A stretch of DNA of 39,113 nucleotides from a virus. Where the stretch lies: the IMG/VR virus record IMGVR_UViG_3300027747_000669, positions 1 through 39,113 of that record; one strand, 5' to 3'. Positions 1 to 39,113 of the stretch are shown piece by piece. A model generated the notes under the pieces. The model saw only the letters and a list, made by a program, of their open reading frames with translations. It ran no database searches and had not been told where the DNA came from. Numbering within the stretch: the first letter of the stretch is position 1; each line of letters starts with the position of its first letter. Both the position numbers and the translations under genes were made by a program.

Positions 1-113
1 CATACTGTAATTAGTTCCAGTATCTACAGAACCGTTGCCTACCTGCATAAGAGGTGATGCCGAAGCAGCATTAGAACCTGACACAATCAATACTAAATCT
101 GTATAAGTGCTAG
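1..113. repeat. terminal direct repeat, left copy (circle-closing overlap)
   Basis: The first 113 bases are identical to the last 113 bases of the window (39001-39113). The repeat lies inside a coding sequence that reads through the join in frame. It therefore looks like the overlap of a circular assembly, giving a genome of 39,000 nt, rather than a packaged terminal repeat, which usually lies between genes. A circularly permuted (headful) or replicating circular genome would give this pattern. Confidence 0.95.
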
Positions 114-195
114 GGATTGAGGTAAATGTGTAAGACGATGCGGCACTTCCTAAAGTAGTGGTCGCAATCGGCGTATAAGTTGAACCTGCTGCCAT
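1..195 (-). CDS. tail/fibre-associated protein, paralogue B (N-terminal part; continues at 39113)
   Basis: This is the start of a gene that crosses the window join. The ATG is at 195-193 and the frame runs out at base 1. On the circle it continues from 39000 to a stop at 38695, giving 166 aa. The N-terminus contains FTSIPSTYTDLVLIV, the family signature shared with the genes at 38177-38692 and 202-759. All three are beta-rich Ser/Thr/Gly proteins ending in an LYGI motif. The position among tail genes suggests a virion surface or fibre component. The exact role is unknown. Confidence 0.85.
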   Translation of the reverse strand, partial: MAAGSTYTPIATTTLGSAASSYTFTSIPSTYTDLVLIVSGSNAASASPLMQVGNGSVDTGTNYSM

Positions 196-201
196 TGTCT
201 G

Positions 202-759
202 TTACCCCTTAATTCCGTAAAGTGCGAATGATGAGTATTGTGGAATAGTATCACCATTGTTAATTACTAATTTAATTTGTGTAATTGCTGATGTATCACG
301 CCAACCAGAAGAAGTTAAATCAATGTTTCCACTTCCATTAGCATCCATACCGCTTAGTGAACGAATTGTTTTATACTTATTTGTATTTGTGTAATCTAAA
401 ATATCTGTTACACCCACTGCAAAAGTATTTGCCGCTGATGAAATACCTAAAATAAAATATGATGTGTTTGCATCAGGTGTTGCTTCAGCGGCAACCGTTG
501 AACCATCACCGCGCAAATCGTGTTCGGAATACTTACCAGTATTAACAGCATCTCCATTAAAATAAGCAATAATCCAAGATGCACTTGTTGGCTTAAATAT
601 ACCTCGAACTTGAAGATGTTTATAAGTTTGTGGAATGGAACTAAATGTTACCGATGTTACTCCACCTGCTCCTACTGTTTGAGTAGCAATAGATTCAAAT
701 GAGTTAGTACTTAAATGCCCCGTTATTTGTGAAGCATAAATGCCAGGAAGAATACTCAC
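202..759 (-). CDS. tail/fibre-associated protein, paralogue C
   Basis: A 185-aa protein starting with GTG at 759, whose GTGA overlaps the TGA of the preceding gene. It shares the pattern of its two neighbours across the junction: an N-terminal FSSIPQTYKHLQVRG segment, a central beta-rich Gly/Ser/Asn region, then DTSAITQIKLVI and a C-terminal FALYGIKG. No enzyme motif or membrane segment is visible. The three tandem paralogues sit at the end of the tail-gene string, so they are most likely small virion or receptor-contact proteins. That role is inferred from position only. Confidence 0.8.
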   Translation of the reverse strand: MSILPGIYASQITGHLSTNSFESIATQTVGAGGVTSVTFSSIPQTYKHLQVRGIFKPTSASWIIAYFNGDAVNTGKYSEHDLRGDGSTVAAEATPDANTSYFILGISSAANTFAVGVTDILDYTNTNKYKTIRSLSGMDANGSGNIDLTSSGWRDTSAITQIKLVINNGDTIPQYSSFALYGIKG

Positions 760-1112
760 GCAATGTCCCCCAAAACTAGCCAGTTGTTGGCCGAGGTCTG
801 GATGCAGGATGCAGCCGAGTACTGAACACGAGTCTTAGGAGCAGATGCTGTAGCACCTACGGATGTAATAGTTACACCTGAACCCTGTGTGATAGTTGTC
901 TGGCCTGCTCCAGTCTGAGCAAAGTTCAAGACTGTGCCTACTGGGAATGCCACGCTAGAGTTAGGTGGAATTGTGAATGTGTTAGCAGATGCGTTGGAAA
1001 GGGTAACAAGAGCGTTGTTACCATCTGCAAGGACAGCCGTATATGATGCGCTCTGTGCGTTGATTGTAAGCGTTGGTGTAGCTGATGTGTTAGTCAGTAA
1101 GGAGACAGCCAT
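756..1112 (-). CDS. small tail protein related to the C-terminal domain of the 283-aa tail protein
   Basis: A 118-aa Thr/Ser/Ala-rich protein with an ATG at 1112 that overlaps the previous stop as TAATG. From about residue 16 to the end it aligns by eye with the last 95 residues of the protein at 1435-2286. Shared elements are an INAQ start, a VTLSNAS segment, a GAGQ turn, RVQYSAAS (RTQYSAAS in the other) and a terminal LGDIA. It is a stand-alone copy of that domain and probably a beta-structured fibre or adaptor domain. No catalytic motif is seen. Confidence 0.8.
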   Translation of the reverse strand: MAVSLLTNTSATPTLTINAQSASYTAVLADGNNALVTLSNASANTFTIPPNSSVAFPVGTVLNFAQTGAGQTTITQGSGVTITSVGATASAPKTRVQYSAASCIQTSANNWLVLGDIA

Positions 1113-1435
1113 TAGTTGATTACTCCTGTCGCTGTAAAAGCAATGTTGCCGTTAGTTGAATAAACCTTGAGCGTTTCGCTAGAACCAAGAGTCCAACCTG
1201 GAGTCTCTTGCAAGGTTGAGTTAGCGGGTATTGTGAAGTCGTAGTAGACATAGTTAGCAGCCGCAGTAGTACCACCTGATGGTGTGAGTGCTACGCGGAT
1301 TGAATCGTTAGAGCCTGTTGTATTACAGGCTTGAAAAGATGAAACGATAGTTCCGTTGCTACCACCTGTTACCAGAGTAGTCAGAGTTGTGGCAGCAGGT
1401 TTAGTCTGCGTACCAAGGATTCCATAGGTTGCCAT
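1112..1435 (-). CDS. small structural protein, function unknown
   Basis: A 107-aa protein with ATG at 1435, coupled by TAATG to the upstream gene and by TAATG to the downstream gene. It is rich in Thr, Ser, Gly and Asn, with alternating hydrophobics typical of a beta-sandwich, and has one cysteine. The stretch YYDFTIPANSTLQETPGW followed by TLKVYSTNG resembles small trimer-type tail accessory proteins, but I cannot name a family. The position between two fibre-like genes suggests a virion role. Confidence 0.7.
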   Translation of the reverse strand: MATYGILGTQTKPAATTLTTLVTGGSNGTIVSSFQACNTTGSNDSIRVALTPSGGTTAAANYVYYDFTIPANSTLQETPGWTLGSSETLKVYSTNGNIAFTATGVIN

Positions 1436-2286
1436 TAAGCGATATCTCCGATCAACGTGAAGGTGTTAGTTCCTGTGCAAAGCAGAGATGCTGCGCTGTA
1501 CTGTGTGCGTAGCTTGGTACCAGTACCGGTAATAGTTGTAGTTCCATCTGACTGCACAGTTACCTGACCTGCGCCAATCTGCTGCAAGTCAACATACTGT
1601 CCTGCAGTAAAGACTCCATTAGGTACGGTTACTGTGATAGCGCTTGCATTAGATAGTGTCACCATCTTGGTCGCATCTGTTCCTACAAGCGTGTAGGCAG
1701 TACCAGTCTGCGCGTTGATTGAAATAGTTAGCGTAGATACTGCTGTTCCCCACGATGTAGTAGAACCATCAGTTGTAAGATACTTGCCAGAGTTACCAGT
1801 CTGTGATGGAAGCGATGAAGGCGTAGCCCACTTCATACCCTTTGTCTGTGTGCTATCTGCTGTCAGCACCTGACCATCGGTTCCTACGCCAAGACGTGTG
1901 ACTGTGCTTGCAGCCGTTGCCACAAAGGTATCGCCCTTGGTAGTCAGCGTTGATGGCTGGACTGCTTGGTTAAAGTAAATCAAATCATCAGAGGTCAGTA
2001 CGTGTCGTACTGCTGCTCCTGATGCGTGGGTAATTGCTGTAGTACCTGCTCGACCTCTTACGATTGTAAAGGTATCACCAGAGTTTGCTGTGATAAAGCA
2101 AATCTCTTCGTTGGTAGTATCAGGGTCAATAGCGATAGTGAACTGATCTACGTTACCTGCAGCAAGTGTGACACCGCCAAGGAGTGAAGACCCAGTACCG
2201 GTAGTAACAGCCATAGATGTCTGTGAGCTTGTAATACTGGCCGAGAGGATTGTCTCAACCGAGATGCTGGAATATAACCGAGTCAT
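1435..2286 (-). CDS. tail fibre-like protein with duplicated domain
   Basis: A 283-aa protein with ATG at 2286. Two parts can be recognised. Residues about 15-100 form a module with an acidic EEICFI strand and an RGRAGTTAITHASGAAV turn; the same RG-x2-GTT-x3-H-x2-GA pattern occurs in tail proteins elsewhere, and a weaker version is in the neighbour at 2302-3204. Residues about 188-283 form the domain repeated alone in the gene at 756-1112. A linker around residues 110-180 contains DGQVLTADSTQTKGMKWA, typical of phage fibre shafts. It is likely a short fibre or fibre adaptor. Confidence 0.75.
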   Translation of the reverse strand: MTRLYSSISVETILSASITSSQTSMAVTTGTGSSLLGGVTLAAGNVDQFTIAIDPDTTNEEICFITANSGDTFTIVRGRAGTTAITHASGAAVRHVLTSDDLIYFNQAVQPSTLTTKGDTFVATAASTVTRLGVGTDGQVLTADSTQTKGMKWATPSSLPSQTGNSGKYLTTDGSTTSWGTAVSTLTISINAQTGTAYTLVGTDATKMVTLSNASAITVTVPNGVFTAGQYVDLQQIGAGQVTVQSDGTTTITGTGTKLRTQYSAASLLCTGTNTFTLIGDIA

Positions 2287-2301
2287 TATGCTGCCTTTTC
2301 T

Positions 2302-3204
2302 TTACTTGGTATAGTGAATTCGTATCGGAAAGCGGTCTTGAAGCTTGTTTGATTCTTCTTGTAGGCGTTGCTGGTATAGAGCAAAGACATACTTAGAAGC
2401 AGATGCACCTGCAGTAGATGGAAGCTTGGTATCTGCTAAATCTGCTTCAGCGCTTGAGAGGTTAATACGACCGGTATCAACGTAAGAGAGGAGTCTGTAC
2501 GCAGCTCCAAGAGTAACGACATCTCTTGACGATGCCGGTAAGCCTGTAACGCCAGCAAAGTCATCATTACTGTTAGTGAGGTTACTTGGGATAGTGGAAT
2601 AATAGACTTGGACCGTACGACCAGGGACAATCTTTTCATAGATATTCACCGTCTTGTTAGTATTGAATGCAGAGACATTTGCCATTCGGTCAATGCGCCA
2701 GTGGTTTACTGGTAGCCATTCTTTAGATGGACCAGGTGTTTGCCAAGAGATAAAGAGCAAGTCGCGTGCATCATCTGGTAATGGGTACGCAATCTGTGCT
2801 GCGTTAAAGGTAAAGGTAGTTGAGGCCACTTGGAATAACTTTGGATACAATGAGTTGATTGAATCGTTGATAGCTTGTTGAATCATATTTACTGGGAATG
2901 TAGGAGTCAGGATGATGCGAGCATTCTCAGCGTGTGGGCTTGGTGTTGTACCCATATAGCCACGACCAAAGCCTGGTATTACGTTAAGGACAAGGTTCTG
3001 TCGGTCAAAGGAGTTAACCCAGATAAGTTCATCGTCAATCTGGATGATGCCTTTAGCAAGGTTATCTGCTGAACCAATCTTGATAGATAGGTCAGTAGCA
3101 GAGATGCCACCGGAGTTAGCCAAGTTAGTAATACGATCTTGGCGCAGGGTGTAACCTTGTAGGTTAGTCTGTACTTCATTAACCAGTTGGCTGAATGTTG
3201 CCAT
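2302..3204 (-). CDS. tail/connector structural protein
   Basis: A 300-aa protein with ATG at 3204, overlapping the end of the glycosyltransferase gene by 26 bp. Residues about 30-95 carry the DDELIWVNS and GRGYMGTTPSPHAE module also seen in the fibre protein downstream. Residues 105-125 (QQAINDSINSLYPKLFQV) form a helix reminiscent of head-tail or tail adaptor proteins. The C-terminal 60 residues are helical (QQRLQEESNKLQDRF). The assignment as a virion protein follows from these patterns and from its position. A more exact role, such as tail tube, adaptor or baseplate, cannot be decided from sequence alone. Confidence 0.7.
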   Translation of the reverse strand: MATFSQLVNEVQTNLQGYTLRQDRITNLANSGGISATDLSIKIGSADNLAKGIIQIDDELIWVNSFDRQNLVLNVIPGFGRGYMGTTPSPHAENARIILTPTFPVNMIQQAINDSINSLYPKLFQVASTTFTFNAAQIAYPLPDDARDLLFISWQTPGPSKEWLPVNHWRIDRMANVSAFNTNKTVNIYEKIVPGRTVQVYYSTIPSNLTNSNDDFAGVTGLPASSRDVVTLGAAYRLLSYVDTGRINLSSAEADLADTKLPSTAGASASKYVFALYQQRLQEESNKLQDRFPIRIHYTK

Positions 3205-4249
3205 CTATTTTCCCTCGGTAGTATTCCACGTTGTTTTTAAGTCTTTCGTCATCAGGCGATACTTCTAATGCCTTATGGCCGTGTTCTAGCGCAGTCTTGT
3301 AATCACCTAATTGCCACGCACTAACTGCAATTAAATCATCTGCCATATGTCCCCACGCCCAATTTTCTGCAAGGAACTCCATTGGCTTTGTATCAAAGTC
3401 CAATGCTCTCTTTGCTACCATAAGGCAGGCTTCCCAGTCTTTTTGTGTGTAGTAATAATTAGCAAGTGCTAAATAAGACTCACGACAAGCCCACTCTTCA
3501 GTACCTTTAATAAACCATTCTTCAGCCTGCTTAGGCTCAGCTTGTGCTAGTACTCGACAAGCTGCGCTGCGTTCTTGCGGAAAGATTGACTTCTCTAAGT
3601 ATTGCTTGAGTATCTCTGCACATCTATCCCACTGCTTGTAGTAAGACAGTTCTCGTCCTAGGTAGTACAGGTTTCTGGCATCAGGATTTTCTTTAGCTGC
3701 CATCTCTAGTAGCGGTAAGTACTGCGCCCTAGATGTTTCCTTGTTCTGATGGTGATGTACTTCAAAACCTTCAATAAACTCTTGCTTCTCAACTTCCGTT
3801 GAGTACCAGTTAGGCACCTCGTGTATCGGGTAGTGCCATCTGATACCAAATCTGCGGTGAACCTTAAAGCCATTAAACTCTGTAGCTACGCTACCGTCTG
3901 GATTAAATGCTTCAAGGCGTCGGTATATCGGACGGTCAATACCTGCAGCGTGTGCTTTCTCTAACGCTTCACGCCAACCAGGAGCAAGCACTTCATCCGC
4001 GTCTAACGCTATGCAGTAATCAACATCTGCTGGTACTACTAGGAGCGATGCGTTTCTTGCGTCATCAAACCTAAAGGGATTGAGAGCAATCTGATGGACC
4101 GTGATACCAAGACTTCTAGCAAACTCAACTGTGTTATCGGTTGATCCTGTATCTGTGAGGATGTGGTAGTCGGCGTCTCTGGTTGATTCATACCAGCGCT
4201 GGACATACTTTTCCTCATTCTTACAGATTGTGTATACGGCTACTTTCAA
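3179..4249 (-). CDS. family 2 glycosyltransferase with TPR-like C-terminal region
   Basis: A 356-aa protein, probably starting at TTG 4249, whose TTGA overlaps the stop of the GT25 gene. Residues 1-100 form a GT-A fold: YTICKNEEKY at 6-15, DTGSTDNT at 33-40 and the metal-binding DAD at 83-85 in IALDADEVL. Residues 138-146 (WHYPIHEVP) match the acceptor-side motif of this GT2 subgroup. From about 185 to 345 the protein is helical with TPR-like repeats. Such enzymes transfer a sugar from a nucleotide sugar. It directly follows a GT25-type gene and the collagen-like fibre, so the likely substrate is a virion protein (inference). Confidence 0.88.
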   Translation of the reverse strand: MKVAVYTICKNEEKYVQRWYESTRDADYHILTDTGSTDNTVEFARSLGITVHQIALNPFRFDDARNASLLVVPADVDYCIALDADEVLAPGWREALEKAHAAGIDRPIYRRLEAFNPDGSVATEFNGFKVHRRFGIRWHYPIHEVPNWYSTEVEKQEFIEGFEVHHHQNKETSRAQYLPLLEMAAKENPDARNLYYLGRELSYYKQWDRCAEILKQYLEKSIFPQERSAACRVLAQAEPKQAEEWFIKGTEEWACRESYLALANYYYTQKDWEACLMVAKRALDFDTKPMEFLAENWAWGHMADDLIAVSAWQLGDYKTALEHGHKALEVSPDDERLKNNVEYYRGKIDGNIQPTG

Positions 4250-4830
4250 AAGTCATCCACTTCTTGTTCACGTAAATCTGAATATGAAGGGAATTGTGTT
4301 ACTAGGTTGGGCTGAGTTACATAGCAATGGCTATCTACATTCTCAAGGCGTAACGCTATATCGATGTACCATTCGTATCCGTCTATCTTACGGATGAAGT
4401 AATCCATCTTGCTTGGGTTCAGGCAGTAAGCCTGAGCACCAGTACTCATTACTTGTGCAAACCAGTGCGGGTTGTTAATGTCATTTACTCTGCCAGTATG
4501 CTTAGGTAGCAATACTCCTAGGTAGAATATGTCCCAGTCTTGAGGCAAGGTCTGCATTACTTCTGCAAACTTCTCATTGAAGTCTTCACAGAATAAAGCG
4601 TCATCTTCTAGTACCAGAATCTTCTGACCCTTGTACTTCTTCCAGACTACAACGTGGCTCATAGTTCCAGCCACATAACCTTTAACATCTAACTCTTTAG
4701 CATCGATTGCGCTAAAGCGCTCATACTCGATACCAAGTTCATCTAACTGTGGACCGAGCTTGTCCATACGATCTGGTCTGCGGTCTAGGTTAATCACTAC
4801 AACTCGGTCAAAGTACTCATTTACCTTCAT
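4246..4830 (-). CDS. family 25 glycosyltransferase
   Basis: A 194-aa protein with ATG at 4830. Hallmarks of the GT25 family are VVINLDRRPDRM at 11-22, the LVLEDDALF acidic motif at 72-80 and the later aromatic region QDWDIFYLG. GT25 contains bacterial LPS and oligosaccharide transferases and, in animals and mimivirus, collagen Hyl galactosyl- or glucosyl-transferases. The length is close to a minimal single-domain member. It lies 11 bp downstream of the collagen-like fibre gene and overlaps the GT2 gene, so glycosylation of that fibre is the leading hypothesis. Sugar donor and acceptor cannot be read from sequence. Confidence 0.88.
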   Translation of the reverse strand: MKVNEYFDRVVVINLDRRPDRMDKLGPQLDELGIEYERFSAIDAKELDVKGYVAGTMSHVVVWKKYKGQKILVLEDDALFCEDFNEKFAEVMQTLPQDWDIFYLGVLLPKHTGRVNDINNPHWFAQVMSTGAQAYCLNPSKMDYFIRKIDGYEWYIDIALRLENVDSHCYVTQPNLVTQFPSYSDLREQEVDDF

Positions 4831-4841
4831 AAGGTATAAGT

Positions 4842-6546
<1,705 letters not shown>

Positions 6547-6550
<4 letters not shown>

Positions 6551-6837
6551 TTAGCCACCTCGCGCAGCGCTGCTGCAGGCTCTAGGTTAACAGTACCTGC
6601 AATAGCATTACAGATACCAGCAAGATCTAGCGATGGTGGTGTAGTTGTATAACCTTTAATATAGTTAAGAACTCCTACTACATCGGTAACATTGCCAAGT
6701 GATACAGACTTTCTTGCAGCCCATTTCTGTGCTGCTCCAGCCTTATCAAGATAAAGAGCAATAGCAGGGTAGGTGCCACCGTTTGCTAGACGGTTTAATT
6801 CGTCGTTAAGCGTTGAACCTGGATTCCCGTATGACAC
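6547..6837 (-). CDS. conserved-looking small phage protein, unknown
   Basis: A 96-aa protein with GTG start at 6837. It contains LNDELNRLANGGTYP near the N-terminus and an amphipathic, Ala/Leu-rich C-terminal half. The sequence looks like a globular helical protein without cysteines, membrane segments or catalytic motifs. It is coupled to the following gene by a TTGA overlap and lies between the small basic-protein cluster and the fibre genes. A minor virion protein is possible. Confidence 0.65.
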
Positions 6838-6845
6838 CTACTACC

Positions 6846-7151
6846 TCACTTCTTCTTATTCTTGTTGCGAGCAGATATTGCTGCCGCTTTTTTCTTAGCA
6901 TCTGCTTTACTAGATGCGCCCCACGCCTGTAGTGATAACAACAAGCGGGTTGGCTCTCCATTAGGCTTATGCTCAGGTCCTGCAGCGTTACCCATACGAG
7001 CAAGGAATGATGCTCTGCGTGGGTTATCTCCAGACTTAACTGGCGGCTTTAGGTTATGTCCTTGTGCTTTGGCGCTTGCGCGTCCTGCAGCGTTAAGTCC
7101 ACCCTTTGGATTCTGTCCTTCTTTGCGTTGCCAAGCTGGAGTCTTTGCCAT
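6846..7151 (-). CDS. DUF6321-like phage protein
   Basis: A 101-aa, strongly basic protein with ATG at 7151. It begins with the recognisable pattern AWQRKEGQNPKGGLNAAGR, followed by GHNLKPPV, RRASFLARM and a C-terminal Ser/Leu/Trp segment and Lys-rich tail. This matches from memory the DUF6321 family found in many phages. Its function is not established. Its position close to the capsid genes in a tightly packed run suggests a virion or assembly role. Confidence 0.8.
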   Translation of the reverse strand: MAKTPAWQRKEGQNPKGGLNAAGRASAKAQGHNLKPPVKSGDNPRRASFLARMGNAAGPEHKPNGEPTRLLLSLQAWGASSKADAKKKAAAISARNKNKKK

Positions 7152-7339
7152 TACTTTACTTTCTTTTTAATACCCTTGATAATCTTCTTATCAATAGCGT
7201 TATCTTGATCTTGAAACTTAACCTTCTTGTGCTTCTTATCTTGCGCTTCAAAGGCTTTCTTTTGGGCAGGGGATAGTTTTGCAACCATCTTCTTATCTAC
7301 CTTAGCGTCACCCTTTTCAGTATAAAGCTGACGAGCCAT
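7151..7339 (-). CDS. small lysine-rich protein
   Basis: A 62-aa protein with ATG at 7339, coupled by TAATG on both sides. About one third of its residues are lysine, with a central KLSPAQKKAFEAQDKKHKK helix and a KKVK C-terminus. There is no cysteine or membrane segment. It is one of several tiny basic proteins spread through the late operon, so a nucleic-acid-binding virion or assembly role is possible (inference). Confidence 0.7.
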   Translation of the reverse strand: MARQLYTEKGDAKVDKKMVAKLSPAQKKAFEAQDKKHKKVKFQDQDNAIDKKIIKGIKKKVK

Positions 7340-7515
7340 TAGCCCATCTTCTTCTTCATACCAGAAACCTTCTTAAGGTTTGGATTGGCCTTGACTGCAG
7401 CCGGGGAAGCTTTCCTCGCACCCGCAGCAACTATTGCACCCGCACGTTCCATTGAGACACCTTGCTTTGCAGCAACTTTCTTTGCTACTGCCTTGAATCC
7501 TGGATGCTTCTTCAT
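7339..7515 (-). CDS. small Lys/Ala-rich basic protein
   Basis: A 58-aa reading frame with ATG at 7515 and TAATG overlaps with both neighbours. It starts MKKHPGFKAVAKKVAAKQGV and ends in SGMKKKMG. The PGFKAV, KKVAAKQG and SMERAGAIVAAGARKAS segments match a type of tiny basic phage protein that I have seen in structural gene clusters, but I know no function for it. The perfect fit into the stop/start chain supports it as a real gene. Confidence 0.7.
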   Translation of the reverse strand: MKKHPGFKAVAKKVAAKQGVSMERAGAIVAAGARKASPAAVKANPNLKKVSGMKKKMG

Positions 7516-7628
7516 TATTCAATCTCCGTCTTTTCGGTAAGTTCGTTTGTGTATCCCATTTCGTTTGCCGGAGCACCCGTCTCAATGTCATCGTATGTTG
7601 CATAACCGCAACCACATACGGCGCACAT
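7515..7628 (-). CDS. very small Cys-containing protein
   Basis: A 37-aa frame with ATG at 7628 that shares a base with the previous stop (TAATG) and ends in a TAATG shared with the next gene. The N-terminus MCAVCGCGYATYDD contains three closely spaced cysteines (CxxCxC), a possible metal-binding knuckle. The rest is acidic (TEKTEIE end). The evidence is the reading-frame chain and the cysteine pattern. No function can be assigned. Confidence 0.6.
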   Translation of the reverse strand: MCAVCGCGYATYDDIETGAPANEMGYTNELTEKTEIE

Positions 7629-7789
7629 TACTTGCTCACCGACTTCTTACCAGCAGCGAATGTCGCTGTATTTCCCTTAGTCATAGCTGTCTGTCCACCA
7701 GCAGGCATTGAAGGAGTGATCCCACCCTTGTTTACTCTGTCGAATGGAACAAAGTCAGTTGACTGCGCTTTGTCGCCTGTATCTGCCAT
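7628..7789 (-). CDS. small phage protein, unknown
   Basis: A 53-aa protein, MADTGDKAQSTDFVPFDRVN onward, ending AAGKKSVSK. The start at 7789 is chosen because AAGGAG lies about 6 bases upstream. A longer frame to 7966 has no such site and would run into the next gene. The protein is polar, without cysteines or membrane segments. The gene belongs to the tightly packed run of tiny genes downstream of the capsid gene. Confidence 0.7.
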   Translation of the reverse strand: MADTGDKAQSTDFVPFDRVNKGGITPSMPAGGQTAMTKGNTATFAAGKKSVSK

Positions 7790-7802
7790 TTGTTTCTCCT
7801 TG

Positions 7803-8063
7803 TTAGATTTTGTTCGCATCGAATGCAGTTCCCATATCGTTAGATAAACGAACGGCTGCATCAATATCTTTTTGCTTGGTAGAGATTGGGTCAATCCCTT
7901 GTCGTGTTGCATCAAAGTATGACTGCAATTCTTTGTCGTGTTCCTTAGCTGAAGGAACGCCATCACTTCGTGCTGATCCTACTGATAGTTGAAGGTTACT
8001 TACTTTGCAACCAAAGCAACCATCTACTTCTACTGGGTGTACTTCTCTAGTATGTTTACTCAT
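7803..8063 (-). CDS. conserved small actinophage protein with CxxC
   Basis: An 86-aa protein with ATG at 8063, directly abutting the stop of the upstream gene. The N-terminus REVHPVEVDGCFGCKVSNL carries an H/CxxC cluster often seen in actinophage structural regions. The C-terminal half is helical (KELQSYFDATRQGIDPIST), ending in a helix with AFDANKI. The family is recognisable by this layout, but I know of no function. Confidence 0.75.
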   Translation of the reverse strand: MSKHTREVHPVEVDGCFGCKVSNLQLSVGSARSDGVPSAKEHDKELQSYFDATRQGIDPISTKQKDIDAAVRLSNDMGTAFDANKI

Positions 8064-8390
8064 TTATACCACCGGTGTTACGTAGTCGCCGTACCCTGCT
8101 GCAATAAGGATTGCTGCTTGGGCATCTGTAATTGTCTGTGTATGCCCACCTAGTATATAAAAATCTGCATCAAATAGCGTATCCTGATATGGATACAGTG
8201 TCGCTTCTACTTGACCGTTCTTTACAATAAGAGTTACACCACGAGCGATGTCAGTAAGGAATGGGTTAATAGCACCAGTAGTTGTACCACCAGTAATACG
8301 ACGCTGTGATAGGCGTGTGTACTTATCTGGCCAAGGTTCTGATGCACCCCAGGTCTGGTACTCCCAAGGTGTTGTTGCCGTGTATGCCAT
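8064..8390 (-). CDS. virion-region protein downstream of the capsid gene
   Basis: A 108-aa protein with ATG at 8390, the first gene after the major capsid gene and its downstream hairpin. It is rich in Thr, Tyr and Gly, with TPWEYQTWGASEPWPDKYT at the start and TDAQAAILIAAGYGDYV near the end. It has a compact globular look with no catalytic motif. Genes at this place often encode capsid decoration or head-completion proteins, but that is inference from position. Confidence 0.65.
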   Translation of the reverse strand: MAYTATTPWEYQTWGASEPWPDKYTRLSQRRITGGTTTGAINPFLTDIARGVTLIVKNGQVEATLYPYQDTLFDADFYILGGHTQTITDAQAAILIAAGYGDYVTPVV

Positions 8391-8416
8391 TAGTTCTCCT
8401 TAGTGAACTTACTGAT

Positions 8417-8450
8417 GGGCAGGATACTTTTTCGAATGTATACCCTGCCC
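8417..8450 (-). terminator. hairpin downstream of the major capsid gene (attenuator/processing site)
   Basis: In the 83-bp gap after the capsid gene, the leftward transcript can form GGGCAGG/CCTGCCC (7 bp), a two-base bulge, then ATAC/GTAT with a ten-base loop containing ATTCGAAAAA. No U-run follows the stem, so it is not a classic terminator. A stable hairpin just after the most highly expressed gene would fit partial termination or 3'-end protection of capsid mRNA. Confidence 0.55.
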
Positions 8451-8473
8451 ACCCGTCAATCAACTAAAGTTGA

Positions 8474-9418
8474 TTATCCGTTTGTCGCAGCAGACTGGAT
8501 CTGGTAAAGAGCCGCTGTACGAAGGATGTTGAAGCCACCGAAGTAGTACCAACCGATGGTGTGGTAACGACGGAGTGCGTCAATCTGAGGACCGACAACT
8601 GTTGAGATGTCCTGTCCTTGAGCTTCTGCAAGTGCTTCACGACCAGCAACAACCGCCTTGTAGACGTTAACTGCTGGTGAGTTTGTATTCACTGCATAAG
8701 GCACACGAGGTGTCTCTACAACGAATGCGCCTTCAATTACGCCTACTGCGCCAGCCACGAATGGTGTGCGGTCTACGTACTGTGTGAGAGCCTGGAATCC
8801 ACCAGTACCAGTTTCAGCGCGAAGATCGGCTGTCTGACGTGGGTGGAGGTATGCTGCGTAGAGTTCGCCAATACGAGGCAGAGCCTTGTTTGTACGGAGT
8901 TCTGTTACAGCTTCACGAATGTCCTGAACGTGCATTGTATCAGTCTTAGTGATTGTGTTTGTTGATGTCGCTGTTGTTCCTGCGTAGATGATGTTTGTAG
9001 AACCTGCGCCTGTAAGCACAGCTGCTACTACAGCATCAATAGAATCTGCAGCGTTGTATGCGATGATGTCAGCAAGAGCTGTGTCAACATCGTTGAAAGA
9101 AGTCATATTGAGCTTCTTTGTTGTTGTTACGGCTGAGCCGTATTCTTGAAGTGTAACGGTAATCTGGTTTGGATTACCAAGAGCAATAGAAGATACATCT
9201 GAAGATTCTGTCAATGTAGAAGTAGCCTGAGCTAAGTCTGAATAGATTGAGAATACAACTGATGAACCTGGCATTGCTTGCTGTACTGGCTTAACATCTG
9301 CAAGAGCACGCATTACTGGAATGCTACGAAGTGCCATACGAACGTACTGATCGTACGCTGTTTGGACTAGGTTGCTAATTGCGGATGTGCCGGTAAGCGT
9401 ACCTGTTGGAATTGCCAT
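8474..9418 (-). CDS. major capsid protein, N4-gp56 type
   Basis: A 314-aa protein with ATG at 9418. It reads as an HK97-fold capsid protein of the N4-gp56 family. Family-like features are ITVTLQEYGSAVTTTKKL (strand and tether), LNMTSFNDV, then ELYAAYLHPRQTADLR and a C-terminal segment with VGVIEGAFVVETPRVP and VAGREALAEAQGQD. It lies just downstream of a scaffold-like gene, the usual order. It should form the icosahedral shell. The length is at the short end for the family. Confidence 0.88.
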   Translation of the reverse strand: MAIPTGTLTGTSAISNLVQTAYDQYVRMALRSIPVMRALADVKPVQQAMPGSSVVFSIYSDLAQATSTLTESSDVSSIALGNPNQITVTLQEYGSAVTTTKKLNMTSFNDVDTALADIIAYNAADSIDAVVAAVLTGAGSTNIIYAGTTATSTNTITKTDTMHVQDIREAVTELRTNKALPRIGELYAAYLHPRQTADLRAETGTGGFQALTQYVDRTPFVAGAVGVIEGAFVVETPRVPYAVNTNSPAVNVYKAVVAGREALAEAQGQDISTVVGPQIDALRRYHTIGWYYFGGFNILRTAALYQIQSAATNG

Positions 9419-9443
9419 TTAGGTTTGCCTTTCGGTTAGTTGG

Positions 9444-9914
9444 TTAGAGTCCAGACTGTCTAATTACTTCGTCCAGTTCTTCCTTGCTGTTAGCAGACAT
9501 AAGGCGACGAAGGATGTCATCTGAAGAATCAGGGGTTAAACCCTGGTCAGTGGCATTATTCATCTTCTTATACGCTGCAGCTTGGGCTGGATCGACGACA
9601 GGCTGGTTGGAATCAGTGGCTGTAAAACCGAAAACGTCTCCGTTATCGTCTAGCCACTTAGACAAAGACTCCTCAGTTGGGTCTAAGTCCGATGGAATAA
9701 ATTTAGCAATCTTGCCATTTACTCCGCGAGATTCAAGGACGTCCTTAATGGCTCGTTCTCTCTGCGCTTTTGAAAGTCCCTCGAACTGAGCTTTAAGGTC
9801 AGCGAGTTCTTTTTCCTTTTGCTTATTTGCTTTACGCAACTGTTTGACGAGATCATTTGAAGTATCATTAGTAGTTACTTCGTCTTCGTCATCCTCGTAC
9901 TCGAAATTGGACAT
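9444..9914 (-). CDS. capsid scaffold protein
   Basis: A 156-aa acidic, helical protein immediately upstream of the capsid gene. I chose ATG 9914 (MSNFEYEDDEDEV) because GGGAGA lies at good distance, whereas the frame could open at 9953 without any ribosome site. Residues about 25-60 form a coiled coil (LRKANKQKEKELADLKAQ). The C-terminus has SSDDILRRLMSANSKEELDEV, a helical end typical of scaffolds that bind the capsid protein. Acidic start, coiled coil and position together support scaffolding. Confidence 0.8.
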   Translation of the reverse strand: MSNFEYEDDEDEVTTNDTSNDLVKQLRKANKQKEKELADLKAQFEGLSKAQRERAIKDVLESRGVNGKIAKFIPSDLDPTEESLSKWLDDNGDVFGFTATDSNQPVVDPAQAAAYKKMNNATDQGLTPDSSDDILRRLMSANSKEELDEVIRQSGL

Positions 9915-10004
9915 AGTCCATCTCCCATTCATATTAGTTAACGCAGACCTCATATAGTTCTGGGGATCACCTATATGGCTTCTGCTACCGGTGTTGTTGT
10001 CACT

Positions 10005-10028
10005 CCACTAGGCCGGTGGTTCTAGTGG
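10005..10028 (-). other. hairpin between internal-protein and scaffold genes
   Basis: CCACTAG (10005-10011) and CTAGTGG (10022-10028) form a 7-bp stem with a 10-base loop in the 124-bp gap between the stop at 10039 and the scaffold start at 9914. It lacks a T-run. It may be an RNA-processing or attenuation element raising scaffold and capsid expression relative to upstream genes. No promoter of clear consensus was found in the same gap. Confidence 0.45.
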
Positions 10029-10038
10029 CAGGCTTTAA

Positions 10039-11247
10039 TTAGTAGGAACCAGCTCCTGGCTGTCCTAACATATAGTTCGATATTGGGCGGTCACGGTTCA
10101 ATGAACCAACGCCTGATGAACCACTAAACTGTGCAGTCTCAAGAGATGTTAACTTCTTGCGCTTTGCTGCAGCATCTGCAGCTCCTGCTGTATTAAATAC
10201 TTCTGCTTCTGCTGTTCCCTGTGTATAAGGTGTCTGACCATAAATGTCAGCAAGTTGTGAGCCACGTGGAACCATCTCAGCTACATTTGTGTAACCTTGC
10301 TGAGCCTGAGCCTTAGTAATGCCTTGTCCTGCTAGAGATTCTGCAGTACCGCCGTTAGCCTGTAAGCCTTGGGCAAGGGCTGCGCCACCAATTTCAGCAG
10401 CACTTACCTTACGGTGAATTGTGCTAAGAGCATTCTGTGGATCAAGTGTGTAAGCAAGAATATCTGCATTGTTAATATCAGGATAGAATTGCTTAAATGC
10501 CTTAAGGACTTCTGGGTTTGTATTGAGTACACGCTGTTGCGCTGTAGCAATACGGTCTTCTAACTCAGATGCAGATACGTCATTAGCAAGTAACTTCTGG
10601 AATCCTGCTTGTGTTCCAATATCATCTTTAGAATAGTAAGATGCTGGCAATCCATAGTTACGCATAAGGTTCTGGTACTGGTCTTCCATTGCAACATATT
10701 GGGCTGGTGTCAAAGCACCAAGTCCTGCTTTAATGCGGTCAGCATTTGCAGCAAAGCGCTTCTGATACTCAGGTGTTTCTTGTAATTTTAGCGAGAACTC
10801 AGATGCTGGGGTTCCGCTAGTAAGTAGTCCTTTGATATTCTCTACAAGAGAACCAAGCCCATACTTACTAAATTCAGTTTTAAGAATGTTAAATGCGCTA
10901 ACGCGTTCATCTTGTTGTTGTTGCTTAAGAGCATCTATTGCTGATGTATCTGTAACTGTAGTTGGTTTAATTACTGTGGGTGAAGTTGATGTCTGATTTG
11001 TACCAGATGTTGCAGTACTTGTACCAGTTACAGTTTCTGTTGAAGCAAGTGTTGGACCTTGTGGTGCCGAAGGTGCTGGCTGTGCATTTGGATTATATGA
11101 AAGACCTGTTAATGGATTATATGATACAGAAGGTGTAGTTGCTGGCGCTGGAACAGCTGGAGCCTTTACTGCATTTGGGTTGTAAGAAAGCCCAGTAGTT
11201 GGGTTATATGAAACTGTACCATCATTTGATATAGGTGCTTTAGCCAT
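10039..11247 (-). CDS. internal virion-type protein with N-terminal YNP repeats
   Basis: A 402-aa protein with ATG at 11247. A 15-residue repeat occurs twice near the N-terminus (VSYNPTTGLSYNPNA at 12-26 and a near copy at 41-55), separated by Pro/Ala-rich linker. Residues 60-110 are Thr/Ser-rich low complexity. From about 110 to 330 the protein is helical and Gln/Ala/Leu-rich. The C-terminus ends NYMLGQPGAGSY. It is followed by scaffold and capsid and preceded by two large proteins of similar composition, so I infer a virion or ejection protein. No enzyme motif is visible. Confidence 0.65.
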   Translation of the reverse strand: MAKAPISNDGTVSYNPTTGLSYNPNAVKAPAVPAPATTPSVSYNPLTGLSYNPNAQPAPSAPQGPTLASTETVTGTSTATSGTNQTSTSPTVIKPTTVTDTSAIDALKQQQQDERVSAFNILKTEFSKYGLGSLVENIKGLLTSGTPASEFSLKLQETPEYQKRFAANADRIKAGLGALTPAQYVAMEDQYQNLMRNYGLPASYYSKDDIGTQAGFQKLLANDVSASELEDRIATAQQRVLNTNPEVLKAFKQFYPDINNADILAYTLDPQNALSTIHRKVSAAEIGGAALAQGLQANGGTAESLAGQGITKAQAQQGYTNVAEMVPRGSQLADIYGQTPYTQGTAEAEVFNTAGAADAAAKRKKLTSLETAQFSGSSGVGSLNRDRPISNYMLGQPGAGSY

Positions 11248-11249
11248 AG

Positions 11250-12443
11250 TTACCCCATAAATCCAAAGTCTTTAAGCACCTGTGTTGCTACATCAGCTGC
11301 TTCTGAACGTGCATTGTTTGTATACTGCCAACGGTTATCTTTGCGGAGCGCACGCTGGAACTCATATGTAGTCATAGTCTTATCACCAGATATTGCATTA
11401 CTTAGAGCAGGATCTGTTAAGTCAATAGCATTTGGATTAAGCTCAAGAGTCTGTGCCATAGCAGCCTTATATGGCTGATAGATAGTCGCTAAGTCAGTAC
11501 CAGTATTGAGTAAATCTTGGACTGCTTTAGGCTGTGAGATGGCTGCAATCTTACGGAAAGTTGATGCAATCTCGTCAACCTTTTCACCATTACGAACACG
11601 CTCTGCATATGATGCCGCATCTTCTGGAGTAAGCATAATGCCGTTTGCTTTTGCTGCATTCTGTACTGCTTGCAAAGCAGCAGTAGTTCCTGCTTCTTTA
11701 ATCTTAGAATAGTCTGGGCTTTTCTTAAGAAGGTCCGTAAGGAATTGCTGTTCATCAAGGCCACCAGTTTGAGTACTAGTTACCTTACCAGTCTTAGGGT
11801 CAGTCTTATATGTTGTATTAAGAGCATTCTTCTTTTGAGCATCAGATAACTGCTTCTGTAAAGAAGTGAGTTCTTTTTCAGTAGGTTCGCGGTTAAGAAT
11901 GCTTTGAGTCAACTGAGTAATATAATCTGTAGCCTTAGTAGGGTCCCAGATATTTACCTGTGAATAAGGGTTCTGCTTTTGTGATGCAGTTGTATCTAAA
12001 CCAACACCTTGCTTTTTGATATTAGCAATATATGTGTATGGATCTGTGCCATCTGCAGAGGCACCCTGAAGAACTGATAACCAAGCACTCTGTACTGAAC
12101 TTAAACTTTTGCTGCCTTTACCAAGAAGTCCAGCAGCAATAAGTGATGAACGAATCTTTGCATAACCATCTGCTTTAGATGATATAGCTTGTTGGTAGTA
12201 AGCTGTTAAATTTTCAGGCGTAACTATTGTGGTTGAATTATTAGTTTCCCCACCAGTTTGAGCACTTGTCCCAAAGGCGCTACCTTTTGTTTGATTGCCT
12301 TGAACATAAGAACCGGCAAGTTTTGCTGTAGCAATTTCATCAGTTGCTTTGAGAGAAGATACTTTTTTGGTAGACAAATCAGTGTAGGTGATAATTACAT
12401 CTGGACCTACCTGAGTTACTGACTTAACTACTTTGTCTGCCAT
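11250..12443 (-). CDS. internal virion-type protein
   Basis: A 397-aa protein with ATG at 12443, 1 bp after the stop of the 1472-aa gene. The first 35 residues form a small beta motif (VGPDVIITYTDLSTKKVSSL) similar to short phage surface modules. The remainder is helical, rich in Lys, Gln, Ala and Thr, with QSILNREPTEKELTSLQKQL at about 180-200. Together with its neighbours it forms a three-gene set typical of podovirus internal or ejection proteins. That role is inferred from position, size and helical nature. Confidence 0.65.
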   Translation of the reverse strand: MADKVVKSVTQVGPDVIITYTDLSTKKVSSLKATDEIATAKLAGSYVQGNQTKGSAFGTSAQTGGETNNSTTIVTPENLTAYYQQAISSKADGYAKIRSSLIAAGLLGKGSKSLSSVQSAWLSVLQGASADGTDPYTYIANIKKQGVGLDTTASQKQNPYSQVNIWDPTKATDYITQLTQSILNREPTEKELTSLQKQLSDAQKKNALNTTYKTDPKTGKVTSTQTGGLDEQQFLTDLLKKSPDYSKIKEAGTTAALQAVQNAAKANGIMLTPEDAASYAERVRNGEKVDEIASTFRKIAAISQPKAVQDLLNTGTDLATIYQPYKAAMAQTLELNPNAIDLTDPALSNAISGDKTMTTYEFQRALRKDNRWQYTNNARSEAADVATQVLKDFGFMG

Positions 12444-12444
12444 T

Positions 12445-15400
12445 TTATCCCAACTTCATAAATACGCTGTTAATTACTGTTGTCAATCGTGGCTCATCCA
12501 CAGATAGTTGAGTTAGGTATTCATTCCAACTATCTTTATTTTGCTGAACCATAAACCCTTGAAGGTTTAGTGCTTGGTATTGATTCATCTGTTGTTGATG
12601 ATCTTGGTACTTCTTTACCAAATCTCCAACAAGTTGTGATTGCTTATCTTTTGGATTCTGGTCACTACCAAGAATCTTTACAATTTGGTTATAAGCGGTT
12701 TGAGCATTTGTTGCAGCCCCGCCTGATGTGTAATCCTTGTACCAGATTGGGTAAAAGTTTTTCATCTGCTCGACAATTCCAGACCAACGAGTTCTTTCTT
12801 GCTGGCGTGAGAATGGGTCAATAGCAGTCTTCATAGTCTCAAGGTGTTGTTTAATTTCTTGAGACATTGCTTGGTCACCCTGAGCAATATAGAACTGCTT
12901 GAGAAGTTCTGCAGGTGTGCGCTCGCTTCTAAAGTGCATAGCCATCAATTCGTTATATACAGTACGTGATGACTGATCCTGAATACCATCTTGTGGTACT
13001 AGGAAGAATGCACCACTTGATGTACCATTTTTAATATCAAATAACTGATGGTTATTTTTAATAAAGTCAATAGTTGGCTGGATATAAGGAACCTTAGCTC
13101 CTGGTACATTTGAATAAGTCTTTGCTACTGTGTAAGAGATAGCAGTATCGCCGTGCTCATTTAAGAATGTCTGCAAGGCATCAGCAAAGTTACCCTTTGA
13201 CTTTACAAGTTTCCAAAACTCATCGCGGAATCCAGAATCTTCCTGTGAAATAGTTGGAGCAAGTGGTGATGTAAGGTTTAAGAATGTCTTGATTAACAAG
13301 ATTGAGCGAGCATTATTCTTAATACGATCTACAAATGCTTGACGCTCATACTCATTTGAATCAGGCCCTGGTACTTTTCCATTGTAGTATGCTGACGCTA
13401 GCGCTGAAGAGATAGCATTACCCATCTGTCGGTTAAGGTCAATGCCTCCACCTGGTAACCAAGATGATGCTGCTGATACAAAAGTCTTTGCCCAAGCTGC
13501 AGGGATAAGAGTATCTACAATACCTCTATCTACAGATATAGCACCAATACCTTTATCAACAATAGGCTTGGTTGCTGGGAAAAAGTTAGTAATGATATTT
13601 CCACCAACAGCCACAAATGGTGATACTCCAGGCATCTGCAATTCTGGTAGTACTGATTTCAAAGAAATCAATGAGCCTTTAGCAGTGATAGGCAAACCTG
13701 ATTGAATGTTAGCACCAAAGTAAGAAAGACCGCTTTGCAATCCTTCACCAAATGCGCCAACTACTGGAAGATACAGATAGCGATTTCCATTCTCATCTGA
13801 CTCAATAAAACCTGGGTCATTAAGAGACTGTTCTGCTAGTTGATAGAAACGGAATCCACGCGAGAATGCTGGGTTTAGAATACTTGTATCTTTAAGAGTA
13901 TTAAATGCACGCTTAAGAGCTTGTTCTTGAGCAAAGTAGAATGGCAAAAAGTTACGGGCTATCTGTGCAAACTGGCTACGAAGTGCCACGTTGTGAATCT
14001 GAGGTAACATTGAGTATACAGATTGTGTCTGTGCAATACGTAGAGCCTGATCTTCTGTAAGCCCTGCACCGATGCGAGGTGCTAATCGGGCTAAGGAATC
14101 TCCTACGTGAATGGTATAAAGAGTTTCACGAGATAGGTTATTAACAATAGGATCAATGAATTTCTTAAAGCCTATGTTAATTAACTTTTCAAATCCAGTA
14201 GTTCCTTCTACATATGACTGAAGGATAGGTCCTGAAACGCTACGTGGCATAGATTGCTGCTTTGACTTTGCAATCTCTGCAACAGTATTAAGGTCTGTGC
14301 TGCGGCCTTCTGCAATGTTGCGAGCAAAGTCTGTGTGAAACGTTCCATCTTTACCCATCAATATACCAAGTGTTGCATCAACACGGTCTGCTGCAAAGAC
14401 GTGTAAATCACCATTAGCTACTGAATCTCTCCAGCGAGTAATAGTTTTTATTTCTTCGTCATAACCTTTGAATTTGCCCTTAGTAGCATCAAGCATACGT
14501 GAGTATTCTCTATTGATAAGAGCATCTCTAAATTCTTGATAAGCCTTTGTTGTATAGAACTCTTCACCTATAATTGCTGGTGATAATGGTTCTCCTGATG
14601 CCTTAACTGCAGCACGCAACTTCTGGCTTACTTGAAGTGCATCACGCGAAATGTTACGTTGAGCAATATCCTTTGATGCTTTATTTAGTGTAGTTACATA
14701 GCGAGGCACAAAGTGTTTATCGGATGGTGAGTATGTTGTATATTCTGGCAAGTCTCTATATAGAGGACTATTCTTTTGAATTTGGAAATAATAATGAGCT
14801 GCCTGTGATGCTTGGTAAGCATTATTTACATCATAACCGTGTCCAGTAGATACAGCTTCTGCAAGAATGTGTGCATCATTTGCCATCATTAACTTTACAG
14901 CAACATCTATTTGATCAGCTGGAACCATTTTAGCTGCAAAGTTTAGACCAAGGCGTTTTGCTTCCTTAAATGCAGGAAAACCTTTTTCAAGTACATCTGC
15001 TGAAATACCATCACCAGCACCAAGGCTTACTAGTGCTGCCGAAATAATATGCTCATCCTCACCTTTAACAAGATTATATCCACTCTTGGCAACTGTTGTT
15101 GCAATCTTTGCCTTGAATGTATTGATTACACCATAACGGGCAAATGTAGGTATAAGTTCTGCTGATGCTACTCGAAGACCAAATCCTGCTGTAGCAAGTG
15201 CTAAAGGCTTAAAGATTTTATCTGTGTATTTTTTGGAAATAAAATCATCAGTTTTGCCTAGTACTTTAGAAAGCTGTCCAGATTCACGCATAGCAGCTTT
15301 AATAGTCATAAAGTCTGGAATATCAAACATATCTGTTGCTTGGTGTTCAAACAAAGCACCAACTTTGCGTGTACCATTTGCTACATATTCACCGATTGTA

Positions 15401-16863
15401 TTTCCGTCAGGATGCACACCATAAATCTGTGAACTTGCAAGTGGCTCACCTAATTTGCTTACTTCTTCCCAAGCTTTTGATACAATAGCATTATCAGCAG
15501 GGAGGCCAGCAGCAAGAAGTGTGTGATAAATTGCTTGATTCTTAATAGAACGAGCGAGCGCTTGGTCACCAACTGCTACTGATTCTGCATATTTGCCAGC
15601 CCACTCTTTGGCTGCGCTATCGCCCATACCAAATCGTGCAATTCTGTAGATTACAGTTGCTGCATCATTAGCATTCCAACGAAACTTTGTAGTTGAAAGT
15701 TCAAGAGTTTTAGGATCTATTGAGTAAGGCATATATCCAGAGAAAGTCTTGTAAATCTTTCCTGGTAGCGAGCCATCATTACGCAAATAATCAACTACCT
15801 GTGAGTCACCAAGTTTTGCTTTAAGTAAAGTACGTGTTGGAAGCATTGCTTGACCAGCAAGAGTTCCTTCTTGCTCACCAAAAAATAGACTTTCCTTTAA
15901 GAACTGGTGTACTTTTTCAGGTGTATCAATCTTTCCTAAGCGACCAGCTGCTGATGTTCCAAGTGCTGGGTACTTTTGAATAATTTCACCAGCAGTTGAT
16001 TTAGCAATATCATCAAGAGCTGCACGATAAGTGCGAGCAGTTGCATTAAATAAACCTGTGCCTTTGTATACAGCATCCATCTGTTCAGATGTAAGCGCAA
16101 CACCGGTACGTGCAGTTAAAAAATTTTTAATACCAGGAATGGTATTCATAATAGGGTAGCGAAGTTGAATCTCTGCTGCATCACCTAGTTTAAGGTATTT
16201 TCCACCACGCATTAGTTGACCAAAACGACCAACAATCATTATTGGATCTGCTGTGATATCAAATCCCAAGTCACCAATACCTGATGTAATTTTACCAATA
16301 CCAGAATTAGTATTCTTTAGTGCTTTAACTGCAGCTTGTGGTCCACCAAGACCATCTACTGCTGAAGCTAAGCCATTTGAAAAGTCACGTCCGGGTGATA
16401 CCTTATAATTTGGGTCTTCAGACTTAGCATATGAATCTTTGTAAAAGTTTCCCATTGTATAACGTAAAGTAGTTGCAGCTAAATCAGCACCAAGTGCTGC
16501 TCCAACTCCACCACCTAGTATTGCACCACCAATACCACCAGCTGTAATGCCAAGGGTAGCAACAAAGCCAGGTAAAAATCCGTGATCTGTATACACAGAG
16601 TGGACAAACTTATAATCTTTCTGCACTTCTTGTAGTGGCTTACCAAGCCATTCAAGTCCAGTAACTGCACCGTGTCCTAATTTAGACCAGAAACCCTGTG
16701 AGCCAGTAGTTGCAATATGGCTATTTACTGCATCACTAACTGCAACTGTTTTTGAAGTATGTGATACAAGCTGTGATACAGCGCTAGGGTCTTTTTGATT
16801 AGATACATCAAATGCCAGCGATGGGTTACGCGCTAGATCAGGCGTTATCCAGTTTGATGACAT
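12445..16863 (-). CDS. very large internal/ejection-type virion protein
   Basis: A 1472-aa protein, the largest gene in the genome, with ATG at 16863. Residues about 98-130 are a Gly-rich hydrophobic segment (GITAGGIGGAILGGGVGAAL) with GxxxG spacing, suited to membrane insertion. Most of the rest is helical and Ala/Lys/Gln-rich. There is a region near 970-1010 with aromatic residues (ARNFLPFYFAQEQALKRAF). Lying between portal-side genes and scaffold/capsid in a short-tailed phage, such proteins are usually packaged inside the capsid and ejected to form a DNA conduit. I see no clear lytic transglycosylase or polymerase motif. Confidence 0.75.
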   Translation of the reverse strand: MSSNWITPDLARNPSLAFDVSNQKDPSAVSQLVSHTSKTVAVSDAVNSHIATTGSQGFWSKLGHGAVTGLEWLGKPLQEVQKDYKFVHSVYTDHGFLPGFVATLGITAGGIGGAILGGGVGAALGADLAATTLRYTMGNFYKDSYAKSEDPNYKVSPGRDFSNGLASAVDGLGGPQAAVKALKNTNSGIGKITSGIGDLGFDITADPIMIVGRFGQLMRGGKYLKLGDAAEIQLRYPIMNTIPGIKNFLTARTGVALTSEQMDAVYKGTGLFNATARTYRAALDDIAKSTAGEIIQKYPALGTSAAGRLGKIDTPEKVHQFLKESLFFGEQEGTLAGQAMLPTRTLLKAKLGDSQVVDYLRNDGSLPGKIYKTFSGYMPYSIDPKTLELSTTKFRWNANDAATVIYRIARFGMGDSAAKEWAGKYAESVAVGDQALARSIKNQAIYHTLLAAGLPADNAIVSKAWEEVSKLGEPLASSQIYGVHPDGNTIGEYVANGTRKVGALFEHQATDMFDIPDFMTIKAAMRESGQLSKVLGKTDDFISKKYTDKIFKPLALATAGFGLRVASAELIPTFARYGVINTFKAKIATTVAKSGYNLVKGEDEHIISAALVSLGAGDGISADVLEKGFPAFKEAKRLGLNFAAKMVPADQIDVAVKLMMANDAHILAEAVSTGHGYDVNNAYQASQAAHYYFQIQKNSPLYRDLPEYTTYSPSDKHFVPRYVTTLNKASKDIAQRNISRDALQVSQKLRAAVKASGEPLSPAIIGEEFYTTKAYQEFRDALINREYSRMLDATKGKFKGYDEEIKTITRWRDSVANGDLHVFAADRVDATLGILMGKDGTFHTDFARNIAEGRSTDLNTVAEIAKSKQQSMPRSVSGPILQSYVEGTTGFEKLINIGFKKFIDPIVNNLSRETLYTIHVGDSLARLAPRIGAGLTEDQALRIAQTQSVYSMLPQIHNVALRSQFAQIARNFLPFYFAQEQALKRAFNTLKDTSILNPAFSRGFRFYQLAEQSLNDPGFIESDENGNRYLYLPVVGAFGEGLQSGLSYFGANIQSGLPITAKGSLISLKSVLPELQMPGVSPFVAVGGNIITNFFPATKPIVDKGIGAISVDRGIVDTLIPAAWAKTFVSAASSWLPGGGIDLNRQMGNAISSALASAYYNGKVPGPDSNEYERQAFVDRIKNNARSILLIKTFLNLTSPLAPTISQEDSGFRDEFWKLVKSKGNFADALQTFLNEHGDTAISYTVAKTYSNVPGAKVPYIQPTIDFIKNNHQLFDIKNGTSSGAFFLVPQDGIQDQSSRTVYNELMAMHFRSERTPAELLKQFYIAQGDQAMSQEIKQHLETMKTAIDPFSRQQERTRWSGIVEQMKNFYPIWYKDYTSGGAATNAQTAYNQIVKILGSDQNPKDKQSQLVGDLVKKYQDHQQQMNQYQALNLQGFMVQQNKDSWNEYLTQLSVDEPRLTTVINSVFMKLG

Positions 16864-17283
16864 TTAGAATCCTTGCTGAATACGTTGTGCCAAATACTGT
16901 AGGGATGGAGACGCATTTGGGTTTTGAGCCATTGTCTGAAACATATCGTAGGCGTTTTGATACTGGCCTGCAGTTGCATCTTGCATAGCAAGAACATTAG
17001 AACCGCCACCAGGACCTAGATCAATACCGTGAGTTACTGGTTCTTCTGGTCGTTGGGTCTGATCATATAGACCAGTTACTGGCATTGGTTTTGTTGGCAC
17101 CTGTGGTGCTTGTGAAAGCATTGGGTTCTTTGGTGCAGTCGCTAGTGGAGCACCTGATTTTGCTGCATTGTATGCAACTCCGTCACCGTAAGATTGTGAT
17201 TGATATGCAAGATCTGTACGTTTTGCATACTTACCAGGACCTGATACACCCTGCATAGGGTTGGTGCTGTCTTCAAGCGCCAT
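16864..17283 (-). CDS. small virion-region protein
   Basis: A 139-aa protein with ATG at 17283, overlapping the upstream gene by 11 bp and abutting the 1472-aa gene. It is Pro/Gln/Ala-rich and mostly disordered in its first 100 residues, with LGPGGGSNVL in the middle and a helical C-terminus (SPSLQYLAQRIQQGF). It has no enzyme motif. It may be a head-completion or internal protein partner, but this is inferred from position. Confidence 0.65.
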   Translation of the reverse strand: MALEDSTNPMQGVSGPGKYAKRTDLAYQSQSYGDGVAYNAAKSGAPLATAPKNPMLSQAPQVPTKPMPVTGLYDQTQRPEEPVTHGIDLGPGGGSNVLAMQDATAGQYQNAYDMFQTMAQNPNASPSLQYLAQRIQQGF

Positions 17284-17488
17284 CTGTATCCTCCTGAATA
17301 GTCTCTAAATCTGTAGCAAAGTCTTCCCAGACATTGTTTAATTCTGTTGTTCGGTTAGCATTATAGATAGACAATTCTAATAAGTCTTCTGCTGCTGCCG
17401 TAAATACCTGCATCATATTGTAAGTAATCTCTGCGCCGATTACTAAGAAATCAGCGAAGCGCACTGGACGGCGAACTTTGTTATCCAT
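17273..17488 (-). CDS. small helical protein
   Basis: A 71-aa protein. ATG 17488 (MDNKVRRPVRFADFLVIG) is preferred over an upstream GTG at 17497 because a GGGG ribosome-site-like run lies about eight bases before it. The N-terminus is basic, then a helical, mildly hydrophobic middle (ITYNMMQVFTAAAEDLLELS) and an acidic end. It overlaps the next gene by 11 bp. No family is recognised. Confidence 0.65.
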   Translation of the reverse strand: MDNKVRRPVRFADFLVIGAEITYNMMQVFTAAAEDLLELSIYNANRTTELNNVWEDFATDLETIQEDTDGA

Positions 17489-17515
17489 CCAGTACACCCC
17501 GCTATCTAAAGTTAT

Positions 17516-17656
17516 TTACTTCTTTACTGCTTTACCTGGCTTTGGTGCTCCTGCAAATGGCATCTTGACGTCGCCGCCTGTTACCTTTGCTCCTGCTCCT
17601 GCTGCGCCGTGAATTGGCTTAGCGAATGGTGCTGGTGCTTGTGATCCTTTGTTCAT
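17516..17656 (-). CDS. tiny Pro/Gly/Lys-rich protein
   Basis: A 46-aa frame starting MNKGSQAPAPFAKPIHGAAG and ending PGKAVKK. The ATG at 17656 has a strong AAGGGGG ribosome site five bases upstream, which is the main evidence that it is expressed. It is low-complexity and basic. It sits in the gap between portal and the next gene, which otherwise would be 178 bp of empty sequence. Function unknown. Confidence 0.7.
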   Translation of the reverse strand: MNKGSQAPAPFAKPIHGAAGAGAKVTGGDVKMPFAGAPKPGKAVKK

Positions 17657-17674
17657 ATTTCACCCCCTTAGAAG

Positions 17675-19432
17675 TTATGCTGCGCCGCCGATTGATGCGA
17701 GCAATGATGCGATATCTGGTTTGCCTTGAGGGGCTTGTGGACCGCCAGCAGCAGGGGCTGCACCGCCAGGTTGTTCCATACTTGGCTGCGAGGCAGAGGC
17801 GGGAGCCATACCTGCTACTGGAGGCTGAGGCTGCATCGCTGCTGTCTCAGGCTGTGCTTCTGGCGTAAACGCCTTTTCCACAACACTTTCAATACTCATA
17901 CCCTTTTGACGGCCTTTAATCATTTCCGCAAAGGAACCGAGAATCTTAGATGGGTCTTGACCTTGTGCAACCATCTGTGGGATTGCAAGGGCGGTCTGCC
18001 CAATAGCTGCACGAAGCGCATCGCGCATTTCTTCAACGTCAACCTTTTGTTCTTCTTGGCCGACGTTAATCTCAATAGGTAGTTCACGACGTACGTAGTC
18101 GCGTGAAACAAGTTTATCTGAACGCATCTGTAGCAAGGCTACTGTTGCATTGTTTGGATTCATACCAGACATAATGCCGTAACGGACATCTACTGTGTAA
18201 TCACCATTGATTGCCTTAGAAGGGCTGTACTTAAGTGTATAAGGTGTGCCGTCATCAACGCCACGAATCTCTTTAATCTTATTACCAAAGAGTTTCTCAT
18301 CAGTCTTAAAGCAAAGACCAACAAGTTCAACAAACATACGAGCAAAGTGTGACTGCGCTGCCTTGATTTGTGTATCAAAGCCAGCTTGTAGGGCTTGAAC
18401 ACCGCGACCTGTAACGATAGAAGCGTCTGAGTTACCGCCACGAGTCTCTGGGTAGCGAGCACCTGTACGTAGTTCACGCTCAAGGACCCCAGATTCACCA
18501 AATACACCGGCTGGTAGTTCTAGTGGAACACGACGAATACCCTGTGGGTTAGCAGAACGCATAATAGAATCTGGTCCAAGAGCAAGTTCTTGCACATCCT
18601 GTGGGATAGCAATAGGTGCTTGGATAGATTTCTCTGCTGCTTGGATCTGTAGGACTGCAAAGCGAGCACGAGCAAGCTGTACGCCTAGTACATCATCATA
18701 CTGACCGCGTGCTTCACCATCAATAGATGGGCGCATAGCCACACGGACCATACATTCACCGATTGGGTTAGGGATATTAGATAGAACTAAATCCTTACGT
18801 TCTGGTAAATAAATAAGATCTTGGTCTGCATCGTGGTAACGTACCATTGAAAGGTACGGTGAGCCTGGTGTATACGAGTTCTTGCTAATAATCTGGTCGT
18901 AGAACTCTGGATACATAGATGCCAAAGTCTGTGCATCCATACCCACAATCTGGGTAAGGGATAGACAGCGACCAAATCGGTCAATCTCCGGATAGGAGCC
19001 GAAAGGGTTAATCAATTTCATAATGGGGTTGTCATTCTCGTAATCGAGTTCAACGCGACCAATAAGCATTCCGTAAGTGTTGTACCAATCAGCACCGGTA
19101 TACATCTGTACGCCTAGTTCTGAACGGTCTACATAGAAGTTTGCAATACGAGCACGTAGGTCTGCTGCTTTACGGGCTGTATCAGAGACTGTATTAGATG
19201 CTGAACAGTTAAATGAAGGCAGCGGAGCCATTGACTCAGCAAGATCGCGTGCGGCAACGTCAATGATGTTAGCGATGAGAGGTTTTGGGTACTCATCAGA
19301 AAACATAGATGGGTATACCTTAGAGATATCCCCCTGACGTACCGAAAGGACGTCACGCATACGACCATCACGCGCTGCGTATTTGGTCTGTAGGCGAGAT
19401 ACCTTTGCGGTAACTTCACGAATTGTTAGCAC
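17675..19432 (-). CDS. portal protein
   Basis: A 585-aa protein, GTG start at 19432 with AAGG upstream. Portal-like features are an N-terminal helical region with SDEYPKPLIANIIDVAARDLAES, a middle beta-rich wing (RVELDYENDNPIMKLINPFG), and a long helical stem and crown region around residues 235-420, including GVQALQAGFDTQIKAAQ and ARMFVELVGLCFKT. The final 65 residues are Gln/Pro/Ala-rich and probably disordered. The portal would form the dodecameric DNA gate and terminase docking site. The terminase gene lies three genes upstream. No domain search was possible, so the call rests on architecture and position. Confidence 0.85.
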   Translation of the reverse strand: MLTIREVTAKVSRLQTKYAARDGRMRDVLSVRQGDISKVYPSMFSDEYPKPLIANIIDVAARDLAESMAPLPSFNCSASNTVSDTARKAADLRARIANFYVDRSELGVQMYTGADWYNTYGMLIGRVELDYENDNPIMKLINPFGSYPEIDRFGRCLSLTQIVGMDAQTLASMYPEFYDQIISKNSYTPGSPYLSMVRYHDADQDLIYLPERKDLVLSNIPNPIGECMVRVAMRPSIDGEARGQYDDVLGVQLARARFAVLQIQAAEKSIQAPIAIPQDVQELALGPDSIMRSANPQGIRRVPLELPAGVFGESGVLERELRTGARYPETRGGNSDASIVTGRGVQALQAGFDTQIKAAQSHFARMFVELVGLCFKTDEKLFGNKIKEIRGVDDGTPYTLKYSPSKAINGDYTVDVRYGIMSGMNPNNATVALLQMRSDKLVSRDYVRRELPIEINVGQEEQKVDVEEMRDALRAAIGQTALAIPQMVAQGQDPSKILGSFAEMIKGRQKGMSIESVVEKAFTPEAQPETAAMQPQPPVAGMAPASASQPSMEQPGGAAPAAGGPQAPQGKPDIASLLASIGGAA

Positions 19433-19441
19433 TAGTAATCC

Positions 19442-19771
19442 TTACTTCTTGTAAAGGCCTGGATACTTCTTGTCAGTTGCCTTACGAATGTTGTCTTGAG
19501 ATTGCTTCATTCCTTCTGGAGAAATTTGACGCTGATATTCATTAACAGCAGCATCTCCAGTTAAAGAACCTGTTGGCTTAACGGGTTGTGTGTGGCTATT
19601 GTTATCGGTTACGTGATGATCTGCCTGTGTACCTTTAGCTGCTTTTGAAGCTTTATATTCAGCATCTAGTTTTGCTAGATCAGAAGCAAGTTTCTTTTTA
19701 TCAGCAGGAGTTTCTGCAGTATCAACAAGCCAAGAACGTCTGTTCTGGTATTGGTCATATGTCATTGCCAT
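19442..19771 (-). CDS. small polar helical protein
   Basis: A 109-aa protein starting MAMTYDQYQNRRSWL. ATG 19771 is chosen because it lies 1 bp after the previous stop. An earlier TTG at 19783 would overlap that gene and has its ribosome-site-like sequence too close. The middle is a Lys/Ala-rich helix (KLASDLAKLDAEYKASKAAK), then a His/Asn/Thr-rich linker and a basic C-terminus ending in KKYPGLYKK. Function unknown; the gene lies next to the portal. Confidence 0.65.
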   Translation of the reverse strand: MAMTYDQYQNRRSWLVDTAETPADKKKLASDLAKLDAEYKASKAAKGTQADHHVTDNNSHTQPVKPTGSLTGDAAVNEYQRQISPEGMKQSQDNIRKATDKKYPGLYKK

Positions 19772-19772
19772 A

Positions 19773-19955
19773 TTAGTATTCAAGTCCTGTTACTTTAGTT
19801 GGCCATTCTACATAGTCATTTGCTAGTGCCTGAGCCTTACCAGCTGAGTACTTAGCGTCTGTCTCTTCATTCATCTGAGGCATAGTTACTGCACCTTTAT
19901 CGATGTAGACTTCTTCACCTTCTGCGTTGGTCATCCAACTTGGTGTAATTGTCAT
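19773..19955 (-). CDS. small acidic protein
   Basis: A 60-aa protein starting MTITPSWMTNAEGEEVYIDK and ending WPTKVTGLEY. It resembles a short globular protein with no cysteines. It lies between terminase and portal genes, with an AGGG site about 11 bases before ATG 19955. Function unknown. Confidence 0.65.
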   Translation of the reverse strand: MTITPSWMTNAEGEEVYIDKGAVTMPQMNEETDAKYSAGKAQALANDYVEWPTKVTGLEY

Positions 19956-19957
19956 AA

Positions 19958-20098
19958 TTATTTACCCTTTTTCTTCATCATCATAGCCATACCAGCTTTC
20001 ATTTCTTTAGCCTTTACAGCCTTTGGTTCAGCCTTTTCAGCCATTGCATAAGCCTTCTTCTTCATTGCTGGTGAAATCTTCTTCTTTGCTGCTGCCAT
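19958..20098 (-). CDS. tiny Lys/Met/Ala-rich basic protein
   Basis: A 46-aa frame, MAAAKKKISPAMKKKAYAMA onward, ending MMMKKKGK. The ATG at 20098 has a perfect AGGAG site seven bases upstream, and the frame exactly fills the gap between the terminase gene and the next gene. Lysine, alanine and methionine make up most residues. It resembles the basic mini-proteins at 7151-7339 and 7339-7515. It may bind nucleic acid (inference). Confidence 0.75.
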   Translation of the reverse strand: MAAAKKKISPAMKKKAYAMAEKAEPKAVKAKEMKAGMAMMMKKKGK

Positions 20099-20107
20099 TT
20101 TAGTCTC

Positions 20108-21967
20108 CTATACGAATGTTTTATTTTGTGCTGCTAGTGCTTCGTCAATGTTAATGACTACACGTTTCCCTAGCTCGGCACGAGATAGGAAAGGGTTTTT
20201 AAGGTGATGCGTAGCGTACTGTCCATAGTTGAGCATCTCTCTTGCTCTAATCTCACAGAACCAGAGAGCCATTACGATATCGGTCTTACCCTTAGTCGTA
20301 GGAGTCCAGGTAATTAACTGCTCTACTAGGGCTTTGATATTCTCTGTCTGATCACTAGGTAGATGTATTAGGTTATCTCTATGGTGCTTGCCATCTGCTT
20401 GCTTAGTACCAAAGAGCGTAGCCATAGATGCCACACCGAATCCGGTATCCCATTTATTAGAACCGGTATGGTGCTCACGCAGTACAACGCCACGTCCTGC
20501 AAGGAACTGACGGATACCTTCGTCCTGAGTCAAGAAAGCTTGAAATGCGTTCTTCTCAATAATCCATTCGGACGGGCTGTAAAGCTGAGTCCAGTTAATA
20601 ATAATGTCACGAATTTGCTGCGGTGACGGACGCGTAATTTTCATAACGTCTACGATGTAGCGCTTACTGGTAGATCTATCAATGGCATAACAGACCGCAG
20701 CGGTATCTCCTACAATCGCTGGGTCCATACCACAGATAAAACTGAAGCCACTTAAATCCTTGGGATGACCTGGGTGGCCCATCTCCAGACGTCCTGCTTT
20801 ACGCATACCGTCCATAGAACCACGAACACATACTGGGTCGAATGCAGCGTTTTCAGATACATCCTGTTGTTGATATACTAGAGCCCACGTACTCGCGTCC
20901 ATAGCCTGACGCTCATTGTAAAGATTGCGTCCAGACCATCTAGGGTAAAGACCATTCTCATCCTTATCGGCTTCTTCTTGTCCATCGAATGGAGCATCAG
21001 AGGCTGGCCATAAGGTAACCCACTTGTCGGGGTCCTCGTTAATCTCAAGGAGTGCTGGCATCGCAAGATATTTCCAAGGAACAAGACCGCCTGGGTATCG
21101 GTCTTCTTGGCGTAGCTCGCGGTACAAATCTACTGAGGCAACTCTAGTACCAATGACTACAAGTTTACCTGTAGGGTTAAGACGAGATCTCACGTCCTGG
21201 GTTAGCCAGCGTATCTGCTTCTCAAACTCATTTGCGTTCTTTAGCGTTACCGCATCGTCTACGATAATCATATCGGCACGCTTGCCGTAGATCTGACCGC
21301 CAATACCGACGGCCTCGATGTTCGGGTCTTTTTCGCTAGACTCACGAAGCTCATCACCAAAGGTGACGCGGGTTGCCTGCCAGGAGGCTGTCTTAGAGTT
21401 AAACCCTACACCAGCAGCATAAGCACTTTGGAGGTCTGCATACATAGGATGCGTCAGTCTTTGCTTGATGGCGTAGAGAAAGTCGGCAGCTAGCTGCTGC
21501 GTCTGGGATACAATCAGAACTCGGAAGTTCGGGTTCTGGGCTACCTTCCACGTTACATAGTCTACGGTGACCGTAATGGATTTGGCGTGGTTGGGAGGTA
21601 TGTTAATTAGGACTCGGTTAGATGCCAGCCCTGGTTCAAACTTCATACTGGGATGTAGCCAGCTAGGCTCACGTCCTTCAATCACATCAATCAGATTTAT
21701 CTGATGTGGGAAAGTCTTAGAGTGTAGAAACTTCTGACGGAACTCCACGAAGTTAATATCGTGAACATCGCCGGAAGCAAAGGCCTTGTCTTTCAGACCT
21801 AACCTTGTACGATCTACCTTGTCTGCAAATACCTTATCGGTGCGACGGTAGTACTCATACGTCTTCATAGATTTACCAGCGAAGCCGCAAGCGGCGTCAA
21901 TGGTCATACCTTCTGCCACACAGCCGAGGATAATCCTCTTGGCTATATCTGCTGAGTTCTCTGCCAC
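20108..21967 (-). CDS. terL: terminase large subunit
   Basis: A 619-aa protein, GTG start at 21967 with TAGGAG upstream. The ATPase half shows a Walker-A-like PPNHAKSIT at 124-132, Walker B MIIVDDA at 233-239 and coupling motif VIGTR at 271-275. The nuclease half shows acidic positions D415 (GMDPAIVGD), E471 (IIEKNAFQ) and D563 (KTDIVMALW). Residues 1-60 form an additional helix-turn-helix-like region (TIDAACGFAGKSMKTYEYY), as in small terminase subunits. No separate small-subunit gene is obvious. The enzyme would cut and pump DNA into the prohead through the portal. Confidence 0.95.
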   Translation of the reverse strand: MAENSADIAKRIILGCVAEGMTIDAACGFAGKSMKTYEYYRRTDKVFADKVDRTRLGLKDKAFASGDVHDINFVEFRQKFLHSKTFPHQINLIDVIEGREPSWLHPSMKFEPGLASNRVLINIPPNHAKSITVTVDYVTWKVAQNPNFRVLIVSQTQQLAADFLYAIKQRLTHPMYADLQSAYAAGVGFNSKTASWQATRVTFGDELRESSEKDPNIEAVGIGGQIYGKRADMIIVDDAVTLKNANEFEKQIRWLTQDVRSRLNPTGKLVVIGTRVASVDLYRELRQEDRYPGGLVPWKYLAMPALLEINEDPDKWVTLWPASDAPFDGQEEADKDENGLYPRWSGRNLYNERQAMDASTWALVYQQQDVSENAAFDPVCVRGSMDGMRKAGRLEMGHPGHPKDLSGFSFICGMDPAIVGDTAAVCYAIDRSTSKRYIVDVMKITRPSPQQIRDIIINWTQLYSPSEWIIEKNAFQAFLTQDEGIRQFLAGRGVVLREHHTGSNKWDTGFGVASMATLFGTKQADGKHHRDNLIHLPSDQTENIKALVEQLITWTPTTKGKTDIVMALWFCEIRAREMLNYGQYATHHLKNPFLSRAELGKRVVINIDEALAAQNKTFV

Positions 21968-22102
21968 GTAATGCTCCTAATAGTAAAATCGGCCGGAATT
22001 GGATTTCATTTATACTAGGGAAGTAGCAATTTTTTACTAGGCTATCTGTCTCACATATTGATATACCAGTGATCTATATTTAGATAGAACTATGGCCCGT
22101 TT

Positions 22103-22180
22103 AGTGGTACTGGGCGCTTCGCCCTAGGGGGCTACGCGAAGGGTTTCACCCGAAGCGTAGGGTTCGTAAACCGGACCACT
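22103..22180 (+). ncRNA. cloverleaf-like foldable element
   Basis: Four stems fit around one junction. The outer stem pairs AGTGGT (22103-22108) with ACCACT (22175-22180), extended inward with one mismatch and a bulge. Arm 1 is GGGCG/CGCCC with loop CTT. Arm 2 is CTACGC/GCGTAG, then a symmetric GAA/GAA internal loop, then GGGT/ACCC with loop TTC. Arm 3 is GGTT/AACC with loop CGTA. A 5'GAA/3'AAG internal loop can form sheared G-A pairs, which favours RNA. It does not fit tRNA rules. It could be a structured RNA or a cruciform at the origin. Confidence 0.55.
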
Positions 22181-22247
22181 TCCCCGTTTTACTCCCCTAC
22201 TATATATAAGGCGCTAAAAAAAGAGCTGTTTGCGTTTTTAGAATGTG

Positions 22248-22260
22248 ATGTGTAACACAT
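22248..22260. promoter_or_regulatory. 13-bp palindrome ATGTGT-A-ACACAT
   Basis: A perfect inverted repeat with 6-bp arms and a single central base, in the control region downstream of a T-rich stretch. Short perfect dyads of this kind are typical of operator sites for dimeric regulators. The binding protein is unknown. Phage WhiB or a host regulator are possibilities. Confidence 0.45.
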
Positions 22261-22400
22261 ACAGTATAAGTGCAGGTCAGAGGCTATATCAGATCCGTTT
22301 CACTTTAGGAAATATATTTTTGCAGGGAGTATATGTACCATAGCCGTCAAAACTTAACACAGGGGGTGTCTGTTTGCGCCACGCCCGACCCCGTTGCCAG

Positions 22401-22445
22401 CCGTCCACAGCACTGTCCACAGCCTGTGGATAACAATGTGGATAA
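22401..22445. promoter_or_regulatory. DnaA-box cluster, candidate replication origin
   Basis: Two perfect consensus DnaA boxes TGTGGATAA (TTATCCACA on the other strand) lie at 22425-22433 and 22437-22445, 12 bp apart. Two TCCACAG half-boxes in the opposite orientation lie at 22404-22410 and 22416-22422, also 12 bp apart. The two pairs meet in a CCACAG-C-CTGTGG palindrome. This ordered arrangement in the main intergenic region suggests initiation by host DnaA, consistent with the absence of a phage DNA polymerase and with the phage-encoded primase and helicase acting afterwards. Confidence 0.75.
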
Positions 22446-22574
22446 GTTCTTGCCGTATTGCAAGAGATAGGAGGGGTCACTAATTAAACGGCACCCCTGC
22501 ACACCCTAACCCTCGACCTGACCTCGACCCTGCAAGTTACCCGTCAGTAACTTAGACCCGACCGCCTTTCATAT

Positions 22575-22590
22575 TGTCGACTTATCGACA
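22575..22590. promoter_or_regulatory. inverted repeat TGTCGA-CTTA-TCGACA
   Basis: A perfect dyad with 6-bp arms about 80 bp upstream of the early promoter -35 box. Its position suits an operator or activator site for the rightward early block. No binding protein can be named. Confidence 0.5.
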
Positions 22591-22641
22591 TTGAACAGGG
22601 CAACAATTCACAGGTGGCTCTCAGCAAATCGTTATGAAAGT

Positions 22642-22654
22642 GTTATCGAATAAC
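22642..22654. promoter_or_regulatory. inverted repeat GTTAT-CGA-ATAAC
   Basis: A perfect dyad with 5-bp arms, ending 12 bp before the TTGACC -35 box of the candidate early promoter. A further GTTAT half-site lies just upstream at 22631-22635. The close placement suggests control of that promoter. Confidence 0.45.
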
Positions 22655-22666
22655 GGGCTGAAATGG

Positions 22667-22696
22667 TTGACCCTGCTAATTGCGGGGGCGTATCTT
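22667..22696 (+). promoter_or_regulatory. candidate early rightward promoter
   Basis: TTGACC (22667-22672), an 18-bp spacer and TATCTT (22691-22696) make a vegetative-sigma-type promoter. It would start RNA about 35 bases before ATG 22738, with AGAGG as ribosome site. It is the best match upstream of the small-gene block. Confidence 0.6.
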
Positions 22697-22737
22697 CTTC
22701 CCTGTGGACACAACCAACCACACGAAAGAGGCAAAGA

Positions 22738-23100
22738 ATGACAACCAAAACAGCACGCAGAGCGTTCAACGCTCACCAAGTCCAACAGTCAGGCAAGCGC
22801 CAAGTCTTGGAACTTCTTGGAGACAATCGCCAAGTGTACACAATCCTACGACGCGTCAGCGCGTCAGGTATGACCCGCGCCATCTCCCTCAAGGTAATCA
22901 AGGACGGAGGACTCTTGGATATTACTTACGCCGTCGCTCAGGCACTAGGCGAGAAGTGTACGCAAGTGGACGGATACAACGTAATCAAGGTACAGGGCGT
23001 CGGTATGGATATGGGTTTTCACCTTGTCTATAACCTCTCAAGCGTCCTTTACCCTGAGAAGGAGAGAGCAGGGTACGAACTCAATCAGCGCTGGATATAA
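22738..23100 (+). CDS. conserved phage protein with GMDMGFHLVYNLS motif
   Basis: A 120-aa protein starting MTTKTARRAFNAHQVQQSG. ATG 22738 is supported by AGAGG seven bases upstream. The frame is open further but lies over the promoter. It contains VYTILRRVSASGMTRAI at about 35-51 and GVGMDMGFHLVYNLSSVLY at about 90-108, a recognisable family of small proteins found widely in phages. No function is known to me. It is the first gene of the early rightward transcript, and its stop codon is followed at the very next base by a hammerhead ribozyme. Confidence 0.85.
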   Translation: MTTKTARRAFNAHQVQQSGKRQVLELLGDNRQVYTILRRVSASGMTRAISLKVIKDGGLLDITYAVAQALGEKCTQVDGYNVIKVQGVGMDMGFHLVYNLSSVLYPEKERAGYELNQRWI

Positions 23101-23152
23101 GACCGAAACCGCCTCAGGGCGGTCTACCCGTAAGGCGGGTACTGACGAGGTC
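23101..23152 (+). ncRNA. type II hammerhead ribozyme, copy 1
   Basis: All core elements are present in type II order. GACC (23101-23104) pairs with GGTC (23149-23152) as stem II. GAA (23105-23107) follows. Stem III is A108-C113 paired with G118-T123 (numbers 23108 to 23123) with loop TCAG, and includes the required A15.1-U16.1 pair. Then C23124 is the H17 position, giving a GUC cleavage site between 23124 and 23125. Stem I is TACCCG (23125-23130) with CGGGTA (23136-23141), loop TAAGG. CTGACGA (23142-23148) is the CUGANGA core. It begins at the base after the TAA of the preceding gene. Confidence 0.93.
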
Positions 23153-23174
23153 AGCAAACAGAAAAGAGAGAACA

Positions 23175-23366
23175 ATGACAACCATCAACTATTCAATCGA
23201 ACTAGCAACAGACCTAGACGAGACCAACTCAACAGCGAGAGCCTTGCTCTCACTATCTGAGGAAGACCGAAACGCGCTACTCAAGCAGGCTTTTCAGGCG
23301 ATGGTATCGGAGGCGATTGAGAAGGCTAACGAGGGAAATAGCTGGGCAACCCTTCGCGTAGCATAA
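23175..23366 (+). CDS. small acidic protein bracketed by two ribozymes
   Basis: A 63-aa protein starting MTTINYSIELATDLDETNST, with ATG at 23175 preceded by a GAGAG ribosome site. It is helical and acidic in the middle (LLSLSEEDRNALLKQAFQAM), without cysteines or membrane segments. No family is recognised. The remarkable feature is context: a hammerhead ribozyme ends 22 bases before its ATG and a second begins at the base after its TAA. Self-cleavage would release the complete gene on a 264-nt RNA. Confidence 0.8.
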   Translation: MTTINYSIELATDLDETNSTARALLSLSEEDRNALLKQAFQAMVSEAIEKANEGNSWATLRVA

Positions 23367-23416
23367 GACCGAAACGCCGTGAGGCGTCCGATCGTTACGC
23401 GGTCGCTGACGAGGTC
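23367..23416 (+). ncRNA. type II hammerhead ribozyme, copy 2
   Basis: Same architecture as copy 1 with different stems. GACC (23367-23370) pairs with GGTC (23413-23416). GAA is 23371-23373. Stem III is ACGCC (23374-23378) with GGCGT (23383-23387), closed by a GTGA (GNRA-type) loop. C23388 is H17, so cleavage is expected between 23388 and 23389. Stem I is CGATCG (23389-23394) with CGGTCG (23400-23405), one G-T wobble, loop TTACG. The core CTGACGA is 23406-23412. Compared with copy 1 the core is identical while stem I differs by compensatory changes, which is strong evidence for a selected RNA fold. Confidence 0.93.
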
Positions 23417-23451
23417 AGTAATAACCAACAACCAACAGAAGAGGTTAATAA

Positions 23452-23652
23452 ATGAATCAGAACACAATCGTAGAACTCATCGCAAAGGTTGAGGCAGAAG
23501 CGAAAGAAGCAGAGAAGAATCTAGAAGTGGCTCAGGAAGTAGAAGAGGAGAGCGACTACTCAGACGCTATGCTCTCTATGGACAGAACCTATGCTGAGGG
23601 CTTTTCTGACGCTCTCGGTCTAGTCCTCTCAATTCTGAAGGGGGAGAACTAA
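23452..23652 (+). CDS. small acidic helical protein
   Basis: A 66-aa protein starting MNQNTIVELIAKVEAEAKEA. ATG 23452 follows GAGG. Residues 5-40 form a Glu-rich coiled-coil-like helix, then an aromatic, Ser/Met-containing C-terminal half (YAEGFSDALGLVLSILKGEN). Its TAATG links it to the next zinc-knuckle gene. Function unknown; acidic small early proteins often bind host factors, but that is speculation. Confidence 0.75.
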   Translation: MNQNTIVELIAKVEAEAKEAEKNLEVAQEVEEESDYSDAMLSMDRTYAEGFSDALGLVLSILKGEN

Positions 23653-23813
23653 TGAGCGATTGGAACTCTTTGGAATGTCCAAACTGTGGTTATGGCGAAG
23701 CCATTCACACAATCCACAGCGACGACGACCACGAACTCAACTGCCAGCAGTGCGACCTGATAGAGCGAGAGGACGAAGACAACTGCTCAGAATGTACAGG
23801 GTCGGACGAATGA
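23652..23813 (+). CDS. small zinc-ribbon protein
   Basis: A 53-aa frame joined to the previous gene by TAATG and to the next by ATGA. It contains CPNC at 9-12 and CQQC at 31-34, a four-cysteine zinc-ribbon arrangement, plus an additional CSEC near residues 45-48. The start is MSDWNSLECPNCGYGEAIHT. It is a metal-binding mini-protein of unknown target. Several similar ones occur in this block. Confidence 0.75.
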   Translation: MSDWNSLECPNCGYGEAIHTIHSDDDHELNCQQCDLIEREDEDNCSECTGSDE

Positions 23814-23941
23814 GCGAAATTGAATACTTTCTCTCCATAATGCTCGCCCTGACCGCTTACGCGGTCGGAGGCTGGCTCTTATGGCAGGGCGTGGAATTGG
23901 TTTACTGGATTTATTGCAAGGCGACGGGCAAGACTTACTGA
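23810..23941 (+). CDS. small membrane protein
   Basis: A 43-aa frame whose ATGA overlaps the preceding stop. Residues about 5-36 are strongly hydrophobic (FLSIMLALTAYAVGGWLLW, then VELVYWIY), enough for one long or two short membrane helices, followed by a basic end KATGKTY. Small inner-membrane proteins in early phage operons often affect host transport, superinfection or lysis timing. None can be assigned here. Confidence 0.7.
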   Translation: MSEIEYFLSIMLALTAYAVGGWLLWQGVELVYWIYCKATGKTY

Positions 23942-23942
23942 A

Positions 23943-24003
23943 GGCGGTCTGTCGTGCAGGGATTGGTTGCCCTGCACGGCGGTCTGTAGTCAAAAGACGA
24001 CAG
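23943..24003 (+). other. structured intergenic element with direct repeats and two hairpins
   Basis: A 10-bp direct repeat GGCGGTCTGT occurs at 23943-23952 and 23978-23987. Between and including parts of it is a 13-bp stem (23949-23961 with 23970-23982; the core is CGTGCAGGG/CCCTGCACG) with loop ATTGGTTG. A second hairpin CTGTAGTC-AAAA-GACGACAG (one mismatch) follows at 23984-24003. No T-run follows, so it is not a typical terminator. It lies in an 84-bp gap, unusual in this packed block, and may be an RNA-processing or regulatory structure. Confidence 0.6.
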
Positions 24004-24025
24004 ATGAGAGAGAAAGAGGGCGAAG

Positions 24026-24193
24026 GTGCAACTACAGGAGATAGACACACTCAAAGACCTGAAGGAATGGGTTGAAGAGAATATGCCGAACGCGCATATC
24101 ACAGAAGACACATACGGCTCACTAGTAATCCACACAAACCTAGTCTCGACTATGGGTGGATATCTACACGAGAAAGAGAGAGAAGATGATTAA
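24026..24193 (+). CDS. small conserved-looking acidic protein
   Basis: A 55-aa frame beginning with GTG at 24026 after AGAGGG. It starts MQLQEIDTLKDLKEWVEENM and contains EDTYGSLVIHTNL. The pattern of a helix with LKEWVEENMP followed by a beta-hairpin ending IHTNL is familiar from small actinophage early proteins of unknown function. It overlaps the next gene by 8 bp. Confidence 0.7.
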   Translation: MQLQEIDTLKDLKEWVEENMPNAHITEDTYGSLVIHTNLVSTMGGYLHEKEREDD

Positions 24194-24392
24194 CAAGGCA
24201 GGAGTTAGCCGTACAGAGTGCGGGTTTGAGGTGGAGGAGGCGATAGTGAAGGAGTTAATCCTTCAAGGATTCCCCGAAGATATCACCCGAAAGGTCTTGA
24301 GTTCTTACAGTATTGACGGCATAATTTTCGACAGCATAATGGAAAGCGCGTCGATCAAAATTGACAACCTACAAAGAGGAGAGAGCAAATGA
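24186..24392 (+). CDS. small early protein, unknown
   Basis: A 68-aa protein starting MINKAGVSRTECGFEVEEAI. ATG 24186 is chosen for the GAGAG site upstream and its short overlap with the previous gene. A longer frame from 24156 lacks one. Helical, with LILQGFPEDITRKVLSSYSI in the middle. No family is recognised. ATGA overlap with the next gene. Confidence 0.7.
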   Translation: MINKAGVSRTECGFEVEEAIVKELILQGFPEDITRKVLSSYSIDGIIFDSIMESASIKIDNLQRGESK

Positions 24393-24655
24393 CACTAGAA
24401 GTTAAAGGCATTACTAAAGAGGAAACTGCTTGGGATAAGCGCATTACTTTCGAGAGAGAAGGAGTAGAGTATTCGGTACTTCTGCACTGGGATAGCTATG
24501 ACGGATATGACTTGAACTTTCTAGATGGCAACAAGTTTATTCCTCAGCCTGAGTGGGCTAATGAGTGGCAGGATTCTCAACAACACGGAGCAGAAAGCCT
24601 TGAGTACACGTTGGACTGCCTTACTGAAGATGTATTACAGGAGTCCTACCTATGA
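24389..24655 (+). CDS. small early protein, unknown
   Basis: An 88-aa acidic protein, coupled by ATGA at both ends, with GAGAG before the start. It is beta-rich at first (RITFEREGVEYSVLLHWDSY) and Trp/Glu-rich later. It has a compact globular look, possibly a nucleic-acid mimic given its acidity, but that is speculation. Confidence 0.7.
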   Translation: MTLEVKGITKEETAWDKRITFEREGVEYSVLLHWDSYDGYDLNFLDGNKFIPQPEWANEWQDSQQHGAESLEYTLDCLTEDVLQESYL

Positions 24656-24771
24656 GTACCTTATATATCTGCACGACCTGTAACACAGAGGAGGAGGCGG
24701 TTAAGGCTGTCTATTCCATACAAGCAAACGATTATGTCGGGGTAAAGTCTTGTCCTGACTGCAAGGAGTAG
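24652..24771 (+). CDS. mini zinc-ribbon protein
   Basis: A 39-aa frame starting MSTLYICTTCNTEEEAVKAV with ATGA coupling to the previous gene. CTTC at 7-10 and CPDC at 34-37 give a classical two-CxxC zinc ribbon with a 23-residue spacer. Its role is unknown. The regular spacing of both pairs in so short a frame is the evidence that it is real. Confidence 0.7.
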   Translation: MSTLYICTTCNTEEEAVKAVYSIQANDYVGVKSCPDCKE

Positions 24772-24775
24772 GGCT

Positions 24776-24919
24776 ATGGGCTACTACGACGGAGATTCGT
24801 GGTCTAACCACGTTGCAAATTTGATCGACTGCGCCGAATGTGGCGAGGAGTTTGACGACCAAGAGAGGGAGGGCAATATCTGTCCTGCCTGTGTAGAGAA
24901 AGAAGGAGAAAGCGAATGA
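24776..24919 (+). CDS. mini zinc-ribbon protein
   Basis: A 47-aa frame starting MGYYDGDSWSNHVANLIDCA. CAEC (19-22) and CPAC (36-39) are separated by an acidic loop, a compact zinc ribbon. The stop overlaps the next ATG as ATGA. No ribosome site better than AAGGAG at longer distance is seen, so translation may depend on the previous gene, 4 bp away. Function unknown. Confidence 0.7.
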   Translation: MGYYDGDSWSNHVANLIDCAECGEEFDDQEREGNICPACVEKEGESE

Positions 24920-25164
24920 GCAAGGAATATCACTACATAGTTAAATGGAGCGAGGAACGCGGTTGGGAGATTGACCCTGACACCGAGAGTTCCAACTTCC
25001 CTGAAGGTACTATCTATGACAGCGAAGAAGGCTGGCAATTTGGATACCTCGGAGACGGGCAGTTTAACGGAAGAGAAGAACAGCTAACGGAAGAACTGAC
25101 AGATATACTCGATCAAAATAATCTAATCAATTTTCATTCTACATTACAGGGAGAGAGTAAATGA
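24916..25164 (+). CDS. small acidic early protein
   Basis: An 82-aa protein with AAGGAG before ATG 24916. The sequence starts MSKEYHYIVKWSEERGWEID and is rich in Glu, Asp, Trp and Gly, suggesting a small beta-barrel-like fold followed by a helix (EEQLTEELTDILDQ). No family is recognised. ATGA overlap with the following gene. Confidence 0.7.
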   Translation: MSKEYHYIVKWSEERGWEIDPDTESSNFPEGTIYDSEEGWQFGYLGDGQFNGREEQLTEELTDILDQNNLINFHSTLQGESK

Positions 25165-25337
25165 GTTGGACTAATACGCCTACAAAAGATATATCGTTTG
25201 AGCACTGCGGGCGCCCTGCCTACTGGGAAGAGGGAGAAGTGTACTGCTCAAAGTGTCAGATTAGATTAGAAGATAATGAAATAATGCTCTGCGGAGACCA
25301 CTTAGTAGACGTCAAGAATTGCGGGTGTTTATTATGA
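25161..25337 (+). CDS. small Cys/His-rich protein
   Basis: A 58-aa frame starting MSWTNTPTKDISFEHCGRPA. It has C16, then CSKC at 29-32, C44 with GDH, and C53-G-C55 at the end, enough for one or two zinc sites. It is coupled by ATGA to both neighbours, with GAGAG before the start. Function unknown. Confidence 0.7.
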   Translation: MSWTNTPTKDISFEHCGRPAYWEEGEVYCSKCQIRLEDNEIMLCGDHLVDVKNCGCLL

Positions 25338-25453
25338 GTTATGGTAAGTGTTGGGTATGCGGGTGTGTTATGTCTGGCGATAGTCAGACAATGGAAGGCA
25401 ATGTTACTTGCGACCGATGTGGTTGGGTATCTATTAAGAAAGGGGAATACTAA
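25334..25453 (+). CDS. mini zinc-ribbon protein
   Basis: A 39-aa frame, MSYGKCWVCGCVMSGDSQTM onward, with CWVC at 6-9 and CDRC at 26-29. The arrangement is a two-CxxC zinc ribbon. It joins the next gene through TAATG. Function unknown. Confidence 0.7.
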   Translation: MSYGKCWVCGCVMSGDSQTMEGNVTCDRCGWVSIKKGEY

Positions 25454-25569
25454 TGAATGAGACAATGCAAGAAGCAATGAAGAGAGAACAAGATGAAATG
25501 CTAGCCACGCTTAACCTAGCTAACTCAGCCCTTATGCGTATCTTTGGCATAGAAGAAGAAAGCGAATAA
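25453..25569 (+). CDS. tiny helical protein
   Basis: A 38-aa frame, MNETMQEAMKREQDEMLATL onward, ending GIEEESE. It is a single amphipathic, Glu/Met-rich helix with a hydrophobic face (LNLANSALMRIFGI). AAAGGGG lies before its ATG and TAATG connects it to the nuclease gene. Function unknown; a small protein-binding helix or antitoxin-like partner is conceivable. Confidence 0.65.
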   Translation: MNETMQEAMKREQDEMLATLNLANSALMRIFGIEEESE

Positions 25570-25982
25570 TGCTCTTACTAGCAGTTGCTTTATATTCTGC
25601 AAGCCCTTATGCGATTGACGGAGACACAATAGTTCTGAACCGTGAACACATAAGGGTATTGCAGATTAACGCACCTGAAATTGGCACCTGCTATGCAGAA
25701 GAGGCTAAACAATTTACAGAAAACTTCTTAAAAAAGAACTCAAAACTAGAATTTAAGTCCGACCCTAGCCTCGATCAAAAAGATGAGTATGGAAGAAGTT
25801 TGGACTACGTATTTAAGGGTAATGAAAACCTTAGCCTTGAACTCGTACGTAATGGCTACGCAAAACCTATGTTCTTTAAGGGTATGCGTGGCAAATATGC
25901 AGGACTTATTGCAAAATATGGTAGACAAGCAAAGGCAAAGCGTCTAGGCTTGTGGAATTGTAAAGGAGGAAACAATGAATAA
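25569..25982 (+). CDS. staphylococcal nuclease-like (thermonuclease) protein
   Basis: A 137-aa protein. Motifs of the SNase family are IDGDTIVL at 16-23, IRVLQINAPE at 28-37, EEAKQFTENFL at 44-54 and DEYGRSLDYV at 72-81, followed by LVRNGYAKPM. The arginine pair needed for phosphate binding (R29, R76) and the acidic E44/E45 are present. The usual Asp in the ID-x-PE motif is Asn34. The first 12 residues are hydrophobic and could be an export or anchor signal, so action on DNA outside the cytoplasm or in the periplasm-like space is possible. Host DNA degradation is an alternative. Confidence 0.9.
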   Translation: MLLLAVALYSASPYAIDGDTIVLNREHIRVLQINAPEIGTCYAEEAKQFTENFLKKNSKLEFKSDPSLDQKDEYGRSLDYVFKGNENLSLELVRNGYAKPMFFKGMRGKYAGLIAKYGRQAKAKRLGLWNCKGGNNE

Positions 25983-26217
25983 CGTTATAGCATTTCACCC
26001 ACCCAAGTCTGATTTAATTTTGCTCTATGAAGTAGTAGACTCAGAAGGGGTGGCAGAATGGGGAGGGGAGCGCCCTGAAGAGGCGCTTACTTGGATAGCT
26101 AAATCACCCACAGCCAAAAGAATTTTGGTTTCGGGTTGGGAAAGCAACGAAGAAGATGCCCAGCTAATAGGACAACCTTTGGACGTAACTGATCTAGTAA
26201 AGGCAGCGAGCCGATGA
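25975..26217 (+). CDS. small early protein, unknown
   Basis: An 80-aa protein starting MNNVIAFHPPKSDLILLYEV with a strong AAAGGAGG site before ATG 25975 and an 8-bp overlap with the nuclease gene. It is an alpha/beta mini-domain with Trp residues (WGGERPEEALTWIAKS, RILVSGWESNEED). No family is recognised. Confidence 0.7.
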   Translation: MNNVIAFHPPKSDLILLYEVVDSEGVAEWGGERPEEALTWIAKSPTAKRILVSGWESNEEDAQLIGQPLDVTDLVKAASR

Positions 26218-26378
26218 AGATGGAGAGAGCGAATGAGCAAGCGAACGAGAGCGGTAACAATATCGCTACTAGTGGCGGTGCTGGTTACTTGGGTGTATCC
26301 CACGTTACCTCACTCGACATCAAAAGAAACACCAGTAATATCAGCACGAACCAAAGCAACTATGGAGGAGAAGCGTGA
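26214..26378 (+). CDS. possible small Asn/Ser-rich protein overlapping the transglycosylase gene
   Basis: A 54-aa frame starting MKMERANEQANESGNNIATS, with ATGA overlap to the previous stop and GTGA overlap to the next frame (26375). It is low-complexity and polar. It shares bases 26233-26378 with the lytic transglycosylase frame. Its ribosome site is weak, and it may only exist to couple translation. I keep it as a possible gene because both ends fit the start/stop chain. Confidence 0.4.
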   Translation: MKMERANEQANESGNNIATSGGAGYLGVSHVTSLDIKRNTSNISTNQSNYGGEA

Positions 26379-26664
26379 GAACAAGCGAATCGCAAGAGAA
26401 TATAGTCGCGCTCTCGGATATTCGAGAAAAGAAACTGCGTGCCTCATCACCCTATGGACCCGTGAAAGTAGGTTTGACCACTTTGCCAAGCCAAAAGACA
26501 GTAGAGGGAGAAAGCGAAGCACGGCTTACGGAATTGCTCAACTGCTTGGAGAACGTAGTGGAGACCCTGCAATACAAGTCCTTCACGGCTTACGATACAT
26601 TGGTTATCGCTATGGAGGGAGTGCGTGTCGCGCTCTCGCACACCACAGACGAGGTTGGTACTGA
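26233..26664 (+). CDS. membrane-anchored lytic transglycosylase-like protein
   Basis: A 143-aa protein with GGAGAG before ATG 26233. Residues 1-7 are basic and 8-24 hydrophobic (TISLLVAVLVTWVYPTL), a signal or membrane anchor. Residues 66-143 fit a compact transglycosylase domain: CLITLWTRESRF with catalytic-type Glu78, STAYGIAQLL at 97-105, GLRYIGYRYG at 119-128 and a terminal GWY. It would cut peptidoglycan glycan strands outside the membrane. Encoded in the early block rather than with endolysin and holin, so it may serve a non-lysis purpose. It overlaps two other frames. Confidence 0.82.
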   Translation: MSKRTRAVTISLLVAVLVTWVYPTLPHSTSKETPVISARTKATMEEKRENKRIAREYSRALGYSRKETACLITLWTRESRFDHFAKPKDSRGRKRSTAYGIAQLLGERSGDPAIQVLHGLRYIGYRYGGSACRALAHHRRGWY

Positions 26665-26671
26665 TGTTTAA
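26375..26671 (+). CDS. overprinted helical protein inside the transglycosylase gene
   Basis: A 98-aa frame beginning with GTG at 26375, with a near-perfect GGAGGAG site six bases upstream and a GTGA overlap with the 54-aa frame. It lies almost wholly within the transglycosylase gene in another frame. The product starts MRTSESQENIVALSDIREKK and its second half (ARLTELLNCLENVVETLQYK) looks like a genuine amphipathic helix pair. Frame openness alone is weak evidence, but the ribosome site and coupled start make translation likely. Confidence 0.5.
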   Translation: MRTSESQENIVALSDIREKKLRASSPYGPVKVGLTTLPSQKTVEGESEARLTELLNCLENVVETLQYKSFTAYDTLVIAMEGVRVALSHTTDEVGTDV

Positions 26672-26831
26672 GTACTGGTATAGATACGGAATTAAGAGAG
26701 GCTACATCAGCCCTGTATTCTGTGTAACACACGATGGCGGTACAGAATATATGTCAGAAGAAACTATGCAAGAGTGGGAGGAAGGTGGCGATCCCTGTCA
26801 GTTTGTCTTTGCATCATTGCTAGATAGCTGA
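26664..26831 (+). CDS. small early protein, last of the rightward block
   Basis: A 55-aa protein starting MFKYWYRYGIKRGYISPVFC. ATG 26664 overlaps the transglycosylase stop as TGATG, which decides the start. A basic aromatic N-terminus is followed by an acidic C-terminal half (SEETMQEWEEGGDPCQF). The pattern THDGGTEYMSEE is familiar from small phage proteins, but no function is known. A terminator hairpin follows 32 bp downstream. Confidence 0.7.
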   Translation: MFKYWYRYGIKRGYISPVFCVTHDGGTEYMSEETMQEWEEGGDPCQFVFASLLDS

Positions 26832-26863
26832 TACATTACGTAAGCCTTCCTTTCGTGGCACAG

Positions 26864-26902
26864 CTAAGCCTCAGCCGTTACCTCTTTCCGGTTGGGGCTT
26901 AG
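26864..26902. terminator. bidirectional hairpin terminator between converging operons
   Basis: A 14-bp stem pairs CTAAGCCTCAGCCG (26864-26877) with CGGTTGGGGCTTAG (26889-26902), with two G-T wobbles on the rightward RNA and an 11-base loop. It lies between the last rightward gene and the stop of the leftward methyltransferase gene and includes that stop. The T-run after it is weak (GCTTTCT). As the only gap between converging transcripts it is the likely terminator for both. Confidence 0.7.
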
Positions 26903-27471
26903 TGCTTTCTAATCCAGACTTGTCCACCTTTGGTGAGTAACTCATAGTTACCAAGATGGCGGTGGAGAAAGAGGTCAATACCTACCTGCGGTGCAAGGCG
27001 AGGATCGCCAGAGGCGTGACCCCAAGTGTAATCATCGAAGCCCATAATGCCACCAGACTTTAACTGTGGCCACGCTAGTTCAGCATCGAGTATGACACCG
27101 ACAGTTGTATGGTCTGCGTCTACATAGATGAAGTCATAGTCAGGGTCTTTGCGTACGCTAGATAAGAACCAAGTAGTAGTGGACTTGAAAGCTTTAATAG
27201 TTTTATATGGTTCAGTCTTAGCTTTGTATGTATTAAACACATCATCAAAGTCCATAGGCTCGTGGTCAGGTTCATCGTTACCTTCCCAAGTATCTACATC
27301 TATAAGCCAGCAACCTTTACCAGTAAGGATATTTTCAGCAAGCCATACGCTTGCATCTCCTGTGAATACACCAAGCTGTAAGAACTTGAGGTCATCTTTA
27401 CCTGCTAGTGAGGTAAGGAACTGCTCGAAGTTACCCTGTGCTGTTACTGCAAACCAATTAGGATATGTCAT
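26899..27471 (-). CDS. class I SAM-dependent methyltransferase
   Basis: A 190-aa protein. ATG 27471 is chosen because it forms ATGA with the FmdB-type gene stop. A longer frame from 27528 runs inside that gene. Motif I is FLQLGVFTGDASVWL (30-44), the acidic motif II is LIDVDTWEGND, and FIYVDADHTTVGVILDAELA with LKSGGIMGFDDY makes motifs III-IV, as in the Methyltransf_24 type. Members modify small molecules or glycans; this one could methylate a sugar or a virion glycan. A target cannot be read from sequence. Confidence 0.87.
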   Translation of the reverse strand: MTYPNWFAVTAQGNFEQFLTSLAGKDDLKFLQLGVFTGDASVWLAENILTGKGCWLIDVDTWEGNDEPDHEPMDFDDVFNTYKAKTEPYKTIKAFKSTTTWFLSSVRKDPDYDFIYVDADHTTVGVILDAELAWPQLKSGGIMGFDDYTWGHASGDPRLAPQVGIDLFLHRHLGNYELLTKGGQVWIRKH

Positions 27472-27644
27472 TTGTTGTCCGTACTGTAGAAGCCACTGCC
27501 GTTGAAGACTACAGTGGGAGCAGACCATCTGCGTCTAAACTCTGTGTCACATTGCGTGCAAATGTATGTCTCTTCGGGGTCGGTCATCTTGCGTTCGATA
27601 GTGCGTACATCACCGCACCCTGGACACTCGTAGTCATACGTCAT
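27468..27644 (-). CDS. FmdB-type zinc-ribbon protein
   Basis: A 58-aa frame starting MTYDYECPGCGDVRTIERKM, with CPGC at 7-10, CTQC at 29-32 and a C-terminal TVVFNGSGFYSTDNK. The YEYxCxxC start and the VFxGSGFYxTD end are hallmarks of the FmdB putative regulatory zinc-ribbon family. It is linked by ATGA to both neighbours. The molecular role of the family is poorly known (nucleic-acid or regulatory binding is supposed). Confidence 0.85.
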   Translation of the reverse strand: MTYDYECPGCGDVRTIERKMTDPEETYICTQCDTEFRRRWSAPTVVFNGSGFYSTDNK

Positions 27645-28024
27645 AGCTTCACTGCCTCCTCGATATCCAAGTACCCGACTATCTTATCTATCTTATTAGT
27701 ATTCTCAAACTCTGTAGTTGCTGGCATCGGTTGGGTAAACCACTCAGGTTCATCTAAGTCTGTAAGATCGAATGAGTAGATACCAAGCGGTGTGCTGTTG
27801 ATATAGAAAGGCAATAGTTCGCGGTGGTAAGCTTGCTCAATCAGTTTGCGGTACTTATTTTGCTGTATAAGTAGCGTAGAATAATGGGTTTGGCGACACT
27901 TGAGTTCGATGAAGTGACCGGCCTTGGCACTATGGCAGTCGAAAGCATCGTAGATACCAGGTGCTCGCTGTAAGTCTGGGTAAAGATTAAGTTTAAGAAA
28001 GTCAAACAAGATTAACTCGTTCAC
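27641..28024 (-). CDS. PD-(D/E)XK nuclease-like protein
   Basis: A 127-aa protein with GTG start at 28024, whose GTGA overlaps the sigma-like gene. The core reads YDAFDCHSAKAGHFIELKCR (25-44): an acidic residue followed by E-x-K on a strand, the PD-(D/E)XK pattern. After it comes LLIQQNKYRKLIEQA, the usual helix, and a beta strand LGIYSFDLTDL. It is the size of phage restriction-fold or VRR/RecB-like nucleases. It could be involved in recombination or host DNA breakdown. Not certain without structure prediction. Confidence 0.65.
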   Translation of the reverse strand: MNELILFDFLKLNLYPDLQRAPGIYDAFDCHSAKAGHFIELKCRQTHYSTLLIQQNKYRKLIEQAYHRELLPFYINSTPLGIYSFDLTDLDEPEWFTQPMPATTEFENTNKIDKIVGYLDIEEAVKL

Positions 28025-28653
28025 TGGTACGGGCTAGGCCCACCGAGTTTGGCGTTCAGCTCACGCAAAGCGTGGTCGCATCTACGATCTGCTGTAGTCA
28101 GGTGGCACTCTAGTATCTCACCTATCTGTGCCAGTGTAAGGTTCTCGTGGTAGCGCAGCATAAGAATACGCTGGTCTTCCTGCTCTAACTTCTCATACCC
28201 CTTCTTAATATCAAGGAGCATTGCAAGTAGGTTGCCACCTTCTGCGGGTGAGGAAGAACCTTTAGGTTGTCCATCTTTAATCATCTCTTGTGCTTGCTCT
28301 AGCACAGTGCCATCTATGACTGATGCAATAACGAACGGCAATAGTTGAGCGAGTGCGCCTATCTGGTAGTAAGCCTCATCGCTAGTGTGATAGCCAGACT
28401 TGATAGCCTTTTCCTTGCGTGCGTAGCGTTCTGCTACGCGCTTCATCTGCCACGCTATCTTCTGCTCGTTATGTCTGCGCTCAGTAGCATCTTCTACACT
28501 AAGCTGCTCGTTGATATAAGCAACGCGAATCAGCGCCCATTGCACACACTCTTGCTTAAGATCATCTCTATCTACATACCTGTTGTACTGGTTATGTACA
28601 ACGCGTGCAATACTGGGTACGATATCAAAGATAGCTGGGTTTAATTCAGTCAC
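28021..28653 (-). CDS. sigma-70-like DNA-binding protein
   Basis: A 210-aa protein. GTG 28653 is preferred since AGGA lies eight bases upstream. A longer frame to 28689 has no such site. The first half includes RYVDRDDLKQECVQWAL, similar to sigma region 2. The C-terminal half has LEQEDQRILMLRYHENLTLA followed by QIGEILECHLTTADRRCDHAL, a sigma region 4-type helix-turn-helix. Such proteins are common in actinophages. It could redirect host RNA polymerase to late promoters. Whether it has full sigma activity is unknown. Confidence 0.8.
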   Translation of the reverse strand: MTELNPAIFDIVPSIARVVHNQYNRYVDRDDLKQECVQWALIRVAYINEQLSVEDATERRHNEQKIAWQMKRVAERYARKEKAIKSGYHTSDEAYYQIGALAQLLPFVIASVIDGTVLEQAQEMIKDGQPKGSSSPAEGGNLLAMLLDIKKGYEKLEQEDQRILMLRYHENLTLAQIGEILECHLTTADRRCDHALRELNAKLGGPSPYQ

Positions 28654-29047
28654 TGTTCTTTTCCTGTACCTCTGGCCATACGCCATCAAGTACTAGCATT
28701 GCTATCGCTGAATAATTTAACAGGTCTAAGAAACTATCTCTAAGAGATTCGTTAGATGGCTTCACGCCATTGTCTAGTAGATTATTTATTCTCGCTACCT
28801 TATCCCAAATACGCACACGCAAACCATTAAGCGGTCCACCTGGTGAGTGCGCTATATTCTTTGGGCCGTAGTCGTGGTGCTTACGCACAAGCAGGTTGCC
28901 AGCTTGGTCCATAATGCGCCAGACATCAGCAACAAATGCCTCATCTACCTTGTCTGTGTAGGTTGCACTAGTAAGGTCTCGGTTTCCAAATTGATCTCCA
29001 AGATGTGAAAGCCCATATGCTGCAAAGTCTGTATCATCTGTTGCCAT
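28646..29047 (-). CDS. DUF1599-like protein (nucleotide-modification associated domain 1)
   Basis: A 133-aa protein with ATG at 29047. LLVRKHHDYGPKNIAHSPGG at about 52-71, then VRIWDKVARINNLLDNG and ESLRDSFLDLLNYSAIAMLV, match the DUF1599 pattern common in phages. The family is related in fold to MazG-like all-alpha NTP pyrophosphatases, though catalytic activity is not shown. It may adjust nucleotide pools near the primase genes. Confidence 0.85.
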   Translation of the reverse strand: MATDDTDFAAYGLSHLGDQFGNRDLTSATYTDKVDEAFVADVWRIMDQAGNLLVRKHHDYGPKNIAHSPGGPLNGLRVRIWDKVARINNLLDNGVKPSNESLRDSFLDLLNYSAIAMLVLDGVWPEVQEKNSD

Positions 29048-29053
29048 TCTGCC

Positions 29054-29704
29054 TTATCCAATCTGCTCACCTACTAGCAAAGTCTTAGTCGCTTCCGCGC
29101 CATAGGCTAGGTAGTAGTCGTTGATGTCTAATCCTGGTGGTAGTGTAACAATAACTGAGTTCAATACCTCTGAAGCCACGCGCTTTGCAAACTCAGCGCC
29201 TGGGTTGGAACCATCTTCTTTAATGTCGTTATCTCCTACGATATACACACTGTCATAGCCGTTCAGCAACTTAGCAAAGTGTGGCTTCCAAGCCTGCACT
29301 CCAGGTATACCAACGGCAGGGATACCAAGGACTCCTGAGACAATGACTGTATCTAACTCACCTTCACATACCACGATGTGTTTACTCAAGATAGTGCAGT
29401 CAACTACGTTATAGAGGTGAGCCTTCTGCCCAGTAGGGCTACCATACTTAGGCTTGCCATCATCTAGTCTGCGGAACTTAAAGCCTACGCAGTAGTTCAT
29501 AGCAGTAATGTATGGAATAGATATCCAACCTTCCTGCATCTCGTGGCCGTTCATAGGATCAACCACGCTACCTAACATATAGAGAGCTGCTACCTCTTCA
29601 GATATCCCACGTTCGGCTAGCACGGCTAGCGCCTCTAAACTTATCTGCTGTGCGTATCGCTGCGCCGCTTCCAGCTGCAATTTCGATTGCACGTTTGAGG
29701 CCAT
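29054..29704 (-). CDS. TOPRIM primase catalytic subunit
   Basis: A 216-aa protein with GGAG eight bases before ATG 29704. After an N-terminal helical region (ALAVLAERGISEEVAALYML) comes a primase RNA-polymerase-like part (YCVGFKFRRLDDGKPKYGSP) and the TOPRIM core with VVCEGELDTVIVSGVLG (Glu motif), YIVGDNDIKEDG (DxD motif) and a helical end. The zinc-binding half lies in the preceding frame, which overlaps this gene by 107 bp. The product would make RNA primers with the RecA-fold helicase. Compared with fused DnaG-like primases this is a separated catalytic part. Confidence 0.9.
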   Translation of the reverse strand: MASNVQSKLQLEAAQRYAQQISLEALAVLAERGISEEVAALYMLGSVVDPMNGHEMQEGWISIPYITAMNYCVGFKFRRLDDGKPKYGSPTGQKAHLYNVVDCTILSKHIVVCEGELDTVIVSGVLGIPAVGIPGVQAWKPHFAKLLNGYDSVYIVGDNDIKEDGSNPGAEFAKRVASEVLNSVIVTLPPGLDINDYYLAYGAEATKTLLVGEQIG

Positions 29705-29975
29705 CGTTAAACTCCAAGTTCTCTAGTATGCACACTAGGTTTGCTGCATTGCCACCCTTACCGCAGGTATGGCAGTAGTACAAATTATCGTATGTGTTGA
29801 TAACAGCAGATCGTCTACTGTCTGTATGTAAGCAGCACCGGACACTGGCTGACTTACCTTCTCTTACTTCACCGCCAAAGAATTTAACTATGGCATCTAT
29901 GGGGATGTCGTTGGCGTCAACTGCGCCTTTGAACTTGCCACCTTTACGTACCCTGTTCCAGTCCTGTGCTGGCAT
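29598..29975 (-). CDS. primase zinc-binding domain protein
   Basis: A 125-aa protein. ATG 29975 is supported by AAGGGG six bases upstream. The frame could start at 29996. VRCCLHTDSRRSAVINTYDN then YYCHTCGKGGNAANLV is the CxxH-CxxC zinc finger of DnaG-type primases. It follows the pattern for template recognition. The frame continues 107 bp past the start of the TOPRIM gene, in the +1-shifted frame relation, so the two proteins are made separately or joined by frameshifting. Confidence 0.88.
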   Translation of the reverse strand: MPAQDWNRVRKGGKFKGAVDANDIPIDAIVKFFGGEVREGKSASVRCCLHTDSRRSAVINTYDNLYYCHTCGKGGNAANLVCILENLEFNDGLKRAIEIAAGSGAAIRTADKFRGASRASRTWDI

Positions 29976-30076
29976 ACACACCCCTTCACACTGCACTTAT
30001 CGTGCCACTGTGCAGCACGCTTGAAATGGTTAGCCTTGTTCTCTTCACCTGCCTTAACGCAGTCTGAGCAGATCAC
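29897..30076 (-). CDS. small zinc-knuckle protein overlapping the primase start
   Basis: A 59-aa frame with GTG start at 30076 (GTGA overlap with the acidic gene). It reads MICSDCVKAGEENKANHFKR at first and later HDKCSVKGCVCQHRTG. Two Cys pairs, C3/C6 and C28/C33/C35 with His, form a knuckle familiar from small actinophage proteins with CxCQH. Its last third overlaps the zinc-domain primase gene. Function unknown. Confidence 0.7.
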   Translation of the reverse strand: MICSDCVKAGEENKANHFKRAAQWHDKCSVKGCVCQHRTGTGYVKVASSKAQLTPTTSP

Positions 30077-30231
30077 GCTTGGTCCTCGTATGGGTCATCC
30101 ATATCTGGGTCAAACTCAGATGGTTCTGCTTCTTCTGCGTCAGCTTCAAGAATTGCTTCTTCAATCAGTGACTCACTTGGGTCTACTGGGCCTGTTGATG
30201 TGCTGATAATTCCTTCTGGTACTGGTGTCAT
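30073..30231 (-). CDS. small acidic disordered protein
   Basis: A 52-aa protein starting MTPVPEGIISTSTGPVDPSE. ATG 30231 is chosen because AAGGA precedes it at six bases and it forms ATGA with the resolvase stop. It ends in an Asp/Glu-rich tail (PDMDDPYEDQA). Very acidic; such tails often bind single-strand DNA-binding partners or block nucleases, but this is speculation. Confidence 0.65.
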   Translation of the reverse strand: MTPVPEGIISTSTGPVDPSESLIEEAILEADAEEAEPSEFDPDMDDPYEDQA

Positions 30232-30584
30232 TGCTTTTCCTTTAACCATTGCGTTAAGTCTTGGACCACCCAAGCCTTCTCTATGCCAGCGTTGCGACGC
30301 TTAACTACAACATAATGCAGTGGCACTTCCCCGATACCACGAGCCTTAGCGTAGTTAAGCGCCTCAACTTCTGCTTGCCTCCAGAACTCCGGCAGGTCTA
30401 GCCGCACAGTGTTCTTGAGTTCTAGTATGTAGGTCTGTCCCGAGACAACTACAACTAAATCTCCTTCGTCATCTTTACCCGCTAGACGTAAGCGGTCTGC
30501 TACTTGACCCATAGATCGTAGCCATTTCATTACATCAATCTCAAAGGCTGCGCCTTTTACTTTATTGTACTTCGGACTTGCCAT
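30228..30584 (-). CDS. Holliday-junction-resolvase-like nuclease
   Basis: A 118-aa protein. MASPKYNKVKGAAFEIDVMK starts at ATG 30584; upstream starts (30599, 30620) would overlap the previous gene further. The order KGAAFEIDVMKWL (helix with Glu), KDDEGDLVVVV (Asp on strand) and YILELKN (E-x-K) is the PD-(D/E)XK core of Hjc-type resolvases. A helix with Gln (WRQAEVEALNYAKARG) follows. It would resolve branched DNA before packaging or during recombination. Confidence 0.82.
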   Translation of the reverse strand: MASPKYNKVKGAAFEIDVMKWLRSMGQVADRLRLAGKDDEGDLVVVVSGQTYILELKNTVRLDLPEFWRQAEVEALNYAKARGIGEVPLHYVVVKRRNAGIEKAWVVQDLTQWLKEKQ

Positions 30585-30732
30585 CTTTACCTGTGTCATA
30601 GATGGCGTTGCCGTTCTCATCAATCTTAATCTTAAATATCTTCAACTCAATCAGCGCCATAATCAGGTTAGCCATATCAGACTTGAGTTGTTTAATCTCA
30701 TTCTTAAGATACTGGATCTCTGTATTTGCCAT
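30562..30732 (-). CDS. small coiled-coil protein
   Basis: A 56-aa frame, MANTEIQYLKNEIKQLKSDM onward, with TGATG overlap to the helicase stop. The first 35 residues form a heptad-like Leu/Ile coiled coil (LIMALIELKIFKIKI). It overlaps the resolvase start by 23 bp in another frame. It may be a helicase or resolvase partner. The frame chain and coiled coil are the evidence. Confidence 0.7.
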   Translation of the reverse strand: MANTEIQYLKNEIKQLKSDMANLIMALIELKIFKIKIDENGNAIYDTGKDGKSEVQ

Positions 30733-31610
30733 CAGACTGCCACCTCGTGTCCGTACTCATCCTCTGGAATAATATCGCCAGAGTAACCAGCACGCGCATC
30801 GCGTGCAAACATAGCACCATAGGCGTTCTTATCTGATATCTGACAGTTGCCATAGCTAACACTGAGCATTGCATAATCCTTTCCATCGGCTGCGTGTGGA
30901 CCAAAGCGGTTCTTCACTGCAGCAATCTTAAGTTCATTGTACTCAGGGTTGTAGCCCAGTGTAAGAATCAGTGCTGGTAGTTGACTTACCTTGCCGTGAA
31001 TAGCACGCCGTGCTGGTGGCTCAGTAGGTGAACCATACTCTGACTGCTCAGAGACGTGGTGCAATACCAGTACACACGCCTCAGTCTTGCGTGCCATATC
31101 GTGCAGATCCATCATAATTGCACGCAGGCCAGCCCATTCGTTGTCTGTCTCAGCAGCTACATTCATAAGATTATCTATGATGATCAACTCAGGGGCTTGG
31201 CCGTACAACTCGACATAAGCCTTTATCTCCAACTCGATATCATCGAGTGACGGACTGGAATCAAAGACCCACTTGATATGTTTTAATTTATCAAATGCAC
31301 CATCGTAAAAATGTGAGTCAGTCGAAAGGTTCTGCTCCACATTTACTTGGTTATGTCCAGAGGCGTGCGCTGCAGCTCTTAACATTACAGTTGTAGTATC
31401 GGTATCTGCTGAGAAGAACAGCGTTGGTACCTTTGCCTTAACTGCGTAGATAAGTGCAAACATAGATTTACCAGCGTTAGGAGCAGCAGCTACCATACAG
31501 ACCTGTCCCCTACGGAACTTGATCTGCTTCTCTGATAGTGCAACCCACACGTCCGGAAGAGGAGTGGCTTTGGTAAGCACAGTCCCCCACGCACGCTGTA
31601 AATCAAGCAC
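30732..31610 (-). CDS. RecA-fold / DnaB-like helicase ATPase
   Basis: A 292-aa protein. GTG 31610 is chosen because GGAG lies six bases upstream. A TTG four codons earlier lacks it. Walker A is APNAGKS (43-49), Walker B IIIDNL (143-148) and LVLHHVS (181-187) is a RecA-type sensor. It resembles the C-terminal motor of DnaB-type helicases without the N-terminal primase-interaction domain, or the RepA-type hexamers. With the primase pieces downstream it likely unwinds DNA at the phage fork. Confidence 0.85.
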   Translation of the reverse strand: MLDLQRAWGTVLTKATPLPDVWVALSEKQIKFRRGQVCMVAAAPNAGKSMFALIYAVKAKVPTLFFSADTDTTTVMLRAAAHASGHNQVNVEQNLSTDSHFYDGAFDKLKHIKWVFDSSPSLDDIELEIKAYVELYGQAPELIIIDNLMNVAAETDNEWAGLRAIMMDLHDMARKTEACVLVLHHVSEQSEYGSPTEPPARRAIHGKVSQLPALILTLGYNPEYNELKIAAVKNRFGPHAADGKDYAMLSVSYGNCQISDKNAYGAMFARDARAGYSGDIIPEDEYGHEVAV

Positions 31611-31866
31611 AAAATTCTCCAAACGGAAGTACGATATTCTTTTCTTTGCGTATATCTTTTCTTTGGAACTCGGTCAACCCACCCCAAATACCAAAGCGTT
31701 CGTGTCTGATGCCCCAGTCTGCACATTCAGCCTGATGGATACAGCTTCCACAAATAGAGACAATAAGTTTCTTTTCAGGAAATGAACTACTCTGTTCAAC
31801 AGGATAGTACATCTCAGTATCTATGCCCCTACAACGTGGTTCCTCGAATTCCCAAGGACCACGCAT
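31603..31866 (-). CDS. WhiB-family iron-sulfur regulator
   Basis: An 87-aa protein with ATG at 31866. It carries the four invariant cysteines C12, C39, C42 and C48 (C-x26-CxxC-x5-C) and the GIWGG turn at 59-63, followed by a basic patch QRKDIRK that contacts DNA. Wbl proteins bind a 4Fe-4S cluster and region 4 of the host primary sigma factor. Phage versions can repress host whiB genes or control late genes. Their restriction to Actinobacteria and their phages identifies the host phylum. Confidence 0.95.
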   Translation of the reverse strand: MRGPWEFEEPRCRGIDTEMYYPVEQSSSFPEKKLIVSICGSCIHQAECADWGIRHERFGIWGGLTEFQRKDIRKEKNIVLPFGEFCA

Positions 31867-31869
31867 CCG

Positions 31870-32259
31870 CTAACGGACCCAGATAGTCTCGCACTTATCT
31901 AACGCACCCTTGGGTGCTGCACACATATAACCCTGCCAAGGTCCACGTGCTGATGTGCCTGTCTTAAAGGCCATCACGCCGTGCTTACATTGCTTAGTAC
32001 CAGGTGCATCAAACTGTGATGGTGCAGATGGTGCAGCAACTGGTGTTGCTGTGAACTGTGCCTGGATATTCTGTACTGCAGCAGCAGTGGTGTTGCCACC
32101 TGATAGATCATTGGCTGTTGCCTTGATTAACGCAGCAACCATACCTAGGTCATTAAGACCTGTCTCAAGATCCTTTACGTCTGTTGCATAAAGATTGATA
32201 AGAGTTCCATCAGCTAACTTGTAGTTGATTTGGAACTTTGTGTTTTCGTTTGCAGCCAT
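31870..32259 (-). CDS. conserved actinophage protein with C-terminal zinc site
   Basis: A 129-aa protein with ATG at 32259, directly following the Cas4-like gene. The N-terminal half is beta-like (KFQINYKLADGTLINLYATD), then comes an Ala/Thr/Pro-rich linker. The C-terminus shows QCKHGVMAFKTGTSARGPW followed by GYMCAAPKGALDKC, a Cys/His cluster often seen in actinophage proteins next to Cas4 nucleases. The role is unknown; single-strand DNA binding is possible. Confidence 0.75.
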   Translation of the reverse strand: MAANENTKFQINYKLADGTLINLYATDVKDLETGLNDLGMVAALIKATANDLSGGNTTAAAVQNIQAQFTATPVAAPSAPSQFDAPGTKQCKHGVMAFKTGTSARGPWQGYMCAAPKGALDKCETIWVR

Positions 32260-33219
32260 TTACTTTCCTCCGTTTGATTTGATATTTAGTCTTGTAGATT
32301 CTGCACCAACAACCTTGGGTACAAAGCCTAAAAGTTTTTCAACTTCCTTACTGTCAACTGTCTCACGACCCTTAACAGTTGTCCAACTGATTTCTATACC
32401 ACTCGCAGTAGTACCAGTAGCACCCACTAAAGATTCTTTTAAGGAATCTCTTTCTTTCTCCAGCTCTTTAATCTTGCTATCTAACTGTAGATAGTGCAGT
32501 GCGTGCTTGTCAATTTCAACGTCCTCAATCACGACTTCACTAAGGACGATACGTTCTTTCTTAAGACCACCGCAACCCATCTGCTCTGTTGCATCGTAGT
32601 ACTGGCAGTAGTCCTTGCAGAAAGATTGATCCTTCTCAGGTTCAGGTAGCGTAGTAGATGCTTTGACTGCCTCAAGCCAAGCAAATGCTTCTAACGCAAT
32701 CGCTTCATCGTAAGGTTCGGTATGTACCTTGACATCTTTTTCAGCACCATCGCGTGCTATCGCTACAAGGTTAACTGTCTTAACATCGTAACCATTCTTA
32801 GATAGTAGATAGCCATAGACCTGTACCTGCCAACGCTGTTGCTTTGATGGAAAGTAACTAAGGTTCTTAATCTTAGATGTCTTCCAGTCAATGACAGCGC
32901 CGGTGCTTGGTACAAATAAATCTACGTGCGCTTTCATCTCACCATAGGCAACCTCGGTTTCAACCAAGTACTCTTTGCCTTCAGGGTCAATAGCACCGAT
33001 AGCTTCTTCAATGGCTGCGTGGATAGCAGTTCCCATAATCGCTGCGAGCTTTGACTGGTTATCGTTTGTGTGTGGCTGAGCATTGAGTCTGTACCAGACC
33101 TTGCGCTTGCAACCACCAATCTCTGATGGACCAACTTCTGTCTGCTGACTTCTGTCACGACTTTCATCTTTAGAATGCAATACGTGCAGTAGTAATTCCT
33201 TTGGATCTTCTATCGCCAC
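32260..33219 (-). CDS. Cas4-family / RecB-like nuclease
   Basis: A 319-aa protein with GTG start at 33219 and GGAGGG ten bases upstream. GPSEIGGCKRKVWY (30-43) contains the first cluster cysteine C37. GTAIHAAIEEA (63-73), AHVDLF with D100, VIDWKTSK (D111, K113) and QVQVYGYLL make the PD-(D/E)XK nuclease. CKDYC (201-205) and C216 complete a 4Fe-4S-type cysteine set. The last 90 residues form a coiled coil and a beta end. It is likely a 5'-3' exonuclease for recombination. No CRISPR array is present. Confidence 0.9.
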   Translation of the reverse strand: MAIEDPKELLLHVLHSKDESRDRSQQTEVGPSEIGGCKRKVWYRLNAQPHTNDNQSKLAAIMGTAIHAAIEEAIGAIDPEGKEYLVETEVAYGEMKAHVDLFVPSTGAVIDWKTSKIKNLSYFPSKQQRWQVQVYGYLLSKNGYDVKTVNLVAIARDGAEKDVKVHTEPYDEAIALEAFAWLEAVKASTTLPEPEKDQSFCKDYCQYYDATEQMGCGGLKKERIVLSEVVIEDVEIDKHALHYLQLDSKIKELEKERDSLKESLVGATGTTASGIEISWTTVKGRETVDSKEVEKLLGFVPKVVGAESTRLNIKSNGGK

Positions 33220-33317
33220 TTGCGGTCATCCCTCCAGCTTAGCCAGGTATCAAAGCCGTAGGCTCCTACAAATCCCAGTAAAAAACAAATCAAACCAATC
33301 GCAATCAACTCTTTCAT
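33210..33317 (-). CDS. tiny single-pass membrane protein
   Basis: A 35-aa frame beginning MKELIAIGLICFLLGFVGAY and ending WRDDRKWR. AAGGA lies six bases before ATG 33317. Residues 4-20 form one membrane helix with a basic cytoplasmic tail. It overlaps the nuclease start by 10 bp. Function unknown. Confidence 0.7.
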   Translation of the reverse strand: MKELIAIGLICFLLGFVGAYGFDTWLSWRDDRKWR

Positions 33318-33318
33318 T

Positions 33319-33873
33319 TCATATCCTTGTCTGTGCTATCACTTGTATTGGTGGGTGCGTATTGATATCCAGTAAAGATGCAATCCTGACTGCCTCTTCT
33401 GCAACCACACTTGCTGTAATTACCTTATTGTAATTCTTAGGTGGCAAGGAATACAAGTACCCAAGGGCATAATTTCCACCGGAGCCTGCCGAGAATAGGC
33501 CACGCTCAGATGTGTTAAACGATAGGTCGCCACCGATGGAGAACAGGTTTGTGTTGAACGCAATAAGGAATGAGAAGTTCATCTCCTTGTTATCAATCTC
33601 GTAGTTATTTTCTTTGAACGCAGCTGAGATACTAGGCAGTACTTTGCTACCCATAAAGCGCGTTGGCTCTTCACCGCGATATAGCGGTGGCTTCCACGCG
33701 TAGGCAAGGATGTCACCTGGGCGTGAGTCACCAGTAAGACCGAGTAAGTATTTACCAGTGTTGACTATCTTGGGTGTCTCAACGGAAATGATACGTTGAT
33801 CTCCGTCCGTGATTTGCGAGTCAGCCGCAAGAACTACGAAGTCGTTGCCTTGGATTCCTACGAGTGTTGTCAT
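33319..33873 (-). CDS. HslV/proteasome-beta-like N-terminal nucleophile protease
   Basis: A 184-aa protein. I chose ATG 33873 so that Met removal exposes a Thr: MTTLVGIQGNDFVVLAADSQ resembles the start of HslV (MTT...). Counting mature Thr as 1, Asp17 (AADS) and Lys34 (ETPKIV) fit the Thr1/Asp17/Lys33 triad of proteasome-type proteases. LLGLTGDSRPGD is the following loop and SAGSGGNYALGYL matches the GSG strand with the conserved Ser. Family members self-compartmentalise. No ATPase partner is encoded here, so it might use a host ATPase or act alone. It is the first gene of the leftward block. Confidence 0.88.
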   Translation of the reverse strand: MTTLVGIQGNDFVVLAADSQITDGDQRIISVETPKIVNTGKYLLGLTGDSRPGDILAYAWKPPLYRGEEPTRFMGSKVLPSISAAFKENNYEIDNKEMNFSFLIAFNTNLFSIGGDLSFNTSERGLFSAGSGGNYALGYLYSLPPKNYNKVITASVVAEEAVRIASLLDINTHPPIQVIAQTRI

Positions 33874-33881
33874 ACTGGGCA

Positions 33882-33995
33882 TCTTATCACGGCGTGTCGC
33901 AAGACACATACTAGGCATAGGGTGTCTACAATATGAGCCGTAGGCGAATAACAGTAGGCGGCCCTCACGGGCCGAGAGGTAGGAGGCCCGACAGT
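33882..33995. promoter_or_regulatory. divergent control region with GTGTC/GACAC repeats
   Basis: This gap separates the leftward protease gene from the rightward zinc-protein gene. It contains a perfect GTGTC-GCAA-GACAC dyad (33894-33907) and another GTGTC at 33922-33926. TACAAT (33927-33932) could be a rightward -10 box. No good -35 box was found, so the promoters may need an activator. No clear leftward ribosome site precedes the protease start, compatible with leaderless translation. Confidence 0.5.
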
Positions 33996-34259
33996 ATGCG
34001 GCTCCGTCTACCAACCCTGCCAAGATTACGCCATAGGAACCCGCTACAAGGGTTACCAGAGGTCGCAGGAGCCGATTTGCGGGGCTTAGGTCCTATCCAC
34101 GTCTGTACGTGTGGGTCGCAGGTATTTAGCGCTATGGTTTCCTTTGATGACTACGAGCTAGTCTGGTATTTCTTAGATGGAACCTGCGTCAACTGTGGCA
34201 ATCTGGTCAAACTACCCTGCCCTGTAGATCGTGATGAAGCACAGACTTACTGCGATTAA
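33996..34259 (+). CDS. small zinc-ribbon protein
   Basis: An 87-aa protein. ATG 33996 has an excellent AGGAGG site nine bases upstream. A longer frame from 33933 has none. The first 30 residues are Arg/Leu/Pro-rich and unusual. The C-terminal 55 residues look real: HVCTCGSQVFSAMVSFDDYE then FLDGTCVNCGNLVKLPCPVD, a CxC/CxxC zinc ribbon known from actinophages. Another frame over the N-terminal half also looks protein-like, so a frameshift or sequencing error is possible here. Confidence 0.65.
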   Translation: MRLRLPTLPRLRHRNPLQGLPEVAGADLRGLGPIHVCTCGSQVFSAMVSFDDYELVWYFLDGTCVNCGNLVKLPCPVDRDEAQTYCD

Positions 34260-34587
34260 CGAGCAGGACAGGACTGGTATATGCTCAGTCTGTGGTCCTG
34301 TTAGAATCAAACTTAGAGATGCTAAGCGAGAAACCCTTAGCGCCCGATACAAGTGCAAGGCCGTCTACATCAAGGCATACAACAAACTCTTATACCCGTA
34401 CGCAGTCCACAAGAAAGATTACTGTGAGCACTGTGGCTTCAAGCCAGTCCACATCAGTCAGCTTGACGTTGACCACATCAACGGAGACAGATGGGATAAC
34501 AACCCGTCTAACCTACAGACGCTCTGTGCTAACTGCCACCGTCTAAAGACTCATCTTAATAACGACAGCAACTCTGGCATATTTTAG
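34234..34587 (+). CDS. HNH endonuclease
   Basis: A 117-aa protein. ATG 34234 overlaps the previous gene by 26 bp; GTG 34231 is an alternative. CSVC near residue 17 and CEHC at about 64-67, with LDVDHINGDRWDNNPSNLQT and LCANCHRLKT, form the complete ββα-metal HNH motif with two zinc-binding Cys pairs. HNH proteins nick DNA in homing or packaging. It is not adjacent to the terminase, so a homing or free-standing role is as likely as packaging. Confidence 0.92.
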   Translation: MKHRLTAINEQDRTGICSVCGPVRIKLRDAKRETLSARYKCKAVYIKAYNKLLYPYAVHKKDYCEHCGFKPVHISQLDVDHINGDRWDNNPSNLQTLCANCHRLKTHLNNDSNSGIF

Positions 34588-34591
34588 GCAT

Positions 34592-34628
34592 AAAAAATAA
34601 GCCCCCGTCCCGATTAAGGGACGAGGGC
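34592..34628 (-). terminator. rho-independent terminator of the leftward late operon
   Basis: An 11-bp stem (34601-34611 with 34618-34628, one C-A mismatch, GC-rich, loop GATTAA) is followed on the leftward transcript by TTATTTTTTA. It lies between the holin-like gene and the converging HNH gene. It is a textbook terminator for the lysis end of the late operon, and may also slow rightward RNA. Confidence 0.9.
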
Positions 34629-34648
34629 CTTGGCCTCGCAGTCAAACT

Positions 34649-34858
34649 TTACTTGGCTTTAGTCATTGTCAATTCGTGCTTAGGGTTAGCCCAAGCAATA
34701 ATTACTGGAACGATTGCAAGCCATAGCGTATTAGCTGCGTGCTTCCAATCTCCTGCTGAGAAGTCAAGTGGTGACTTTCCGATAACTACTACTGCTGTGA
34801 GAGCGTTACCAACGAACCACTTTGCCCACATATCTAGTACTTTTGTATTGAACTTCAT
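34649..34858 (-). CDS. holin-like membrane protein
   Basis: A 69-aa protein with AAGGAG before ATG 34858. Two hydrophobic stretches, about residues 14-30 (WFVGNALTAVVVIG) and 43-57 (NTLWLAIVPVIIAWA), are separated by a short polar loop, and the C-terminus is charged (HELTMTKAK). Size, two membrane helices and position next to the endolysin fit a holin. The membrane protein at 35365-35637 could share or antagonise the role. Confidence 0.8.
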   Translation of the reverse strand: MKFNTKVLDMWAKWFVGNALTAVVVIGKSPLDFSAGDWKHAANTLWLAIVPVIIAWANPKHELTMTKAK

Positions 34859-34867
34859 TGTATCTCC

Positions 34868-35368
34868 TTAGTCTTTGAACTTCGGTGACCCGAAGCCAAC
34901 AATAAATGCTGTGAGTTTGCGCTTATTATCTTTCTTGTAAGCGCGGATGCGCTCTGCTACTTCTCCACCGTTTGCTTGTGAACCTGATGTCTTATGCTCA
35001 GGTGAAGTATTGCCCTCAATGGTTGTAACAGTCCCATCAAGGTTATCTTTAAGCACAATACCAACGTGCTCTACTGGAGCACCGCCTGGTGCGAAGTCAA
35101 AGAATACTATGTCGCCAGGCTTGGGCTTGGCAGTGGCTGCATTAGACCAACCACCGGTGCCTTGAAACTTTGCTACACCAGCTACTGTACTTACGACATT
35201 TGGGATCTTAAGACCAACCTGATTAGCACACCACATAACAAAACTGCCGCACCAAGGTAGGTAATTCGCTTTAGTAAACGCGCCATATTTTGTCTCATTA
35301 TCCTTTGGTCCTTCAACTGTGCCAATCTCTTTACTGGCTGTTGCTATAAAGTCTGCACGCTGGCTCAT
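34868..35368 (-). CDS. endolysin with CHAP domain
   Basis: A 166-aa protein with GGAG before ATG 35368. The CHAP amidase/endopeptidase core shows LPWCGSFVMWCANQ with nucleophile Cys40, GDIVFF, EHVGIVL with His101 and TTIEGNTS with the third-position Glu/Asn. No separate cell-wall-binding domain is visible; the basic C-terminus (YKKDNKRKLTAF) may provide binding. It would cut peptidoglycan cross-links, reaching the wall through the neighbouring holin. Confidence 0.93.
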   Translation of the reverse strand: MSQRADFIATASKEIGTVEGPKDNETKYGAFTKANYLPWCGSFVMWCANQVGLKIPNVVSTVAGVAKFQGTGGWSNAATAKPKPGDIVFFDFAPGGAPVEHVGIVLKDNLDGTVTTIEGNTSPEHKTSGSQANGGEVAERIRAYKKDNKRKLTAFIVGFGSPKFKD

Positions 35369-35637
35369 TGATTCTCCAACTTAGTCTTAATAATTGCTTG
35401 ATTGATACGCAGTTCAATAGTTTCTCGTTCAATGCGATCAACAGAGTCTTTCATAGATTCACCACCGTTGTTATATAACTGGTACTTAATCTTTTGTAGG
35501 TCATCACATACTGGGGTTAAAGCAATCTCAACTATTGTTTTAATAGCGTGATGAAATGCTTTCCACAACCCGTACAATGCTGCTGTTCCTACGAAGAAGT
35601 AGGCATAGACAATGCCTGACCAATCTGACGGTGACAA
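35365..35637 (-). CDS. small membrane protein of the lysis cassette
   Basis: A 90-aa protein starting at TTG 35637, supported by AGGAG eight bases before it. The 5' part encodes a membrane helix (IVYAYFFVGTAALYGLW, about 9-25), followed by an amphipathic region and a C-terminal coiled coil (VDRIERETIELRINQAI). One membrane span plus coiled coil is the layout of XhlA-type or antiholin-like proteins. ATGA-type overlap with the endolysin gene supports a role in lysis. Confidence 0.72.
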   Translation of the reverse strand: MSPSDWSGIVYAYFFVGTAALYGLWKAFHHAIKTIVEIALTPVCDDLQKIKYQLYNNGGESMKDSVDRIERETIELRINQAIIKTKLENQ

Positions 35638-35647
35638 GATAGTGCTC

Positions 35648-37813
35648 CTATGCCGTTCTTATAGTAATAAGCAATAGACCACCGTATCCGGAGTATCGTT
35701 TATCAGTTGGTGTGCGGTTGATAAAGTCCATCTCTTCAATGAGTCCAAGGTATGACTCACCAGTACGGAAGTCTTCTACCTTGATTAAGTCACCAAGGTT
35801 TTCAAGAGTTTGCATAGTGGTTAAGCGGTCATATGCTGAGTTCTCATAACCAGACGGGTTACTAAACTTATCCATTGCGTGATCGTAGAGTTCTACTGGG
35901 TACTGGATAAGGCGCTGACGCGGTACAGATGGCAGTACTCGTATCTGGTAGCCAGTAAAGAGTGGCCCCTTACTGCTATCAGTAGTAGAGCGATTCATTA
36001 TGAACTTAAAGCCTAGATACTGCTGAGGTGTAGCAGGGTATGAAATACCAATCTGGGTAATGTCTGCGCCTTGGTCAAAGTAACCGATTGAATACTCGTT
36101 GTTGTAGGCATCTACAGAGTAGATAGCAAGTGAGCCATTGATTGATTCATAGCGTGGCTGTAAGAACTTAAAGATTTTATTCTCAAGGGTGTTGTAGCGA
36201 ACAAAGGCAGTACGCATAGTACCTGTAGGTGTCAGGCGTGTAGCTGTCTCAATGTAGTTCTTACCATTGGATACTCCATTGTTTGCTGTACAAAATACTA
36301 GGCGGTCTGTATTGCCTGCAAAGGAACACGATGTTGTGATAAAGCCTGTAGTTGTTGGGTCATACAAGTCCCAAGCGTAGGCAAAGACTAGGTTAGTTCC
36401 AACCTGTTGACCTAGGTTTACGCGAGTCAATCCTGGGTTACCATCAACGCCAGTTGCTGCCCAAAGGTATTGGTTATATCCGGCCACATCGTAGACAGGT
36501 TGATCTGTCTTAAAGAGTAATGGGCCGTAGGCAATAGAACCATCGCTGACTGATACTTCAGCAATACGAAGACCAAGGTTTGTACCAATAGCCATAAAGC
36601 CAAGGTAGTAATAAATCTTATAGACAACTTCTCCTACTGGCAGTTCAGCTGCAGTAATAGCAGATGTCAGCGTAGGCATAGAACCAGATGTGCTCAAGGT
36701 AAACTTTTGGATAGTTGACTGGATGCCGTTAAATCCAGATAGGTAGATAGCAGCGCCGGATGATGTGATGCTGGTGTAGGTAAAGGATGCGTTAGGGTGG
36801 CTATAGACTGCTGTAGGTAGCGCAGTTGCTGATGTAGCAAACTCATAGATTGAGTTGTTAACTGCCATAACCAAACGCTCTTTGGTAAACTCAATGACTG
36901 CGTTAGTAACTACAATACCTGTAGCGTTGAACATCAGGGTAGGCGATACGGTGTCATCATCTGTCAACAACTTCTTAAATACGTGCAGCTTGCTTGTTCC
37001 TGAGACTACGTTAGTTACCCAGTAGGCATAGGTACCATCATCGCAGATGGAATATACTGGGTCTGGTGTAGCATCTTGGAAGTGGGTTAACTTGCCACCA
37101 ATATCAATCTTGTCTACGTCATACTTATCCCAGAGCAATATGGCATCTTGTGTGACAGATCCTGTTGATGCAACTGAGGTCACATTGGCTGCAGTTAAAG
37201 CGTAGGAGATTGTTGTAGCAGCCACTGCTGTCAGCACAAAGGTGCCGTTAAATGTGGAGTCCACGTTATCAACATTGATAGTTGAACCGACAGTAAGTTT
37301 GTGGCTACCAATAGTAAGCGTTGCCACGTTGGAGGTAAGCGCCTTATTGGTGATAGTCCAGTTAGGTCTAATAGATCGAGTAATCTGGAATGGGCGCTTA
37401 TTAGGCTGCAAGTTACCTTCTGTGTAGTGGTAGTTATCCACATCATTAAGAAGGGTTGCCTGACCCTTTTCCCAAATGTTAAGACCCTTGCTGTAGGTGT
37501 ACTGATAGCGCAGGGTTTCATCTTGAGCTGGCTCAAAGAACTTAACGCCTTGACCTAAATGAAAGGTTGACTGTGAGCGTAGCCACCAACCGGTGATTGT
37601 CTGCTCACCAGGTTCGCGGCTCATATCAATCTGTTGCTTACGATACTGGGCAGTTGTACGGCGATAAGGACTTTCGTCACTGGTACTAAGGAAGAACGGG
37701 ATACCACCAAAAGCTACGTCATAAGCAACGGTGCTACCAGCATAGGACTGTGATCCTGCAGGGTTTGACAGAGCATATGGAATTGGCTCGGTGATGTCAC
37801 TGCCGTATGGCAT
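35648..37813 (-). CDS. large tail protein (beta-propeller-like)
   Basis: A 721-aa protein with ATG at 37813. An N-terminal region (GGIPFFLSTSDESPYRRTTA) is followed by long beta-rich repeats such as YSICDDGTYAYWVTNV, LVMAVNNSIYEFAT and YQNYLWAATGVDGNPGL-like segments, each with a strand pattern of propeller blades. A small inserted module at about 155-225 resembles an Ig-like tail domain. The C-terminus (GESYLGLIEEMDFINRTP) looks like a tail-joining domain. I infer a tail nozzle, hub or spike-type virion protein; no enzymatic motif is seen. Confidence 0.7.
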   Translation of the reverse strand: MPYGSDITEPIPYALSNPAGSQSYAGSTVAYDVAFGGIPFFLSTSDESPYRRTTAQYRKQQIDMSREPGEQTITGWWLRSQSTFHLGQGVKFFEPAQDETLRYQYTYSKGLNIWEKGQATLLNDVDNYHYTEGNLQPNKRPFQITRSIRPNWTITNKALTSNVATLTIGSHKLTVGSTINVDNVDSTFNGTFVLTAVAATTISYALTAANVTSVASTGSVTQDAILLWDKYDVDKIDIGGKLTHFQDATPDPVYSICDDGTYAYWVTNVVSGTSKLHVFKKLLTDDDTVSPTLMFNATGIVVTNAVIEFTKERLVMAVNNSIYEFATSATALPTAVYSHPNASFTYTSITSSGAAIYLSGFNGIQSTIQKFTLSTSGSMPTLTSAITAAELPVGEVVYKIYYYLGFMAIGTNLGLRIAEVSVSDGSIAYGPLLFKTDQPVYDVAGYNQYLWAATGVDGNPGLTRVNLGQQVGTNLVFAYAWDLYDPTTTGFITTSCSFAGNTDRLVFCTANNGVSNGKNYIETATRLTPTGTMRTAFVRYNTLENKIFKFLQPRYESINGSLAIYSVDAYNNEYSIGYFDQGADITQIGISYPATPQQYLGFKFIMNRSTTDSSKGPLFTGYQIRVLPSVPRQRLIQYPVELYDHAMDKFSNPSGYENSAYDRLTTMQTLENLGDLIKVEDFRTGESYLGLIEEMDFINRTPTDKRYSGYGGLLLITIRTA

Positions 37814-37914
37814 TACTTCTCCTTAAATTGTTTACGGAATTTCTTATCGCATTCAAGGCACATTCCCTTGATGACAGCGTAGGCAGTGCAGTTAACGATG
37901 GCGCACTTGTACAA
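37813..37914 (-). CDS. tiny zinc-finger protein
   Basis: A 33-aa frame probably starting at TTG 37914 and ending in TAATG with the tail gene. It reads MYKCAIVNCTAYAVIKGMCL and then ECDKKFRKQFKEK. The four cysteines C4, C9, C19 and C22 are arranged as C-x4-C-x9-C-x2-C, a small zinc ribbon. There is no good ribosome site, so translation may be coupled to the gene ending seven bases upstream. Confidence 0.55.
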   Translation of the reverse strand: MYKCAIVNCTAYAVIKGMCLECDKKFRKQFKEK

Positions 37915-37920
37915 GATCAG

Positions 37921-38151
37921 CTACTTAGAAAGCGCTGCAATCTCATCTGCTGTTAAGCCAAGCGCTGTTAACTTTGCTTGCGCTGATGCCTTGGCATCTG
38001 CTGCAGCCTGCGCTGCCGCATCTTCTTCAGCCTTGCGTGCTTCTGCTGCTACGCGGTCTGCTTCCATCTGCGCTACCTCAGCGTCGGTCAATTCAATGAT
38101 TGACTCCACGCCTGTCTCGCAGTTGATTTCTAAGCGGATTGGGTTTGCCAT
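37921..38151 (-). CDS. small coiled-coil tail-region protein
   Basis: A 76-aa protein with ATG at 38151. A short beta part (MANPIRLEINCETGVESIIE) is followed by a long Ala/Glu/Lys coiled coil (AQMEADRVAAEARKAEEDAA) and a short helix (LGLTADEIAALSK). This form is common in phages next to tail-fibre genes, perhaps as fibre assembly factor, but the function is not known. Confidence 0.75.
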   Translation of the reverse strand: MANPIRLEINCETGVESIIELTDAEVAQMEADRVAAEARKAEEDAAAQAAADAKASAQAKLTALGLTADEIAALSK

Positions 38152-38176
38152 AGTTGTTTTCTCCTGAGTTAGATTC

Positions 38177-38692
38177 TTATGAGTTCTTGATGCCGTAAAG
38201 ATAGGCGGTTGAAGCGGCTATGAATGAACCGCTTCCTGGTGCTGTAATTGTTACAGATGTAATTGCTGATGTGTTAGACCATAAGCCAGCAGATAAAATT
38301 GCCCAAGCAGTAGTTCCGTTATTTTCGCTTACGCTATCTGCTGAAAATGATTTGTAATTGCTAGAAGTATAGTTCGGAATATAAATTTCGGTACTTCCAA
38401 AAGTGCTTGTAGTAGAACTTGCTCCTGGTTGAATCAAAGAATCAAATTGAGTTGAACTTGATGTTGATGAAACCGCGCTTGCGCCATTGCCGTAAACCAT
38501 TTTTCCTGAATAAGATGTTCCTGAACCATTTACAGTAAAGAAAATGTTATCTACAGTTACCCCAGCATTTGTTCTTACAGAGCATTTGAATAATAAATCT
38601 GTGTATGTAGATGGAATTGAAGAAAAAGAAATTGTTGCAGTGCCACCCGAACCAACAGTCGATGAAGCGATAAGTGTCATTGTGTTTGCCAT
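38177..38692 (-). CDS. tail/fibre-associated protein, paralogue A
   Basis: A 171-aa protein with ATG at 38692. It has FSSIPSTYTDLLFKCSVRTN near residue 23, a Ser/Thr/Gly-rich beta middle, NTSAITSVTITAPGSGSF and a C-terminal AYLYGIKNS. These are the same landmarks as in paralogues B (crossing the join) and C (202-759). The family probably forms small beta-sandwich trimers on the virion, perhaps with different binding specificities. Only location and repeat nature support this. Confidence 0.8.
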   Translation of the reverse strand: MANTMTLIASSTVGSGGTATISFSSIPSTYTDLLFKCSVRTNAGVTVDNIFFTVNGSGTSYSGKMVYGNGASAVSSTSSSTQFDSLIQPGASSTTSTFGSTEIYIPNYTSSNYKSFSADSVSENNGTTAWAILSAGLWSNTSAITSVTITAPGSGSFIAASTAYLYGIKNS

Positions 38693-38694
38693 AG

Positions 38695-39113
38695 TTATGC
38701 CGCCGCGATTCCGTATAAGGTGAAAGTAGTACCTGCGTTAAAATTTACTCCCGAAAGTAATACTTTAATTTGGTTAATAGCAGATGTGCTATTCCAAATA
38801 CCTACTTCAGCAATGACGTTTCCACCTGCTGCCCCTGCTCTAAAAAGAGCCGTCTTTTTTGTAGTCGTATTTGAGTAATTCTGAAAGTTTGCTGTGACTG
38901 TATAAATTTCTCCAGTACCAGAAGTCATAAAAGTATTAAACCAAGTATCACCAGGATTATTAAAAGAGTTTGCCGCGCTTCCTGTACCTCGTAATACTGT
39001 CATACTGTAATTAGTTCCAGTATCTACAGAACCGTTGCCTACCTGCATAAGAGGTGATGCCGAAGCAGCATTAGAACCTGACACAATCAATACTAAATCT
39101 GTATAAGTGCTAG
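38695..39113 (-). CDS. tail/fibre-associated protein, paralogue B (C-terminal part; start lies at 195)
   Basis: This is the main part of the 166-aa gene whose ATG is at 195 on the circle. The window ends inside its coding region. The visible part has GSNAASASPLMQVGNGSVDT, a beta-rich middle, STSAINQIKVLLSGVNF and a C-terminal FTLYGIAAA. It matches paralogues A and C. An internal TTG at 39090 is only a fallback start and should not be used. Confidence 0.85.
   Translation of the reverse strand, partial: STYTDLVLIVSGSNAASASPLMQVGNGSVDTGTNYSMTVLRGTGSAANSFNNPGDTWFNTFMTSGTGEIYTVTANFQNYSNTTTKKTALFRAGAAGGNVIAEVGIWNSTSAINQIKVLLSGVNFNAGTTFTLYGIAAA
39001..39113. repeat. terminal direct repeat, right copy (circle-closing overlap)
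   Basis: Exact copy of bases 1-113. Joining the two copies gives a continuous reading frame for paralogue B, so the true genome is 39,000 nt and any gene or repeat count should use only one copy. Confidence 0.95.

Follow-up and report, generated by a model that had tools for sequence, protein, structure and literature searches.

A gene on the minus strand of a 39,113-nt stretch of viral DNA (the whole stretch that we analyzed, hereafter the window) encodes a proteasome-like protease, PLP, at the head of a replication operon. This raises the question of what kind of enzyme PLP is and what a phage uses it for. Phage-borne proteasome-like proteins as such are nothing new, having been published already (Fuchs et al. 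2021; PHROG 1040); they are catalogued with no assigned function, and our literature search on the function of phage HslV-type proteins returned only the 2021 survey (PMC8665760). What is new is that a freshwater actinophage family has PLP as a near-core gene, that it is present as a single copy in one of two genomic places, and that in one of these places it is exchanged for a metallopeptidase-like protein, MP. We found neither the two-place layout nor the exchange reported in the literature searched. The features of the operon and its promoter, in window coordinates, are as follows.

33894-33907 (-): inverted repeat GTGTC-TTGC-GACAC in a conserved promoter block
33881-33886 (-): -10-like hexamer TAAGAT, 7 nt upstream of the PLP ATG; predicted leaderless transcription start at the ATG
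33319-33873 (-): PLP (184 aa), with the predicted catalytic Thr1 at residue 2
33210-33317 (-): 35-aa ORF MKELIAIGLICFLLGFVGAYGFDTWLSWRDDRKWR, directly downstream of PLP; one likely membrane segment, judged by eye
32260-33219 (-): Cas4/RecB-like exonuclease, the next operon gene, used as bait for sampling the slot
31870-32259 (-): operon gene for a 129-aa protein with a weak match to PHROG 364
31603-31866 (-): WhiB-like regulator, an actinobacterial marker
30732-31622 (-): DnaB-like replicative helicase (the operon's ATPase, but no AAA+ unfoldase itself)

Identity, start site and promoter of PLP

The protein starts with MTTLVGIQGNDFVVLAADSQ and scored above the cut-off of the Pfam family PF00227 (Proteasome; E 4.5e-7, 30.1 bits, cut-off 22.4), and it matched PHROG 1040, 'peptidase HslV family', over its full length (1.6e-23). 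It remained under the cut-offs of the NCBIfam HslV equivalog models (34.0 versus 137 and 33.6 versus 157.75 bits). PLP aligned end to end with PDB chains of HslV and of the betaproteobacterial protein BPH, and its profile found HslV (3ty6, 2.5e-12) and BPH (5ovu/5ovs, about 2.6e-10) in the PDB. We modeled a single chain with AlphaFold2, using as input 50 sequences, the window's and those of 49 viral-contig relatives. The model (pLDDT 92.9, pTM 0.89) has the strand and helix order of a beta-type proteasome subunit with helices H1-H4 all present (residues 50-58, 70-88, 133-142 and 151-168). Foldseek placed BPH on top (TM 0.76, E 3.3e-11), and VIA-align gave Z scores of 20.4 for BPH and about 19.5 for HslV, with PDB chains of BPH, HslV and the 20S beta subunit at 19-20, a tie that by itself does not choose a subfamily.

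Counted from the mature N-terminus, Thr1, Asp17, Lys34 and Gly47 (oxyanion) are invariant in all 50 sequences, down to 30% identity; Lys34 is the proteasome Lys33 displaced by one. The dN/dS values of PLP against seven near relatives (0.09-0.33) support purifying selection. In PLP the virus encodes a genuine and conserved relative of the proteasome/HslV proteases, and the computed fold and profile matches support its prediction as a group-I (BPH/HslV-like) threonine peptidase of the proteasome family. An earlier note, written from the letters of the window, had read the gene as HslV/proteasome-beta-like with an intact Thr/Asp/Lys set, which PF00227, PHROG 1040 and the invariance bear out. The Lys that it placed near position 33 also held up, but the Ser of its GSG motif is Ser in 41 and Thr in 9 of the 50 sequences. 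The likeness to HslV extends to the family only, as PLP is not a true HslV: it fails the equivalog cut-offs and has no HslU. The claim that no partner ATPase is encoded agrees with our search for AAA and AAA_2 domains, which revealed no AAA+ unfoldase within the window; AAA matches in two relatives of the E7 type (see below) were 261-aa ORFs, the size of their DnaB-like helicase. PADLOC matched neither PLP nor MP, and profile searches of genome contigs with the PLP alignment and the window's WhiB found no relative.

The earlier note had named a true start further upstream, with no processing to expose the Thr, as the finding that would speak against it. The Thr codon directly follows the ATG in 68 of 81 PLP relatives. 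A hexamer TANNNT ends 6-7 nt before the ATG in 43 of 43 upstream sequences, the distinct ones of those relatives that have the ATG and the promoter block, compared with a mean of 2.8 after shuffling. This supports the ATG before the Thr, and because a -10 box at this distance would start transcription at the ATG itself, we infer that the PLP mRNA is leaderless. Leaderless mRNAs are common in actinobacteria, and methionine aminopeptidase is normally expected to remove a Met that precedes Thr. With a leaderless ATG directly before the Thr codon, loss of Met1 to methionine aminopeptidase would alone expose the Thr. A longer 234-aa ORF from the TTG at 34023 was rejected because the -10 hexamer lies inside it and its upstream DNA is promoter sequence common to MP-type phages, and a further ATG in the same frame, 9 nt before the chosen one, lacks conservation in the relatives.

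The inverted repeat is common to PLP-type and many MP-type phages, and its only exact copy in the window is at the PLP promoter. In more distant relatives both arms differ, L053 for example having GTGTCGC-TTCT-GCGACAC, a pattern that resembles the retention of a palindromic operator. The start codon of PLP is ATC in L019, L023, L029, L035, L037, L039 and L040 and ATA in L046. At these loci the promoter and PLP are separated by an inserted small or HNH gene that extends over the PLP start; PLP is intact, and in several cases a Shine-Dalgarno-like purine stretch precedes its start, so that a non-standard start codon with translational coupling is possible. In the window PLP heads the leftward replication block, as the earlier note had it, with its own predicted promoter, and the operon would be expressed early.

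Phage family, probable host and the two places of PLP

The window terminase is closest to those of the cultivated Planktophila phages LanE43AprE7 (E7) and LanE43AprF5 (F5), with 47% identity; their records carry the organism name 'ct2KA10', and their isolation and cultivated host have been described (PMC10202952). This kinship, together with the WhiB gene, points to an actinobacterial host, in line with the earlier suggestion, and probably to Nanopelagicales. PLP is near-core in this freshwater actinophage family, E7 and F5 included; the hosts would be actinobacteria that are abundant in lakes. Several hundred IMG/VR contigs carry the gene, and we also found it in Actinomycetia phage DSL-LC01, Arthrobacter phages Hum25 and Pitbull, and Microbacterium phages Pumpernickel and WaterT.

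About 200 PLP neighborhoods fell into two layouts. The window type has the order PLP-exonuclease-129 aa-WhiB-DnaB, and the E7 type (C-type) the order terminase-portal-PLP-internal virion genes, with PLP right behind the portal gene in all of them. Each of 27 records of 35-43 kb recruited with PLP has one copy. Recruitment with the terminase only gave 21 records, 19 of them with a single PLP; it was absent from G028 and from a 30.5-kb fragment. Hence, each near-complete genome with PLP has one copy, in one of two places. In the PLP tree the window type forms one clade (SH-aLRT 99) and most E7-type sequences another; the two are neighbors inside an actinophage clade, in a tree whose long branches make the deep branching order unsure.

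Some loci depart from these layouts in detail. In an E7-type fragment (L477 of G033, 4886-5146) the portal gene is directly followed by the next gene, without PLP. The exonuclease-like gene of phage E7 (L562, 4213-4990) consists of two overlapping ORFs in different frames, possibly due to a frameshift or sequencing error. In a plasmid of Streptomyces sp. MMBL 11-1 (L470, 4001-5529) PLP lies immediately 5' of a 3'-5' exonuclease gene, an order that resembles the PLP-exonuclease pair of the phages.

Exchange of PLP and MP, and what it suggests

The strongest clue to function is the exchange of PLP for MP. In G028, identity to the window is 96.6% for the terminase and 91% for the exonuclease, and the promoter is the same; the position of PLP is occupied by a 110-aa ORF with MHEVTHAVIHES. 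We sampled the slot independently of PLP with the exonuclease as bait. The resulting 80 loci contained PLP in 47 cases and MP in 31, and 2 were cut by the contig end; none of the 78 readable loci had both proteins or an empty slot. MP was also absent genome-wide from 44 long records with PLP, and PLP from 7 records with MP. Homology between MP-type and PLP-type loci stops exactly at the shared ATG (L482/L480 at 879/329, L487/L022 at 1957/1327) and in both pairs restarts beyond the stop codons, toward the same 35-aa ORF and exonuclease. This ORF, which lies between PLP or MP and the exonuclease, is conserved and retained through the swap. On the exonuclease tree the label changes between PLP and MP 5 times, and 5-6 times in bootstrap trees, none of which (0%) has a single change; an AU test did not reject a single MP clade (p 0.08), which leaves the count of swaps uncertain. 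We also looked for a gene swapped along with PLP or MP, but no other gene family fully distinguished PLP-type from MP-type genomes.

MP has about 110 aa, is unrelated to PLP and carries an HExxH metallopeptidase-like motif, with H53, E54, H57, H61, E62, E74 and E75 invariant (H53-E54-x-x-H57). It matched weakly to the putative metallopeptidase DUF6782, to M78/IrrE and to PHROG peptidase families, and the motif and these matches make a peptidase likely. Its structure model was poor (pLDDT 56.8), and its profile matched no PDB chain. A remote relative lies between the repressor and cro genes of a Streptococcus prophage, near the head of an early operon like MP in the phage slot.

The lysis genes next to the slot (window 34649-35368) are partly linked to its content. 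Of 8 PLP-type genomes 6 have the CHAP endolysin, compared with none of 7 MP-type genomes, and another endolysin-like gene is found mostly in MP-type genomes. This is probably physical linkage.

That an unrelated MP takes the place of PLP from the same start codon onward suggests a need of the phage for a protease of some kind at this spot. Two unrelated peptidase-like proteins in one promoter-defined slot, with no other gene fully linked to the choice and no phage unfoldase, amount to a natural experiment that leaves the remaining operon unchanged, and argue that proteolysis itself is probably the selected trait. We therefore propose an early protease slot that is filled by either of two unrelated enzymes, an explanation to which, as a whole, we give an even chance. 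The host methionine aminopeptidase would free Thr1 of PLP, and the subunits would form a ring or a smaller assembly. From an early stage of infection, and with no unfoldase supplied by the phage, they would cut a small number of host or phage proteins, perhaps just one. MP would perform the same job, and the slot would be kept for a protease of whatever fold. The likeliest class of substrate would be a host regulator, a host defense protein or a phage regulator. A tentative view, with a chance somewhat short of even, is that PLP and MP can stand in for each other at one promoter and start codon because they share an important target of this sort, which both cleave.

Alternatively, the site could be a variable accessory slot, with PLP and MP as different anti-host genes (for example for counter-defense) that have different targets and share the insertion point and promoter. 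The sharp boundaries of the swap would fit. Small ORFs and HNH genes are likewise found inserted downstream of the promoter, ahead of PLP or MP, and together with the modular lysis genes next door these insertions indicate that the region recombines often. However, a free accessory slot should give more contents and some empty sites, and the restriction of all 78 readable loci to just two occupants, both peptidase-like, counts against this alternative, which we regard as rather unlikely.

A role of PLP as head-maturation (prohead) protease is improbable. The place behind the portal gene, which PLP has in phage E7 and all other C-type relatives, is the classical one for such proteases, and it gives some footing to the processing of virion proteins, an idea of the earlier note that is otherwise weakened. 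In the window's family, PLP leads the replication operon under its own promoter and does not lie between portal and capsid genes, as it does in the E7 type; a position at the operon head fits host takeover, counter-defense or regulator control better than head maturation. PLP is missing from Streptomyces phage Immanuel3, a relative whose terminase is 43% identical and whose head genes are arranged similarly. In Microbacterium phage WaterT, PLP sits among small genes before the terminase, and a separate annotated capsid maturation protease is present between portal and capsid genes. The portal-adjacent position in E7-like phages, outside the early operon, also means that early timing is not general.

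It appears quite improbable that PLP joins, poisons or redirects the host's HslV or 20S proteasome, or makes use of an unfoldase of the host; its fold and Thr set are those of a beta-type subunit and no unfoldase was found in the window, but assembly into a host ring hardly explains the swap with an unrelated metallopeptidase. The idea in the earlier note that PLP replaces or poisons host proteolysis found no support, though also no refutation, in our data. That PLP is a specific transpeptidase/ligase or another amidase on the same fold, like the archaeal ligase connectase of the proteasome family (PMC8665760), is highly improbable, since its predicted fold retains H1-H4 without the inserted helix pair described for connectase and its exchange partner is peptidase-like.

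Returning to the protease slot, matched pairs of PLP-type and MP-type phages would be useful in a search for substrates, and the hundreds of PLP contigs, the cultivated phages of the family and their cultivated Planktophila host make the question testable.

Comparison with known proteasome relatives

The phage proteasome homologues PPH and AAH, described by Fuchs, Alva and Lupas in 2021 (PMC8665760), and the members of PHROG 1040 are, like PLP, phage-encoded single-domain beta-type subunits that start with MT[TC] and have intact Thr1, Asp17 and Lys33. PPH has about 140 aa and lacks helix H2, whereas PLP has 184 aa and keeps it, and thus PLP is not a PPH. PLP is separated (SH-aLRT 97) from a group of rhizobial and streptomycete plasmid and phage sequences that is possibly AAH; the hosts of this group are similar to the ones given for AAH. 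To judge from the known hosts, the PLP clade contains only actinophages, whereas Actinobacteria-specific phages with AAH could not be found in that survey.

HslV (ClpQ) resembles PLP in fold, in the N-terminal Thr after Met1, in the GSGGNYAL motif and in length; identity is about 20%, and PLP lacks the equivalog scores and the HslU of a true HslV. BPH (PDB 5OVS/5OVT/5OVU), the best solved match to our model though tied with HslV and 20S beta, is also without a known unfoldase. The two are 21-23% identical in the structural alignment, in which PLP is represented by a predicted single chain.

Among phages, the PLPs of DSL-LC01, Hum25/Pitbull and Pumpernickel/WaterT are annotated as 'protease' or 'ATP-dependent protease subunit', and those placed on the tree fall in the clade of the window PLP. 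These phages are larger or unrelated, with about 28-35% PLP identity and other gene neighborhoods. The Planktophila phages E7 and F5 (PMC10202952) belong to the same family as the window phage, and their PLPs are 29-30% identical to the window's; in E7, unlike in the window phage, PLP lies behind the portal gene and nothing occupies the slot ahead of the exonuclease.
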